NCBI RefSeq assembly: GCF_000615445.1
Contig: NZ_BALY01000001.1
Coordinates: 48,878-112,877 of the forward strand
Origin: Lactobacillus hamsteri DSM 5661 = JCM 6256
GTDB taxonomy: Bacteria > Bacillota > Bacilli > Lactobacillales > Lactobacillaceae
DNA: 64,000 bases
Reading direction: 5' to 3'
Notes under the pieces: model-generated
Seen by the model: the letters and a program-made list of their open reading frames with translations, nothing else
Database searches by the model: none
Told to the model about the DNA's origin: nothing
In this document: positions 1 through 64,000 of the stretch, one piece after another
Layout: every line of letters begins with the position of its first letter
How positions within the stretch are numbered: position 1 is the first letter of the stretch
Translations under genes and position numbers: made by a program

Positions 1-587
1 ATGGTATCTTTTTCCATGATGATAGTGAAATCCCTGCTAAATATGAGCATATGTATTTCAACATTATTAACGTTGCACGAACCGAGAAAGTAAAGGGACA
101 GGAACTTTTGCTTAAAGCACTTAAAAAGATCGACGATTCGCATATTCGCTTATATATTGCTGGTGACGGCAGTCAGCTTGATACTTTGAAGGAGCTGGCT
201 CAAGAACTCGATATCGCGCCTCAAGTTACTTTCAATGGTTTCATGACGCAAAAGCAACTTACCAATTTATATCGTCGTATGAATTTAGCGGTGCTGACCT
301 CTTATTCAGAAAGCTTCCCGCTTGTGCTTTTAGAAGCTAGTGATAATCAAATTCCTATTTTATCTACAGATATTGGCGATATTAAAATGATGATCCCTGA
401 TGAGGAACATGGTTTTATAGCAAAAATCGGCGATGTTGATTCAATTGCAGCCCAACTTAAAAAGGCAATCAATGAATCTCCAGAGAAGCTTGAACAAATG
501 GCTGCTCGTGAGAAAAAGTACGTTGCCAGTCATTTTTCTGTTAAAAATCAGCTTGATTCAATTGAAAAGGTATACCAAGATTTGTAA
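1..587 (+). CDS. Glycosyltransferase family 4, partial (5' end outside window)
   Basis: This is the C-terminal half of a GT-B fold glycosyltransferase. The frame is open from base 3, so the true start lies upstream of the window; the ATG at 51 is internal. It shows the family's donor-site features: R-x4-KG (ARTEKVKG), and the EX7E motif in ESFPLVLLEA, which binds the nucleotide-sugar donor. Known members transfer a sugar to lipid-linked or polymer acceptors at the cytoplasmic membrane face. The polysaccharide/teichoic genes from 5.9 kb fit a role in surface glycan synthesis. Acceptor and sugar cannot be read from the sequence. Confidence 0.85.
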   Translation, partial: GIFFHDDSEIPAKYEHMYFNIINVARTEKVKGQELLLKALKKIDDSHIRLYIAGDGSQLDTLKELAQELDIAPQVTFNGFMTQKQLTNLYRRMNLAVLTSYSESFPLVLLEASDNQIPILSTDIGDIKMMIPDEEHGFIAKIGDVDSIAAQLKKAINESPEKLEQMAAREKKYVASHFSVKNQLDSIEKVYQDL

Positions 588-670
588 TTATCGTAGCAAA
601 TCGTTGATGATATAACATTACATGGTTATAATTAAAACAAACTTTATTATAGTTTGACTGAGAGGAAAGA

Positions 671-2149
671 ATGTTTTACCAAGAAATAGACAAAGACGAT
701 TCTTTGGCTTTACATACAGATTTGTATGAAATTAACATGATGTACACGTATTTCAAGAAAGGAATTGCCGATCGCAATGCCGTTTTTGAAACTTTTTATC
801 GTCAAGAACCATTTGGCAACGGTTATGCCGTTTATGCCGGTCTTGAACATATTATTGAATATTTGCAAAACCTTAAGTTTAAGGAAAGCGATTTGCAATA
901 TTTGAAAGAAACGCAAGATTACGATGATGACTTTATCGATTACTTGCGTAATTTAAAATTGAAATTAACAATTCGTTCTATGAAAGAAGGGGAATTGGTT
1001 TTTGCCAATGAACCTATTATTCAAGTTGAAGGTCCGCTTGCTCAATGTCAGTTAGTGGAAACTGCAATTTTGAATATTGTTAACTTCCAAACTTTGCTTG
1101 CTACTAAGGCAGCTAGAATCAAACTTGCTGTTCAAGGTGATGGCTTGATGGAATTCGGTTCACGTCGTGCACAAGAAACTGATGCAGCAATTTGGGGTGC
1201 GCGTGCCGCTTATATCGGTGGTTTTGATTCAACCAGTAACGTTCGTGCCGGAAAATTATTTGGTATTCCAATTTCAGGTACACACGCTCATGCTTTAGTT
1301 GAAGCCTTCGGCAGTGAATATGATGCTTTTAAGGCTTACGCTGAAACTCATAAAAATTGCGTATTCCTTGTGGATACTTATGATACTGTTCGCAGTGGTG
1401 TTCCAAATGCAATTAAAGTTGCTAATGAAATGGGCGACAAGATCAACTTCTTAGGCGTTCGTATCGATTCAGGTGACATGGCATATATTTCTAAACAGGT
1501 TCGTAAAGAACTTGATGATGCTGGTTATACTGATGCCAAGATTTTTGCTTCTAACGATCTTGATGAATACACAATTACCAACTTGAAGATGCAAGGCGCT
1601 AAAATCGATGTTTGGGGAATCGGAACTAAATATATTACCGCTTATGATCAACCAGCTCTTGGTGCTGTTTACAAGCTTGTTGCTATTGAAGATGAAGTTC
1701 ATGCTATGCGTGATACTTTGAAGATCTCTTCTAATGCTATTAAGGTTTCAACTCCTGGTAAGAAGCAAGTTTGGAGAATTAGTGCCAACACTGCCAAGAA
1801 GAACGAAGGCGACTGGGTAAGTCGTGCTGATGAAGATCCACGTAAGTTTAATGCTTTATTCATGTTCCATCCACAATATAATTACATTAATAAGGTGGTA
1901 ACTAACTATACTGCTATTCCGCTTTTGCATGATATTTTTAAAGAAGGAAAATTGGTTTACAAGCAACCACCTTTGAAAGATATCAAGAAGTTTGTAGCTG
2001 ACAATCTTGATGGCTTGTGGGATGAATATAAACGTAGCTTGAACCCACAAGAATATCCGGTTGATTTGTCACAAGATCTTTATGAAAGCAAGATGGAGCT
2101 TATTCAAGAAATCCGTCGCAAGATTAGAGAAAGAAGCATTGGTCGATGA
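671..2149 (+). CDS. pncB: Nicotinate phosphoribosyltransferase
   Basis: Converts nicotinate and PRPP to nicotinate mononucleotide, the entry step of NAD salvage (Preiss-Handler route). The 492-residue protein has full family length. Family landmarks are present: [13 protein letters not shown] near the N-terminus, FGSRRAQE around residue 157, [11 protein letters not shown] around residue 203 (containing the histidine that is phosphorylated in this family) and VRIDSGD around residue 263. GAGAGG is a clear ribosome binding site 7 bases before the ATG. The stop overlaps the nadE start, so the two genes are translationally coupled and make consecutive steps of one pathway. Confidence 0.95.
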
Positions 2150-2976
2150 GAGAATTACAAAAAGAAATTATTGCTTATGAACATGTTTTACCAGAAATTG
2201 ATCCTAAAAAGGAAATTAGACGTTCAATTGATTTCTTAAAGGATTACTTAAAGGCTAATCCATTTCTTAAGACTTACGTTTTAGGAATTTCTGGTGGCCA
2301 AGATTCAACTTTGACTGGTAAGCTTTGCCAAATGGCTATGGAAGAAATGCGTGAAGAAACTGGCGATGATTCTTATCAATTTATCGCTGTTCGTTTGCCA
2401 TACGGCGTTCAAGCCGATGCTGATGATGCGGCAGATGCCGTAGCTTTCCAAAAGCCAGACCAAGATTTAATCGTTAACATCAAGGAACCTGTTGATGCAA
2501 TGGTTAAAGTTGTTGAAGCAACTGGCCAAAAGATTACTGATTTTAATAAGGGTAATATAAAGGCTCGTCAAAGAATGGTTGTTCAATACGCAATTGCCGG
2601 TGCTAACCAGGGGGCTGTTGTAGGTACTGACCATGCGGCTGAAAACTTCTGCGGTTTTTACACTAAATTTGGTGACGGTGCCGCTGACTTGACACCATTA
2701 TTCCGTTTGGACAAACGTCAAGGCAAGGCTCTTCTTAAGGAATTAGGCTGTCCAGCCCATCTTTATGAAAAAGCTCCAACAGCTGACCTTGAAGAAGATA
2801 AGCCTGACTTGCCAGATGAAGTAGCTTTAGGTGTAACTTACAAGGATATTGACGATTATCTTGAAGGCAAGGAAGTTCCAGAAAAATCTGCTGAACAAAT
2901 CGAAAGACTTTGGAACAAGAGTAAACACAAGCGTCATTTACCAGTTACTATTTTTGATGATTTTTATAAAAAATAA
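2146..2976 (+). CDS. nadE: NH3-dependent NAD+ synthetase
   Basis: Amidates nicotinate adenine dinucleotide to NAD+ using ATP and ammonia. The ATP-pyrophosphatase loop SGGQDST lies near residue 50. [19 protein letters not shown] and [11 protein letters not shown] are the NadE substrate-binding segments. At 276 residues it lacks an N-terminal glutaminase domain, so it is the short ammonia-dependent form. It overlaps pncB by 4 bases (ATGA) and shares its transcript. An adenylyltransferase for the step between the two is not in this window. Confidence 0.95.
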
Positions 2977-3001
2977 TTGTTTAAAAATTGAATTATCATT
3001 T

Positions 3002-3130
3002 TATAATGAATTTCGTCATAAGGAGTAACAGCAATTAGTTTGCGATAAGCCCAACAGCCGAAGCAAAACGCTTCTGGACTTATCTTAATTTGTGAGACTT
3101 ATGTGCGTAAGGCATGTAGGTCTCTTTTTT
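3002..3130 (+). promoter_or_regulatory. yybP-ykoY (Mn2+) riboswitch with intrinsic terminator
   Basis: The leader before the cation ATPase has a -10 box TATAAT (3002-3007). It continues with AAGGAGTAACAGC (3020-3032), resembling the conserved 5' strand of the yybP-ykoY aptamer, and a nested hairpin GATAAG...CTTATC enclosing GAAGC...GCTTC. It ends in GUGAGAC, the conserved 3' strand, which doubles as the 5' arm of a 13-bp terminator (3094-3106 with 3112-3124, including GU pairs) followed by six Ts. Metal binding would keep GUGAGAC in the aptamer and prevent termination. The class is assigned by eye from these motifs and from the ATPase downstream. Confidence 0.75.
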
Positions 3131-3145
3131 CATAAGGAGGTAAAA

Positions 3146-5815
3146 ATGGTTAAGAAATATTACACCGAGACAATTCCCGATGTGGAAAAAGATTTAAATA
3201 CTTCTCTAGCCGATGGCTTAACTAATGATGAGGCTAAAAAAAGGTTAGAAAAGTACGGTGAAAATGTATTAGCTGCTAAAAAGAAGAAAAGCATGTTTAT
3301 GCGCTTTATTGATCAATTCAAAGATTTCATGATCATTGTTTTGATTATCGCAGCTGTTCTTTCGGGTGTCGTGGCTAAAGAATGGACTGACGCCGCAATT
3401 ATCATGATCGTGGTTATTTTGAATGCCATTTTGGGTGTTTTCCAAGAAGCGCGTTCTGAGGCTGCGATTGAAGCTTTAAAAGAAATGGCGACGCCGAATG
3501 CGCATGTTAAACGCGGAGGCGCGATTGTAGAAATTCTAAGTACGGACTTGGTTCCTGGCGATGTGGTTTTGCTTGAAGCTGGGGATGTTGTTCCTGCCGA
3601 CCTTCGTTTGACTGCTGCTCATAGTTTGAAAATTGAAGAATCAGCTTTGACAGGTGAATCTGTTCCTGTTGATAAAAGTGACGAAACTTTGCAAGGTAAA
3701 GATGTTGCTCTGGGTGATCGCATCAACATGGCTTATTCAAACACCAACGTAACTTATGGACGCGGTGAAGGTGTGGTTGTAAGCACGGGAATGAATACGG
3801 AAGTTGGTAAGATTGCCACGATGCTTAACAACGCTGATGAAACCGATACTCCTTTGAAAGAAAATTTGAATCATCTTGGTAAGACTTTAACTATTATGAT
3901 TTTGGCAATCTGTGTGATTGTCTTCGTTGTTGGAGTTCTTAAGGCCAATCCAGCTGATCGAAACTCAACTTTGATGATCAATATGTTCTTAGTTGCTGTT
4001 TCCTTGGCTGTTGCAGCAATCCCTGAAGGTTTGCCAGCAATTGTAACCATTATTTTGGCTCTTGGTACGCAAACTATGGCTAAGCACAAGGCAATTGTTA
4101 GAAAGCTTCCAGCCGTTGAAACTTTGGGTGCGACTGACATTATTTGCTCAGATAAAACCGGTACGCTTACTCAAAACAGAATGACAGTGGAAAAGGTTTA
4201 TTACCAAGGCACTATTCATAACGATGATGAAGCAATTGAAGAAACTAATCCTGCTCTTTTATCTATGGTTTTGGCTAATGATACCAAAATTGAAAACGGT
4301 GGTGATTTGCTTGGTGATCCAACCGAAACTTCATTAATTCAATACGCTTTTGATAAAAATATTGACGTTGATGCCATGCTTGATAAATACAAGCGTGTGC
4401 AAGAAGTTCCTTTCGATTCAGAGCGTAAACTTATGAGTACAGTCAACAAAGATGGCGATAACTACTTCGTTGCTGTTAAAGGCGCTCCTGATGAACTTAT
4501 GAAGCGAGTAACTTCTGTTGTTGTTAATGGTGAAATTTCTCCAATTTCAGATGCTCAAAAACAAGATATTCTTAATACCAACCAAGCAATGGCTAAAAAA
4601 GCCTTGCGTGTACTTGGTTTAGCTTACAAAAAAGTGGATGAGCCTTATGACGATCCATCTACTGAAAATGTTGAACAAGATTTGATCTTTGCTGGTCTTG
4701 TCGGCATGATTGATCCTGAACGACCAGAAGCTAAGGCTGCCGTTGCCGAAGCTCATAGTGCCGGCATTCGCACTGTTATGATCACAGGTGACCACCAAGT
4801 TACAGCTCAAGCGATTGCTGAAAGATTGGGTATTTTGAAACCTGGTCAAGACAAGCGCGTTTTAACGGGAGCTCAACTTGATGAATTAAGCGATGATTAC
4901 TTCACGAAGCACGTTAGTGATTACAGCGTTTATGCGCGTGTTTCTCCTGAACACAAAGTTAGAATCGTTAAGGCATGGCAAGCTAATGAAAAAATTGTTG
5001 CCATGACAGGTGACGGTGTAAACGATGCTCCAAGTTTAAAGCAAGCTGATATTGGTATCGGAATGGGAATTACCGGTACAGAAGTATCTAAAGGCGCCAG
5101 CGATATGGTTTTAGCAGATGACAACTTCGCTACAATCGTTGAAGCTGTTGAGCAAGGCCGTAAAGTCTTCAGCAATATTCAAAAGGCAATTCTTTACCTT
5201 ATGAGTTGTAACGTTGGGGAAGTTTTAACTGTCTTCATGATGACTATGCTTGGTTGGGATATTTTAGCTCCTGTTCAACTTCTCTGGATCAACTTGGTAA
5301 CGGATACTTTGCCAGCTATTGCTTTGGGGGTTGAACCCGTTGAAGATGGAATTATGAAGCGCAAGCCTCGTGGTAAAAAGTCAAACTTCTTCAGCGGCGG
5401 TGTAGCTAGTTCAATTATTTACCAAGGTATTTTAGAAGGGATTCTTGTTTTAGGAGCTTACCAAATTGGCCTTCATGTTGGTCCGCATATTGATAATCCA
5501 AGCTTGCAACATGGGGATGCATTAACAATGGCCTTCCTTACTTTGGGCCTTATTCAATTATTCCACGCTATTAATTCTAAATATGTTCACCAATCAATTT
5601 TCAGAAAGCATATTTTCTCAAATAAATGGTTTAATGGGGCGATCATTATTGCCGCATTGATTATGTCTGCTGTTGAGTTGCCATTTATGACTAAGTTCTT
5701 TGACGTAACTGAACTTGATGGCGGTCAATGGTTGGTAATTCTTATTGCTGGACTTTGCATGATCTTCATTGTAGAAATTGTGAAGTTCTTCCAAAGAAAA
5801 GCCGGCAAAGAATAA
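3146..5815 (+). CDS. P-type Ca2+/Mn2+-transporting ATPase (P2A type)
   Basis: Membrane pump exporting divalent cations at the cost of ATP. Seen in order: cation ATPase N-terminal domain, actuator loop TGES (around residue 170), M4 motif PEGLP, phosphorylation site DKTGTLT (Asp near 336), hinge TGDGVNDAP and M6 motif NLVTDTLPA. PEGLP plus NLVTD is the Ca2+-binding pattern of SERCA-like pumps, and P2A pumps also carry Mn2+. The start at 3146 follows AAGGAGG with 5-6 bases spacing; an earlier GTG-type start at 3092 would lie inside the riboswitch terminator and is rejected. The metal-sensing leader argues that Mn2+ is the physiological cargo. Confidence 0.9.
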   Translation: MVKKYYTETIPDVEKDLNTSLADGLTNDEAKKRLEKYGENVLAAKKKKSMFMRFIDQFKDFMIIVLIIAAVLSGVVAKEWTDAAIIMIVVILNAILGVFQEARSEAAIEALKEMATPNAHVKRGGAIVEILSTDLVPGDVVLLEAGDVVPADLRLTAAHSLKIEESALTGESVPVDKSDETLQGKDVALGDRINMAYSNTNVTYGRGEGVVVSTGMNTEVGKIATMLNNADETDTPLKENLNHLGKTLTIMILAICVIVFVVGVLKANPADRNSTLMINMFLVAVSLAVAAIPEGLPAIVTIILALGTQTMAKHKAIVRKLPAVETLGATDIICSDKTGTLTQNRMTVEKVYYQGTIHNDDEAIEETNPALLSMVLANDTKIENGGDLLGDPTETSLIQYAFDKNIDVDAMLDKYKRVQEVPFDSERKLMSTVNKDGDNYFVAVKGAPDELMKRVTSVVVNGEISPISDAQKQDILNTNQAMAKKALRVLGLAYKKVDEPYDDPSTENVEQDLIFAGLVGMIDPERPEAKAAVAEAHSAGIRTVMITGDHQVTAQAIAERLGILKPGQDKRVLTGAQLDELSDDYFTKHVSDYSVYARVSPEHKVRIVKAWQANEKIVAMTGDGVNDAPSLKQADIGIGMGITGTEVSKGASDMVLADDNFATIVEAVEQGRKVFSNIQKAILYLMSCNVGEVLTVFMMTMLGWDILAPVQLLWINLVTDTLPAIALGVEPVEDGIMKRKPRGKKSNFFSGGVASSIIYQGILEGILVLGAYQIGLHVGPHIDNPSLQHGDALTMAFLTLGLIQLFHAINSKYVHQSIFRKHIFSNKWFNGAIIIAALIMSAVELPFMTKFFDVTELDGGQWLVILIAGLCMIFIVEIVKFFQRKAGKE

Positions 5816-5835
5816 ATTTTATAAAAATACGCAAG

Positions 5836-5864
5836 AAAAGCTTGAGTTTACTCAGGCTTTTTTT
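5836..5864 (+). terminator. Rho-independent terminator after the ATPase gene
   Basis: Ten-base stem AAGCTTGAGT / ACTCAGGCTT with a two-base loop and a T run; it separates the ATPase transcript from the teichoic acid gene. Confidence 0.85.
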
Positions 5865-5905
5865 GTACCCTAAAAAGTAAGTATATTTTTTAGGAAGTTT
5901 ATTGA

Positions 5906-7054
5906 ATGAAAAGTTTTTTATTTCGTCTTTATTTAAAATGGATGAGTTTTTTAGCAAAATTCACCACTATGGAAGACAATAATGTCGTAATTTTAAATGG
6001 GTCGGGACGATCAGGTTCTAACGGATATTTATTTTATAAATATTTGCAAACGAATCATCCCGAATACAATGTCACTTTGGTTGAGCCATGGCCTTCTTCA
6101 CATTTTAAGTGGGAGACTTGGCAAAAAATTGGTGCTGCTCGTTACGTAATTACTACGCACCAGCCATTTAAAGTAAGGAAAAATCAGATTAACTTACAAT
6201 TTTGGCATGGCGTACCGCTCAAGCGAATGGGAATTATGGCCAATAATACCCGCCGCAAGGATAATAAGCGCAATGAAAAGTTGTGGCATAAAAACGCAGA
6301 TATTGTGGCTTCTAGTTCGGATTTATATGAAACTTTGATGAGTTCGTGCTTAGCGATTGAAACTGAAAAGTATCGCAAAGTTGGTTTTCCAAGATTGGAT
6401 TATTTGCAAAATCCAGTAATTTCTAAAGAACAACTCCTTAAAGACTTGTTTAATACTGAAGATAAGCAAGCTGAAATTGGAATCTATATGCCAACTTTCC
6501 GCTATGAATTAGAAGATCAATCAATCATGGAGAAAATAAAAGAGGGAAACTTCTTTGCTTTTGAGGACTTTGATGGTGACGAACTAAATGATGCTTTAAA
6601 AGCACGTCATCAATATTTAATTGTGAAACTCCATCCCTACGAAATGCGTCTGTTTGCCAACTTCGATAGCAAATATTCCAACATAGCCTTTTTAAATAAT
6701 GATTATTTGTTTGATCACAACTATGATTTATACGAATTGCTCGGTGATACAGATTTCTTAATGACCGATTTCTCATCAATTTATTTTGACTATTTGCAAT
6801 TAAACAAGCCGATCGTATTCGTCACTAATTTTCTTAAACAATATGAAAAAACGCGGGGCCTTCTTATGGGACCATATGAAGAAATTACGCCTGGAATTAG
6901 CGTTAATTCACAACGTGAGCTAGTTCAAAGCCTTGATCAGTTAGATAACCAGCAGATCAAGAATCGCCGTTTATATTGGCTTGATTTAACTAATCAACTT
7001 AAAGGCGATAATTATTGTGAAAAAGCCTTTAAATGCATGACTAATGGCGAATAG
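5906..7054 (+). CDS. CDP-glycerol glycerophosphotransferase family protein
   Basis: Member of the TagB/TagF family, which transfers glycerol-phosphate (or a related polyol phosphate) from its CDP-activated form to a wall polymer. The 382-residue protein shows the conserved FWHGVPLKRMG block with its catalytic-type His around residue 100, YMPTFR, KLHPYE and the C-terminal donor-binding segment TDFSSIYFDY. The N-terminus is amphipathic, consistent with peripheral membrane attachment. It lies 10 bases before the flippase and is probably co-transcribed with it and the GT32 gene. It could decorate a polysaccharide instead of extending teichoic acid; the sequence does not settle this. Confidence 0.85.
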   Translation: MKSFLFRLYLKWMSFLAKFTTMEDNNVVILNGSGRSGSNGYLFYKYLQTNHPEYNVTLVEPWPSSHFKWETWQKIGAARYVITTHQPFKVRKNQINLQFWHGVPLKRMGIMANNTRRKDNKRNEKLWHKNADIVASSSDLYETLMSSCLAIETEKYRKVGFPRLDYLQNPVISKEQLLKDLFNTEDKQAEIGIYMPTFRYELEDQSIMEKIKEGNFFAFEDFDGDELNDALKARHQYLIVKLHPYEMRLFANFDSKYSNIAFLNNDYLFDHNYDLYELLGDTDFLMTDFSSIYFDYLQLNKPIVFVTNFLKQYEKTRGLLMGPYEEITPGISVNSQRELVQSLDQLDNQQIKNRRLYWLDLTNQLKGDNYCEKAFKCMTNGE

Positions 7055-7064
7055 GTGATAAAGA

Positions 7065-8494
7065 GTGAAAAAGACTTTTTTAAATATTGTATATAATGCG
7101 GTATATCAAATCTTTTTAGTACTTGTGCCGCTAATTACTGTTCCATATTTATCGCGAGTATTAGGACCGAAAACTTATGGTATTTACAGCAGCGTTAACA
7201 ATACCATGCAGTTTTTAATGGTCTTTTGTACGTTATCCGTGTCTTATATTGGGATGCGAACAATCTCAAGGGTAAGAGCGTATGGCGATCCTCAGGACCT
7301 AACAGAGGCCTTTTGGGGCTTGTGGTATTTTCAGGGACTAGCTGGTATTGTAACTATTGCATTAACAGCTTCAGCTTGTATATTTTTTAGAATTCAATAT
7401 TGGAATTATATTTTGCTGATGGCCCCATATTTGATTTCTGCTCAAGTAGATATTTCTTGGTTCTTCCAAGGATTAGCGGATTTCGGCCGCGTTGTTTTGA
7501 AAAATACTGCTGTTAAATTAGTTAGCGTTATCCTTATTTTGCTTTGGGTTAAATCATCAGCTGATTTGTGGAAATATCTACTCATTATGTCTGTCTCAAC
7601 CATGCTGGGATCATTTGTATTTTGGTTTGATATTCATCGCTATGTTGGTCGACCTGTTAATCATTTTTATAAATATAAGTCGACAATTGTATCTATTGTC
7701 ACTCTAATGATTCCACAGATCGCTACACAAATTTATACGTCTCTTGATAAGCCGATTTTAGGAATTTTCCAAAATTCAACGCAGGTAGCTTTTTATGATA
7801 ATTCGCAACGAATTTCTAATATGATTTTAGGTGTGATTACCAGTATTTCATTGGTTATTATGCCAAAAATGGCAAGTGAAGGCGAAAAGACACAAAAGAT
7901 TGTTTTGAAAAAGTCATTAGAAGCAACAGTAATGCTTGGAACCCTATTTTCAGTAATTATCATGGCTAATACTAAACAATTTGTGCCATTTTTCTTTGGG
8001 CAAAAATTTATACCAATGACGCCACTTATGTTTTTCTTTACATTAACAATTATTATGATTCCTACTGGTGGTGTATTTGCTAATCAATTTGCTTTGGCTA
8101 ATAGGCGTGATAAGGATTATGCTTTTCCTGTTGTTATTGGTGCTATTTTAGAAATTGTTTTAAGTTACTTGCTTGATCGTCCCTATGGCGCTATGGGAGC
8201 ATGATTGCAATTTTGACTACAGAATTTGTTGTTTTGATTTTGCGATTATGGGTGGTTAGAGATGCCTATAACTTTAAATATGTTTTTCATGATGTTCCAA
8301 AATATTTATTAATAGCAATCATTACTTTGGTGGTGGGGATGATTATACCTAACATCATCCCATCTGTCTTTTTCAATATGACATTAAAATCAATAATAAT
8401 GATAATGGTATATACGATTTTGATGTTTATTATGAAGTTGGATTTTAATCAAGATATAATTAAACTGGTCAAAAATTTCTTTAAACGAGGATAA
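7065..8494 (+). CDS. Oligosaccharide flippase (Wzx/MOP family), frame broken near 8200
   Basis: Membrane flippase for lipid-linked saccharides, about 476 residues if the frame is restored. The first part (7065-8204) starts with the family signature NIVYNAVYQIFLVLVPLITVPYLSRVLGP and has ten or more hydrophobic segments. It stops right after YGAMGA. The second part continues in the -1 frame at 8201 (MIAILTTEFVVLIL) with the last helices. One missing base, probably an A in GCAATGATT near 8200, explains the break. GTG start (7065). It matches its neighbours in function: repeat-unit synthesis then export. Confidence 0.85.
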
Positions 8495-8498
8495 TAAA

Positions 8499-9197
8499 AT
8501 GATTCCAAAAATTATTCATTATGTTTGGGTAGGACACAATCCTAAATCAAAGATTATTGAAGAATGTATTAAAACTTGGCATGAAAAATTACCCGATTAT
8601 AAAATTATCGAATGGAATGAAGAAAACTTTGATATGCACGAAAATCGTTATATTGAAGAAGCATATGCGGCTAAAAAATGGGCGTTTGTTTCTGATTATA
8701 TTCGTGCGCGTGTTATTTATGATCAAGGTGGTATTTATTTAGATACAGATGTACGTGTAATTGATAAATTAGATGAATTATTAATTAATAGTGCATTTAT
8801 TGGTTTTGAAAATAAAGATTATCTTTCAGCTGCAATTTTTGGCGCGGAAAATGGACATCCTTTTATTAAAGATATTTTGGATTATTATATAAATCGTGAT
8901 TTTAAATTTGATAAAAATAATCAAATGGCAGGTGTAAATAGTTTATCTGTTACTGATATTTTGAAAGAGAATTATGATTTAAAAACAGGAAATTTTGAGC
9001 AATTGTTAAAAGATGATATTCATGTTTATTCTGATGGTGTTCTTTGTAATCCAAGTGCTTACTCTAAGACAATTCATCTATTTACAGGAACTTGGATGGA
9101 TGGTGGGCATAGCTTTAAACAGAAAGTAGTTACTGCTTTAAAACGTCGTATTTCGACGCCTAGAGAAGCAGCGATTTATCAAAAAATAATTCGCTAA
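8499..9197 (+). CDS. Glycosyltransferase, GT32-like (DXD sugar-binding domain)
   Basis: A 232-residue transferase beginning IPKIIHYVWVG, the signature start of the Gly_transf_sug (DXD) domain. The metal/nucleotide-sugar motif is in GGIYLDTDVRV around residue 80-90. Homologues in lactobacilli sit in capsule or exopolysaccharide clusters, often as mannosyl- or galactosyl-type transferases; the sugar here cannot be told. It lies four bases after the flippase reading frame, so it belongs to the same transcript. AT content is visibly higher than in the housekeeping genes, common for glycan clusters exchanged between strains. Confidence 0.85.
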   Translation: MIPKIIHYVWVGHNPKSKIIEECIKTWHEKLPDYKIIEWNEENFDMHENRYIEEAYAAKKWAFVSDYIRARVIYDQGGIYLDTDVRVIDKLDELLINSAFIGFENKDYLSAAIFGAENGHPFIKDILDYYINRDFKFDKNNQMAGVNSLSVTDILKENYDLKTGNFEQLLKDDIHVYSDGVLCNPSAYSKTIHLFTGTWMDGGHSFKQKVVTALKRRISTPREAAIYQKIIR

Positions 9198-9199
9198 AA

Positions 9200-9658
9200 A
9201 TGAATCAAACTGAATTACAAAATTTAGTTGAAAAAATTTCATTAAAATATTTTAGCCGGCCGTTTATTCATCAGGTGAAAATCAATCGTCGCATGAAGAC
9301 AACCGGTGGCCGTTATCATTTAGACGATCATCATATTGAAATTAATGCTCATTTTTTAACAGCTGAACATTATGATGATTTAGTTGGTATTATTAAACAT
9401 GAGTTGTGTCATTATCATTTGCATTTATTAGGTAGAGGCTATCAACATCGCAATCGTGATTTTAAATTCTTATTGCAAAAAGTCGGTGGCAGTCGTTATG
9501 CACCTGATATTGGTTTACGGCAAAAAAGAAAAATAAATTATCTTTATATTTGCCAAAGCTGCAAGCAACAATATCCGCGCAATCGTCGCATTAATACTAG
9601 ACGTTATCGGTGCGGTAAATGTCAGGGAAAATTGATTTTAGCAAAAAAATTCAAATAA
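9200..9658 (+). CDS. SprT-like zinc metalloprotein
   Basis: Small SprT family protein (152 residues). The zinc-protease motif HELCHYH lies around residue 73. A C-terminal zinc ribbon with two CxxC pairs (CQSC ... CGKC) ends the protein. Relatives include bacterial SprT and the eukaryotic DNA-protein crosslink protease Spartan; the role of the short bacterial form is not established. It starts two bases after the glycosyltransferase stop without a convincing ribosome binding site, so translation may be coupled. It is a housekeeping gene next to the glycan cluster rather than part of it. Confidence 0.85.
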   Translation: MNQTELQNLVEKISLKYFSRPFIHQVKINRRMKTTGGRYHLDDHHIEINAHFLTAEHYDDLVGIIKHELCHYHLHLLGRGYQHRNRDFKFLLQKVGGSRYAPDIGLRQKRKINYLYICQSCKQQYPRNRRINTRRYRCGKCQGKLILAKKFK

Positions 9659-9712
9659 TTTTCAAATTTCCCTTGCATAAGTCCAATTTATGGGGTACTA
9701 TATTGGAGTACC

Positions 9713-9797
9713 GCGGGCGTGGCGGAATGGCAGACGCGCAAGACTAAGGATCTTGTGATCGCTTTAGATCGTGGAAGTTCGAGTCTTCTCGCCCGCA
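9713..9797 (+). tRNA. tRNA-Leu (anticodon AAG)
   Basis: An 85-base class II tRNA. Acceptor arms GCGGGCG and CGCCCGC pair perfectly. The anticodon stem CAAGA/TCTTG holds the loop CTAAGGA, giving anticodon AAG (reads CUU, and CUC if A34 becomes inosine). A long variable arm and the GTTCGAGTC T-loop confirm Leu type. The 3' CCA is not encoded (ACCT follows). Confidence 0.95.
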
Positions 9798-9804
9798 CCT
9801 GATG

Positions 9805-9836
9805 AAGAAGTCGCTGATGAGCGACTTCTTTTTTTG
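9805..9836 (+). terminator. Terminator after tRNA-Leu
   Basis: Stem GAAGTCGCT / AGCGACTTC, four-base loop, then seven Ts, directly downstream of the tRNA. Confidence 0.9.
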
Positions 9837-9927
9837 TATCTATAAAAATTAATATCAAGACTTCATTTTTCGTTTTGGCGGATTATACTTAATTTATATA
9901 TAAAATAATTGAGATAAGGAAAATTAT

Positions 9928-10565
9928 ATGGCTAAAAGGCGTAAGAAACATCGTATTCCTGTAGTTATTCGGGTATTTTTAATTCTATTTGTTTTAATAA
10001 TTGCATTTGTCGCATTTAGATATTATCGACGCTATGCGATTCAAACTGAACAAATTCGTCAAGAACAGCTTCAGCGTCAACAAGAGCAAGCTAGATTGAT
10101 TCGTCAACGTAAAGCTTTCATTAAAAAAATCGGGCCAATTGCTCGTGAAGTTGATAAATCTTATGACTTGCTTCCAAGCATTACCGTTGCTCAGGCATGT
10201 CTTGAAAGTGACTATGGTCAAAGTGCACTTTCGCAAAAGTATAATAATTTGTTTGGGGTAAAAGGGACTAATCCCAATACTTCGGCTGTTTTAGTAACCA
10301 AAGAATATGAAAACGGCAAGTGGATAAATGTCAAAGCACGCTTTCAAATTTATGATTCTTATGAGGCATCAATTCGTGCTCACGCAAGATTGTTCCAAAA
10401 TGGTACAACTTGGAACCATAAGCAGTATAAGCATGTCTTAGCATCTAAGAATTACAAGCAGCAGGCTAAAGCTTGGTAACCGATGGTTACGCTACGGATC
10501 CAAATTATTCAGATAAATTAATTAGTTTGATTGAACAATATAATTTAGCCAAGTATGATAAATAG
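9928..10565 (+). CDS. Membrane-anchored N-acetylglucosaminidase (GH73), frame broken at 10473
   Basis: Peptidoglycan hydrolase of about 212 residues when repaired. A basic N-terminus and one transmembrane helix (residues about 12-28) are followed by a Q/R-rich coiled-coil-like linker (35-60) and the glucosaminidase domain. ACLESDYGQS carries the catalytic Glu; NNLFGVKG and the YEASIRAHARL segment are family blocks. The printed frame stops at 10479 after QAKAW. Adding one T to GCTTGG gives QAKALVTDGYATDPNYSDKL up to TAG at 10565, the expected end of the domain. Likely acts in wall turnover or cell separation. Confidence 0.85.
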
Positions 10566-10570
10566 ATATA

Positions 10571-10611
10571 AAAAGAGAAGAATGAACACTCGTTCGTCCT
10601 TCTCTTTTTTG
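10571..10611 (+). terminator. Terminator before pcrA
   Basis: Stem AAAAGAGAAG / CTTCTCTTTT with inner GAAC/GTTC pairing and a terminal T run, ending just before the pcrA promoter box TTATAATAG. Confidence 0.85.
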
Positions 10612-10655
10612 TTATAATAGTGAGGCTATATTTTTTATACGTGAAGGGAATCAAA

Positions 10656-12904
10656 ATGAGCAAAGAATCTATTTTAGATGGCTTAAATCCACAACAAAAA
10701 CAAGCTGTTGAAACTACTGAAGGTCCGCTTTTAGTAGTTGCCGGAGCAGGATCAGGCAAAACTTCAGTTTTAACGCGTCGTATTGCTTACTTGGTTGAAG
10801 AAAATAATGTTGCCCCTTGGAATATTTTGGCAATTACCTTCACCAACAAGGCAGCAAACGAAATGCGTGAACGTGAGCAAAAATTATTAGGGCCTGCGGC
10901 TGAAAGTATTTGGATGTCAACTTTCCACGCTCTTTGTGTGCGTATTTTGCGCCGTGACGCTGATAAAATCGATTATAGTCATAACTTTTCAATTGCAGAT
11001 TCAGCTGAACAATTGACTTTAGTGAAGCATATTGAAAAGGACATGAATATTGATCCTAAAATGTATGATCCACGTGGGATTTTGTCAGCAATTTCTAACG
11101 GCAAAAACGATTTGCTTACTCCTGAAGCTTTTGAAATGAGTGCTTCTTCACCATTTGAAAAGATGGCGGCTAAGATTTATACGGAATATCAACGTCGTCT
11201 TAAGCGTGATCAAATTATGGATTTTGATGATTTAATTATGCAAACTTTGGTTTTGTTTAAAAAAGATCCAGAGACTTTGCACTATTATCAAAATAAGTTC
11301 CAATATATTTTGGTTGATGAGTACCAGGATACCAACGAAGCACAATATGAATTGACCCACGCTTTGGCTGCACAATACAAAAATATTTGCGTAGTTGGGG
11401 ATGCCGATCAGTCAATTTATGGTTGGCGTGGCGCTAATATGGAAAACATCATGAATTTTGAAAATGACTACAAAAACGATGGTGTTAAAACCGTTAAATT
11501 GGAACAAAATTACCGTTCAACAGGCCATATTTTGTCAGCGGCTAATTCCGTTATTAAAAATAATCAAAACCGTAAAGCCAAGAATTTATGGACTGATCAA
11601 GCGACGGTAAAAAGATAACTTATTACAAGGCCCAAAGCGGTGATGATGAAGCCCACTTTATTATTTCTAAGATTCAGGAAGAAGTTAAAGATAATAAGCG
11701 CAGCTATAAGGATTTTGCGGTTTTATACAGAACTAACGCACAATCACGTACAGTCGAAGAAGCTTTTGTTAAGTCAAATGTTCCTTATCAAATTGTTGGT
11801 GGACATAAATTTTACGATCGTAAAGAAATTAAAGATATCATGGCTTACCTTAAGCTTGTTGCCAATCCGGCCGATACAATGAGTCTTAACAGAATTATTA
11901 ACACGCCAAAACGTGGAATTGGTGTAGCAACTGTAGATAAGTTGTTTGCTTTTGCGGATGAAAATCATTTTAATACTTTGGAAGCCATGGATAATGTGGG
12001 AATGTCCACAATTTCTAATCGTGCCGCTTCTAAATTAAGTGATTTTGGTACTAAACTTCATGATGCAATTAATTTTGCTAAGGATCACAGCGTAACAGGT
12101 TTAACTGAAAAGATTCTAGAAGACTTTGATTACAGCTCAACTTTAAAGGCTGAGCATACTATTGAAGCAGATACGCGTTTGGAAAACTTGGATGAATTTC
12201 TTTCAGTAACCAAGCGTTTTGATGATAGTTATGAACAAGAGGAAGATGATTCTAGCCCATTAAGCGATTTTCTTGCTGAAGTTTCGCTTCTTAGCGATCA
12301 GGATGATCTTGATGAAGATGATAATCAAGTTGCTTTAATGACTTTGCACGCTGCTAAAGGTTTGGAATTTCCGGTTGTCTTCTTGATCGGTATGGAAGAT
12401 GGGCTTTTCCCACTTTCACGTTCAATGATGGATGATGGCCAGCTTGAAGAAGAACGTCGTTTAGCCTACGTAGGGATTACCCGTGCTAAGAAGGAACTCT
12501 ACTTAACCAATGCATATTCAAGAATGATGTATGGCCGTATTCAAAATAATCCCCCTTCAAGATTTTTGGATGAAATTGACGCTAAGGATATGGATGTGGA
12601 AAATCCAAATGCTGGCAATTCGTTTTTGGCCGGTCATTCTTATCAATCCCAAGCTGCACCATTTGCCCGTAAAGATGAACGTGCTCGCGCACAAGTTTAT
12701 ACAACTGCTAAAAAGGCTTCAGGTGCTGTCGGTGCTGAAAAGAAAGGCTGGAATGTTGGCGACCAAGTTGAACATAAAGCATGGGGACGCGGCGTTGTTA
12801 TGAAGGTTAATGGCGAAGGTGAAGATATGGAACTTGATATTGCATTTGCAAATAAGGGTGTAAAACGTCTTCTTGCTGCCTTTGCACCGATTAAGAAGGT
12901 ATAA
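10656..12904 (+). CDS. pcrA: ATP-dependent DNA helicase PcrA (UvrD/Rep family), frame broken near 11601
   Basis: 3'-5' superfamily 1 helicase acting in repair and rolling-circle replication. Walker A AGAGSGKT (about residue 30), [20 protein letters not shown], the QNYRS motif IV, then [10 protein letters not shown] and VGITRAK in the second half, plus a C-terminal basic tail with a tudor-like end ([15 protein letters not shown]). The first frame stops at 11618; restoring one G in CAAGCGACGG near 11601 joins it to the second frame with coherent sequence ([18 protein letters not shown]). Full length is about 749 residues. Start ATG 10656 follows GTGAAGGGAA. It is the first gene of the pcrA-ligA-camS-gatCAB run. 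Confidence 0.92.
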
Positions 12905-12922
12905 TTAACTTATGATTTTTAG

Positions 12923-14947
<2,025 letters not shown>

Positions 14948-14962
14948 AGGGACAATCTAATT

Positions 14963-16102
14963 GTGAAAAAATATTTGCAAGTTTTAGCTTTGCTTGGAGT
15001 AGCAACGACTTTAACTGCCTGCGGCAATTTGAAAAAGTCGAATTTGGCAAATAATGCTACAACTACTTCAAACGTAAAAACAAAAAGTTATCAAACAACT
15101 AATGCAGGAAAAAATGGTTATACGGTTTTATTAAAAAATGGTCGCTATGTCACTAGTGAAATTTCTGGTTTAACGGCTACTGACAATGATAATTCTGTGG
15201 ATACACGTGAATTAGAACGTGGTTTAGTGCAAATTTCTAAAAATGAATATGCGCCTAGTTCTTATGTTTTCCAAGAAGGCCAACATTTAGATTCATCAAC
15301 TGTAACTGATTGGCTTGGCAGAAAATCAAAAGATAATCCAACAGGTTTGAACCCTGCTGCAGGAACTAAAAAACATTACAATCCATACTATTTGGAAGAA
15401 ATTTTAGAACAGGATTACTTAACAGGTTCAGGCTCTAACTATCATTTAGGTGGAGTCAGCATTGGCTTGGCAATGAATTCTGTTGATTATTATCAAAAAG
15501 TAAAAGATGGACCACAATATCAATATGATATTCCAAGATCTGTTCAACGTGCTCAGGGCGAAAAAATGGCCCAGCAAGTTATTGCTCGTTTGCGTAAGAA
15601 AAAGGCTTTGAAGAATATTCCGATTACTGTTGGATTATTCTCAAAGACAAGCAAAGACTCCTTAGTTGGAGGAAGTTATTTTGCTTACGGGACAGCTAGC
15701 GCTAATAGTAGTAAAATAACTAAATGGAAGTCTGTCTCAGTAAAAACGCAAGTTTTACCGACAGTTGGTAATGCTAAAGCTGTAAACAGCAATGATGCAT
15801 CTAATTTCAACAGTTTTAAGACAGCAATCCAAAATTATTTCCCTAATATTAGTGGAGTAACAGCAACTTTGCGTTATGATGATGATAAGCTTGCTCAAGA
15901 AAATATTTCAATTACCACGCAATTTTATGGTTATGAGCAAACACAAAGCTTTACACAGCTTGTTTTATCTACCGCGAAGAAGTATTTGGCAAACAATGTT
16001 CCAATTGAAATAAAGATTGGTTCTGTTGATAATGTGCAAGCCTTAATTGCTAAAGAAACAGCAGATAGTGGTTACCAAGTCCACATTTATGGCGGCGAAT
16101 AG
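14963..16102 (+). CDS. camS: CamS family lipoprotein
   Basis: CamS-type lipoprotein, the family whose signal peptide in enterococci is the source of a sex pheromone; its cell function is unknown. The 379-residue protein starts at GTG (14963) with a short lipoprotein signal and lipobox LTAC, cleaved before Cys about residue 20. The extracellular part is the usual CamS domain with no enzyme motif. It lies between ligA and gatC in the conserved low-GC Gram-positive order. Confidence 0.88.
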   Translation: MKKYLQVLALLGVATTLTACGNLKKSNLANNATTTSNVKTKSYQTTNAGKNGYTVLLKNGRYVTSEISGLTATDNDNSVDTRELERGLVQISKNEYAPSSYVFQEGQHLDSSTVTDWLGRKSKDNPTGLNPAAGTKKHYNPYYLEEILEQDYLTGSGSNYHLGGVSIGLAMNSVDYYQKVKDGPQYQYDIPRSVQRAQGEKMAQQVIARLRKKKALKNIPITVGLFSKTSKDSLVGGSYFAYGTASANSSKITKWKSVSVKTQVLPTVGNAKAVNSNDASNFNSFKTAIQNYFPNISGVTATLRYDDDKLAQENISITTQFYGYEQTQSFTQLVLSTAKKYLANNVPIEIKIGSVDNVQALIAKETADSGYQVHIYGGE

Positions 16103-16113
16103 GAGGTATTTGA

Positions 16114-16422
16114 GTGGAAATCACAGAAGATACGGTTAAGCACGTTGCTACTCTTTCAAGACTTGAGTTTAGCGACGACGAAATCGGTAAATTTACTGAA
16201 CAAATGGGTTCAATTATTAATATGGCAAGTCAACTTCAAGAAGTTGATACTGAAGGTGTTGAAGAAACGGTTCAAGTTGTTGACCGTGATACTGTCTTCA
16301 GAGAAGATAAGCCTGAACATTGGCAAGGCGAAGATAGAGAAACATTAATGGAAAACGTACCTGAAAAGGCTAATGGCTTCATTAAGGTTCCTGTAATTAT
16401 TGAGAAGGACGATAACGAGTAA
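16114..16422 (+). CDS. gatC: Asp-tRNA(Asn)/Glu-tRNA(Gln) amidotransferase subunit C
   Basis: Small scaffold subunit that wraps GatA and GatB in the transamidosome. 102 residues with the family pattern [16 protein letters not shown] and a C-terminal REDKPEHW segment. GTG start at 16114 after AGGAGG. Its stop overlaps the gatA ATG by one base (TAATG). Confidence 0.95.
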
Positions 16423-17861
16423 TGAATTACTTAAACGAAACTATTGACTCATTAAACAAAAAACTTGCCAGTGGCGAAATTTCAGCTGATCAATTAGCTA
16501 AGGATACTGTTGAAAACATTAAGGATACTGACAAGAAATTAAACGCTTGGATCACTGTTGAAGATGATGCTAAGCCAGCTGAAAATCTTGATTTTTCAAA
16601 GAATAAGTTGGCAGGTATTCCAATCGGTATCAAGGACAACATTGTTACTAACGGTGTTAAGACTACTGCTGCAAGTCACATTTTGGATAACTTTATGCCA
16701 ATGTACGACGCTACTGTTATTAGCAAGTTGAAGGCAGCTCAAGCAACTTTTGTTGGTAAGACCAACATGGATGAATTCGCAATGGGTTCATCAACTGAAC
16801 ATTCATACTTTGGCGCAACTCACAACCCTTGGAATTTAGATAAAGTTCCAGGTGGTTCATCCGGTGGCTCAGCAGCTGCTGTTGCTGGCGGCCAAGTTGT
16901 TGCAGCTTTGGGTTCAGATACCGGTGGTTCAATTCGTCAACCATCTGCATTTAATGGAATTTTTGGTATTAAACCAACTTATGGTCGTGTATCACGTTGG
17001 GGTCTTATCGCATTTAGTTCATCACTTGACCAAATCGGTGTTATGAGTAAGCGCGTTAAGGATTCAGCAGAAGTTCTTAACGTAATTGCAGGTGCTGATG
17101 AACACGATTCAACTGTTTCAACTCGTGAAGTTCCTGACTTTACTAAGTTCTTAGGTCAAGACGTTGAAGGTCTTCGCGTAGCTGTTCCTAAGGAATACAT
17201 GGAAGCTGTCGATGGCGACATGCGTGAAGCTATTCAAAAGCAAATTGATCTTTTGAAAGAAAACGGCGCAGTTATTAACGAAGTTTCATTGCCACATACT
17301 AAGTATGTTGTTCCAACTTACTACATTATTGCTTCAAGTGAAGCTTCATCAAACTTGCAAAGATATGATGGTATTCGTTACGGCTACCGTGCTAAGGATA
17401 CTAAGAACTTGCTTGACGTTTATGTTAAGTCACGTTCAGAAGGTTTTGGTACAGAAGTTAAGCGTCGTATCATGCTTGGTTCATTTGCCCTTTCAGCTGG
17501 TTCATACGACAAGTTCTTTAGACAAGCTGCTAAGGTTAGAACCTTGATTTGCAATGACTTTGATAAGATTTTTGCTGAAAACGATGTAATTGTAGGACCT
17601 GTTACTACAACTCCTGCATTTGGCATTGGCGAAGAAATTTCTGACCCAGTTAAGATGTACAACAACGATATTTTGACTATTTCAGCAAACTTGGCAGGTA
17701 TTCCTGCTGCTAGTGTTCCAGCTGGTTTGGTTGATGGAATGCCTGTTGGTCTTCAAATTATGGCTAAGCGTTTTGACGAAGGCAATGTCTTCAAGACTGC
17801 TGACTTTATCGAACGCAACAACAAATTCTACGAAAAAACACCAACTGGAATGGAGGATTAA
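16422..17861 (+). CDS. gatA: Asp-tRNA(Asn)/Glu-tRNA(Gln) amidotransferase subunit A
   Basis: Glutaminase subunit that supplies ammonia to GatB. It is an amidase-signature enzyme of 479 residues. The Ser-cisSer-Lys triad is visible: Lys in GIPIGIKDN (near 70), the Gly/Ser-rich loop [12 protein letters not shown] (near 145-155) and Ser in [10 protein letters not shown] (near 170). Middle gene of gatCAB, translationally coupled to gatC. Confidence 0.97.
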
Positions 17862-17865
17862 TTGA

Positions 17866-19296
17866 ATGAATTTTAAATCGACTATCGGATTAGAAGTCCA
17901 CTTCGAATTAAAGACAAAGAGCAAGATTTTCTCTCCTTCACCAGTAAGTTATGGTGCAAAACCAAACACGGAGACTAACGTAATTGACTGGGCTATGCCT
18001 GGTGTCTTGCCAATGGTTAACAAGAATGTTTATCGTTTGGGTATTATGGTTGCTTTGGCAACACACGCACATATTTTGCCAACAACTCACTTTGACCGTA
18101 AGAACTATTTCTATCCTGATAACCCAAAGGCTTACCAGATTACTCAGTTCTTCCAACCACTTGCTTGTGACGGTTACATTGAAGTTGAAGTTCACGGTAA
18201 GAAGAAGCGTATCGGTATTCATGAAATGCACATCGAAGAAGATGCCGGTAAGAACACTCACGGAACTAATGGTTTCTCATATGTTGACTTAAACCGTCAA
18301 GGTGTTCCACTTCTTGAAGTTGTTTCTGAACCTGATATGGAAGATCCTGAAGAAGCATACGCATACCTTGAAAAATTACGTAAGATTGTTCAATTTACTG
18401 GCGCTTCTGACGTTAAGATGGAAGAAGGTTCAATGCGTGTCGACACCAACATTTCTATTCGTCCAGCAGGACAAAAGGAACTTGGTACTAAGGTCGAAAT
18501 GAAGAACTTGAACTCATTTGATCACGTTCGTCGTTCACTTGCATATGAACAAAAACGTCAAGAACAAGTTCTTTTATCTGGTGGTCATATTCAACTTTCA
18601 ACTCGTCGTTTTGACGAAGCAACTGGTAAGACTGTTTTGGAACGTGTTAAGGAAGGTGCTTCCGACTACCGTTACTTCCCAGAACCAGATATTGCTCCTG
18701 ATCATATCAGCCAAGAATGGATTGATGAAATCGCTAAGGAACTTCCTAAGTCTGCATTTGAACGTTACGATGACTACGTAAACAAGTTTGGCATTAAGCC
18801 TTACGATGCAAATGTTTTGCTTCAAACTAAGGAAAGTTCAGACTTCTTCGATGCAGCTGTCGCAGCTGGTGCTGATCCAACTCTTGCAGCTAACTGGATG
18901 AACACACAAGTTAATGGTTACTTGAACGATAACCGTGTAAACTTGGCAGATGTAAAGCTTACCCCAGAACACTTAGCTGAAATGATCAAGTTGATCCAAG
19001 ATGGTACTATTTCATCTAAGATCGCCAAGAAGGTCTTTGCTGAAACTATTGCCAACGGTACTGATCCTAAGAAGTATGTTGAAGAAAAAGGCATGGTTCA
19101 ATTATCAGATCTTTCTGTATTGGAACCAATGGTTACTAAGGTTGTTGATGATAATCCACAATCTGTTGAAGACTTCAAGAATGGTAAGGATCGTGCTATT
19201 GGATTCTTAGTTGGTCAAATCATGAAACAAACTCGTGGTAAGGCTAACCCAAAGGTTGTTAACAAGCTTTTGAACAAGGAATTAGCTAGTCGTTAA
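17866..19296 (+). CDS. gatB: Asp-tRNA(Asn)/Glu-tRNA(Gln) amidotransferase subunit B
   Basis: Subunit that binds the mischarged tRNA, activates the side-chain carboxylate with ATP and adds ammonia. 476 residues. It begins with IGLEVHFEL and has the [15 protein letters not shown] and EEDAGKNTH blocks; the C-terminus is the helical YqeY-like tRNA-binding domain ending [15 protein letters not shown]. It starts 4 bases after gatA behind GGAGGATTAATTGA. Glutamine and/or asparagine tRNAs are therefore made by the indirect route. Confidence 0.97.
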
Positions 19297-19319
19297 ATTT
19301 TAGAACCAAGGTAGTAATT

Positions 19320-20239
19320 ATGACACGCAAAGCAAGATTAATTTATAATCCTGTATCAGGTCACGAACAAATGCCTAAAAATGTGGCCGATATTTTGGAT
19401 ATTCTAGAACAAGCTGGCTATGAAGCTAGTGCTTTTAGAACAACACCAGAAGAAATGAGTGCTCAAAATGAAGCTACACGTGCGGCAAAAGAGGGCTTTG
19501 AATTAATCGTAGCTGCTGGTGGGGATGGAACTATTAATGAAGTTGTTAATGGTTTGGCATTTTTGGATGAGAGACCCAAGATGGCAATCATTCCTGCTGG
19601 TACAACCAACGATTATGCCGTGCTTTAGGCATTCCCCGTGACAGTATTTTGGACGCTGCCAAAGTTATTCTTAAAAATAAAACTCGCAAGATGGATATTG
19701 GTAAGGCCGATTTTGGTGAAAAGTCCCAATACTTTGTCAATATTGCTGCCAGTGGCTCTTTAACTGAACTTACTTATGGTGTTCCTTCAGAAGTAAAATC
19801 TGCATTAGGTTATGCAGCATATTTGATTAAAGGTGCGGAAATGTTGCCACGTTTGACATCAAATGAGATGCGCTTAACTTATGATGATGGCGTTTATGAA
19901 GGCGGGCTTTCTATGTTCTTACTTGGAATGACAAATTCAATTGGTGGCTTCGAACAAATTATGCCTGATGCTCAACTTAGTGATGGTTTATTCCAATTGA
20001 TCGTTGTTAAGCCATCTGATCCTGTTAATATGATGAAGCTTATGGCTTTAGCATTAAACGGTAAGCACGTAGATGATCCAAATATCATTTATACTAAGAC
20101 TAAGAGCTTGAAGGCAGAACTTATTGGTAAGAGTGAAGGCAAGGAATTGCCAGTTAACTTAGATGGTGAAATTGGTGGTTATTGCCCAGTAAGTTTTGAA
20201 AACTTAAAACAACATATTGAATTTTATGTTGGTGCATAA
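19320..20239 (+). CDS. dgkB: Diacylglycerol kinase (DagK/YegS family), frame broken near 19618
   Basis: Soluble lipid kinase recycling diacylglycerol from lipoteichoic acid synthesis to phosphatidate; about 306 residues when repaired. It opens with RLIYNPVSGHE, and the nucleotide site AAGGDGTINEVVNGL is near residue 65. The frame breaks after PAGTTNDYA. Adding one C to GATTATGCCGTG gives NDYARALGIPRDS, the expected sequence, and joins the second part (19649-20239) with the NIAASGS and NLDGE segments. Downstream of gatB as in other lactobacilli. Confidence 0.88.
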
Positions 20240-20264
20240 GTTTGGTTAAATAATTTTGAAAATC

Positions 20265-20304
20265 AAAAAAAGACGTTGAAGAATTAACTTCAGCGTCTTT
20301 TTTG
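20265..20304. terminator. Bidirectional terminator between dgkB and the BI-1 gene
   Basis: Stem AAAGACGTTGAAG / CTTCAGCGTCTTT flanked by A and T runs, so it can serve both converging genes. Confidence 0.9.
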
Positions 20305-20323
20305 TATCTATGAAACTTTTACT

Positions 20324-21037
20324 TTAACGACGTTCTCCGCCCATACCAAAGATTTGAAGGAAAAACATAAATAAGTTCACGAAATCAAGGTATAATTGCA
20401 AAGCACCAGCGGTTGCCAAACCTAATGAGTTAGTTTGGTCAGCGTACTTAGCGTAAATAGTCTTCATTTGTTGAGCATTCCAAGCAGTTAAACCAACGAA
20501 GATAATAACACCAATGTAAGCGAAAATGTATGTGATCATTGGGTTCTTAAGGAACATGTTAACAACTGTAGCTACGATAAAACCAATTAAAGCAGCAGTT
20601 GTGTAAGCACCAATATTTGATAAGTCGCGCTTAGTAAATGTACCATAAATTGCCATAGTTACAAAAACAGCTGCGGCTGAAACAAAGGCGGTAGCAACTG
20701 TAGCGCCAGTATAAGCAGCGCAAATGATTGCAAAGGTTAACCCATAAGCTACAGACATGATCATTAACATGACAAAACTAGCTACAGGATTACGAGTTGC
20801 TCTAAAACTAATTGCAAAAGTAAGAATTAAAGGCAAGAATAAAATAATCCATGCGGATGCTTGATTGCTGAAAAGGGCAATAAAAGCTGATCTAAAAACA
20901 GTTGTTGATAAAAATGCAGTTAAAGCAGATACTAAAACAGCTAATGCCATAATGCTGTAAGTTTTAGCTAAAAAGCTGTTAACAGCAGAAACATCCTGAA
21001 CTTGACGACGTCCAGGAGTACTTGAAAAGTTATCCAT
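20324..21037 (-). CDS. Bax inhibitor-1 / YccA family membrane protein
   Basis: Integral membrane protein of 237 residues with seven hydrophobic helices, BI-1/TMBIM type. Bacterial members are pH-sensitive Ca2+ leak channels or FtsH regulators; the role in lactobacilli is unknown. The final helix segment ALQLYLDFVNLFMFFLQIFG is typical. I choose the start MDNFSSTPGRR at 21037 because AAAGGA precedes it; a longer reading from 21085 has no ribosome binding site. Confidence 0.9.
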   Translation of the reverse strand: MDNFSSTPGRRQVQDVSAVNSFLAKTYSIMALAVLVSALTAFLSTTVFRSAFIALFSNQASAWIILFLPLILTFAISFRATRNPVASFVMLMIMSVAYGLTFAIICAAYTGATVATAFVSAAAVFVTMAIYGTFTKRDLSNIGAYTTAALIGFIVATVVNMFLKNPMITYIFAYIGVIIFVGLTAWNAQQMKTIYAKYADQTNSLGLATAGALQLYLDFVNLFMFFLQIFGMGGERR

Positions 21038-21126
21038 AAAAAAATCCTTTCTACATATAGATATACTCATTAAATAAGCTATCACAAAAATAGAAAGGAC
21101 TAAAGAAAAATATTAAAATTTAAATC

Positions 21127-22502
21127 TTATTTAGTAGGTTTTTTTGCCCATTTTAAACCAATTCCAGTTACGCCACTGATGATTGAGAAAACAGGTGAAA
21201 GCAAACTGAAGAAAGTGAATGGCAGGAATGCCAAAACCGGAACACCTAAAGTTGATGCAGCAAAGGAACCGGCAACACCCCAAGGAATAAGGTAATTAAT
21301 AACGCTGCCTCCGTCTTCAAGAACACGACTGAGAGCTAATGGTGACAAACCAATTTTATCGTAAGCTACTTTAAAGGCACGGCCTGGCAAAATTACAGAA
21401 AGGTATTGTTCACCCACAAAAAGGTTAATGCAGATGCCTGAAAGAATAGTGACAGTAATCAAACGACCAGGTTTCTTTAAATGTTCTACAAGAGGTTCCA
21501 TTGCACTTTGAACTACTTTAAATTTCATAAGCATTCCGCCAAGTGAAAGCGTAGAAATGATTAAGGCAACAGTTGCATCATGCTAGAAATTCCACCACGA
21601 GTAAGCAAAGCATTAACTGAAGCATCGCTGGTTTTTGCTACAAAGCCGTTCATGATCAAATTATTCAAGGCAGTAACTGACATATGCGGATTAGTAATGA
21701 AAATCATAATGACTGTTGCAGTGATATTAATAAACAAAGTAGGAATTGCTGGGATTTTGCGCCATGCACAGATCAACATCAAAATAATTGGTACTATTGC
21801 CCACCAGCTAATGAAGAACTGATTTTGCAAAATAGTTGAAGTACGTTCAATTTTTGTTAAATCCATCTTGCCGCTGTTTCCTAAAATCCAGAAAAGAATG
21901 AAAGAAACAACAAAAGAAGGAATAGTTGACCACATCATATTTTTAATGTGCGCAAATAATTCACTTTCAGCAACGGCGGAAGAAAGATTAGTTGAATCAG
22001 ATAGTGGAGACATTTTATCGCCAAATACGGCTCCGGAAATAATTGCACCGGCAACTAAAGCAGGATTAGCATTCATGCTTGTACCAATTCCGAAAAGAGC
22101 GATACCCACTGTTGAAATTGTAGTAAAGCCACTTCCGATCGCAACACCGACAATTGCGCAAACTACGAAAACAGATGGAACGAAGAATGCACCATTGATT
22201 AAGTGAAAACCAAGAACCATAATTGATGGAATAATGCCAGCTTGAATCCAGAGACCAATAAGGGCACCAATTAAGATAAAAATAAAGATAGGAATGATGG
22301 CTACGCCGATTCCTTCCTTAATTCCATCTTGAATTTCCTGCCAAGAAAAGCCTTTGAATTTTGCCCAAAAAGTTAAAAGCAAAACAGTAAATAAAACTGG
22401 AACTTCTGGTGAAAGTCCGAATTTGATAACTGCAACTCCCAAAATAATTAGGAGAAGTGCGAGAATGATAATTGATTCCGCAAAAGAGATTCTCTTTTTC
22501 AT
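21127..22502 (-). CDS. NhaC family Na+/H+ antiporter-type transporter, frame broken near 21576
   Basis: Membrane transporter, about 458 residues when repaired, with ten or more helices. It starts MKKRISFAESIIILALLLI and carries the NhaC-type segments IGSGFTTISTVGIAL and FGDKMSPLSDSTNLSSA. The frame stops after GGISSMM; restoring one G (C on the plus strand) in ATGATGCAACTG gives MMATVALIISTLSLGG, joining the last part (21127-21534). A T-box leader controls it, so despite its antiporter family it is more likely an amino-acid transporter. Some T-box-linked NhaC proteins are predicted to carry tyrosine. Confidence 0.87.
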
Positions 22503-22518
22503 ATCTTTTCCTCCAAAT

Positions 22519-22776
22519 AAAAAATCCCGCTGACTCTAAAAGTCAACGGGACGATTTGCTAACCGTGGTACCACCCACACTTTGAGCATAAGAACTCAAA
22601 CTCTATCAGATGATAACGGCTCTGAATAATTCCGAACAATTCTCTAAGCGATGTAATTCATAAGCTTCGCCTGTCTGGTTTGCACTAACCACCAGTTCTC
22701 TGAACGCTGAACGAAGTTACTACTTTTTTCGTTTATTGTTGGTCATTATGATAGCAATATTAAAAAATGGTGTCAA
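22519..22776 (-). promoter_or_regulatory. T-box riboswitch and promoter of the NhaC-type gene
   Basis: On the minus strand a strong promoter (TTGACA at 22776-22771, 17 bases, TATCAT at 22753-22748) is followed by a long leader. The 14-base T-box core TGGGTGGTACCACG lies at 22577-22564. An intrinsic terminator (GTCCCGTTGACTTTTAGAGTCAGCGGGAT plus Ts, in parts) follows just before the ribosome binding site GGAGG. Uncharged tRNA would favour the antiterminator. The specifier codon is not certain: the 3' side of Stem I contains GAATTACATCGC, in which TAC (Tyr) is one possible reading. Confidence 0.9.
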
Positions 22777-22893
22777 TACTTTAATTAAAAAAGTTTTCTT
22801 TTTGCATTTGATTTAGAGTAAAGACAAGCTTTAACGTTCAGATTACTGTAAAATAGAAGTAGACATTTTTTAGAAAAGAATAGAGCAAGTTAC

Positions 22894-24237
22894 ATGAAGA
22901 AAAATCAAATTGTTGAATTAGAAATTACCGACCTTTCATATGAAGCAATGGGGGTTGCTCACTATGAAGGTTTAACTATTTTTGTAAATAATGCTTTGCC
23001 TGGCGAAGTAGTTAAGGCAAAAATTTTAAAAGTTAAGAAGAAGTTTGCTTTTGCCAAGATTGAAGAAATCATTAAAGAAAGTCCAGATCGAATCAATGTT
23101 AAATTAAATCAATGGGTTCAAACCGGTTTGGCTTCTCTTGCGCATATTAAGTATGATAAGCAACTTGAATTTAAACGCAATCAAGTTGTGAACCTTCTTA
23201 AAAAGGCACACTTAGATGATGTTAAGGTTGATGAAACTTTAGCTAGTCCGGAAGAAAAAGGCTACCGCAATAAGGCACAAGTTCCAGTTCGTGAAGTTAA
23301 CGGTCAACTTGAAATCGGCTTTTTCAGACGTCATTCCCACGATTTAGTGCCACTTACCAACTTCTTTACAACTGATCCTGAAATTGACCGTGTTCTTGTT
23401 GCAACGCGTGATATTTTACGTAAGTATAATGTTCCTGCTTATGATGAAATTCATAATAAGGGTGAAGTTCGATATCTTGATGTTCGCCGTAGCAAGTCAA
23501 CTGGCGAAATTATGGTGATTTTAGTTTGTCTTCATAAGGACTTTGAACAACTTCCTAAGGTGGCTGAAGAAATTAGTCAAATTGAAGGCGTTACTAGCGT
23601 AATTTTGAACCATAATCCAAAGAAGACTAACGTTATTTTGGGTAAAAACGATTATGTTGTTAGAGGAAATGACCATATTACTGACCAAATCGGCGATGTG
23701 AAGTTTAGAATTTCTCCTAAGAGTTTCTTTCAAATCAATTCTTTGCAAACACCACGTTTATACGATTTGGCAATTAAAAAGGCTGATTTGAAGCCAAGCG
23801 ACGTTGTAATTGATGCTTACTCAGGTATCGGGACAATTGGTCTTAGCGTTGCTAAACATGTTAAGGCTGTGCGAGGTATGGAAACAATTAAAGATGCGGT
23901 TAGGGATGCTAATAAGAATGCTAAGCTTAACGGCATTGATAATGCCCAGTATGTAACTGGGAAAGCTGAAGAAGTTATGCCACGTTGGGCAAGCGAAGGT
24001 CTTAAAACTGATGTGATTTTTGTTGATCCGCCAAGAAAAGGCTTAACTCCTGAATTTATTGACGCAGCTGTTGTTACTAAGCCAAAGAAGATTGTTTATA
24101 TTTCATGCAATCCTGCTACGCAAGTTAGAGATATGCAATTGTTAATGGAAAAGGGCTACAAGTTTAATGAAGTTTCACCTGTTGATATGTTCCCACAAAC
24201 TCCGCATGTTGAATCTGTAGCAGTTCTTACTAAGTAA
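22894..24237 (+). CDS. rlmD: 23S rRNA (uracil-C5)-methyltransferase, RumA/RlmD family
   Basis: SAM-dependent RNA methyltransferase of 447 residues. An N-terminal TRAM domain (LEITDLSYEAMGVAHYEGLT) is followed by the central domain. The SAM site VIDAYSGIGTIGLSVA is near 305-320, FVDPPRKGL near 370 and the catalytic Cys in VYISCNPATQ near 405. The Cys cluster for an iron-sulfur centre found in E. coli RlmD is not apparent, as in Gram-positive members. The target position in the RNA (U747 and/or U1939 type) cannot be read. tag follows at one base, so they are one operon. Confidence 0.88.
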   Translation: MKKNQIVELEITDLSYEAMGVAHYEGLTIFVNNALPGEVVKAKILKVKKKFAFAKIEEIIKESPDRINVKLNQWVQTGLASLAHIKYDKQLEFKRNQVVNLLKKAHLDDVKVDETLASPEEKGYRNKAQVPVREVNGQLEIGFFRRHSHDLVPLTNFFTTDPEIDRVLVATRDILRKYNVPAYDEIHNKGEVRYLDVRRSKSTGEIMVILVCLHKDFEQLPKVAEEISQIEGVTSVILNHNPKKTNVILGKNDYVVRGNDHITDQIGDVKFRISPKSFFQINSLQTPRLYDLAIKKADLKPSDVVIDAYSGIGTIGLSVAKHVKAVRGMETIKDAVRDANKNAKLNGIDNAQYVTGKAEEVMPRWASEGLKTDVIFVDPPRKGLTPEFIDAAVVTKPKKIVYISCNPATQVRDMQLLMEKGYKFNEVSPVDMFPQTPHVESVAVLTK

Positions 24238-24238
24238 A

Positions 24239-24799
24239 ATGCCAGAGATCAAACGCTGTTCATGGGGTGATACTGATGATGAACTTTCTCGTAAGTATCA
24301 CGATGAAGAATGGGGCAAATTCAATTTAGATGAAAAGTATTTGTATGAAATGTTAGTTTTGGAAAGTTTTCAATCGGGACTTTCTTGGGCTACGATTTTG
24401 TATAAACGCGAAAATTTCCGTCATGCTTTTGCAGACTTTGATGTTGAAAAAGTGTCTAAATTTACAGATGCAGATTTTGAACGTTTAATGAATGATGCTG
24501 GAATTATTCGTAATAAGTTAAAAATCAATGCAGCTATTAACAATGCGCAAGTATTAAGCAATTGGCATCGAAATGGCAATTGCTTTTCAACCTTTTTGTG
24601 TGAGTTCATTCCTAATCCGATTATTCATCATTTTGATTCGGAAAGTGATGTACCGGCTAAGAATGAATTGTCTGCTAAGATTTCCAAAGAAATGAAAAAG
24701 CAAGGCTTTAAATTTGTGGGACCAACAACTATTTATTCATTTTTGCAAGCAGTCGGTTTAATTAATGACCATATTGAAAAATGTAGTTTCAAATATTAA
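24239..24799 (+). CDS. tag: DNA-3-methyladenine glycosylase I
   Basis: Removes 3-methyladenine from alkylated DNA. 186 residues, starting with RCSWGDTDDELSRKYHDEEWG. The zinc-holding residues are present: Cys and His near the N-terminus and the C-terminal pair in NDHIEKCS. The start codon is one base after the methyltransferase stop, so translation is coupled. Confidence 0.95.
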   Translation: MPEIKRCSWGDTDDELSRKYHDEEWGKFNLDEKYLYEMLVLESFQSGLSWATILYKRENFRHAFADFDVEKVSKFTDADFERLMNDAGIIRNKLKINAAINNAQVLSNWHRNGNCFSTFLCEFIPNPIIHHFDSESDVPAKNELSAKISKEMKKQGFKFVGPTTIYSFLQAVGLINDHIEKCSFKY

Positions 24800-24804
24800 G
24801 GCAT

Positions 24805-24843
24805 GAAAAAAGCGATGAGATTTTTCTCATCGCTTTTCTTTTT
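24805..24843. terminator. Bidirectional terminator between tag and glpF
   Basis: AAAAAGCGATGAGA / TCTCATCGCTTTT hairpin with A and T flanks, between converging genes. Confidence 0.9.
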
Positions 24844-24856
24844 AGCAGTTTAATAA

Positions 24857-25613
24857 TTAAAGTCCAAATGCAAATTTGTAAAGGAAAATTCCAATAATTG
24901 CACCAACGATAGGACCTACAGATGCAACCCAACTGTAGTCCCAGTGAGCATTTTTTGTCAGAGTTAGGAACTGGCAAAATTGCGTAAAGGATTCTTGGAC
25001 CCAAGTCACGAGCTGGGTTAAGAGATGGACCAGTAGGACCACCAATAGCCATAACAACGGCCATAATCATGAATCCAACACCGATGTTGGCAATATCAAC
25101 GGCTTGCTTGAAGAAAGTGCCACGGTAAAGACCGATTGCAACAAACATTAAAACAGCTGTACCAGCAACTTCGGCAACAAAACCGTTCAACTTGTTGTTA
25201 GTTGCGTCAACAGTAGAGAAACAACCGAAAACAATGTTTGAATCCTTGGTCTTCTTAAAGTGAGGCCAGTAAACTGCAAGAACGATTAATTGTCCACAAA
25301 TTGCACCTAAAAATTGGAAAAAGATGTATTGCAAAACATGTGACCATGGGAAAATTCCTGCACAAGCTTGTGCAATAGTTGCGGCTGGGTTGATGTGACA
25401 ACCTGAAATTGAACCGAACAACATTGATGGGATCATAACACCAAAACCGAAACTAAGAGCGATTAAAAGCCAACCACCATTGGCCTTGCCATCTTCTGGA
25501 TCACCGGTAGTTCCTGTCAAAAATGTGTTGGCAACTGCACCGTTTCCAAATAATACTAAAATTAACGTACCGAAAAATTCGGCAAAGTACTTCATCATCC
25601 AAGTATGTTCCAT
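24857..25613 (-). CDS. glpF: GlpF-type aquaglyceroporin, frame broken at the T6 run 24951-24956
   Basis: Membrane channel for glycerol or other small neutral solutes, six helices and two half-helices. Both NPA boxes are present: GCHINPAATIAQA (near 65) and SLNPARDLGPR (near 205); Asp after the second NPAR is the glycerol-channel mark as opposed to water-only channels. The frame leaves the family sequence after PVPNSDK. Removing one A from the six-A run (minus strand) gives SDKNAHWDYSW and the last helix to TAA at 24857. About 251 residues. Confidence 0.88.
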
Positions 25614-25728
25614 AAGTACTTTTTCCTCCCTGAAAAAATAGATGAAAAATTACTGCAAGGAAAAGTATACAGTAAGAATGCGCTGAAACCTAGCTTTTTT
25701 TATAAAAATATCGAATTTTGAGCAAAAA

Positions 25729-25757
25729 AGTTGACAACTAAGGTATATAAGCATATA
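25729..25757 (+). promoter_or_regulatory. Promoter of the amidotransferase gene
   Basis: TTGACA (25729-25734), 17-base spacer and TATAAA; the ribosome binding site AGGGGAAG follows before the ATG at 25791. Confidence 0.75.
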
Positions 25758-25790
25758 AATATTAAAAATTATGCATAAGAGGGGAAGAAA

Positions 25791-26465
25791 ATGCGAGTAA
25801 ATATTCTTCAACACACGCCTAATGAAGGTCCAGGTTCAATAAAATCTTGGGCTGATGAGCAAGAAGCAGATGTTTATGTTTATCATCCAGAAGTTTTTGG
25901 AAAATTACCTAAGGTGAATGAAACAGATTTATTGATTATTTTAGGTGGGCCAATGAGTCCTAATGATGCTTTACCTTGGATTAATCAAGAAAGAAAATTA
26001 ATTAAAGAACTTTTGGCACAGCATAAACCAATTTTTGGAGCATGTTTTGGTGCTCAACAAATTGCAAAAGCATTGGGATATAAAGTTTCAGATGCACCAG
26101 CAAAGGAAGTAGGCTGGGCACCAGTTTATTTACAAGATAAAACTATTCCTGGCCTTCCTGATAAAATGACGGCTTTACATTGGCATGAACAAATGTTTGA
26201 AGTGCCTAAAGAAGCTAAATTGCTTTTTGCAAGTGATCTAGTTAGAAACCAAGGTTTTATTCTTGGTAATAATATAGTTGGATTACAATTTCATTTTGAG
26301 CCAGAAGAGGATAATCTTCGTGAAATTGCTATAAACGATAGTGAATATCCGGAAGAAAACAATGCGCTTCATCAGTCAGCAAGTGAAATTATTGCTCATG
26401 GAGTTCCTGAAGAAAATAAACAGATTATGTTTAATATTTTGAATTACATTACTAAAAATAATTAG
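25791..26465 (+). CDS. Type 1 glutamine amidotransferase (GMP synthase-like domain)
   Basis: Stand-alone class I glutaminase-fold protein of 224 residues. The nucleophile elbow is FGACFGAQQIAKALG (Cys near 85), the mid-protein ALHWHEQMFEVP segment is typical of the GuaA-like subgroup, and the His-x-Glu end of the triad is in LQFHFEPEED. There is no synthetase domain, so it is not GuaA itself. Members of this group act as gamma-glutamyl peptidases or in poorly defined amide transfer. It stands alone with its own promoter and terminator. Confidence 0.8.
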   Translation: MRVNILQHTPNEGPGSIKSWADEQEADVYVYHPEVFGKLPKVNETDLLIILGGPMSPNDALPWINQERKLIKELLAQHKPIFGACFGAQQIAKALGYKVSDAPAKEVGWAPVYLQDKTIPGLPDKMTALHWHEQMFEVPKEAKLLFASDLVRNQGFILGNNIVGLQFHFEPEEDNLREIAINDSEYPEENNALHQSASEIIAHGVPEENKQIMFNILNYITKNN

Positions 26466-26511
26466 TTCTTTACAATAACCGTTTTCACAGTCCATAATGA
26501 TAATTAAGTTG

Positions 26512-26534
26512 CAGTCCCATTAGGGGCTGTTTTA
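26512..26534 (+). terminator. Terminator after the amidotransferase gene
   Basis: CAGTCCC/GGGGCTG stem with loop ATTA then TTTT; it lies immediately before the first MFS gene. Confidence 0.65.
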
Positions 26535-26554
26535 GTTTGGAAAAGAGCGAAAGA

Positions 26555-28024
26555 ATGAATAAAAAGCAAATTAATATGGTTACCTTTGCTTTAATGCTGG
26601 GTAACGTTATGGCCGGACTTGATGGTACGATCACCAATACTGCAATTCCAGCAATTGTTTCTGCGCTTCATGGAATTCAATTTATGGGCTGGATTGTTGC
26701 TATTTACTTATTGGGGATGTCCGTTTCAATTCCGATTTGGACTAAAATCGGTGAACGAATTACCAATAAAAAGGCTTTTGAGATAGCTTTGATTTTGTTT
26801 GTTTTAGGTTCAACTTTTGAAGGAATCGCGCCTAATATTTACTTTTTCTTGATTTCCAGAATGGTCATGGGAATCGGAGGCGGCGGTATGGGTTCGCTTC
26901 CTTATATCATCGCTGGATATGTGTTTAAAAATATTAAAAAGAGAACACAGGTCTTAGGTTATCTAACAGCTAGCTTTAACGGTGCTGCAATTTTAGGTCC
27001 TCTTGTTGGGGGCTGGTTAATTGATGCCCTTTCTTGGCGCTGGGTATTTTATATCAATATTCCAATAGGTCTTTTGGCTTTCATTATTTGTATTATTTTC
27101 TACAAACCCGTTACACCAAAATCTTTGCCAATTTTCGATCTTCCAGGTGCAGGTCTTTTGGTTTGCAGTTTAATTATGTTTTTAATGGGGATTCAATTAT
27201 TAGGAATTACCGCTAATTGGATTGTTGCCTTGCTTATTATTATCAGCTTAGTTTTAGCATTTTTATTCTTTTACAACGAAAGAAAAGCAAAGAATCCTAT
27301 TATTCCGCTTTCTATTTTTAAGAAACGTGATTTAAACGGTGATTTTCTGTTGTTTGCGACAACTTGGGGCGCCTTTATTGCGGTAAATACTTATTTGCCA
27401 ATGTGGGCACAGGCGCTTCTTGGTATGTCAGCCTTAGTCGGTGGGATGACTTTGATTCCAAACTCAATTGTAGAAATTATCGCTTCCCAAACTGTTGCTA
27501 CAATTCAAGAACATTTGCGAACATTTACTTTAGTTATGATTGGAATTGTTACCATGATGATTTCTACGGGTGGCATGTTCTTATCTAATTTACATACGCC
27601 ATTAGGTCTTCTTACAACCCTTGCAGCCTTTTCAGGAATTGGCGTAGGCTTTATCTTTGTTGCTTTGCAGGTAAAAGTTCAGATTGATGCAGGGCTAAAA
27701 GATATGCCAACAGCTACTTCAACATCATATTTAATTAGAATTTTGGCGCAAACCATTATGTCTGCAATTTACGGCGTAATCATGAACTTGTCACTTGAAC
27801 ATGGAATTGCTCATAGAACTGACATTACAATGAATATGATGAATAAATTGAGTGATGCGGCTTCTGCTAAGAGTTTGCCACAAAATCTAATTCCAACCAT
27901 GCGGGCAATTTTTCATTCCGGAATTAAAGAAATTATGTTAGTTTCATTTATTTTATTGATAATTGCGACAGCTTTGAATTTCTACTTTAACTGGAAGAAG
28001 ACGCCTAAAAAAGTTTTGAAATAA
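26555..28024 (+). CDS. DHA2 family MFS exporter (first of a tandem pair)
   Basis: Drug:H+ antiporter of the 14-helix DHA2 (EmrB/QacA) group, 489 residues. It starts MNKKQINMVTFALMLGNVMAGLDGTI, with the antiporter motif C region GAAILGPLVGGWL near residue 150. I use ATG 26555, aligned with the start of the next gene; the TTG at 26537 has no better signal. It is clearly a paralogue of the following gene, so the pair arose by duplication. Substrate unknown; position beside the TetR-ohyA unit suggests amphiphiles such as fatty acids or bile (inference). Confidence 0.88.
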   Translation: MNKKQINMVTFALMLGNVMAGLDGTITNTAIPAIVSALHGIQFMGWIVAIYLLGMSVSIPIWTKIGERITNKKAFEIALILFVLGSTFEGIAPNIYFFLISRMVMGIGGGGMGSLPYIIAGYVFKNIKKRTQVLGYLTASFNGAAILGPLVGGWLIDALSWRWVFYINIPIGLLAFIICIIFYKPVTPKSLPIFDLPGAGLLVCSLIMFLMGIQLLGITANWIVALLIIISLVLAFLFFYNERKAKNPIIPLSIFKKRDLNGDFLLFATTWGAFIAVNTYLPMWAQALLGMSALVGGMTLIPNSIVEIIASQTVATIQEHLRTFTLVMIGIVTMMISTGGMFLSNLHTPLGLLTTLAAFSGIGVGFIFVALQVKVQIDAGLKDMPTATSTSYLIRILAQTIMSAIYGVIMNLSLEHGIAHRTDITMNMMNKLSDAASAKSLPQNLIPTMRAIFHSGIKEIMLVSFILLIIATALNFYFNWKKTPKKVLK

Positions 28025-28073
28025 GCTTGTCTTTTTAATCTGGCGCAAGCATAATTGATATAGAAAATAAAAA

Positions 28074-28106
28074 AGTCTTGGTCAAAATGATCAAGGCTCT
28101 TTATTT
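28074..28106 (+). terminator. Terminator between the two MFS genes
   Basis: Stem AGTCTTGGTCA / TGATCAAGGCT with three-base loop followed by CTTTATTTAT; the T run is imperfect, so read-through is possible. Confidence 0.6.
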
Positions 28107-28134
28107 ATATTTAGCAAAAAAATGAGGAGAAAGA

Positions 28135-29589
28135 ATGAGTAAAAAGCAAATTTCAATGGTAACTTATGCCATGATTTTAGCAAATGTCATGGCAGGACTA
28201 GACAGTACGATTATTAATACAGCTATTCCGGCAATTATCGCAGATTTGCACGGAATCCAATTTATGGGTTGGATTATCGCTTTGATGCTTTTAGGAATGT
28301 CTGTCTCTACGCCAATTTGGAGCAAATTGGGTGAAAAGATCGGTAATAAAGCTGCCTTTGAACTTTCGCTTTTATTGTTTGTACTAGGTTCGCTTTTCCA
28401 AGGTTTAGCCGAAAATATGTATTTCTTCTTAATTGCGAGAACAGTAATGGGAATTGGAGCCGGCGGAATGGGATCCATTCCATATATTATGGCCGGACAG
28501 ATTTTTACCAATGTTAAAAAGAGAACAAAGATTTTAGGTTATATTGGTGCCAGTTTTAGTGTTGCAGCAATCGTAGGATTAGTCGGGGGATATTTGGTTG
28601 ATTCACTTTCTTGGCACTGGGTTTTCTACATTAATATTCCGATTGGTCTTATTGCTGTTTTGCTTTCAGTTCTTTACTATCGTGAAAAGGTCGTTAAGAA
28701 AGAAGCTAAGTTTGATATTTTAGGTTCTTTCTTGGTTGTAACGGGTTTGGTCCTTATTCTTTTAGGAATTCAACTTCTTGGCTTGGTAAGTCCACTTATT
28801 ATTGCAGGCTCAATTATTTTAGGTTTGCTTATTTTAGTATTCTTCTTCAAACATGAAGCTCACGACAGCAATCCGGTTATTCCAATTAGTATGTTTAAAA
28901 ATAAAGCTTTGGTTGGCGACTTGCTTTTGTTCACTTTCACTTGGGGCGCATTTTTAGCAATTAATACTTATTTGCCAATGTGGGCACAAGGATTGCTAGG
29001 AACAACGGCCTTAATCGGAGGGATGACTTTAATTCCTAACTCAATTGCTGATACGATTGGTACTTTGGTTGTTAATCCTCTTAAGGCACGCTTTAGTGAT
29101 CGCGGATTGATTTTGATGGCAATTATCTGCATGCTTATTTCAAGTTTATCAATGGTGCTTATTCCAAGCGATGCTAGCTTTTGGCTTATTACATTAATTG
29201 CTACATTTTCTGGTTTTGGTGTGGGCTTTATCTTTGTGCTTTTACAAGTAAAGGTCCAAGTCGATGCTGGTGAAAAAGATATGGCTCCGGCTACTTCACT
29301 TTCTTACTTAATCAGAATTTTGGCGCAAACTGTTATGGCCGCTATTTATGGCGTAATCATGAACATGGCTTTGGCCCGTGGGGTAGCAAGCAATAAAGGC
29401 ATTACTATGAGCATGATGAATAAATTGAGTGATGCTAAGTCTGCCGCTAGTTTGCCAAGTAGTCTTTTACCAACGATGCGTCAAATCTTTTATTCTGGAT
29501 TGCGCGGAATCATGCTTTGTTCGGCTATTTTACTTATTGCCTCTATTTGGATTAACTTCCACTTCAACAAAAAGAAAAATATTGATTAA
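28135..29589 (+). CDS. DHA2 family MFS exporter (second of a tandem pair)
   Basis: Fourteen-helix exporter, 484 residues, near-parallel to its upstream neighbour through the whole length: the opening MSKKQISMVTYAMILANVMAGLDSTI, GAGGMGSIPYIMAGQIF and the C-terminal NKLSDAKSAASLP block all have counterparts there. The motif C region reads GLVGGYLVDSL and is one residue shorter. AGGAGAAAG gives a good ribosome binding site. It converges with the TetR gene at four bases, and both may be controlled by that regulator. Confidence 0.88.
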   Translation: MSKKQISMVTYAMILANVMAGLDSTIINTAIPAIIADLHGIQFMGWIIALMLLGMSVSTPIWSKLGEKIGNKAAFELSLLLFVLGSLFQGLAENMYFFLIARTVMGIGAGGMGSIPYIMAGQIFTNVKKRTKILGYIGASFSVAAIVGLVGGYLVDSLSWHWVFYINIPIGLIAVLLSVLYYREKVVKKEAKFDILGSFLVVTGLVLILLGIQLLGLVSPLIIAGSIILGLLILVFFFKHEAHDSNPVIPISMFKNKALVGDLLLFTFTWGAFLAINTYLPMWAQGLLGTTALIGGMTLIPNSIADTIGTLVVNPLKARFSDRGLILMAIICMLISSLSMVLIPSDASFWLITLIATFSGFGVGFIFVLLQVKVQVDAGEKDMAPATSLSYLIRILAQTVMAAIYGVIMNMALARGVASNKGITMSMMNKLSDAKSAASLPSSLLPTMRQIFYSGLRGIMLCSAILLIASIWINFHFNKKKNID

Positions 29590-29592
29590 ATA

Positions 29593-30106
29593 TTAAATCA
29601 TAATATGTTTATGTGCATAAGCTACCAAATCCTCTAGGGGGGTTTGGTAGTTTTGTTTTACCCACCAAACTAAAAGCATAAAAATTCCGCCGGATTGATA
29701 GCTGATGGCATAATCTTCCAATTTTAAACCTGGGTGACAAATTTGCAATAAATTATTTAAGTAAATTGTCTGTTCATTTAAAAGCATCCCTTCAAAACCA
29801 GCATCAAGTAAGCGGGGCATAATAGTCGGATTCTCTTTAAAATAAGAAAGATAAGCGATGAGCTGTTTAGATAAATCGTCTAAGTGATTTTCTTTAATAT
29901 CTAAAATTAACCTGTCGTATCGGCGCTTGATAAATTCGCTAATTACGCTGTCTTTTTGTTCATAATTACGGTAAAAAGAAGTTCTTGAAACCTTAGCTAA
30001 GCGTGTGATTTGTGAAATGGTAATTTCTGGATATGACTTAGTTTCCAATAATTTAAATAAAGCTTTTTCAATTTTATGTTGAGTATGGAGACTTTTTTTT
30101 ATTCAT
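29593..30106 (-). CDS. TetR/AcrR family regulator, frame broken at the T8 run 30093-30100
   Basis: Transcription repressor of about 170 residues. The printed reading frame starts mid-domain at METKSYPEI (30048). If one A is removed from the eight-A run after ATGAAT, the frame opens at ATG 30106, behind AAAAGGAAAA, and adds MNKKSLHTQHKIEKALFKLL, the missing first helix of the TetR DNA-binding domain. The helix-turn-helix is TISQITRLAKVSRTSFYRNY. The ligand domain has no recognisable specificity. It is divergent from ohyA, sharing a 110-base control region, which makes ohyA the most likely target. Confidence 0.82.
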
Positions 30107-30123
30107 AATATTTTCCTTTTAAT

Positions 30124-30165
30124 GTAAGCATTTAGTTTGACACTTGAAAGCATTTACACTATATT
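30124..30165 (+). promoter_or_regulatory. ohyA promoter with candidate TetR operator
   Basis: TTGACA (30137-30142), 17-base spacer, TATATT (30160-30165). The promoter is flanked by TGTAAGCATTTAG and GAAAGCATTTACA. These give both a direct repeat (AAGCATTTA) and outer inverted TGTAA/TTACA arms around the -35 box, where a TetR dimer would block RNA polymerase. The promoter is read directly; the operator role is inferred. Confidence 0.6.
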
Positions 30166-30216
30166 ATAGTTAAATAGTTACAACTGTTACGATTTTTAAA
30201 GAAAGTGTTAAATTTT

Positions 30217-31989
30217 ATGCATTATTCAAATGGTAACTACGAAGCTTTTGTTCATGCTTCCAAACCAAAAGACGTAGATAAAAAATCAGCTTATATTGTT
30301 GGATCAGGATTAGCTTCACTTGCGACAGCTACCTTTTTGCTTAGAGATGCGCAAATGAAGGGTGAAAAGATCCATATTCTTGAAGAATTGAGTCTTCCAG
30401 GCGGCAGTATGGATGGTATTTATGATCAAGTTAAACAATCATACATTATCCGTGGTGGTCGTGAAATGGAAACCCACTTTGAAACTTTATGGGATTTATT
30501 TAGATCGATTCCATCATTAGATAATCCTGGTGAAACTGTCCTAGATGAATTTTATCGTTTAAACAGAAAAGATCCAAGTTTTTCTAAGACACGTGTAATT
30601 GTAAACCGTGGTGAAGAATTACCAACAGATGGTCAATTGCTTTTAACGCCAAAGGCAGTTAAAGAAATTGTTAACCTATGTTTAACTCCAGAAAGAGATT
30701 TACAAGATAAAAAGATTAATGAAGTATTCTCAAGAGAATTTTTCGAATCAAACTTCTGGCTTTACTGGGCAACAATGTTTGCGTTTGAACCTTGGGCAAG
30801 TGCAATGGAAATGCGTCGCTATTTGATGCGCTTTGTTCAACACGTAGCTACCTTGAAGGATCTTTCATCACTTAGATTTACTAAGTATAATCAATATGAA
30901 TCATTGATTTTACCAATGGTTAAATTCTTGAAGGATCATGGCGTACAATTCCATTATGACACTGTTGTTAATAATATTATTGTTAATCGTTCAAATGGAG
31001 CTAAGGTTGCGGAAGAAATTAAGATGACCGAAAACGGTGAAGAAAAATCTATTAAGCTTAGCCCAGATGATCTAGTCTTCGTAACAAACGGTTCAATTAC
31101 TGAAAGTACAACTTATGGTGACAATCTGCATCCAGCCGATGAACATCATGAATTTGGTGCAAGTTGGCAATTATGGAAGAATTTAGCTGCACAAGATAGT
31201 GACTTTGGTCATCCAGAAAAATTCTGCGAAAATATTCCAAAGGCCAACTGGGTAATGTCCGCAACGGTAACTTTTAAGAACGATGATATTGTTCCATTTA
31301 TTGAAAAAATTAACAAAAAAGATCCGCATAGTGGTTCAATCGTAACAAGCGGACCAACAACGATTAAGGATTCTAATTGGATGCTCGGCTACTCAATCAG
31401 TCGTCAGCCTCACTTCCATAAGCAAAAACCAAATGAATTAATTGTTTGGCTTTACGGACTTTATTCAGATACTAACGGTAACTATGTAAAGAAGACAATG
31501 CCAGAATGTAACGGTATTGAACTTTGTGAAGAATGGCTTTACCATATGGGCGTGCCAGATGAAAAGATTTCTGAAATGGCTCATGCAGCAGTTACTATTC
31601 CAGCTCACATGCCATACATTACTTCATACTTCATGCCAAGAGCATTAGGTGATCGTCCAAAGGTTGTTCCCGAAAAATCAAAGAACTTAGCCTTCATCGG
31701 TAATTTTGCCGAAACGGAAAGAGACACAGTCTTTACTACTGAATACTCAGTTCGTACGGCCATGGAAGCAGTTTACACATTGCTTGATATTGATCGCGGC
31801 ATTCCTGAAGTATTTGCTTCTGCATTTGATGTGCGTATGCTTATGAATGCGATGTACTACTTGAATGACCAAAAGAAATTAACTGAGCTTGACTTGCCAC
31901 TTCCAGAAAAATTGGCAATTAAGGGGATGCTCAAGAAAGTAAAGGGCACATATATTGAGGACTTACTCAAAGAATATAGATTGATGTAA
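30217..31989 (+). CDS. ohyA: Oleate hydratase (FAD-dependent)
   Basis: Hydrates the cis-9 double bond of oleic and related acids to 10-hydroxy fatty acids, detoxifying them; peripheral membrane flavoprotein. 590 residues from ATG 30217 ([18 protein letters not shown]). The FAD-binding [14 protein letters not shown] starts near residue 28, and [17 protein letters not shown] near 80 holds the acidic catalytic residue of the family. [16 protein letters not shown] and the C-terminal [18 protein letters not shown] are conserved blocks. A GTG at 30205 is rejected: the ATG gives the usual N-terminus. Confidence 0.95.
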
Positions 31990-32007
31990 TATTAGCTTAT
32001 TATCTAT

Positions 32008-32047
32008 AAAAGATCATGCTTGTTTTTAGGACAAGCATGATCTTTTT
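32008..32047 (+). terminator. Terminator after ohyA
   Basis: Long stem AAAGATCATGCTTGT / ACAAGCATGATCTTT, loop TTTTAGG, T run. Confidence 0.9.
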
Positions 32048-32104
32048 GAGTATAATATGGGAGTAGATTTTTAAAATGTTTTTATATAGAAAAGAAGGAT
32101 ATTT

Positions 32105-32638
32105 ATTTTAGAATCTAAGCCCGCCCGATGGGGCACAAAAGCATATCGTGATGCCAAGAAGTTGTATTTGAGTGCTTTTCCTGATTGGGAACGTTTCTCA
32201 ATGCCATCGTTATTAGTGATGTCACTTAAACCAAGTGTGAAGTTTCATGCTTTATATGATGGAGGTAAATTCTGCGGAATTGCTTACTTTGTAGAGAGTG
32301 ATACAACGGTTTATTTAACCTACTTGGCTGTTAATAAAGATTTGCGTGGTCAAGGTTATGGTACAAAGATTTTAACCTTGCTCGAAGATCGTTATCCTGA
32401 CAAGCAGTTAGTCATCGATATCGAGCCAGTGGTACCGACTGCTAAGAATTACAAGCAGAGAGTTAGCCGCCTGAAGTTTTATGAACGCAATGGTTTTCAT
32501 AGAACTGATCAAAAGTTGAAAGATCAAGATGGTGAGTTCGAAGCTTTGACTACGGGTAAAAAATTAGATAAGCCAGGCTTTGTTAAGGCGTTAAAGCAGA
32601 TGAGCTTTGGTTTTTATCAGTTTAAAATTGAAAAATAA
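32105..32638 (+). CDS. GNAT family N-acetyltransferase with no standard start codon visible
   Basis: Acetyl-CoA-dependent transferase; acceptor unknown. The acetyl-CoA motif A is LAVNKDLRGQGYGTKIL (Q/RxxGxG/A), and FYERNGFHRTD is the last GNAT strand-helix. The frame is open from 32090. The good Shine-Dalgarno AGAAGGA (32093-32099) is followed by no ATG, GTG or TTG; the best placed codons are ATT (32105) and TTA (32108). The first TTG in frame (32162) would remove the first helix (KAYRDAKKLYLSAFPDWERF). Either a rare start or a miscalled TTG/ATG is likely. I place the start at 32105. Confidence 0.75.
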   Translation: MLESKPARWGTKAYRDAKKLYLSAFPDWERFSMPSLLVMSLKPSVKFHALYDGGKFCGIAYFVESDTTVYLTYLAVNKDLRGQGYGTKILTLLEDRYPDKQLVIDIEPVVPTAKNYKQRVSRLKFYERNGFHRTDQKLKDQDGEFEALTTGKKLDKPGFVKALKQMSFGFYQFKIEK

Positions 32639-32643
32639 TAACT

Positions 32644-32679
32644 AAAAAAGCGTTGCCTGATTGGTAACGCTTTTTTTGA
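32644..32679. terminator. Bidirectional terminator between GNAT and uracil permease genes
   Basis: AAAAAAGCGTTGCC / GGTAACGCTTTTTTT hairpin with five-base loop. Confidence 0.9.
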
Positions 32680-32696
32680 TCTTTAAATAAATAGTT

Positions 32697-34031
32697 CTAT
32701 TGGTAAATTTTTCCTTCTTGCTTTTCTGCTTTATTCTTTTCTTCTAAAGCTTTTTCACTGGCAGCTTGTTTTGGCAATACCCAGTTAAGAATCATACCGA
32801 TGATTGTTGAAAGAGCGACAGAAGTTAATTGGAAACTACCAAGTTGCAAGTATGCACCACCAATTCCGATTACCAAGATGACTGAAGCAATAAGCATGTT
32901 GCGCTTTTCGCCAAAGTCAACTTTATCATCGACTAGAATCTTCAAACCATTAGAAGCGATGGTTCCAAAGAGTAGGAAGGAAATCCCGCCGATAACTGGC
33001 ATTGGAATTGATTCGATAATTGCGGCAAGTTTACCAACAAAGCTGAAGATGATCGCACAAACTGCGGCTCCGGCTAAGACCCAAACTGAGTGAACCTTGG
33101 TCATTGCCAATACACCGATGTTTTCACCATATGAAGTTGTTGGTGGACCACCGATGAACCCTGCGATAATTGTTGAAAGACCATCACCAAGCATGGTTCT
33201 GTGAAGACCAGGATTCTTGAAGAAATTACGCTTGGTTAATGAATTCAAAACCATGATGTGTCCCATATGTTCAGTCATGGTAACAAAGGCGATAGGTGCC
33301 ATTGCCAAGATGGCTGCTGGATACCATTTAAAGTGATAGCTGATTCCAGGAACATCTAAAGCTGGAAGTGAGAACCAAGCGGCTTTTTCAACACCTGAGA
33401 AATCAACGATTCCTAAGCAGCAGGAGAGAATATAGCCACAGACGATACCGAGCATGATTGAAACTAAGCTTGTGAAGCCCTTGAAACACATTTGGAATAT
33501 TAAAGTCATAACCAAGGTGAAGATGGCTACGCCAAAGTAAGTTAAATCATACTTTTGATGATTAAGCATGGCGTCGTTAGCAGCTGTTGTAGCAAGTGAC
33601 AAACCGATAACGATGATAATTGGCCCGACGACAATCGGTGGCAAAACTTTGTTAACCCAAGCCGATCCAATTTGACCAATAATAATTGCAACGATTACGT
33701 AAACTAAACCTGCGGCGATTGCACCTTGTGCAACAGCTGGATAACCATCTGCCTTCATCAAAGCCTGCATTGTAGCAACGAAGGCAAAACTTGAACCCAG
33801 ATATGCTGGAATCTTGAAGTGGGTACAGACCATGTGAATCAAAGTACCAACACCTGAAGATAATAGTGCGATGCTGGGACTAATTCCGATTAAGATTGGA
33901 ACCAAAACAGTCGAACCAAACATGGCAAACATGTGCTGAAGCGATAAGAGTACGCCTTGCCCGAATTCAGGCTTCTCGTAAACATCTAAAATCGCTTCCG
34001 AATTACGGAAAGGTTTCTTAGATTTATTCAT
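32697..34031 (-). CDS. pyrP: Uracil permease (NCS2 family)
   Basis: Uracil:H+ symporter of the nucleobase-cation-symport-2 family, 444 residues and about 12-14 helices. Conserved segments: LLSLQHMFAMFGSTVLVP near residue 30, SFAFVATMQAL, and the substrate-region FVTMTEHMGH near 240-250 with GGPPTTSYGENIG near 290. The TEH and GEN residues are the nucleobase-binding positions known for UraA. The PyrR-type attenuator upstream fixes it as a pyrimidine, not a purine, permease. Confidence 0.93.
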   Translation of the reverse strand: MNKSKKPFRNSEAILDVYEKPEFGQGVLLSLQHMFAMFGSTVLVPILIGISPSIALLSSGVGTLIHMVCTHFKIPAYLGSSFAFVATMQALMKADGYPAVAQGAIAAGLVYVIVAIIIGQIGSAWVNKVLPPIVVGPIIIVIGLSLATTAANDAMLNHQKYDLTYFGVAIFTLVMTLIFQMCFKGFTSLVSIMLGIVCGYILSCCLGIVDFSGVEKAAWFSLPALDVPGISYHFKWYPAAILAMAPIAFVTMTEHMGHIMVLNSLTKRNFFKNPGLHRTMLGDGLSTIIAGFIGGPPTTSYGENIGVLAMTKVHSVWVLAGAAVCAIIFSFVGKLAAIIESIPMPVIGGISFLLFGTIASNGLKILVDDKVDFGEKRNMLIASVILVIGIGGAYLQLGSFQLTSVALSTIIGMILNWVLPKQAASEKALEEKNKAEKQEGKIYQ

Positions 34032-34085
34032 AAAACTCCCTCATGTTTCTATTGAAACAAACAACATTGTTTAATAGATGACCGA

Positions 34086-34195
34086 AGAAAAAAGACCACC
34101 TGGACTCCGTGCCCAAGATGGTCTTTCTGTTTTGGCATACGCAAAAAAGCGTCGCAAATGCAGATTTCCTTCCTAGCCTCACGGGACTAATTTAA
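34086..34195 (-). promoter_or_regulatory. pyrP: PyrR-binding attenuator in the pyrP leader
   Basis: On the minus strand the leader carries TTAGTCCCGTGAGGCTAGGAAGG (34191-34169, given in part), which matches the PyrR anti-antiterminator consensus AGTCC...GAGGCT. It is followed by a transcription terminator, GACCATCTTGGG / TCCAGGTGGTC with a T run, at 34128-34086. High UMP would let PyrR bind and promote termination. PyrR itself is not encoded in the window. Confidence 0.85.
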
Positions 34196-34395
34196 AGGTC
34201 ATCAATTGTTGTCTATATTTAACTAGCTTTTAGGAATTTTGTCAATGAGATTTTTGAACTTTTAGTTCAGAAAATATATCAATTACTCATGAAATCCTGA
34301 ACCTTTCAACCTGAAATGATATTTTTGGTTAAAAGAATTTTCTTAGCATGGAAAAATAGAATTAGCAAGAAACGAAAAAGAAATGGAGAAATAAA

Positions 34396-35373
34396 ATGAA
34401 ATTACTTATTGCAGGTGCAGGTTTTATCGTTCAAGATTGGTTAACGATTACTAAAGACTTAAAAGATGTCGAATTAATGGCAATTGTTGGTACGTCAAAT
34501 GATAAAGAAATAATGGAAAAGCTTCAAAAAGAATATGGAATTCAAGAAGTTTATACAGATTATGACAAAGCTTTAAATAATGCTGATGTTGATACTGTTT
34601 ATGTTGGCGTTCCTAACTTTTTACACTATTCATTTGTGAAGAAAGCCTTGAATGCTGGTAAAAATGTCATTTGTGAAAAGCCATTTACTGTTAAATACGC
34701 TGAATTCAAGGAATTAAAAGAATTAGCCTTAGAAAAAGATTTAGTTTTAGTTGAAGCAATTACCAACCAATATTTGACTAACTACAAAGAGTTGAAAGAT
34801 AAAGTAGAATCGCTTGGCCCAGTTCGCATTGTTTCAATGAATTATTCACAATATTCACATCGTTATAACGCCTTTAAAGAAGGTAAAGTTTTGCCAGTCT
34901 TTGATCCTAAAAAAGGTGGCGGTGCTTTAATGGATCTGAATATTTACAACATTCACTTCTTAGTTGGTTTATTTGGAATGCCAAAGAGCGTTCATTATGT
35001 TGCCAATATTCAAAGAAATGTTGATACTTCAGGCATGCTACTTCTTGATTATGGTGATTTTAAGGCGGTTTCAATTGCTGCTAAAGATTGTGCGGCGCCA
35101 GTAACTTCAATGATTGAAGGCGAAGATGGCACAATTGTAGTTAATGGTCCGGCTAATGTAATGGATTCATTCGATATGTATCATGGAAATGAAAAGACGG
35201 AACATATTGATGATAAGGTTTACCCACATCGCATGTACGAAGAATTTAATGAATTCGCTCGTATGATTAAAGATCATGATATGGATAAAACGAAGAAAAT
35301 GCTTAATCATAGTGATAAAGTTATGCAAGTTGTCCAAAAAGCTTGTGATAATGCCGGTCTTGAGTTGGAATAG
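34396..35373 (+). CDS. Gfo/Idh/MocA family oxidoreductase
   Basis: NAD(P)-dependent sugar/polyol dehydrogenase-type protein, 325 residues. The Rossmann start LLIAGAGFIVQDWL is unusual, as the second and third Gly are partly replaced. VGVPNFLHYSFVKKAL and the conserved EKP motif NVICEKPFTV near residue 95 are typical. Substrate unknown. The next gene, a VOC protein, starts 21 bases later and is likely co-transcribed. ATGGAGAAATAAA precedes the ATG. Confidence 0.88.
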   Translation: MKLLIAGAGFIVQDWLTITKDLKDVELMAIVGTSNDKEIMEKLQKEYGIQEVYTDYDKALNNADVDTVYVGVPNFLHYSFVKKALNAGKNVICEKPFTVKYAEFKELKELALEKDLVLVEAITNQYLTNYKELKDKVESLGPVRIVSMNYSQYSHRYNAFKEGKVLPVFDPKKGGGALMDLNIYNIHFLVGLFGMPKSVHYVANIQRNVDTSGMLLLDYGDFKAVSIAAKDCAAPVTSMIEGEDGTIVVNGPANVMDSFDMYHGNEKTEHIDDKVYPHRMYEEFNEFARMIKDHDMDKTKKMLNHSDKVMQVVQKACDNAGLELE

Positions 35374-35394
35374 AGTAAATTTGAGGTGATTAAG

Positions 35395-35874
35395 ATGAAA
35401 TTTAATTCTTTGATGCATGTTAATATTGTCGCTGATGATTGGGATGCAATGGTTGATTTTTATGAAAATAAACTTGGCCTCAAAAAGAAAGTTGAGGTTA
35501 AATATAAGGAATATTTAAACCGTCCCGATCGTCCTGAACAACAAAAGATTGCTCAAACTGATCCAGAAAGAATAATGTATGCTTACTTTGAAATTGTTCC
35601 TGGTCAATTTATTGAAATGTTTCCTAATACCGATCTTCCTCACGATGTTGAATGGTACAAGCGGACAGGATTAAATCACTTTTCGTTAACTGTCGATGAT
35701 CTTCACAAGACTTTTGATGAATTTAAAAAAACAGGCATAAAAATTATTAGCGAACCTTCAAAAGGACCGTCGGAGACTTGGCAATTTTGGGCTGCAGATC
35801 CCGATGGTAATCGCTTTGAAGTACAACAATTTACCGAAAAATCATATCAAAAAATTGGTCATATTGATGAGTAA
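35395..35874 (+). CDS. VOC (glyoxalase/bleomycin resistance) superfamily protein
   Basis: 159-residue vicinal-oxygen-chelate protein with two beta-alpha-beta-beta-beta modules. It opens HVNIVADDWDAMVDFYENKLGLKKK. Metal-ligand type residues are visible: His near 7, Glu in YFEIVPGQFIEMF, His in LNHFSLTVDD and Glu in GNRFEVQQF. It may be a lyase, isomerase or dioxygenase; no substrate can be assigned. Start ATG 35395 follows GAGGTGAT. Confidence 0.82.
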   Translation: MKFNSLMHVNIVADDWDAMVDFYENKLGLKKKVEVKYKEYLNRPDRPEQQKIAQTDPERIMYAYFEIVPGQFIEMFPNTDLPHDVEWYKRTGLNHFSLTVDDLHKTFDEFKKTGIKIISEPSKGPSETWQFWAADPDGNRFEVQQFTEKSYQKIGHIDE

Positions 35875-35912
35875 ACTAAAAGAGTTCTGTAAAGGCAGGA
35901 CTCTTTTAGTTA
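35875..35912. terminator. Bidirectional terminator between VOC and RpiR genes
   Basis: AACTAAAAGAGTTCTG / CAGGACTCTTTTAGTT stem, six-base loop; it overlaps the rpiR-type gene's stop codon. Confidence 0.88.
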
Positions 35913-36706
35913 TTTAAAATTGTTTCGCGATAAAGGATGGCAAAAATTAAATTTAATACATAATGGAAAGCAAATTGAGAATAAAAGGTGGCTACTTTAT
36001 GCTTTTTTTCTTCATCGGGAATGATTAAAGAATAATCGCTTTTTTTAACTAAATTGCTAGAAGAATCAGCCGTGATAATGATAGTTTTACCATCGCCAAT
36101 AGATAGATTATTCATAACGTTTTGATATTCTTCACTGCTCGTTCCATAAGTAACAATTAGTGCAATGTCATTTTCCCGTAAATGTTGACTGTTGCTGCTA
36201 GCTTCATTATTTTCGGAAGCAAAGATGGGGTAAATATTAAGCTTGTTAACTTTATTGATAAAACTGCGCGCAGTTAAACCAGAATCGCCGATACCAAAAA
36301 TAAAGATTCGATCAGCATAGAGTAATTTTTTGGCAATCTGCTCAATGGTAGTCATATCGAGGGATGAATATAGAAGCTTTAAACCGTTGGAGTATAAATT
36401 AGTCATCGATTTTGCTATTTCATCCAAGTTATCAGCAGGCGTAAACGGAAACGAAAAATCTACGTCATTATTGATAAACTTTTGCTTTTCACGTTCTTTT
36501 ATTAATTTTATTTTTAATTCGGGAAAGCCTGAAGAATTGGTTTTGTGGCATAAACGAATAATGGAGGCATTTGAAGTATGGGTTTGCTTAGCTAATTCAT
36601 TGATAGTTAGATCGTCTATATTATCTAAATTCTTTTCTAGATAGGTGATGACAATTTCTTCAGTATTAGTATATTTTTGTTGGTTTGAAAATAATTTTAA
36701 AGTCAT
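35906..36706 (-). CDS. RpiR family transcription regulator
   Basis: Sugar-phosphate-sensing regulator, 266 residues. N-terminal HTH_6 domain (TINELAKQTHTSNASIIRLCHKT near 35-58) and C-terminal SIS domain (IFIFGIGDSGLTARSFINKV near 135-155, VTYGTSSEEYQNV). It is the last gene of a minus-strand run MFS-lipoprotein-RpiR with one base between lipoprotein stop and its start. The convergent Gfo/Idh-VOC pair could be a target, but no operator was found. Confidence 0.88.
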   Translation of the reverse strand: MTLKLFSNQQKYTNTEEIVITYLEKNLDNIDDLTINELAKQTHTSNASIIRLCHKTNSSGFPELKIKLIKEREKQKFINNDVDFSFPFTPADNLDEIAKSMTNLYSNGLKLLYSSLDMTTIEQIAKKLLYADRIFIFGIGDSGLTARSFINKVNKLNIYPIFASENNEASSNSQHLRENDIALIVTYGTSSEEYQNVMNNLSIGDGKTIIITADSSSNLVKKSDYSLIIPDEEKKHKVATFYSQFAFHYVLNLIFAILYRETILNN

Positions 36707-36707
36707 A

Positions 36708-37286
36708 TCAGTTATTTACTTTTGAAAAATCATATTTACGATATTTGACGGCCGTTTTAGCGTCTTTAAAAATTGCACTGTGGATGTCACCCGAAGAATA
36801 GGCGAGATATAGACATTCATGCCCCTTAAAGTTTCCGGTAATATAAACTAAGTCAACGGGACCCAAAATATCGGTAACTCTTAGCCAAGATTGACCATTC
36901 TTTTGCAAATACTTACCTAGAGAGATATTGCCGGCATATTCTTTATTTTGCTTAGTAGAATTATGATCAAGTTTAAATTTGCCAACTTTTTTGTAAAGAA
37001 CAGATTCGTTTACTAAGTGATTAGTAATTATTAATTTACGAGCTTTTTTTGAAAAAGCGTCGCTACGATACCAAGTTCCCCTAAATTCAGATGGAACAGT
37101 CATTAATTTTAAACCGTGATATTTTTTCTTTAGATTAGGTTTAGTAGATTTGATTTGAGAATTTTTAGATTGATAGTGAGTTTTCGGTTTATTAGAAGAG
37201 CTTGCTTGTTTTTGAGTATTGTTTTGATTTGAACAAGCAGTAAACATAAACAATGAAAATATAAGTATTGAAATCTTTTTAAACAT
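36708..37286 (-). CDS. Lipoprotein of unknown function
   Basis: 192-residue secreted lipoprotein: signal MFKKISILIFSLFMFTAC with lipobox FTAC (Cys 18), then a Ser/Asn/Gln/Lys-rich linker to about residue 60 and a compact domain containing PSEFRGTWYRSD and a C-terminal YRKYDFSKVNN. The GTWY pattern recalls the small beta-barrel lipoproteins common in lactobacilli. I do not recognise a function. It lies between an MFS exporter and an RpiR regulator, 9 bases and 1 base away, so one transcript is likely. Confidence 0.8.
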   Translation of the reverse strand: MFKKISILIFSLFMFTACSNQNNTQKQASSSNKPKTHYQSKNSQIKSTKPNLKKKYHGLKLMTVPSEFRGTWYRSDAFSKKARKLIITNHLVNESVLYKKVGKFKLDHNSTKQNKEYAGNISLGKYLQKNGQSWLRVTDILGPVDLVYITGNFKGHECLYLAYSSGDIHSAIFKDAKTAVKYRKYDFSKVNN

Positions 37287-37295
37287 AATTTTCCT

Positions 37296-38500
37296 CTATT
37301 TATTAATATTACGAATAACGTTAATTCTAAATAAGATTAAATTCAAAACAACTATGCCAGCAGTAATGATAAAGACCATGCTGTAGCTAGACAGACCGGA
37401 AATAGTTGAACCCAAAAGCGGACCTACAATGTTGCCAATGTACATTGCTGACTGATTCCAAGAGAAGATTCGGCCAGTAATTTTCGCAGGTGAGTTTTTA
37501 GTAAGCATTGTCTGAACTTGTGGGAAAAGGCAGGCATCCGTGAAGCCAACAAGAAAGCGTAAAATACCAAGCTCGACGGTGTTTTGTACAAAAGCTGTTA
37601 AAAAGAACAAAATTGTAGCACCGATAAAGCCAGCAATAATAATTTTATGCGTTCCAATTTTGTCGCCGAGAGCACCAAAGCGTGATGCCGCAAGAAAGGT
37701 TGCAATACCCGGAAGTGCCGCAATAACGCCAGAAATAAAGACAACATTGCCGTGACCGTTTAAAAGCTGACGAACATACAAAGAAACGATTGGATTAATT
37801 GAGTTGTTAGCTGCTTGGATGATTAAGGTCGTTAAAAGAAGCCCGAAAATAAGCTGAGGACTATGTAATTCTTTAATAACGCCACTAGCTTTGTCGAGCT
37901 TTTTCTCAGTAACAGGCTTGAAGTCATCTTCATGAACGAAGAATAAACTAAGGAAAAAGCAAATTAAAAGTAGTCCGCCGGTAATGAAAAATGTGATCCG
38001 GTAAGAAAAGATTGAAGTTAAGGCTCCGCCGACAAGTGGCCCAAGCAGGGTGCCGGCAGTAGTTGAAGATGCAATTGTTCCTAATGCTTGTCCAGAGTGG
38101 ATTTTAGGCGTTTCGGTAGCAACTAAGGCGTTTGAGTTTGAGATAAAGCCAGCAAAAACTCCCTGAAGCATTCTTAGAGCGAATAGTTGCCAAACGTTTG
38201 TGACTAAGCCCATGCATCCTAAAACAATGGCCATGCCGAGGGATGCTCGCAAAATCATTGGTTTGCGGCCTTTTTTATCAGCAAGTTTGCCCCACCAAGC
38301 GAAATGATTGCCGAAACAAAGAATGTTCCAGAATAAATAAATCCTGACCAAAAGTTTAATTGTTGGTGCGTAAAATTACCTAGCGTGCTGATATATAAAG
38401 GCAGGAATGGCATAATTTCTGAAAATGCAATCCCTGCCACGAATACGGCAATTGATAAGACGAATAAATTTCTTTTCCAAATAGGTTTCTCAGTCTTCAC
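37296..38500 (-). CDS. MFS transporter (DHA1-type), frame broken near 38299
   Basis: Twelve-helix exporter, about 401 residues. The first part (38500-38255, GTG start) gives MKTEKPIWKRNLFVLSIAVF and reaches FFVSAIIS. The main part continues in another frame with WWGKLADKKGRKPMILRAS, the MFS motif A between helices 2 and 3. Adding one C to TTCGCTTGG gives AIISPWWGKLADKKG, the normal sequence. The rest includes GTLLGPLVGGAL (motif C). Substrate unknown; members of this group export multiple drugs. First gene of the MFS-lipoprotein-RpiR run. Confidence 0.87.
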
Positions 38501-38612
38501 ACAAATCTCTTTTCTAATTTTGAGTAGAATGGTTAAAATTCGTTTTTCTTTCCATTATAATTGAAATTAAGAATAAATTGATTTAAAACTAAGTTTTAGT
38601 TAGAGGTTCATT

Positions 38613-39695
38613 ATGAAAAAAGAACAAGAAATCCAAATGTTAAAGGACTTCTCAGATGCCAATTCTACATCTGGTTTTGAAGAAGAATTTGTAAAGATGT
38701 TCAGAGATCACGTTAAGGAAACTGCCAACGTTGAAGTTGATGGCATGCTTAATCTTTATGCTTCTAAGAAAGAAAATAAAGGTGATCGTCCAGTTATTCA
38801 AATGGATGCCCACTCAGATGCTGTTGGTTTTATTACGCAAGCTGTTCGTCCTAACGGAATGATCAAATTTGTTCCCCTTGGTGGTTGGGTAAAATATAAT
38901 ATTCCAGCTTTAAAAGTTAAAATTAGAAATCGTGATGGTGAATATATTCCCGGTGTTATAGCTACTAAGCCGCCTCACTTTATGACTGCTGCTGAACGCA
39001 ATAATGTTCCTGAAGTTGCAGACATGTCCATTGATGTTGGTTCACTTAGCCGTGAAGAAACGATTAACGATTTTAAAATTGATACAGGTTGCCCAATTTT
39101 TGTCGATGTAAAATGCGAATACAACGAAAAGACAGGTTTGTTCTTCGGTAAAGATTTCGATGATCGTTTCGGTGCCGGCGCTATGGTTGATATTTTAGAT
39201 AACTTGAAAGGTGAAGAAACTAACTTTGATGTGGTTGCTGCTCTTTCTTCCCAAGAAGAAGTTGGCCTTCGCGGTGCATATGTGACTGCAAGAAAAGTTA
39301 AGCCAGATCTTTGTATTGTTCTTGAAAGCTGCCCAGCCGATGATACTTTTGAACCTGAATGGCTTTCACAAACAGGTCTTAAGCGTGGACCAATGCTTCG
39401 TGATATGGATACAACTTTTTTACCAAATCCTAAGTTCCAACAATATGCTTGCGATTTAGCAGACAAGAATAACATTCCATATACGCGTTCAGTTAGAACT
39501 GGTGGTGGCCAAGATGGTGCGGCAATTTATTATGAAAACGGTGCGCCAACAATCGTTATTGGTATTCCAGTTCGTTATGAACATTCACCATATTGCTTTA
39601 GTGCATATAAAGATTTTAAGGCTTCAGTTGACTTAGCCACAGCAATTATTCGCGATATGACTAAGGAAAAACTTGATAGTTTTAAGTTGCTTTAA
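38613..39695 (+). CDS. M42 family metallo-aminopeptidase (PepA-like glutamyl aminopeptidase)
   Basis: Cytoplasmic zinc/cobalt aminopeptidase, 360 residues, forming large oligomers in characterised members. Metal and catalytic residues are visible: His in MDAHSDAVG (near 69), Asp in GKDFDDRFGAG (near 180), the Glu pair in SSQEEVGLRGA (near 215), and His in RYEHSPYCFS (near 328). It begins with QMLKDFSDANSTSGFEEE, as in PepA of lactic acid bacteria. Monocistronic, with a terminator behind it. Confidence 0.92.
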   Translation: MKKEQEIQMLKDFSDANSTSGFEEEFVKMFRDHVKETANVEVDGMLNLYASKKENKGDRPVIQMDAHSDAVGFITQAVRPNGMIKFVPLGGWVKYNIPALKVKIRNRDGEYIPGVIATKPPHFMTAAERNNVPEVADMSIDVGSLSREETINDFKIDTGCPIFVDVKCEYNEKTGLFFGKDFDDRFGAGAMVDILDNLKGEETNFDVVAALSSQEEVGLRGAYVTARKVKPDLCIVLESCPADDTFEPEWLSQTGLKRGPMLRDMDTTFLPNPKFQQYACDLADKNNIPYTRSVRTGGGQDGAAIYYENGAPTIVIGIPVRYEHSPYCFSAYKDFKASVDLATAIIRDMTKEKLDSFKLL

Positions 39696-39721
39696 TTCCA
39701 AACAATTAATTAAATAATAAG

Positions 39722-39755
39722 AAAGCGCAAGTCCTTAGTGACTTGCGTTTTTTGT
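39722..39755 (+). terminator. Terminator after the M42 peptidase gene
   Basis: CGCAAGTC / GACTTGCG stem, loop CTTAGT, six Ts. Confidence 0.88.
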
Positions 39756-39847
39756 GCATTTTTTAAATAAAGTTAACTAGTTTAGCTTGATATAGAACAA
39801 AATACGGACGATATCAAAATGAGCGTGAATTTTTGTTCATATTTTTC

Positions 39848-39895
39848 TTGATTTTAAACTTGATTTTCTTTATACTCAAGGATGTCGCTTTTAAC
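39848..39895 (+). promoter_or_regulatory. Promoter of the first PhnD-like gene, with motif shared by the second
   Basis: TTGATT (39848-39853), 17 bases, TATACT (39871-39876). Just after it, TCGCTTTTAAC (39885-39895) recurs in exact reverse complement (GTTAAAAGCGA, 41023-41033) downstream of the -10 of the second copy. Confidence 0.65.
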
Positions 39896-39917
39896 GGACA
39901 TTTCTTTGGAGGATAAA

Positions 39918-40855
39918 ATGAAAATTAAGAAGTTACTTGTCGGGATGTTAGCTGTCAGCGTTGCCGCTATAACTGCTGCTTGTTCAAATAATTCAAACAG
40001 CGAAGGTACAATGACTAAGAGTGGCTATATGCCAAAAGAATTAAATGTTGAATTTGTTCCATCTGTTCAAGCTAATAAGATGGAAGCTAAAGCTAAGCCA
40101 CTTGAAGGCTTGCTTAAAAAGCAATTAGGTATTCCAGTTCACGTAACGGTTTCAACTGATTATAACGGTTTAGTAGAAGCTATGGCTTCTAAAAAGGTTG
40201 ATGTGGCTTTATGCCACCAGATGCTTATGTTTTGGCTCACAAGAAGAAGATTGCTGATGTTTTGCTTCAATCTCAACGTTACGGTTACGCTGAACCAAGC
40301 GGTAAGTTAACTAATAAGCTTGTTCATGAATATCGTTCAGGTATTTACGTTAAAAAAGGTTCAGGAATCAAGTCTTGGAAAGATTTGAAGGGTAAGAAGA
40401 TCGGCGTTATGGATGCTACTTCAAGTGCCGGCTACGTTTTCCCAATTGTTGAACTTCACAAAAAGGGCTTGAACGTTTTGCAAGACTGTAAGGTTGTTCA
40501 AGTTAAAGGTGCTGATCAAGCAATCATTTCTGTAGAAAATGGTGATCTTGATGCTGCCTTTACTTATACTGATGCTCGTCCAGTTGCTGCAAAAGATGAT
40601 CCTAAGATCATGAAGAATATTGTTCCTATTTACTTGACTAAGCCAATTCCAAACGATACGATCTCTGTTCGTCATGATATGAGTCCTAAGTTTAGAAAGA
40701 AGCTTTCTAAGGCCTTTAAGGCGGTTGCTAAGTCAAAGAAGGGTAAGAAGATTATCGAAAGTATTTATGAACACTACGGTTATGTAGATGCTAAGGATTC
40801 AGATTTCGATATTATTCGTGATTACCAACAAGAATTAAGCAAGATTCAAAAATAA
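39918..40855 (+). CDS. Phosphonate/phosphate-type ABC substrate-binding lipoprotein, copy 1, frame broken near 40205
   Basis: PhnD family lipoprotein, about 312 residues when repaired, with signal MKIKKLLVGMLAVSVAAITAAC (in parts) and lipobox at Cys about 22. KELNVEFVPSVQANK is the domain start. The frame breaks at KKVDVAL; adding one G to GATGTGGCT restores KKVDVGFMPPDAYVLAHKKK, identical in layout to copy 2. The periplasmic-type fold closes with DTISVRHDMSPKFRKKLSKAF. No permease or ATPase gene is adjacent, so it must use a transporter encoded elsewhere or act as a binding protein alone. Confidence 0.85.
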
Positions 40856-40864
40856 TGAATACGT

Positions 40865-40903
40865 AAAAAGTCATATCTGCGTAAGGTAGATATGACTTTT
40901 TTG
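40865..40903 (+). terminator. Terminator between the PhnD-like genes
   Basis: AAAAAGTCATATCT / AGATATGACTTTTTT stem with eight-base loop. Confidence 0.9.
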
Positions 40904-40979
40904 TTTTAAAATATAGTTTTCGCCTCTTCTACACACGTACATTATTTAATAATATCATAAAAATAGTTGAGAAAATATA

Positions 40980-41008
40980 TTGAAATACAAAAATATATTG
41001 CATATACT
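40980..41008 (+). promoter_or_regulatory. Promoter of the second PhnD-like gene
   Basis: TTGAAA (40980-40985), 17 bases, TATACT (41003-41008); the same -10 sequence as copy 1, so both are expressed independently. Confidence 0.7.
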
Positions 41009-41049
41009 CTAGTTGTTCACCTGTTAAAAGCGAATTTTCGGAGGAAAAG

Positions 41050-41988
41050 ATGAAGCTTAATAAATTATTGGTCGGTGCATTAGCAATTGGAGCTGCGTTT
41101 ATGGCTACGGCTTGTTCCAACAAAGCAAATAGTCAAGGAACAACTACAAAGCAAGGTTATACACCAAAAGTTTTAAATGTAGAGTTTGTTCCATCTGTTC
41201 AAGCAAATAAGATGGAGGCAAAGGCTAAACCACTTGAAGGATTACTTAAAAAGCAATTAGGTATTCCAGTTCACGTAACGGTTTCAACGGATTATGATGG
41301 CTTAGTTGAAGCAATGGATTCAAAGAAGGTTGATGTCGGCTTCATGCCGCCCGATGCTTATGTTTTAGCTCACAAGAAGAAAATTGCTGATGTTTTGCTT
41401 CAAGCGGAACGTTATGGCTATAAGGAACCTGAGGGAATTCAAAATCATAAGTTAATGCATGAATATCGTGCCGGAATTTACGTTAAAAAAGGTTCAGGAA
41501 TCAAGTCTTGGAAGGATTTGAAAGGAAAAAAAGTTGGTGTAATGGATCCAACTTCTAGTTCGGGTTATGTCTTTCCAATCGTTGAACTTAATAAAAAAGG
41601 CTTGAATGTTCTGAAAGATTGTAAAATTGTTCAAATTAAAGGCGCTGATCAAGCTATTCTTTCTGTAGAAAACGGCGACCTTGATGCTTGCTTCACCTTC
41701 GCGGACGCTCGGCCAATTGCTGCTCAAGATGATCCTAAGGTTATGAAGAATATCGTGCCAATTTACTTTACTAAATGGATTCCAAACGATACGATTTCTG
41801 TTCGTCATGATATGAATCCAAAATTTAGAAAGAAACTTTCTAAAGCATTTAAGGCAATTGCTAAGTCTAAGAAAGGCAAACAAATCATTGAAAGCATTTA
41901 TCAGCACTATGGCTACGTAGATGCTAAAGATTCGGACTTCAATATTATTCGTAATTACCAAAAGGAGTTAAACAATATTCAAAAATAA
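41050..41988 (+). CDS. Phosphonate/phosphate-type ABC substrate-binding lipoprotein, copy 2
   Basis: Intact 312-residue PhnD-like lipoprotein: signal to lipobox ATAC (Cys about 22), then VLNVEFVPSVQANKMEAKAKP and MPPDAYVLAHKKKIADVLLQ. It is a recent duplicate of copy 1; long stretches such as KPLEGLLKKQLGIPVHVTVS are identical. They differ mainly at the mature N-terminus and around residues 120-135. In this family the ligand may be phosphonate, phosphite, phosphate or other small molecules; it is not read here. No ABC partner genes lie beside it. Confidence 0.9.
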   Translation: MKLNKLLVGALAIGAAFMATACSNKANSQGTTTKQGYTPKVLNVEFVPSVQANKMEAKAKPLEGLLKKQLGIPVHVTVSTDYDGLVEAMDSKKVDVGFMPPDAYVLAHKKKIADVLLQAERYGYKEPEGIQNHKLMHEYRAGIYVKKGSGIKSWKDLKGKKVGVMDPTSSSGYVFPIVELNKKGLNVLKDCKIVQIKGADQAILSVENGDLDACFTFADARPIAAQDDPKVMKNIVPIYFTKWIPNDTISVRHDMNPKFRKKLSKAFKAIAKSKKGKQIIESIYQHYGYVDAKDSDFNIIRNYQKELNNIQK

Positions 41989-42057
41989 TTAAAATTAATT
42001 CAGATTGATCATAAAATACCCTCATAATTAATCTATTTGCACTATTTTCATACATAC

Positions 42058-42098
42058 AAACAGCACGTTTGATAATTTCAAGCGTGCTGTTTTCTTTA
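42058..42098. terminator. Bidirectional terminator between copy 2 and the mutase gene
   Basis: AAACAGCACG / CGTGCTGTTT stem with a 15-base loop. Confidence 0.8.
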
Positions 42099-42102
42099 TT
42101 CA

Positions 42103-42666
42103 TTTAGGATTAATAATTTTTTCTAATGACAGTTCCTTATTTTTATAATCGAAAACTAAAACAGAACAATTACTAAAACCTTTTTCTTTTATTTTGAAAG
42201 GATTTAAGTTCAATGTAGATAGAAAGTTTAAGATGGCACCAGCGTGAGAGACGATCAATACTTGATCGTCTTTTTCTGTGTTTTCCATAATTGAAAAAAT
42301 AGCTTTATGCATTCGATCCTGCAGTTGTGTTTCACTTTCACCACCATATTGAACGAAAAAGTCTTTATAAGGTGGTTGCGGATTTAAACGTTCGTCTTGT
42401 CCTTCAAAGTTTCCAAAGTAACATTCTTTAAGCTCTTTTTTACGTTGATAAGGCAAATTAGTTACGAGTTCTAAAGTATCACTAGCACGTTCAGCTGTTG
42501 AACAATAAGCTTTAGTAAGTTTAATATTATTTTTTTCAAAATAATCATGAATATATTTTGCCTGTGCAATTCCTTTAGGTGTAAGTGGCGAATCACACTA
42601 ACCTTGAATTTTGTGCCAAACGTTAAAATACGTTTCGCCATGGCGCATTAAATATAATTTAGTCAT
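42103..42666 (-). pseudogene. Histidine phosphatase / phosphoglycerate mutase family, with in-frame TAG
   Basis: Phosphohistidine-fold phosphatase, about 187 codons, starting MTKLYLMRHGET with the catalytic RHG. At codon 20 the frame reads I-Q-G-stop-C-D-S-P-L-T; the family motif is IQGWCDSPLT, so TAG replaces the usual TGG for Trp (plus-strand position 42599-42601). After it the frame is intact to TAA at 42103, including the second catalytic region (ILIVSHAGAIL, given as VLIVSHAGAI) and YFGNFEGQ. A reinitiation at the downstream Met (42456) would lack the RHG. It is either a nonsense mutant or a base-call error. Confidence 0.8.
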
Positions 42667-42725
42667 TTTTGGCCCTTCTATAAATAAAAGATTCAACTTC
42701 ATTATAGCAATTCTTAATGTATTGT

Positions 42726-42777
42726 TTGACAATAGTCCACTTATATACTAATATTTTAAAAAGTACACAAGTAGACT
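42726..42777 (+). promoter_or_regulatory. Promoter and MarR operator of the ABC exporter operon
   Basis: TTGACA (42726-42731), 17 bases, TAATAT (42749-42754). AGTCCACTT (42734-42742), inside the spacer, and AAGTAGACT (42769-42777), near the transcription start, form an inverted repeat with one mismatch. This is the placing expected for autorepression by the first gene. Confidence 0.7.
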
Positions 42778-42796
42778 AAATTATGGAAGTGAAAAT

Positions 42797-43246
42797 ATGG
42801 AGATAGGAATTACAGAACAACTTAATATGTCGATGGTTAAAGGTAGCAAACTCTATCAAGAATGGGATAAGCACAATCAGCTTTCTGGATATTTAACCGT
42901 GATTTTATATGAATTAATTTTGCGAGGAAAACTAACCCAAAGAGAATTGGTTGATTTAAGCGGAATGCCCAAGCAATCAATAAATAAAGGTATTCGTATT
43001 TTGCAGGAAAAAGAATATCTGCAAATGACAGTTGATCAAAAAGATAAGCGAATTAAATTTTGTGAGTTGACAGAATCTGGGAAATTATACGCGCAAAAAA
43101 AGATTCAGCCTTTATTTGAACTAGAAAATAAAACTGCCGAAAAAATGGGTATCGAAAAGATGGAGATGCTACTAAATCTTAGCGATGAATGGAATGATAC
43201 TTTTAGTCATTTTTTGAAAGAACAGAAAGGAAAGGAGAATAAATGA
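42797..43246 (+). CDS. MarR family transcription regulator
   Basis: 149-residue winged-helix regulator: recognition region LTQRELVDLSGMPKQSINKGIRILQEKEYL (near 54-84) and the wing DQKDKRIKFCELTESGK. It overlaps the following ABC gene by 4 bases, so it is translated with the exporter it presumably represses. The inducer is unknown; such units respond to drugs or lipophilic compounds. Confidence 0.9.
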   Translation: MEIGITEQLNMSMVKGSKLYQEWDKHNQLSGYLTVILYELILRGKLTQRELVDLSGMPKQSINKGIRILQEKEYLQMTVDQKDKRIKFCELTESGKLYAQKKIQPLFELENKTAEKMGIEKMEMLLNLSDEWNDTFSHFLKEQKGKENK

Positions 43247-44979
43247 AATCATTTAAGATATTAATGCCGCATTTTAAACGGTATAAGAAAGACGTAATTT
43301 TAGCTCTAGTTGCAATTTTTGTTTCCGCATTTTCAAGTTTGTATCAACCTAAACTTTTAGAAAATATTCAAAAAGCAATTATGGCAGATAATCGTGATTC
43401 AGTAATCCGAGATGGAATTTGGCTAATTGTATTAGGATTAATTGCAATTGTAGCCGGAATTTTTAATGTATATTTTGCTGCGCGGGTTGCACAAGGCGTG
43501 ACGAGTGATTTACGTGAGGAAACTTATGCAAAGATTCAAAGTTTCTCATTCGGTAATATTGAAGAATTCTCAGCTGGTTCATTAACTACGCGGTTGATCA
43601 ATGATATGAACCAAATTATGAACATGATTATGCAGCTTTTTATGCAAATGTTGAGAATGCCAATTTTAATTGTGGGTTCATTTATTTTCTGTATTATCAT
43701 CATTCCCCGTTATTGGTGGGCAACTGTCTTAATGGTTGCGTTGATTATGGGCTTCGGTGTATTCGTTTTAAAGCGCATGAATGCATTATTTGGTAAATAC
43801 CAAGTAAAAATGGACGAGATTTCTAATCATGCTCAAGAAACTCTTCAAGGGGTTCGCGTTGTAAAATCCTTTAATCAAGGTCCGCAAGAAGTTAAGAAAT
43901 TTAACCAGACTTCAGACAAATTAAACGATTATAACATTGTTATTGGCTATTGGTTTTCAGCCGTTATGCCAGCTTTCCAATTAATTGCCTATCTTGTGAT
44001 TACTTTGGTAGTGTTCTTGATTGGTAAAAATATTGCGGCACATCCTAGTGATGTTACGGTAGTTAGTCCATTTGTTAACTACATTTTGACTCTTCTTTGG
44101 ACAATTATGATTGCCGGAATGACGATGATGCAATTCTCGAGAGCAAATATTTCTTTAGGACGAATCAAGGAAGTTTTAGATACTAAACCTGCAATTAAAT
44201 TTAATGAAAATGCATCAACAGAAAAATTAGGTGGCAGTGTTGAATTTGATGATGTTACTTTTACTTATCCGGACGGGGATGCACCTACTTTAAAGGATAT
44301 TTCTTTTAAGGTTAATGCAGGTGAAATGATTGGAATCGTTGGTGCTACAGGATCAGGAAAATCAACTTTGGCACAGCTTATTGCGCGTCTTTATGATCCC
44401 GATAAAGGTGAAGTAAAGATTGGCGGCCACAATTTGAAAAATGTTAATGAAACTGCACTTCGCAAGACTGTCGCATTTGTTTTGCAAAAAGCAATTTTAT
44501 TCTCAGGTACAGTTGCCAGCAACTTGCGTCAAGGCAATAATCGTGCCAAGCTTCATGAATTGCAAAGAGCCGCTGGGATGGCGCAGGCTTCAGAATTTAT
44601 TGAACGTTATAACGATTCCTACGATCATGAAGTTGAAGAACGTTCAGCGAACTTTTCTGGTGGACAAAAGCAGCGTCTATCAATTGCGCGAGGCTTAGTG
44701 GCAAAATCACCAATTTTGATTTTGGACGATTCTACTTCAGCTCTAGATGCCGAATCAGAAAAGAAGGTTCAAAAAGCTTTGGAACATGAACTTCCAGATA
44801 CGACTACTTTTATCATTGCGGAAAAAATTGTTTCTGTTAAAAATGCCGATAAAATTTTAGTTTTAGATGATGGTAAGTTAGTTGCCGAAGGTACTCACGA
44901 AGAACTTCTTAAAACGTCGCCTATTTATCAAGAAATTTACAATACGCAAAAACCCAGAGAAGTGCGAGGTGAAAATTAA
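43243..44979 (+). CDS. ABC exporter half, degenerate-site subunit (LmrC/BmrC-like)
   Basis: Half-transporter of 578 residues with an N-terminal six-helix domain (1-310) and a C-terminal ATPase. Walker A is GATGSGKST (near 370), the signature FSGGQKQRLS is canonical, but Walker B is ILILDDSTSALD with Asp instead of the catalytic Glu, and the switch His is Glu (FIIAEKIVSV instead of AHR). This is the pattern of the non-hydrolysing site of heterodimeric exporters. It overlaps the MarR gene and the next half-transporter by 4 and 1 bases. Confidence 0.92.
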   Translation: MKSFKILMPHFKRYKKDVILALVAIFVSAFSSLYQPKLLENIQKAIMADNRDSVIRDGIWLIVLGLIAIVAGIFNVYFAARVAQGVTSDLREETYAKIQSFSFGNIEEFSAGSLTTRLINDMNQIMNMIMQLFMQMLRMPILIVGSFIFCIIIIPRYWWATVLMVALIMGFGVFVLKRMNALFGKYQVKMDEISNHAQETLQGVRVVKSFNQGPQEVKKFNQTSDKLNDYNIVIGYWFSAVMPAFQLIAYLVITLVVFLIGKNIAAHPSDVTVVSPFVNYILTLLWTIMIAGMTMMQFSRANISLGRIKEVLDTKPAIKFNENASTEKLGGSVEFDDVTFTYPDGDAPTLKDISFKVNAGEMIGIVGATGSGKSTLAQLIARLYDPDKGEVKIGGHNLKNVNETALRKTVAFVLQKAILFSGTVASNLRQGNNRAKLHELQRAAGMAQASEFIERYNDSYDHEVEERSANFSGGQKQRLSIARGLVAKSPILILDDSTSALDAESEKKVQKALEHELPDTTTFIIAEKIVSVKNADKILVLDDGKLVAEGTHEELLKTSPIYQEIYNTQKPREVRGEN

Positions 44980-46748
44980 TGACAGATACTAAAAAAGCGA
45001 TTAAATATTTTGCTAAATATTTAAAACCTTATTGGAAAGGCATTACTGTAGTAATTGTTTTGTCGCTTATTTCAAGTGGTGCTGCCGTTATTGCGCCAAC
45101 TTTTTTAGGACGCTCAGTTACGGCATTGACTACTTATCTTGGCGATTTGAAAAAAGGGTCCGCACATATTGATACTTTCTATAGCGCATTAGGATCAATG
45201 TTAGCTTTTTATGTTTTGAGCATGGTGGCAATTTTTATTGCATGGATGGTTATGTCCAAATTTAACGCAGATTCAACTAATGATATGCGTGAAAATCTTT
45301 TCTCAAAATTTCAAAGAATGTTTGTACGCTATTTTGATACTCATCAAGATGGTAAGCTGTTAAGTCTATTTACTTCAGATCTGGATAACATTTTCAATGC
45401 GATGAACAATGCGATTTTTGAAATTATTTCGCAAGGAATTCGTTTTATCGGAACGATCATTATTATGTTCATGGTGAATGCTCAACTTGCTTTAACGACA
45501 ATTGCGACCACGCCTTTTATTTTAATTGTCAGTATCATTTTAATGAAAAAAGCTCGCATTTATCTTGATAAACAGCAAGATGAAATTGGCGATTTGAACG
45601 GCTATATCACTGAACAAATTAATGGTGAAAAAGTAATTATTACCAATGGTTTGCGTCAAGAGTCTGTCGATGGCTTTAAAATTTACAACAATCGTGTACG
45701 TAGTGCTATGTTTAAAGGTCAATTTTACTCAGGTATTTTATTCCCATTAATGAACGGCTTGAATCTTTTGAACTTAGCAATTGTTATTGCCATGGGTGCG
45801 TGGATGATTATTTCCGGCCAGGTTACAACTGCAATTGGCTTGGGATTGATCGTTACTTTCGTTGAATATTCACAAACTTACTTTGAACCAATTACGCAAG
45901 TGACTTCAATTTACTCCATGATTCAGCTTGCTTTAACAGGGGCAAGAAGATTAGCCGAAGTTGAAGAACAACCAGATGAAAAAGCTGTGCCAAATGGTGA
46001 AGAAATTTCTGGATTAAATAAAGGCGTTAAGCTTGAAAACGTGCACTTTGGTTATAATAAAAATAAAGAAATTTTACATGGCGTCAGCGTTGCAGTTGAT
46101 AAAGGTAAATCAGTTGCGGTTGTGGGGCCAACAGGATCTGGTAAAACAACAATCATGAACCTGATTAATCGCTTCTATGATGTTGATTCAGGAAAAATTA
46201 CTTTTGATGAAACTGATATTCGTGACATAAAATTGGGTTCTCTTAGAAATAATGTGGGTATTGTTTTGCAAGATTCAGTACTATTTTCAGGAACAATTGC
46301 CGATAATATTCGCTACGGTAAGCCTGATGCTACGATGGACGAAGTGATTTCTGCAGCTAAACAAGCTAATATTCATGATTTTATTGAAAGTTTACCTGAA
46401 GGTTACGAAACACAAGTTAGCGATAGTGGCTCAGTCTTTTCAACGGGACAAAAACAATTAATTTCAATTGCGCGAACTATTTTGACTAATCCACCATTTT
46501 TGATTTTGGATGAAGCAACGTCAAATGTTGATACAGTAACGGAAGAAAAGATTCAAAAGGCAATGGATGCTGTGATTGCTGGTAGAACTAGTTTTGTAAT
46601 TGCTCACCGTTTGAAGACAATTCTTAATTCAGATAAAATCGTGGTTTTAAAAGATGGCAATGTTATTGAAGAGGGCAATCATCACGAATTGCTTAAGCAA
46701 AAAGGCTTTTATTATAAGCTTTATACTGATCAGACTGCGTTTGAGTAA
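44979..46748 (+). CDS. ABC exporter half, catalytic subunit (LmrD/BmrD-like)
   Basis: 589-residue partner of the preceding gene. Walker A GPTGSGKTT (near 385), Walker B FLILDEATSNVD with the catalytic Glu and switch AHR (VIAHRLKTI) are intact, whereas its signature is FSTGQKQLIS, a degenerate LSGGQ. Together with the Asp/Glu changes in the partner this gives one working and one dead ATP site, as in heterodimeric multidrug exporters. The stop is followed by the TPP riboswitch, with a promoter in between. Confidence 0.92.
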   Translation: MTDTKKAIKYFAKYLKPYWKGITVVIVLSLISSGAAVIAPTFLGRSVTALTTYLGDLKKGSAHIDTFYSALGSMLAFYVLSMVAIFIAWMVMSKFNADSTNDMRENLFSKFQRMFVRYFDTHQDGKLLSLFTSDLDNIFNAMNNAIFEIISQGIRFIGTIIIMFMVNAQLALTTIATTPFILIVSIILMKKARIYLDKQQDEIGDLNGYITEQINGEKVIITNGLRQESVDGFKIYNNRVRSAMFKGQFYSGILFPLMNGLNLLNLAIVIAMGAWMIISGQVTTAIGLGLIVTFVEYSQTYFEPITQVTSIYSMIQLALTGARRLAEVEEQPDEKAVPNGEEISGLNKGVKLENVHFGYNKNKEILHGVSVAVDKGKSVAVVGPTGSGKTTIMNLINRFYDVDSGKITFDETDIRDIKLGSLRNNVGIVLQDSVLFSGTIADNIRYGKPDATMDEVISAAKQANIHDFIESLPEGYETQVSDSGSVFSTGQKQLISIARTILTNPPFLILDEATSNVDTVTEEKIQKAMDAVIAGRTSFVIAHRLKTILNSDKIVVLKDGNVIEEGNHHELLKQKGFYYKLYTDQTAFE

Positions 46749-46754
46749 GTATGC

Positions 46755-46863
46755 TATAATTAAAGCGATTTAAATAAAACATAAGTCACTAGGGGTGCTG
46801 AAAAGCTGAGAAATACCCTTTGAACCTGAACAAGACAATGCTTGCGTAAGGGAAGTGCTTTAA
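46755..46863 (+). promoter_or_regulatory. TPP riboswitch (THI box) with its promoter box
   Basis: Extended -10 TATGCTATAAT (46750-46760) is followed by the THI-box: AGGGGTGCTG, GCTGAGAAATACCC, GAACCTGAAC, then ATGCTTGCGTAAGGGA, closed by AAGTCACT with AGTGCTTT (P1). Downstream GCTCCTT (46883-46889) can pair with AAGGAGC (46911-46917), the ribosome binding site of the next gene, followed by Ts. Bound TPP would shut the gene by hiding that site or terminating. Confidence 0.95.
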
Positions 46864-46922
46864 AGAAGATAATGATTATTGTGCTCCTTCTGGCTTATTG
46901 ATTGGCTAGTAAGGAGCTTTTT

Positions 46923-47501
46923 ATGTTTAAAAGATCATCAAAGTGGGATGTTAAAGCAATTATTTTAGTTGCTTTAATTGGAATTATCATGGGCGTAGTT
47001 TACACCTATGGCTTCAATAATATTTATAACCTAGCTAAATTAGCGCTTTTGCCAACAGGATATGCGCCCGTAATGGACATGGCTTTTTCAGGACTATGGT
47101 TTATGGCAGCGCCACTTGCTATGTATTTTGTGCCGACAAAGGGTTCAGGAACTTTAGGTGAACTTTTAGCTTCTATTGTTGAAATGGTAATTGGCGGTCA
47201 ATGGGGCGCGTTAACGATTTTAGAAGGACTTATTCAAGGTGCCGCTAATGAAATAGGCTTTTTCCCTAAAAAATCACGCTATGAAAAATTTTCATGGTTT
47301 AGTGTTTTAACCGGAGCATTTTTTGCTAGTTTAGGTGCATATATTCCACAATATTTCTTGTATGGTTGGTATAAGTATTCCGTTAATTTACAAGTTGCGA
47401 TGTTTATTGCGGGAATAATCTCTGCATTAATTTTTGATGGGGTTTTGGTAAAAGTAATTACTAATTTATTTGATAAGATTTTTAAACCTGAAATTGCTTA
47501 G
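46923..47501 (+). CDS. ykoE: YkoE-type ECF transporter substrate-binding subunit (thiamine/HMP)
   Basis: Membrane S-component with about six helices, 192 residues from ATG 46923 (MFKRSSKWDVKAIILVALIGI), start fixed by AAGGAGC 5 bases upstream. The segment FYGFNNIY...MDMAFSGLWF and IQGAANEIGFF matches the YkoE family, whose members are predicted to bind hydroxymethylpyrimidine or thiamine. It lacks adjacent ykoD/ykoC-type genes and must use shared energising subunits, as is common in lactobacilli. TPP control agrees. Confidence 0.85.
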   Translation: MFKRSSKWDVKAIILVALIGIIMGVVYTYGFNNIYNLAKLALLPTGYAPVMDMAFSGLWFMAAPLAMYFVPTKGSGTLGELLASIVEMVIGGQWGALTILEGLIQGAANEIGFFPKKSRYEKFSWFSVLTGAFFASLGAYIPQYFLYGWYKYSVNLQVAMFIAGIISALIFDGVLVKVITNLFDKIFKPEIA

Positions 47502-47535
47502 TCTACTACTAATGAAATATTAATTTAAGAAAGTA

Positions 47536-47570
47536 AAAGCTAGAATCGATCGATTCTAGCTTTCATCTTT
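47536..47570. terminator. Bidirectional terminator between ykoE and udk
   Basis: Perfect 28-base palindrome AAAGCTAGAATCGA / TCGATTCTAGCTTT, serving the two converging genes. Confidence 0.85.
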
Positions 47571-48211
47571 TATTTGTCTTTATCGATTAAGATTGAACGA
47601 AGCTTGGTAGTAAGCATGTCAATTGCTACATTGTTTTCTCCGCCTTCAGGAACAATAATGTCCGCATAACGCTTAGTTGGTTCAATAAATTGATGATACA
47701 TTGGCTTAACTGTACCCAAATATTGATTGATTACTGAGTCAAGTGAACGACCACGTTCTTTCATGTCACGTTCAAGACGACGAATAAAGCGAATATCATC
47801 GTCAGTATCAACATAAACCTTGATATCCATTAGGTTACGAATGTCTTCATTAGATAGAACCAAAATTCCTTCAAGAATGATGATATCAGCTGGTTCAATA
47901 TGAATGGTTTTTTCGCTTCGAGTGTGGGCAGTAAAATCATAAGTTGGCATTTCAATTGGCTTACGGTGAAGCAATTGACTGATTTGAGCCTCAAGAAGTG
48001 GCATATCAAAAGCATCAGGATGATCGTAGTTGATCTTCATTCTTTCTTCCATTGGTACGCCAGTATTGTCTTTGTAGTAAGAATCTTGCGTAATAATTAC
48101 GATTCGATCTTGATCGGTAATTCCTTCCGCAATTTCATGCGCAATAGTAGTTTTTCCACTGCCAGAACCACCAGCAATTCCAATAACGACAGGTTTATCA
48201 AGTGTTGTCAT
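47570..48211 (-). CDS. udk: Uridine kinase
   Basis: Phosphorylates uridine and cytidine to UMP/CMP with ATP or GTP in pyrimidine salvage. 213 residues from [23 protein letters not shown]-loop near residue 15. Conserved blocks: [15 protein letters not shown] (near 60), [10 protein letters not shown] and IILEGILVL. Start 48211 is chosen over 48226 because GAAGGAG lies 7 bases upstream. Confidence 0.95.
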
Positions 48212-48510
48212 GTTATTCTCCTTCAATTAATCAATAACATATTAACGGTAAAAGCCCATTATGACAACTTATTTTTTAATTTTTTCAAAAATATAATTAG
48301 TAGAAATTCGAATATTTTCATTTATAGTTAGATACTTGATTCAGGTAATAACGTACGTTTTTATTAAAAAGTGCCTGAATAGTACTAATACTAGCAAACT
48401 ATTTATGATTTTACTTTACTGAATGTGTGGAAATTGTAGGATGTGACTTTTTTATTTTATGAAAAAAAGGTAAAATAAAATTATTATGTTTAAAGAAAGG
48501 TGATAGCCAC
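48212..48510. other. Intergenic region udk / glutamine ABC operon
   Basis: This 299-base AT-rich gap holds the divergent start regions of udk and the amino-acid ABC operon. ATTCAGG (48339-48345) and CCTGAAT (48374-48380) form a spaced inverted repeat of unknown function. A -10-like element could not be fixed with confidence. No gene or structured leader was found. Confidence 0.5.
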
Positions 48511-49248
48511 ATGAAGCCAATTATTGAATTTCAACATGTTGATAAATACTATGGCAAATTTCATGCCTTAAAAGATATAAATTTAACAATTAACGAAGGC
48601 GAAGTTGTTTCCATTGTTGGACCATCAGGTTCAGGTAAAAGTACGCTTATTCGTACAATGAATGGACTTGAAGGTATTAATGGAGGAAAGTTAATCGTAA
48701 ACGGTTATGATTTAGCCGATAAAAAGACTAATATCAATAAAATTCGTAAAGATGTCGGAATGGTTTTCCAACACTTCAACTTATATGAAAATCATACTGT
48801 TTTAGGAAATATTGAACTTGCTCCTAGAGTTGTTCTTCATCGTTCTAAGAAGGAAAATGACGAGATTGCTATGGACTTGCTTGAAAAAGTTGGTCTTGAA
48901 AACAAGGCGCACATGTTCCCACGCAACTTATCCGGGGGTCAGCAACAACGTGTAGCTATTGCCCGCTCTCTTGCAATGAAACCAAAGGTTATTCTTTTTG
49001 ACGAACCAACTTCTGCTCTTGACCCAGAAATGATTCAGGATGTTCTTGATGTTATGAAGTTAGTTGCCGAACAAGGAATCACTATGGTAGTTGTTACTCA
49101 CGAAATGGGCTTTGCTCGTGAAGTTGCCAACCGTTTGATTTTCTTTGACCAAGGACATGTTCTTGAAGACAGAAAACCTGAAGAATTCTTTGATCATCCA
49201 AATACTGAACGTGCTAAGGAATTCTTAAGCAAGATTATTACTAAATAA
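48511..49248 (+). CDS. glnQ: Polar amino-acid ABC transporter ATP-binding protein (GlnQ-like)
   Basis: Cytoplasmic ATPase for glutamine/glutamate-type uptake, 245 residues. Walker [10 protein letters not shown] (near 37), Q-loop [16 protein letters not shown], signature [16 protein letters not shown] (near 140) and Walker [14 protein letters not shown] are all intact. First gene of a four-gene operon with the binding protein and two permeases. GAAAGGTGA precedes the ATG. Confidence 0.93.
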
Positions 49249-49266
49249 TCGAAGTGGAGGGTTTAG

Positions 49267-50109
49267 ATGCGTAAATTATGGAAAAAACTCGTTGTTGTTG
49301 CCGTGCTTTTGACAGCAGCAGTAAGTTTATCTGCCTGTGAAAGCTACGGTCAAGAAGAAAAAGCAAAAAATGATGTTTATGACCAAGTTAAATCAAGTAA
49401 GACGATTATTTGGGGCGTAAGGAATGATACGCGTTTATTTGGTTTAATGGACATCAAGAAGGACCGTTTAGTAGGGTTTGATATTGATTTAGCTAAGGCT
49501 ATCACTAAACAAATGTTGGGGAAAGATGCAAAGGCTGAACTTTTCCAAACTTCATCAAAGACTAAGATCCCTGTTTTGAAAAACGGTAATGTTGATGCAT
49601 TAATGGCAACTGTAACTATTACTCCTGACCGTAAAAAGGAAGTAAGTTTTTCTAAGCCATATTTCAATGCGGGACAGTCTTTGCTTGTACCAGCTAAGAG
49701 TAAAGTTAAAAGTATTAAAGATTTGAATAAAAAAGGAATGGTAGTTGTTGCTGTAAAAGGTACAACTGCGGTTGCCAATATTCGTAAGTTTGCACCAAAA
49801 GCTCGCGTACTTGAATATGATGACTATGGTCAAGCCTTCACAGCTTTAAAGGCAGGTCAAGGTCAAGCAATGAGTACCGATAATGGTATTTTGGCAGGTA
49901 TTGCTGCCGAAAATAAGGGTTATCACGTAGTAGGCGGAACCTTTACTCATGAACCTTATGGTGTAGCTGTTGATAAAGGACAAACCAAGATGGTTCATGC
50001 AATCAACAAGGCTTTAGATGAACTTGAAAAGAATGGTACATACAATCGTTTAATGCATAAATGGTTTGATGGTATCCCAGGATTTAGTATTAAGGAGGCT
50101 GAAAGATAA
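49267..50109 (+). CDS. glnH: Polar amino-acid ABC transporter substrate-binding lipoprotein
   Basis: SBP_bac_3 family lipoprotein of 280 residues: signal with lipobox LSAC (Cys about 24). The ligand-binding fold contains GVRNDTRLFGLMDIKKD, LVGFDIDLAKAI, and MATVTITPDRKKEVSFSKPYF, the Arg/Asp arrangement that holds an amino-acid backbone. Glutamine or glutamate is probable from family and operon, not proven. Stop overlaps the next start by one base. Confidence 0.9.
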   Translation: MRKLWKKLVVVAVLLTAAVSLSACESYGQEEKAKNDVYDQVKSSKTIIWGVRNDTRLFGLMDIKKDRLVGFDIDLAKAITKQMLGKDAKAELFQTSSKTKIPVLKNGNVDALMATVTITPDRKKEVSFSKPYFNAGQSLLVPAKSKVKSIKDLNKKGMVVVAVKGTTAVANIRKFAPKARVLEYDDYGQAFTALKAGQGQAMSTDNGILAGIAAENKGYHVVGGTFTHEPYGVAVDKGQTKMVHAINKALDELEKNGTYNRLMHKWFDGIPGFSIKEAER

Positions 50110-50741
50110 TGTGGTCGTTATTAGTAAATAATTGGCAAACCTTTTTGATCGGCTTCTGGAATACTATTTGGTGTAGTATTTTAGCTTTAGTCTTTAGTTT
50201 GATCATTGGCTCAGGTTTTGCCATTTTAGAAACTATGCCAAATAAATTCTGGCGTGGTGTAGCGCGTGTTTATATCGAAATTTTTAGAAATATTCCATTG
50301 TTAGTTATCGCAATGATCTTCTACTTGGTTATTCCTCAATTCTGGGTAAAAATGAATGGTTTTACTGCAGGTACAATTGGTTTAACTTTGTATACTTCTG
50401 CATTTATTTCTGAAACTGTTCGTTCAGGAATTCAATCTGTCGGTGATGGACAAATGGAAGGTGCACGAAGCAATGGTATGACTTACTGGCAAGCAATGCG
50501 CTACGTAATTTTGCCACAAGCTTTTAAGATCGTTATTCCACCACTTGGAAATCAGTTTGTTAACTTGATTAAGAACTCATCAGTTCTTGCCTTTGTTGCT
50601 GGTTTTGACTTGATGTATCAAGGTGATGTTATTGCATCAACAACTTTCCAAACAATTCCTACTTATATTATTGTCGGAATTTTCTACTTGATCTTAACTT
50701 TGCCACTTTCATACTACATGCAATACCTAGAAAGAAAATAA
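50109..50741 (+). CDS. glnM: Amino-acid ABC transporter permease 1
   Basis: HisM-type permease, 210 residues, five helices. It has the EAA-like loop EGARSNGMTYWQAMRYVILPQAFK (near 117-140), which contacts the ATPase. Follows the binding protein with a one-base overlap. Pairs with the next gene to form the channel. Confidence 0.92.
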   Translation: MWSLLVNNWQTFLIGFWNTIWCSILALVFSLIIGSGFAILETMPNKFWRGVARVYIEIFRNIPLLVIAMIFYLVIPQFWVKMNGFTAGTIGLTLYTSAFISETVRSGIQSVGDGQMEGARSNGMTYWQAMRYVILPQAFKIVIPPLGNQFVNLIKNSSVLAFVAGFDLMYQGDVIASTTFQTIPTYIIVGIFYLILTLPLSYYMQYLERK

Positions 50742-50754
50742 GGGAGGAATATAA

Positions 50755-51417
50755 ATGGATTTCGCAAATGCATATTCATGGATTAACATTCACTTCCTTC
50801 TTCGAGGATTGTGGGTTACAATTTATGTTTCATTAATTTCAATTGCTTTAAGTTTTATTATCGGCTTGGTTTTAGGAACGGTTCGTTATACTAAAATTCC
50901 GATTTTATCAAAAGTTGTTGGTTTCGTAGTTGATATTATTCGTAACTTGCCGCTTCTTTTGATTATCTTCTTTACTTACTTCGGTTTGCCGGGAATTGGA
51001 CTTAGAGTAAACGCAGTCGTAGCTTCAATTATCGCTTTAGTAGTATTTGAATCATGTATGATTGCTGAAATTGTTCGTTCTGGAATTGGCGCCGTTCCAA
51101 GCGGTCAAATGGAAGGTGCACGAAGCAACGGTATGACTTACATGCAAGCAATGTTCTACGTTGTCATGCCACAAGCTCTTCTTAAGATGATTCCAACGCT
51201 TTTGTCACAGTTTGTATCGTTGGTAAAGGATACTTCACTTGCAACAATCATCATTTTGCCGGAACTTCTTTACAGAGCACAAATCGTTTACAGTCAAGAT
51301 ACTAGATACATGATCCCAATGTACTTGATTATTGCGGTAATGTACTTCATCGTTTGTTTCTGCTTATCAATGGTTGCATCATACTTGCAAAAGAGATTTG
51401 ATACAAAAACTGATTAA
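50755..51417 (+). CDS. glnP: Amino-acid ABC transporter permease 2
   Basis: 220-residue HisM-type permease, a paralogue of the preceding one, with EGARSNGMTYMQAMFYVVMPQALL as ATPase-contact loop (near 121). AGGGAGG lies before its ATG. Last gene of the operon. Confidence 0.92.
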   Translation: MDFANAYSWINIHFLLRGLWVTIYVSLISIALSFIIGLVLGTVRYTKIPILSKVVGFVVDIIRNLPLLLIIFFTYFGLPGIGLRVNAVVASIIALVVFESCMIAEIVRSGIGAVPSGQMEGARSNGMTYMQAMFYVVMPQALLKMIPTLLSQFVSLVKDTSLATIIILPELLYRAQIVYSQDTRYMIPMYLIIAVMYFIVCFCLSMVASYLQKRFDTKTD

Positions 51418-51429
51418 ATAATTTTCTTA

Positions 51430-51476
51430 AAATACTAACTGCATGCTATATTAAGTGTGTAGTTAGTATTTTTTTA
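51430..51476 (+). terminator. Terminator of the amino-acid ABC operon
   Basis: AATACTAACT / AGTTAGTATT stem with a 20-base loop and a long T run. Confidence 0.8.
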
Positions 51477-51486
51477 TGGAATTATT

Positions 51487-52416
51487 ATGGATGCGAATAA
51501 ACAATTAACCGACTTAGAAAGAGTCGAATTAACTAAAAAATCTTATGAAGAACTAAGTTTGGGAGAAAGAGTCACTGTCGGTGATCATTTTATCGGGATT
51601 GTTACTAATTCGGTTTATGAAGAAGATGGTTTGCGCGCGTTTGTGATTACTAATCCCAATGAAGTTACGATTTTGTTTAAAGGATCGTATGGCTTTGTGA
51701 AGGGCAATCCTACGACTTGGCGGGATGAATGGTTGAGAACAAATTTGCCTATTTTAGTAGCCTTGCTTGCTGATGAAAAGAAAATTCCGAGTCAATTGAA
51801 AACAGCAGCCAAATTGTTAAATACAACGATTCATCAGTTTAAGGGAGCCCGTTTTTATATTTATGGACATTCTCTTGGTTCGATAAATGCTCAATATGCT
51901 TTAGCTAATTGTCGTCATCCTAAAATGATCGCTGGCGCATATTTATATGAGGGGACCAATATTTGGATTTTGCTAGATCAGCATCAAAGGGCAAAAATTA
52001 GTAAGATGCGGCATAAAATATTCAATTATGTAGATATTTATGATCCTGTAACTTTGGGAATCACAGCAAGTCATCATATGGTTGGACAATTACGCTATAT
52101 TGATAGCGAGCCCATGCAGCCAATTAAGCAACATATGTGGGGCGGTTATAAATTTGATGAAAATGGCAATTTGAAATTGCGCGATGTTGATGATGCTTTT
52201 TTAGAAGAAAGTATGAGTGAGCGGAAACTTTTAACACGCTCAAATGATTTGGCCCGTTCAATTGAAAGGATGGGGCAAAGACCTGAATTTAGCAAATTAG
52301 CCGAAGAAAAATTAGATGAATTGCAGAGACGTTTTCCTGATCATAAGGCTTGGAATAAGTTGACGGAAATTTTTAACAAGACTAGTTTTTTGAAAGATAA
52401 AGATAGTGAAAAATAA
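51487..52416 (+). CDS. Alpha/beta hydrolase, lipase-like (Mbeg1/DUF2974 type)
   Basis: 309-residue cytoplasmic protein with the nucleophile elbow IYGHSLGSINAQYAL (Ser near 127-130) after a beta strand, and the FKGSYGFVKGNPTTWRDEWLRTNLP segment seen in this lipase-like family of lactobacilli. The end is charged and probably helical (LDELQRRFPDHKAWNKL). No signal peptide. Natural substrate unknown. It stands alone between two terminators. Confidence 0.75.
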   Translation: MDANKQLTDLERVELTKKSYEELSLGERVTVGDHFIGIVTNSVYEEDGLRAFVITNPNEVTILFKGSYGFVKGNPTTWRDEWLRTNLPILVALLADEKKIPSQLKTAAKLLNTTIHQFKGARFYIYGHSLGSINAQYALANCRHPKMIAGAYLYEGTNIWILLDQHQRAKISKMRHKIFNYVDIYDPVTLGITASHHMVGQLRYIDSEPMQPIKQHMWGGYKFDENGNLKLRDVDDAFLEESMSERKLLTRSNDLARSIERMGQRPEFSKLAEEKLDELQRRFPDHKAWNKLTEIFNKTSFLKDKDSEK

Positions 52417-52509
52417 CATTTGCTATTGAGCTAATAATTGCGAAAGTGCTTTCTTTGTGTGCTATGATGTTTAAAGAATATGAAAGATATTCCTAGCAAG
52501 GAGAAAAAG

Positions 52510-52977
52510 ATGAAATATCCAAAAACAAAAGAAATTTTAAATCAATTAGTTGCTGACTTGACTCAAATGCACATGGTTGTTCACCAACATCATTGGTACA
52601 TGCGTGGTAACCGTTTCCTAAAGCTTCACCCATATCTTGATGATGTAATGGATGAATTAGCTGATCAACTTGATCAAGTTTCAGAAAGATTGATTACTTT
52701 GGATGGTAATCCAGTTTCCACTTTAGGTGAAATTGTTGAAAAGACAAAGATTCCTGATGAAAAAGGTAACTGGGATGAAACCATTGATGAACGCTATGCT
52801 AAAATTGTTGATGGTTACCACTATTTAGATAACTTATATGAAAAGGGTATCGAAGTTAGTGATGAAGAAGGAGACTACTCAACTAATGATATGCTTACTG
52901 GCTTCCATACAGCTATTGAAAAGCGTATTTGGATGATGTCTGCTGAAATTGGCAAAGCTCCAGAAATTGATCAATAA
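52510..52977 (+). CDS. dps: Dps family DNA-binding ferritin-like protein
   Basis: Twelve-subunit iron-storage and peroxide-protection protein, 155 residues from ATG 52510, start fixed by AAGGAG. Ferroxidase residues typical of Dps are visible: His/Asp pattern in MHMVVHQHHWYMRG (near 25), then LHPYLDDVMDELADQLDQVSERL with its Asp and Glu. TLDGNPVSTLGE is a family block. Monocistronic. Confidence 0.92.
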   Translation: MKYPKTKEILNQLVADLTQMHMVVHQHHWYMRGNRFLKLHPYLDDVMDELADQLDQVSERLITLDGNPVSTLGEIVEKTKIPDEKGNWDETIDERYAKIVDGYHYLDNLYEKGIEVSDEEGDYSTNDMLTGFHTAIEKRIWMMSAEIGKAPEIDQ

Positions 52978-52998
52978 CATTTAATTAAATAGGTTTAA

Positions 52999-53024
52999 AA
53001 AAGCACTTTTGAAAGTGCTTTTTT
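52999..53024 (+). terminator. Terminator after dps
   Basis: AAAAGCACTTT / AAAGTGCTTTT stem with loop TG and T run; it abuts the rbsK promoter region. Confidence 0.9.
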
Positions 53025-53046
53025 GTTATAATGAAATCGTTATAAC
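53025..53046 (+). promoter_or_regulatory. Inverted repeat over the rbsK -10 box, candidate GntR operator
   Basis: GTTATAA (53025-53031) and TTATAAC (53040-53046) form a perfect inverted repeat, spacer 8; the first arm overlaps TATAAT (53027-53032). Location at the head of the operon that ends with a GntR gene makes that regulator the likely binder (inference). Confidence 0.55.
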
Positions 53047-53070
53047 ATGCTATTTAGAAGAGGATAAAAC

Positions 53071-53991
53071 ATGAAAAAAATCGTTGTTATTGGATCAAGT
53101 AATGTTGATACGACTTTACATGTTAAAGATTTTCCCAAGCCTGGCGAAACTATTAATGCGTCAGAAGTAACAATCGCCGGTGGTGGAAAAGGAGCTAACC
53201 AAGCTATTGCGGCTGCTAAAAGTGGTGCAGAAACTGACTTTATTTCGCGCGTTGGTGAAGATAGTTTTGGCGAATTTATGATGAAGCAGCTTAAGAGCTA
53301 TGGTGTTTCTTTAGATTATGTACAAGCAACTGCTGGTGAAGATACTGGCCATGCTTATATTACTTTAAATGATGAGGGACAAAACGATATCATCATTGAT
53401 CACGGTGCTAACTATAAATTAAATGCGGCAGATATTGATGCAGCAAGCAATTTGCTTGGAAAAGTAGATTGTGTGATTGCACAATTTGAAACACCATTAG
53501 ATGCTACGATTGAAGCATTTAAATTAGCTAAAAAGCAAGGTGCTATAACTATCTTGAATCCTGCGCCTGCAATTGAAAAAATTCCTAGCGAATTGCTTCA
53601 ATTAACTGATTTAATTACACCAAATGAAACAGAAAGTGCAGTTATTACTGGCGTTCCAATTAAAAATGAAGATGATATTGCTATCAATGCTAAAAAACTT
53701 CATGAATTAGGCGTTAAGAATGTCTTAATTACTTATGGAGACAAGGGTTCATATATTTCAACAGATTCTGTAGAAAAGTTAGTTCCTGCCTTTAAGGTAG
53801 AAGCAACTGATACAACTGGAGCTGGCGATACTTTTATCGGCTTTTTAGCAGGAAATTTGGAAAAAGATTTATCAAATATTGAAGAAGCTGCAACAATTGC
53901 TAGTCGTGCATCATCAATTGCCGTTCAACGTTTAGGTGCCCAACCTTCAATTCCAACTGCTAAAGAAGTTCAAGATTTGATGGAGAAATAA
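53071..53991 (+). CDS. rbsK: Ribokinase
   Basis: PfkB-family kinase making ribose-5-phosphate from ribose, 306 residues. The N-terminal GGGKGANQAIAAAKSG (near 37) and C-terminal DTTGAGDTFIGFLAG with the catalytic Asp (near 250) are the two PfkB signatures. First gene of rbsK-rpiA-nucleoside hydrolase-gntR; ribose most likely comes from nucleosides split by the third gene, since no ribose transporter is present. Confidence 0.93.
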   Translation: MKKIVVIGSSNVDTTLHVKDFPKPGETINASEVTIAGGGKGANQAIAAAKSGAETDFISRVGEDSFGEFMMKQLKSYGVSLDYVQATAGEDTGHAYITLNDEGQNDIIIDHGANYKLNAADIDAASNLLGKVDCVIAQFETPLDATIEAFKLAKKQGAITILNPAPAIEKIPSELLQLTDLITPNETESAVITGVPIKNEDDIAINAKKLHELGVKNVLITYGDKGSYISTDSVEKLVPAFKVEATDTTGAGDTFIGFLAGNLEKDLSNIEEAATIASRASSIAVQRLGAQPSIPTAKEVQDLMEK

Positions 53992-53993
53992 AT

Positions 53994-54689
53994 ATGGATA
54001 AAAAAGAACAAGATCAATTAAAAAAAGAAGCTGCAACAAAAGCAGCACAAATGGTAAAGCCTAATTCTGTGTTAGGTGTCGGAACTGGCTCAACAGTTGC
54101 CTTTTTTATTGATGCTTTAGGTGAAAGAAAAGAAAAAGAAGGCTTTTCATTAAAGCATATTGTGACAACTTCTAATAGAAGCAAGAAACAACTTGAAAGC
54201 TTAGGCTTTAAAGTTGATGAATTGGCTGATATTGATCAAGCTGATTTAACAGTGGATGGTGCCGATCGTGTTGCTGACAACTTGGACGGAATTAAAGGTG
54301 GCGGTGGTGCTTTAACTTTAGAAAAGAATGTTGCCATTAATTCCAAGAAGATTATTTGGATTGTAGATGAATCCAAGCTGGTTCATCATTTAAGTGGTTT
54401 CCCACTTCCAGTTGAAGTATTGCCAATTTCTTGTGAACAAAACTTTAAGAAGTTTGAACAAGAAGGTTTAAAGCCACAATGGCGTAAAGACGAAAATGGT
54501 AAACGCTATGTGACTCACTACGGCAACTATATTATTGATTTAGCGGCTGATCCTGTTCCTGCACCTCATGGCTTGGCTGATTACTTGGATCACACTGTTG
54601 GTGTTGTTGAACATGGTTTGTTCCTTGATATGTGTGATGAAGTAATTATTGCGCATAGCGATGGTACAATTGAAGAAAAGATAAAATAA
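53994..54689 (+). CDS. rpiA: Ribose-5-phosphate isomerase A
   Basis: Converts ribose-5-phosphate to ribulose-5-phosphate, 231 residues. Conserved GVGTGSTVAFFIDALG (near 30), DGADRVADNLDGIKGGGGAL (near 85-105) and KKIIWIVDESK are intact. Starts two bases after rbsK. Feeds the phosphoketolase encoded later in the window. Confidence 0.95.
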   Translation: MDKKEQDQLKKEAATKAAQMVKPNSVLGVGTGSTVAFFIDALGERKEKEGFSLKHIVTTSNRSKKQLESLGFKVDELADIDQADLTVDGADRVADNLDGIKGGGGALTLEKNVAINSKKIIWIVDESKLVHHLSGFPLPVEVLPISCEQNFKKFEQEGLKPQWRKDENGKRYVTHYGNYIIDLAADPVPAPHGLADYLDHTVGVVEHGLFLDMCDEVIIAHSDGTIEEKIK

Positions 54690-54704
54690 TTATTATAAAT
54701 AGTG

Positions 54705-54732
54705 AAAGCGAGTGTTATGCACTCGTTTTTAT
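54705..54732 (+). terminator. Terminator or attenuator after rpiA
   Basis: CGAGTG / CACTCG stem with GTTATG-type loop then TTTTTATTTTT. The next gene may still be reached by read-through or by its own promoter. Confidence 0.65.
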
Positions 54733-54815
54733 TTTTCCAAAAATAAAAAACAACAAGTTTTGCCAACATTTGGTATCATTAACTTACACGAATGAAAGTT
54801 GAAAGGAAGATTTTA

Positions 54816-55739
54816 ATGACCAAAAAGCCATTAATTATTTCTACTGACCCCGGAATTGACGACATTGCGGCAATGACTATTAGTCTTTTTGCCAAGGACT
54901 TAGATGTTAAAATGATTGTTCCAACTTGGGGTAACGTAGCACTTGAATATACTTTGCAAAACACGCTTAACTTAGAAAAGTTTTTGCATACAGAAGTACC
55001 AGTTGTTTCTGGCGCAAGTCAACCTCTTGTAGCACCTAAAATTAGTGCAGCATCAGTTCATGGAAAAACTGGTGTAGCTGGTTTTGACTTTGAAGAAGCT
55101 ACCGAAGAATTGATTGTTCCAGGTTTAGCTGCAACTGTGATGTATAACGCTATTATGGATAGTCCAGAAAAGGTAACTTTATTAGGTATTGGACCTTTGA
55201 CTGATTATGCTTTGCTTTTGAAGCAATATCCAAATGTCGTGGAAAATATTGAAGAATTAGTCATCATGGGTGGAAATATTGGGCGAGGCAATCACAGTCC
55301 GCTTGCTGAATATAACATTGCTGGTGATCCTGAAGCTGCACAAGTTGTCTTTCATAGCGGTTTGAAGGTTAAAGTTGCTCCTCTTGAAATTGGCAATAAA
55401 GCTCATGTTACGCCTGAACAGATGAAGCAAATTAAAGCTTGCGGTGCAGTTGGCAACATGCTCTATTCTTTATTCTCAAATATTCGTGAGCCTGATGGCG
55501 ATCCACGTATTAAGATCTTTGATCCAACAGCTGTTGGTCTTATCCTTTGTCCAGAAGTATTTACAATGAAAAAAGCGAATGTCGAAATTGAACTTGCCGG
55601 TCGCTACACTTATGGTGCCAGTGTAATTGATTTCATGAGTGATAAGCCAAATGCGGAAATCGCTACGGACGTTGATGTTGATAAATTTGCGCAATGGTTT
55701 ATTAATAGTATTAAAGTTGCTGATCAAGGAAGAATTTAA
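54816..55739 (+). CDS. Inosine-uridine preferring nucleoside hydrolase
   Basis: Hydrolyses purine and/or pyrimidine ribonucleosides to base and ribose, 307 residues from ATG 54816, behind GAAAGGAAGA. The Ca2+-holding aspartate cluster STDPGIDDIAAM lies near residue 12; VIMGGNIGRGNHSPLAEYNIAGDPEAA is the substrate loop. The product ribose is phosphorylated by rbsK. Its stop abuts the gntR start (TAAATG). Confidence 0.9.
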   Translation: MTKKPLIISTDPGIDDIAAMTISLFAKDLDVKMIVPTWGNVALEYTLQNTLNLEKFLHTEVPVVSGASQPLVAPKISAASVHGKTGVAGFDFEEATEELIVPGLAATVMYNAIMDSPEKVTLLGIGPLTDYALLLKQYPNVVENIEELVIMGGNIGRGNHSPLAEYNIAGDPEAAQVVFHSGLKVKVAPLEIGNKAHVTPEQMKQIKACGAVGNMLYSLFSNIREPDGDPRIKIFDPTAVGLILCPEVFTMKKANVEIELAGRYTYGASVIDFMSDKPNAEIATDVDVDKFAQWFINSIKVADQGRI

Positions 55740-56465
55740 ATGGCGGATTTTGTTTATCGTAACGTAATGCGAGATATTAAGCAGAATATTTTAAATGGCA
55801 ATTACGAAGGGATGCGTCTTCCTGATGAACGGAGTTTAGCTGAACATTATGATGTCAGTCGTTCATCGATGAAGAGAGCTTTAGGATTGCTAGCTGATCA
55901 AGGGATCGTTTTTAAAAAGCGCGGTAGTGGAACTTTTATCAATCCGCTGTATTTAAAAAATCAAGCCTTATTTCAATATGAGGGTTCTAATTTGGGTTTG
56001 ACTGATAGTTTCCGGATGCCAGGTAAAAAGCAGACGATTAAGCTTCTTGATTTTCATGTTATTAAAGCTTCTTCAGAAATTGCCCAGGATTTGTTTTTGA
56101 AGGAAAATGATTTTGTTTATGAATTCAAACGTTTGCGTTTACTCGATAAGCAGCCATTTTTAATTGAAACGGGTTATTTACCAATTAAAATAATGCCGGA
56201 ACTTACGCCGGAAATTTTGCAATCGTCTCTTTTTAACTATCTAGAAGATGAGCAAAGCAAGACGGTAACTAAATCATTCTTAAATATTACAGTTGAACCA
56301 TCTAATGAAGAAGATCAAAAGCAAATGAAGCTTAAGGAAACCGAACCAGTCGGCGTTATGGAGGGGATTTTCTTCTTAGATGATGGAACGCCTTTTGAAA
56401 TTTCTAATATGCGTGTCCATTATAAATACATGCGATTCAATACTTTCGTAAATTTAAATGGTTAA
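55740..56465 (+). CDS. GntR/UTRA family transcription regulator
   Basis: 241-residue regulator with a winged-helix domain (RLPDERSLAEHYDVSRSSMKRALGLLADQGIVFKKRGSGTF, in part, near 27-66) and a C-terminal UTRA ligand domain. It starts directly after the hydrolase stop and likely represses its own operon in response to a sugar phosphate or nucleoside signal. The inverted repeat before rbsK is the candidate site. Confidence 0.9.
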   Translation: MADFVYRNVMRDIKQNILNGNYEGMRLPDERSLAEHYDVSRSSMKRALGLLADQGIVFKKRGSGTFINPLYLKNQALFQYEGSNLGLTDSFRMPGKKQTIKLLDFHVIKASSEIAQDLFLKENDFVYEFKRLRLLDKQPFLIETGYLPIKIMPELTPEILQSSLFNYLEDEQSKTVTKSFLNITVEPSNEEDQKQMKLKETEPVGVMEGIFFLDDGTPFEISNMRVHYKYMRFNTFVNLNG

Positions 56466-56476
56466 TTTATGTAAAG

Positions 56477-56527
56477 AAAACACTGATAATCATCGTTAAA
56501 TAAACGTTGATATATCAGTGTTTTTAC
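56477..56527 (+). terminator. Terminator of the rbsK-gntR operon
   Basis: AAAACACTGATA / TATCAGTGTTTTT stem with an inner CGTT/AACG pairing. Confidence 0.85.
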
Positions 56528-56601
56528 TTTCTAAAGAATCATGATTAAATCAAATTAAGACTTATTTCCCAGAGTCTTTATCTTATAATAATACATTTTG
56601 A

Positions 56602-56706
56602 CTAATTTCTACTCTTAAATGCAATTCTGGCGGTGTAACGGCTAGCACCAATAGCAATTCTTAATCCCTTAACTTTTGTATTATTTTCAAAAGTGTAGTC
56701 ATCTCT
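56602..56706 (-). other. Unexplained 34-codon coding-like remnant downstream of rgg
   Basis: A minus-strand open stretch in the same frame as rgg, after its TAG and a TAA, encodes a basic, protein-like segment (DDYTFENNTKVKGLRIAIG, then ASRYTARIAFKSRN) ending in TAG. It has no start codon or ribosome binding site. It may be the 3' end of a lost gene. Overlapping in another frame an ATG gives 13 codons. No family recognised. Confidence 0.3.
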
Positions 56707-56721
56707 TTAGAGGAAGTGGTG

Positions 56722-57591
56722 CTAATAGAGGCTGAATATCTGATTCGCTGCAAATTTTAAATCGTTATATAGATGATCTAGTCCAAGATTTTTAATAGAG
56801 AGCAATTGAGAGTGAATTTCTGATTTATCTTTGGTAGATGTATATTGGATTAAAGATGTCATAAAATTAATCCTTATTTGTTCTAATATGAAATTTTCAT
56901 TGAATTTCATAGTGTAAAAACCGTCTACCAGTTCTTGAGCTTTATCCGGTTGTTTCATTTTTAGTAAAGCAAAAATTGCATTTAAAATTGCTTCTAGTAA
57001 TAAAGAATGCCAATTTTGTCTGTTAATGTGATTTTCAATAGAAAAATTAATTAATGATTTGCCCAATCTAAATAATAATTGAGGCTTTATTAATAATTGT
57101 GTGCATGAAAAGTAAAGAATATTTTCGTAAGTCCAGTTTTCTAGATTGGAAAAATATTCGTTTAATTTTACCTGAAGAGAATTAGGAAAAATATTCTTGT
57201 TGGTCAAGTCCTGATAGAAATTACATGCGATTGAAGCTTGAAAAACGTATACCTTTTCTTTAGGAGAATCTTTATAAAGTTCAAGATATCTTTGGGCAAG
57301 GTTTCTTAAGGTCGGAAGATCGCTATAGTAATAGGCAATCATTGATTGTTTATATAAGTTTGCTAGTTGTGATGGAGTATTTGAACCGAGAAACTCGTCA
57401 GGTTGAATGTGAATTCTGTAAAGAAGGTCAATCACCTTACTAAAAGATAAGTTATCATTACCTTTTTCCCACCGGTCAAGGCTAGATTTACTGGTTATTC
57501 CTTGTGCAGCTGTTACTATGTCAATATTGTTTTGTTTTCTTAATTCTCGAAATTTTGGTCCATAAATTGGATCTTTTATATCTTTAGTCAT
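56722..57591 (-). CDS. Rgg/MutR family transcription regulator
   Basis: 289-residue cytoplasmic regulator. N-terminal XRE-type helix-turn-helix (GPKFRELRKQNNIDIVTAA, then KSSLDRWEKGNDNLSF, residues 10-55) followed by an all-helical TPR-like domain (about 80-289). Known Rgg proteins bind short secreted hydrophobic peptides imported by Opp or act without one. Here a 38-codon hydrophobic-peptide ORF diverges from it at 18 bases and an SLAP surface-protein gene follows, so a peptide-regulated surface circuit is possible. TAAGGA before the ATG serves as its ribosome binding site. Confidence 0.87.
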   Translation of the reverse strand: MTKDIKDPIYGPKFRELRKQNNIDIVTAAQGITSKSSLDRWEKGNDNLSFSKVIDLLYRIHIQPDEFLGSNTPSQLANLYKQSMIAYYYSDLPTLRNLAQRYLELYKDSPKEKVYVFQASIACNFYQDLTNKNIFPNSLQVKLNEYFSNLENWTYENILYFSCTQLLIKPQLLFRLGKSLINFSIENHINRQNWHSLLLEAILNAIFALLKMKQPDKAQELVDGFYTMKFNENFILEQIRINFMTSLIQYTSTKDKSEIHSQLLSIKNLGLDHLYNDLKFAANQIFSLY

Positions 57592-57609
57592 GAAAGAGAT
57601 TCCTTACTA

Positions 57610-57726
57610 ATGCAAAATAAAAAACAATGGATACAAGCCATAATTACTATCGTTATAGGTGGAGGATTAATCACACACTTTAATCCAGGTAATTTCATGG
57701 TGATGTTTAATTACTTAAATCACTAA
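57610..57726 (+). CDS. Small hydrophobic peptide divergent from rgg (pheromone candidate)
   Basis: 38 codons, too short for usual gene calling. It has a basic start MQNKKQW, a hydrophobic core IQAIITIVIGGGLI (residues 8-21) and a tail THFNPGNFMVMFNYLNH. Start ATG 57610 follows GAAAGAGA with 10 bases spacing. The layout resembles SHP genes of Rgg systems: short, hydrophobic and head-to-head with the regulator. A membrane-active toxin or a chance ORF are alternatives. An 11-bp hairpin 28 bases after the stop could end the transcript. Confidence 0.5.
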   Translation: MQNKKQWIQAIITIVIGGGLITHFNPGNFMVMFNYLNH

Positions 57727-57754
57727 ACATTATTTCATAAATATATTAGATTTT

Positions 57755-57790
57755 AAGAATTATTCTCATTATTGGGAATAATTCTTTTCC
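57755..57790 (+). terminator. Perfect 11-bp inverted repeat after the peptide ORF
   Basis: AAGAATTATTC (57755-57765) and GAATAATTCTT (57776-57786) with a ten-base loop, then TTCCTTTT. AT-rich, so a weak terminator of the peptide transcript or a regulator site. Confidence 0.5.
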
Positions 57791-57819
57791 TTTTGCTGGA
57801 AAAATATAGATAATTTTAC

Positions 57820-57833
57820 TCCCATATCTGGGA
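57820..57833. promoter_or_regulatory. Palindrome TCCCATATCTGGGA upstream of the SLAP gene
   Basis: Fourteen bases with perfect 5-bp arms (TCCCA/TGGGA) standing out in very AT-rich DNA, about 97 bases before the SLAP start codon and 6 bases after a -10-like GATAAT (57809-57814). Possible binding site for the nearby Rgg or another regulator; inferred. Confidence 0.4.
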
Positions 57834-57929
57834 AGAAAGCACAATGAAAGAATAAATGATGATTTAATTAGAGTAAGCTTTGAAGAAATAATTCAAGGCA
57901 AATATCTTTATCATAGAAGGGAAGATCAT

Positions 57930-58850
57930 ATGAATTTAAAAAAAGCATTAATTGGCTCAGTATTATTGATGTCTACCGGATTAGCTTTTGGCTTTTCTGA
58001 AATAAACGCTTATCAAGCTCAAGCAGCAACATCTGAAAATACCATTACTATGCGTTTTGGTGGTGCGTTAGTATATGACAAAAATGGAAAGCCATTAAAC
58101 GATTATCCTGGAGCAGGAACCTATCTTGAAAAGGCTCACCTTGAGGAAGGTACAACTGTCGATTATTACGGAAAGCCTAAATATATGAATTGGTATCATA
58201 GGAATACTAATAAAAAAGCTATTTTCTATAACATTGGTAAAGGCGGATATGTATTGGGCTACAATGTTGCTTCCCTTGATAACAAAGGTACGCTTAGCGT
58301 ATATAGAAACTCATATATTTATGACAAAAACGGCAAAAGATTGAAGAAGTATCAGGGAAGTAAATCCAATATCTTGATTAGAAAAGGAACAGCTGTTAAT
58401 TACGTTGGTAAATTAAATGAAATGCCTAATACGGATAAAAATTTGCCGAAGTTTTATTACTTTAATACGGGTAATCAACCTACAGCTGACAAGATGCTTT
58501 GGCCAAGTTATCGTACCGTTAAAGGTAAACAATACTACAATATTGGCGATGGCGGTTATATTAAAGCTATTAATATTGGTTATATAAATGGTAAAAAGTT
58601 AAAGGCAGCTGAAGCTACAGTTGTAATAGGAAAACCATGGCGTAAAGATACAGGAAAATATTATATCTGGAAGAAAAATAGTGATGGGATGAAACTGACG
58701 AAAAAGACGTTTTCATTTGAACCAGGTCAAAAAGTAGTCGTTGATAGAGAATACCAAGTTGGTAGAACTTATTGGCGAGTAAAAGGTACTGAAAACTATA
58801 TTTTTGGTCCAGATATTAAGACATTTCCATTGCAATATCCACGGTATTAG
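57930..58850 (+). CDS. Secreted SLAP-domain surface protein
   Basis: 306 residues: signal peptide 1-33 (MNLKKALIGSVLLMSTGLAF then cleavage after AYQAQA), then three or so related modules of about 80 residues with VYDKNGKPL / IYDKNGKRL, YYNIGDGGYIKAINIG and FYNIGKGGYVLGYNV. These are the S-layer-associated SLAP pattern, which binds the cell wall non-covalently. High pI, typical of Lactobacillus surface proteins. AGAAGGGAAG is a strong ribosome binding site. No enzymatic domain. Its expression may depend on the Rgg/peptide pair upstream. Confidence 0.82.
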   Translation: MNLKKALIGSVLLMSTGLAFGFSEINAYQAQAATSENTITMRFGGALVYDKNGKPLNDYPGAGTYLEKAHLEEGTTVDYYGKPKYMNWYHRNTNKKAIFYNIGKGGYVLGYNVASLDNKGTLSVYRNSYIYDKNGKRLKKYQGSKSNILIRKGTAVNYVGKLNEMPNTDKNLPKFYYFNTGNQPTADKMLWPSYRTVKGKQYYNIGDGGYIKAINIGYINGKKLKAAEATVVIGKPWRKDTGKYYIWKKNSDGMKLTKKTFSFEPGQKVVVDREYQVGRTYWRVKGTENYIFGPDIKTFPLQYPRY

Positions 58851-58932
58851 ATTGATCCAAGGAGAAATAAAATACAACAATTTTAGATAGTCTAAGAAAC
58901 AATCTTCTTTAAGCCCAAATAAAAAGAATAAG

Positions 58933-58984
58933 AAAAAGACGGTCAAGCAACTCAAATCAAGAGTTGGATTGATCGTCTTTTGGT
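58933..58984. terminator. Bidirectional terminator after the SLAP gene
   Basis: AAAAGACGGTCAA / TTGATCGTCTTTT stem with inner CAACTC/GAGTTG; it ends both the SLAP gene and the converging small gene. Confidence 0.88.
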
Positions 58985-59047
58985 ATCTGAGAATTAGTTT
59001 TTCCCCAGATACTTTTTTATGGATTCGTTTTTGATCTAGAAAATAAA

Positions 59048-59413
59048 CTACAATCGTGAGAATTGTTTGGCATCATTTACTGGACCGCTGTAGACATAAT
59101 TCAGATTGACATACTTAGTTTGATTCGTTAATTCACGCATATATTCTTGTTGCTGACGAGTTAACGGTAAATGATTTATTGCTACTTGGCTTTGAATATA
59201 CATCACCAACTTGCTAGTGTAAGCTAGTGGATGATCATGTTCATCAAATTTACGCATCACTAAACCAATGGTGTCCCTAATTTGACGATAACGATGAATA
59301 TTTAACTCATTGTACATATCGGTAAAAAAACTACGATAAAACTTATCTAAAATTTGATAAACTTGTTCTTCTTTTTTTGCTTGTTTATATTGATTATATG
59401 CCGGAGAAAACAC
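59048..59413 (-). pseudogene. Unknown helical protein, probably lacking its N-terminus
   Basis: 121 codons from a GTG at 59413, highly charged and helical (QAKKEEQVYQILDKFYRSFF ... LTRQQQEYMRELTNQTKYVN) ending SGPVNDAKQFSRL. The size and helical layout resemble class II bacteriocin immunity proteins, but I cannot confirm that. Coding-like sequence continues upstream: an ATG at 59484 opens MFKKEWEQAK, and one extra A would lead through KKLKKKPNSSQD and a TAA into this frame. So this may be a decayed gene cut by the adjoining element. Confidence 0.45.
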
Positions 59414-60805
59414 GGGATTTTAATCTTGTGATGAATTCGGCTTTTTCTTTAGTTTTTTGCTTGTTCCCATTCTTTCTTGAACATATGTTTGATATAATGT
59501 TACTAGAAGGGAGGAACAAATGTGCTGAAAGGAATCAAATTAAGGCTCTACCCTAATAAAACCCAGCAAGACCAGCTTGAGCAGATGTTTGGCAATGACC
59601 GTTTTGTCTGGAATCAGATGCTGGCTATGATGAACGAGCGCTACCAGAACAATAAGGATTTGCCTTTTTTGGGCAAGTTTAAGCTGAATTACCTGCTTAA
59701 GCCGCTTAAGAAAGAATATCCCTTTTTGAAAAATAGCGATTCTTCAAGCCTGCAGGTAGTTAATGAATTTTTAACCCAGTCTTGGAAAAACTTTTTTCAA
59801 GATAAAAGCGGCCAAATTGGCAAGCCGCGCTTTCATTCACGCAAGTATTTAAAGAAGTCTTATACTGGCAAGTCGATCATCAAAGTTGCTGGCAAGCGAT
59901 ACCTGAAGATCCCTAAGTTGGGTTATATTAAAACCAGTAAAACAGGGTTTTTGGAAGGTGCTAAAATCAAGCGTTATACGGTTGTGCTTGAATCAACGGG
60001 CAAATATTATCTGTCCCTGCAGGCAGAAGTGTCTGAACCCCAAAAGCTTCGCTTAACTGGCAGAGAAATTGGCATCGATGTCGGTATAGCTGATTTAGCA
60101 ATTCTGTCTAATGGCTTGAAATACCCTAGCTTTGATGGCTCTTATTTTGAAAAGAAAGCCAAAGCATGGCAAAGAAAATATTCCCGCCGCAGACATTTGG
60201 CTAAGCTGTTGGCTTTGCAGGATAAAAATAGAAAAGTGCTTTGTCCTAGAAGCGTGGAAAACTTTGTTAATTGGCAAAAAGCCCAAAAACTAAAAGCCAG
60301 ATATCAAGCTAAAGCAACTAATCAGCGTAGAGACTATTTGCATAAGTTAACGACACATTTGGTTAAGCAGTATGATGTGATTGTCATCGAAGATTTGAAA
60401 ACCAAGAATCTTCAACACAATCACTGCCTGGCCAAATCAATCGCCAATGCTTCATGGCGGATGTTTAGACAAATGCTGGAATATAAATGCAAGTGGTATG
60501 GTAAAAGACTAATTGCGGTAGATCCTAAAAACACTTCAAGAATTTGCTCAGAATGTGGCTATAACAGCGGCGCCAAGCCATTAGAGATTCGTGAATGGAC
60601 TTGTCCTAAGTGTCAAACTAGGCATGACCGGGATATTAACGCGGCAATTAATATCTTGTATAAAGCAAAGCCAAATGGTCAGGGACTGGCCATGGTAAAG
60701 AGCTGAGTTCCGTGAGTTAGGTATTTGAGCAATCAATGTAAGATCCTAAACACTACTTAGTGTTCCCAGAACCCCGGCACTTTAGTGCCGGTGTAGTTCA
60801 TTTCA
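59405..60805 (+). mobile_element. TnpB-only IS200/IS605-type element (IS1341-like)
   Basis: About 1.4 kb carrying a single tnpB without tnpA. The right end holds two hairpins, AACACTA/TAGTGTT (60749-60764) and CCGGCACT/AGTGCCGG (60774-60791), followed by TGTAGTTCAT near the presumed end (about 60800-60805). The left boundary is unclear; an imperfect hairpin CACGGGATT/AATCTTGTG (59411-59430) is a candidate. tnpB uses CTG and AGC-type codons more than the neighbours, which fits foreign origin. Coordinates are estimates. Confidence 0.75.
59522..60706 (+). CDS. tnpB: TnpB RNA-guided nuclease
   Basis: 394 residues, full length. N-terminal helix-turn-helix OrfB domain (LKGIKLRLYPNKTQQDQLEQ). RuvC-I Asp in IGIDVGIADLAI (near 187), RuvC-II Glu in VIVIEDLKTKN (near 293), zinc finger CSEC ... 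CPKC (near 341-363) and RuvC-III Asp in RHDRDINAAI (near 368) are all intact. Characterised TnpB proteins cut DNA guided by an RNA from the element's right end and help the element persist. Promoter: extended -10 TGATATAAT (59489-59497). Start codon GTG or TTG-like at 59522 behind GGGAGG. Confidence 0.92.
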   Translation: MLKGIKLRLYPNKTQQDQLEQMFGNDRFVWNQMLAMMNERYQNNKDLPFLGKFKLNYLLKPLKKEYPFLKNSDSSSLQVVNEFLTQSWKNFFQDKSGQIGKPRFHSRKYLKKSYTGKSIIKVAGKRYLKIPKLGYIKTSKTGFLEGAKIKRYTVVLESTGKYYLSLQAEVSEPQKLRLTGREIGIDVGIADLAILSNGLKYPSFDGSYFEKKAKAWQRKYSRRRHLAKLLALQDKNRKVLCPRSVENFVNWQKAQKLKARYQAKATNQRRDYLHKLTTHLVKQYDVIVIEDLKTKNLQHNHCLAKSIANASWRMFRQMLEYKCKWYGKRLIAVDPKNTSRICSECGYNSGAKPLEIREWTCPKCQTRHDRDINAAINILYKAKPNGQGLAMVKS

Positions 60806-60825
60806 TCTAAAGAGGAGGCAGAATA
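60600..60825 (+). ncRNA. Presumed omega RNA (reRNA) of TnpB, boundaries approximate
   Basis: By analogy with other TnpB elements, the guide RNA overlaps the 3' end of tnpB and the right end. The two hairpins at 60749-60764 and 60774-60791 form its scaffold, and the guide would be the roughly 16-20 bases beyond the element end, here TTCATCTAAAGAGGAGGC, which belongs to the interrupted DeoR gene. Ends inferred. Confidence 0.55.
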
Positions 60826-61276
60826 GGTAAGGCGTTCGCTTTTTTTTGATTTCTCCACCGAGCATGCTGACGGCTGGAAGCGGATAACGCATCAAAGCTG
60901 CCGCATTATCGATTGAATTAGTAACTATTTGCAAATCGATTCCACCAAGCATATTGCATAACTGACATAAAGTTGTAGAGGGACCAATGAAATCAAATTG
61001 TCCAGGATGAATGAAACGTTTGGCTACTTTAGCCATTTTTTCTTTAATCGGAGATTGAATTTGATTACGAGATAAAAAGTCTGGCACATCATTTTGATTA
61101 ATTTCCATTAAGCCCCCATGAATTCTAATTGCTTGTCCGGTCGTGGTTAACCGAAGGACATCGCGACGCGCCGTATCAAAAGAGACTTTAAAGTGGGATG
61201 CTAAAAAACGGGTTGATAATTGATGTTTGTCTTTTAGCATCTGTTTAATTTCGATTAATCTTTTTTCTTGTGTCAT
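60806..61276 (-). pseudogene. DeoR family regulator, cut off by the TnpB element
   Basis: Sugar-metabolism repressor missing its last third (about 157 of 250 residues). Start ATG 61276 follows GGAGGAAGAAA. Winged helix: LSTRFLASHFKVSFDTARRDVLRL (near 21-45). Sensor domain starts IHPGQFDFIGPSTTLCQL. The frame goes astray at the T8 run 60840-60847; with one A fewer it reads MLGGEIKKSERLTYSASSLDEM, a good DeoR match, before meeting the element's end. The missing part is not at the other side of the element. Its former target may be the divergent phosphoketolase gene. Confidence 0.8.
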
Positions 61277-61586
61277 TTTCTTCCTCCACATCGAATACTA
61301 TCATGACTAGAAATAAAAATATTTATTTGGTGCGTGTTTAATATTTTTTATTAAGCATATATCCGTATTTACAAAAGCGAATACAGATATGTAGAAATCA
61401 AAATACTGATAAATCAGTGATTACTAATAATTGTAGTAAATGAAACGCTTAAATTCATTCATAATAATTGGGTGGTACCAATTAATAAAATAGTTGAACT
61501 TTTGTAAAAAATTGGTATTATAGAGTTATAAATAAAACGAGAAAACGTTATCAAAATAAATAAAATTATTTCAAAGGAGATTGTAA
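61277..61586 (+). promoter_or_regulatory. xfp: xfp control region: promoter, cre site and two inverted repeats
   Basis: Promoter TTGAAC (61494-61499), 16 bases, TATTAT (61516-61521). The cre-like AGAAAACGTTATCA (61540-61553) matches TGWAANCGNTNWCA at 13 of 14 positions and lies downstream of the promoter, where CcpA would block elongation. TAATTGG-N6-CCAATTA (61465-61484), just upstream of -35, and ACTGATAAATCAGT (61405-61418) are operator-like inverted repeats. The ribosome binding site AAAGGAG precedes the ATG. Confidence 0.7.
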
Positions 61587-63983
61587 ATGTCAGTCGATTA
61601 CAATTCAAAAGAATACTTAAAGAGCGTTGATGCTTACTGGCGTGCAGCTAACTATTTATCAGTTGGTCAGCTTTTCTTAATGAAGAATCCACTTCTTAAG
61701 ACTCCATTAGTTGCTGAAGATATTAAACCTAAGCCAATTGGACACTGGGGTACAATTGCACCACAAAACTTTATTTATGCTCACTTAAATCGTGTCCTTA
61801 AAAAATACAACTTAGATATGTTTTATATTGAAGGCTCAGGTCATGGTGGCCAAGTTATGGTTTCCAATTCATATCTTGATGGTTCATATACTGAACGTTA
61901 TCCAGAAATCACCCAAGATGAAGAGGGAATGACTAAACTTTTCAAACGTTTTAGTTTTCCAGGCGGAGTTGCTTCTCATGCTGCTCCTGAAACTCCAGGT
62001 TCAATTCACGAAGGTGGAGAATTGGGATATGCACTTTCTCACGGTACAGGCGCAATTTTGGATAATCCAGATGTAATTGCTGCTGTTGAAATCGGTGATG
62101 GGGAAGCAGAAACTGGTCCTCTTGCAGCAAGCTGGTTTAGTGACAAATTTATTAATCCAATTAAAGACGGTGCCGTTCTTCCAATTTTACAAATCAATGG
62201 TTTTAAGATTTCTAACCCAACTATTGTTTCTAGAATGAGCGATGAAGAATTAACCGAATACTTCCACGGTATGGGTTGGGATCCTTATTTTGTTTCTGTC
62301 TTTAAGGGCGGACGCTTTGATGGTGAAAAAGATCCAATGCAAATTCATGAAGAAATGGCTAAGACCATGGACGAAGTTATTGAAAAGATCAAGGCTATTC
62401 AAAAGCACGCACGTGAAAACAACGATGCAACTTTGCCACATTGGCCAATGATTATTTTCCAATGTCCAAAAGGTTGGACAGGCCCAAAGAAGGATTTAGA
62501 TGGTAACCCAGTTGAGAACTCCTTCCGTGCCCATCAAATTCCAATTCCTGTATCTCAAAGTGATATGACTCACAAGGATATGCTCGTTGATTGGCTCGAA
62601 AGTTACAAGCCGGAAGAATTGTTCAATGAAGATGGTTCACCTAAGGAAATTGTGACTGAAAACACTGCTGAAGGCGACCATAGAATGGCTATGAATCCAG
62701 TTACTAATGGAGGCAAGAATCCTAAGCGTTTAAACTTGCCAGATTATCGCAAGTACGCTTTGAAGTTTAAGCCAGGTCAAATGGAAGCTGAAGATATGGT
62801 GGAATGGGCTAAGTATTTGAATGAAGTGGCTAAGTTAAATCCTGACACATTCCGTGGTTTTGGTCCTGATGAATCTAAGTCAAATCGTTTATTCAGCTTG
62901 CTTGACGATCAAAAACGTCAATGGGAATTGGAAGTTCATGAACCAAATGATGAAAATATGGCTCCAAGTGGTCGTGTTATTGATTCACAATTGTCAGAAC
63001 ACCAAGATGAAGGTTTCCTTGAAGGATATGTTTTGACTGGTCGTCATGGTTTCTTTGCAACTTATGAAGCATTTGGTCGCGTTGTAGATTCAATGCTTAC
63101 TCAACATATGAAATGGCTTAGAAAAGCTAAGGAACAATATTGGCGTCATGATTACCCAGCTCTTAACTTTGTTGCAACGTCTACTGTATTCCAACAAGAT
63201 CACAATGGGTACACTCACCAAGATCCAGGTATCTTGACTCATTTATATGAAAAGAATCGCCCAGATCTTATTCATGAATACTTACCTTCAGACACTAATA
63301 CTTTGCTTGCCGTATCTAATAAGGCATTCCAAGATCGTGAATGTATTAATGTGTTGGTAACTTCAAAGCAGTCTCGTCCACAATGGTTCTCAATTGAAGA
63401 AGCTGAAAAACTTGTTGATAAAGGTTTAGGCTATATTGATTGGGCTTCAACTGATAAGGGCGCAAAACCAGATGTTGTTTTTGCTTCAACAGAAACAGAA
63501 CCAACTTTGGAAACTTTAGCGGCTATTGATATTTTGCATAAGAAGTTCCCAGAGCTTAAGATTCGTTACATTAACGTTGTTGATGTTATGAAGTTGATTA
63601 ACACTGATGATAATCCAAATGCAATTTCACAAAAAGAATTTGATCGTCTCTTCCCAACAGATGTGCCAATTATTTTTGCATGGCATGGTTACAAGAGTAT
63701 GATGGAATCCATTTGGTTCGGTCGTAAACGTTATAATGTTCATATTCACTGTTATGAAGAAAATGGTGATATTACTACTCCATTTGATATGCGTGTATTG
63801 AACCATCTTGATCGTTTCGATTTGGCTAAAGATGCTGTTGAAAGTATCCCAAGTTTGGCTGGTAAGCATGCAGACTTTATAGATGAAATGGATAAATTGC
63901 TTGCTAAGCACCACCAATACATCCGTGATAATGGTAAGGATATTCCTGAAGTTACGGAATGGAAATGGGAAGGCCTTAAGTAA
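61587..63983 (+). CDS. xfp: Xylulose-5-phosphate / fructose-6-phosphate phosphoketolase
   Basis: Thiamine-diphosphate enzyme splitting xylulose-5-phosphate into acetyl phosphate and glyceraldehyde-3-phosphate (and F6P for dual-specific forms). 798 residues, full length. Visible: [17 protein letters not shown], the GSGHGGQ region, [17 protein letters not shown], the ThDP motif GDGEAETGP (near 170) with its Asn-containing continuation, [17 protein letters not shown] in the Pyr domain (near 535) and the C-terminal [21 protein letters not shown]. It completes pentose breakdown from rbsK-rpiA. Followed by TAATAA. Confidence 0.96.
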
Positions 63984-64000
63984 TAAATAAAATGTAAAAT

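Follow-up and report, generated by a model that had tools for sequence, protein, structure and literature searches.

An Rgg regulator of Lactobacillus hamsteri probably binds two palindromes that lie ahead of a gene for a SLAP-domain surface protein and makes the switching of this gene depend on a signal likely cut from a GGG-containing peptide encoded back-to-back with the regulator, a reading that we hold with moderate confidence. The initial annotation of the window (the whole 64,000-nucleotide stretch analyzed, which runs to the end of its contig in a 1.83-Mb genome of 81 contigs) had described an Rgg gene, a divergent 38-codon open reading frame (ORF), and then a SLAP gene in the same direction as the ORF, and the ORF listing and Pfam matches place all three where it had put them. 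The features of the locus are as follows.

56722-57591, minus strand: rgg, 289 aa (ORF listing; Rgg_C match).
57557-57573: palindrome GGTCCATAAATTGGATC, distinct from the operator, within rgg near the peptide promoter.
57592-57609: gap of 18 nt between the start codons of rgg and the peptide ORF, with a weak Shine-Dalgarno sequence, GAAAGAG, at 57593-57599.
57610-57726, plus strand: GGG-peptide ORF, predicted precursor of the Rgg signal; ATG start, 38 aa, MQNKKQWIQAIITIVIGGGLITHFNPGNFMVMFNYLNH, core IVIGGGLITHFNPGN.
57755-57786, plus strand: 14-pair inverted repeat enclosing operator A, followed by TTCCTTTT.
57763-57778: predicted Rgg operator A, TTCTCATTATTGGGAA, matching TTCCYA-N4-TRGGAA at 11 of 12 positions.
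57819-57834: predicted Rgg operator B, CTCCCATATCTGGGAA, matching the same consensus at 11 of 12 positions.
57930-58850, plus strand: gene for a SLAP-domain surface protein, the predicted output; 306 aa, SlpA match.
59048-59413: gene for an EntA_Immun domain protein (Pfam), close to the SLAP gene.

The rgg and peptide promoters likely each overlap the opposite gene. A sigma-70 consensus scan returned 6 sites, versus 7.4 in shuffled sequences (i.e., no excess), and Rfam gave no matches over positions 56400 to 59100.

The rgg product has the N-terminal helix-turn-helix and C-terminal helical domain of the Rgg family. It matched Rgg_C in Pfam at 1.9e-13 (51 bits; cutoff, 27), while HTH_3 reached 18.6 bits (below the Pfam cutoff of 23) and the NCBIfam model RGG_Cterm reached 34.9 (slightly below its cutoff of 36.9). 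The top Foldseek matches of its structure model (pLDDT, 88.5) were Rgg2, Rgg144, and DNA-bound Rgg3, with TM scores of 0.56 to 0.70, and a profile built from 20 Lactobacillus Rggs matched Rgg144 (7zcv) at 6.5e-22 and Rgg2 (4yv6) at 5.2e-20. Rgg matches were present in 55 of 75 Lactobacillus genomes, and the source genome itself carries further Rgg genes at loci L033, L034, and L036, plus a broken one at L035. No full-length relative of the window Rgg exceeded 41% identity in the 75 genomes; the partial matches there included a broken one at 44% and short pieces at up to 66%, and relatives at 55 to 94% identity were found as proteins only, without DNA context. Viral contigs contained no relatives of the window Rgg, and those on plasmids were all below 60% identity.

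The 306-aa product encoded downstream combines a SlpA domain (PF03217, 1.4e-9, 38.4 bits; Pfam cutoff, 23) with an N terminus, MNLKKALIGSVLLMSTGLAFG, that reads by eye as a signal peptide, and it can thus be counted among the SLAP surface proteins. It has 19 relatives at E ≤ 1e-10, the best at 92% identity, and one at 77% is from Lactobacillus helveticus. Gene adjacency across the survey described below contributed little: by a crude measure, SLAP genes adjoined 4/27 members of the Rgg clade with most of the GGG peptides, versus 11/198 (P = 0.09), and any secreted neighbor was present for 10/27 versus 42/198 (P = 0.06), neither of which was significant. Secreted neighbors were also no more frequent in the clade than in the ABC-type set (10/39; P = 0.24). 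Because these differences were not significant, we dropped adjacency as evidence for the unit.

Control of the SLAP gene by the window Rgg nevertheless appears fairly well supported by the palindromes. Both lie in the intergenic gap between the peptide ORF and the SLAP gene, upstream of the latter, and none of 200 shuffles of the flanks attained the score of operator B. Palindromes of this 6-N4-6 build adjoin rgg genes, mostly ahead of the neighboring gene. The consensus TTCCYA-N4-TRGGAA, which was written after the sites in the window, L033, L040, and L041 had been seen, occurs in L033 and L040 in the stretch separating rgg from a SLAP gene, in L035 ahead of a SLAP gene beside the broken rgg, and in L045, L050, L061, and L066 ahead of exported-protein genes downstream of rgg. 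Sites matching at least 11 of its 12 positions numbered 23 in the survey loci (731,733 bases), versus 6.5 in 10 shuffles, and 13 of the 23 fell outside ORFs. Genus-wide, the exact sequence TTCCYANNNNTRGGAA occurred 72 times, versus 33 for the reversed pattern, with 7 of the 72 adjoining surveyed Rggs, and TGCYAANATATTRGCA occurred in 20 places, versus 1 control match. Six of these 20 sites lie 13 to 54 nt past an rgg stop codon; five of the Rggs have the matching recognition helix, and the sixth (L072) is cut short. A lax form of the operator pattern was not enriched across the source genome (111 matches versus 116 in the control), so we claim no wider regulon.

The sequence of the palindrome goes with that of the predicted recognition helix, which in the window Rgg spans approximately residues 35 to 42, inside TSKSSLDRWE. 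Helices of the form SKSxL(D/Q/A)RWE accompany CCCA/TGGG palindromes, SKSxLSLWE accompanies CCTA/TAGG, SRQxLGNWE accompanies GCCAA/TTGGC, and NKSTLAEWE accompanies CCGA/TCGG. Among other Rgg branches, TGCCAA-N4-TTGGCA occurs near the Rggs of L043, L047, L048, L058, and L060, and TTCCGA-N4-TCGGAA occurs near those of L037, L051, and L075; palindromes resembling TTTGCA-N4-TGCAAA were found near those of L062, L063, L081, L088, and L092. The helix class of the window Rgg fits operators A and B at 11 of 12 positions each. When the 450-nt flanks of 24 Rggs, 19 of which had helped to define the classes, were scored against the four helix classes, each Rgg's own class was best in 19, tied in 2 (L045 and L046), and beaten in 3 (L035, L054, and L070), with the frames of L035 and L070 being broken or shortened. 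Among the five Rggs outside the class definition, three fitted their class (L049 and L078, which are near kin, at 12/12 and L038 at 10/12), L046 was the tie, and L054 failed. Inspection by eye yielded an operator for 24 of the 41 Rggs considered (15/27 in the GGG clade, where the other 12 rows lack one, and 9/14 elsewhere). These pairings suggest that the palindrome can be guessed from the protein. The proposal in the initial annotation that the SLAP gene is an output of the system is likely to be correct, as the two palindromes upstream of it fit the helix class of the window Rgg; the DNA binding and the direction of control are inferred.

Operator A sits within a 14-pair hairpin that is followed by a short T-rich tail, TTCCTTTT, and looks like a terminator; it may also end the peptide transcript. 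Many of the TTCCYANNNNTRGGAA sites whose surroundings were viewed (part of the 72) lie inside genes or elsewhere, distant from any Rgg. Both observations would suit palindromes that are transcription terminators or RNA hairpins, with the SLAP gene outside the control of the window Rgg. However, operator B is absent from the terminator-like listing, and the sequence of the palindromes varies with the recognition helix; we consider this explanation very unlikely.

In contrast to the SLAP gene, the peptide promoter had no copy of the predicted operator within 2 arm mismatches; the palindrome at 57557-57573 is of another sequence. Autoinduction or positive feedback is thus unsupported, and the layout suggests that the level of the peptide is more likely constant than self-amplified. 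The claim that the peptide is the pheromone of the Rgg found partial support: the peptide does go with the Rgg, as a member of a recurring family, but L033 and L040, which are among the closest Rggs adjoining SLAP genes, have the palindrome and no detectable peptide ORF, which, like the lack of support for autoinduction, counts against a simple reading.

A search for the peptide together with a neighboring Rgg across Lactobacillus, as proposed in the initial annotation, revealed that recurring family. The survey comprised 100 stretches around Rgg matches plus six named loci, four of which were duplicates and were dropped; seven stretches without an Rgg N terminus were excluded, leaving 99 N termini, two of them weak (second frames in L103 and L115). 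We scored divergent ATG ORFs of 18 to 70 aa that start 0 to 130 nt from a fixed Rgg residue and have a hydrophobic 12-mer and a Shine-Dalgarno sequence. Such ORFs accompanied 28/99 Rgg N termini, versus 4/398 other long ORFs in the same loci (Fisher's exact test, P = 1.4e-17, a value that overstates the certainty because related genomes are not independent), and a GGG-type motif was found at 16/99 versus 1/398. Among the 33 closest Rggs, 18 had a rule-passing ORF. By our reading, 19 of the 28 are GGG-type peptides, 4 belong to a second class, 2 resemble SHPs, and the remaining 3 (L049, L078, and L095) appear to be spurious. The GGG-type precursors, of 28 to 41 aa, share a basic start, a hydrophobic stretch, GGG or a variant of it (NGG, WGGA, WNGA, SGG, SSG, or GDS), usually followed by (L/I)(V/I), and a tail that varies. 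A profile built from 18 of these peptides matched 14 small proteins at E ≤ 10, 11 of these below 1e-3, counting query peptides such as those of the window (P0043) and L034 (P0046); the organisms named among the matches were L. crispatus, L. ultunensis, L. pasteurii, and L. amylovorus, with L. helveticus matching weakly (E values of 0.07 and 2.4). In eight ungapped pairs of relatives (269 codons; three pairs have common members and one is of the second class), pS was 0.60 versus a pN of 0.28, which indicates that the peptide frame is under purifying selection. Residue identity in these pairs was 78/120 in the core, versus 33/71 before it and 40/85 after it. We predict that the active fragment comes from IGGGLITHFNPGN, the best-conserved part, or from directly after it.

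The window peptide is itself outside the 28, as a miss among the closest Rggs, since its GAAAGAG does not pass the Shine-Dalgarno element of the rule; its relatives mostly have AAAGGA or AAAGG. It had no match in Pfam. It nonetheless has a basic start, a hydrophobic stretch, GGG in its center, and a tail of 19 residues with the C-terminal end FNYLNH, and we count it in the family on account of its GGG core, its spacing, and the conservation of its frame as seen through a 72% identical Rgg relative, P0003. The 41 residues upstream of the Rgg start in P0003, whose start codon is probably annotated too far upstream, correspond to the peptide ORF in antisense. Reading them back gave 25/35 peptide codons compatible with the window residue, versus 12/35 identical residues in the antisense frame, and GGGLITHFNPGN was compatible with P0003 at every position except one. 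This comparison favors selection on the peptide frame over the antisense frame, as support rather than proof because the sets of compatible residues are broad. The peptide frame could be read in this way only in P0003, together with its fragment, P0020; the short N-terminal extensions of P0005 and P0007 read differently, so the peptide is unproven in those two.

The distribution of the peptides on an Rgg tree (90 rows, made by a quick method and unrooted; L070 and L136 were too short for inclusion) followed that of one clade: 16 of the 19 GGG-labeled rows fell inside a 27-row set with a support of 87. L041 is labeled peptide-less there, its peptide being further off. A 37-row set had no GGG-labeled row, and 30 of its 37 Rggs face an ORF of 480 to 540 aa, which encoded an ABC transporter in 6 of the 6 scanned. 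The SHP-like ORFs of L128 and L133 belong to a separate 6-row branch. Placing the GGG label on this tree takes no fewer than 12 changes, 8 of them forced by starred branches, so its gain and loss are frequent. Among sister Rggs, L043 and L058 have a frameshifted peptide with rgg and the palindrome retained, L038 has an altered peptide beside a retained rgg, and no peptide ORF was found beside the rgg of L037. The source genome contains a second GGG-peptide Rgg, L034, where the peptide side lacks a surface gene and the other side is a contig end. We count these cases against the proposed unit.

The broken peptides of L043 and L058 could be accounted for if the Rgg controlled the SLAP gene and the GGG peptide were a small membrane or bacteriocin-like peptide that is merely carried with rgg and has no role in sensing, and the GGG-rich, hydrophobic sequence and the EntA_Immun domain protein at 59048-59413 would also suit such a peptide. 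We consider this quite unlikely, however, given that the peptides recur beside Rggs at similar spacing and hardly ever beside control genes. These associations instead suggest that the GGG peptide is likely the ligand of the Rgg.

In the proposed mechanism, the window Rgg would bind both palindromes ahead of the SLAP gene, and the GGG peptide made next door would likely be the source of its ligand. The peptide may be exported through an EcsB/PptB-type exporter and cut by an M50 site-2 protease, and it could return to the cell through a peptide importer; these steps are possible since the source genome encodes one EcsB, one M50 protease, and SBP_bac_5 binding proteins. Export as a pheromone is the least certain part of the scheme. 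The Rgg might instead control the SLAP gene through the palindromes while the peptide acts on it inside the cell, or on the membrane, without export or cell-to-cell signaling. The absence of a D/E cleavage mark such as SHPs have would be consistent with this, as would precursors that, unlike SHPs, run to 28 to 41 aa with a tail after GGG, and the lack of an operator at the peptide. On the other hand, the peptide has the basic start and hydrophobic core usual in exported Rgg signals, according to the part of PMC10075063 available to us, and homologs of the exporter, protease, and binding proteins are all encoded. We therefore regard purely intracellular action as unlikely and retain the reading in which the GGG peptide may be exported and processed before it signals to the window Rgg.

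We tentatively extend this reading to a genus-wide class of Rgg pheromones in Lactobacillus, in which GGG-core precursors, most of them encoded a few nucleotides from the receptor's start codon, would act on receptors with a readable DNA recognition code that steer S-layer-associated and other exported proteins. Such a class would provide testable peptides and target promoters for surface-layer control in lactobacilli, as well as a natural series of loci that all retain the receptor but have the peptide intact, broken, or absent, in which the separation of signal from receptor could be studied. The proteins under control would belong to the cell coat, which faces the host and neighboring cells.

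Rgg peptide signaling is known mainly from streptococci; the Rggs described here are a Lactobacillus set with a peptide class of their own. Exported Rgg signals usually have a basic start and a hydrophobic core. SHPs, which are ~22 to 26 aa long, are exported by PptAB, matured by Eep, and imported by Opp, the mature C-terminal peptide being of the DIIIIVGG type, and in these systems the Rgg binds the promoter of the peptide gene, which gives autoinduction. The window system resembles the SHP/Rgg systems of Rgg2, Rgg3, and Rgg144 in the family and fold of its receptor and in having a gene for a short, basic-hydrophobic peptide beside rgg (18 nt away, with its weak Shine-Dalgarno sequence). It differs in that cleavage of SHPs usually occurs before an E or D residue (PMC12445099), whereas the 38-mer contains neither residue, carries its GGG in the center, and ends in a tail of 19 residues.

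The RopB systems with leaderless peptides (LCPs), such as S. pyogenes SIP and the L. reuteri LCP, likewise place a hydrophobic peptide gene by an Rgg-type receptor and have the neighboring gene as the target. As far as the accessible portion of Do et al. (2023; PMC10518010) describes them, LCPs are mostly 8 to 10 aa, one being from Limosilactobacillus reuteri, where the peptide gene is divergent, as in the window; the RopB-type operator of S. salivarius has inverted arms separated by 4 bp, comparable to the 6-N4-6 palindromes; and small ORFs flank 478/975 RopB homologs, which may include some GGG-peptide cases. In contrast, the conserved ORF of the window encodes 38 aa, and the Lactobacillus Rgg profile is nearer to Rgg144 (6.5e-22) than to RopB (3.7e-10, over a shorter chain). 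A simple filter, run without a positive control, found no LCP-type mini-ORFs at 27 clade and 37 ABC-type rows.

The streptococcal MutRS systems (group III SHP/Rgg), whose known target is reportedly production of the lantibiotic mutacin rather than surface proteins, also pair an Rgg-type regulator with a hydrophobic peptide. That peptide is 24 to 26 aa in the accessible part of PMC12445099, where neither of the two examples contains a GGG core. In the work of Felipe-Ruiz et al. (PMC9765709), Rgg peptides were sought through similarity to mature peptides already known, and the portions of that paper and of PMC10518010 available to us do not describe GGG peptides or SLAP targets. Literature searches on the Rgg/GGG-peptide/SLAP arrangement, with subscription papers and supplements outside their scope, likewise returned no description, and a GGG-peptide Rgg would thus be a type of cell-to-cell signal for which we found none in lactobacilli. 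Since the window peptide lacks one defining feature of each known type, the mature C-terminal peptide cut before D or E of the SHPs and the leaderless 8 to 10 aa of the LCPs, we set the system apart from both and, on the strength of its sequence, file it as a putative new variant of Rgg-peptide signaling.

Downstream of the SLAP gene of the window lies, on the opposite strand, a gene for a protein with a bacteriocin immunity domain, and the stretch beyond it carries two further genes:

59048-59413, minus strand, protein of 121 aa matching the bacteriocin immunity domain EntA_Immun (4.4e-6)
59522-60706, plus strand, IS605-type OrfB/TnpB-like gene
60803-61291, minus strand, shortened DeoR-family regulator, in which the DeoRC match ends at position 76 of 160

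The same genome holds a second GGG-peptide/Rgg pair (L034), close to the end of contig C76, whose peptide ORF encodes 41 aa, lies ~10 nt from rgg, and resembles 35-aa proteins of L. helveticus (65% and 62%). It also holds a broken rgg locus:

G000:C69:13903-14737, broken rgg adjoining an intact SLAP gene (L035)

An operator-like palindrome is retained at this SLAP gene, and there is a second copy close to where the rgg remnant starts.

At two other Lactobacillus loci, L043 and L058, the GGG peptide is frameshifted while the adjoining rgg is intact; their sisters L047 and L060 have an intact peptide. L043 and L058 have retained the receptor and lost the likely signal.

A second class of peptide, 45 to 54 aa long and divergent from the Rggs, was observed at L062, L063, L064, and L081, with the shared pattern ..F(I/F)(Y/F)(I/L)P.. 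and, downstream of rgg, a gene for an exported protein (by a crude signal-peptide rule). Three of these loci (L062, L063, and L081) have TTTGCA-N4-TGCAAA-like palindromes in their flanks and Rggs whose recognition helix ends in LSRWE.

A further Rgg branch, comprising 37 survey loci (e.g., L036, L067, L096, and L101), lacks a long peptide ORF. In 30 of them an ORF of 480 to 540 aa faces rgg, and all six such ORFs scanned encode ABC transporters. This branch is possibly of the LCP type, as in Limosilactobacillus reuteri, but none of the mini-ORFs in the 37 loci passed a simple filter, which had no positive control. SHP-like ORFs divergent from rgg (e.g., MKNKTKILSALILLLDILIIVGG) occur at two surveyed Lactobacillus loci, L128 (G035) and L133 (G042), whose Rggs lie on a separate branch of the Rgg tree.
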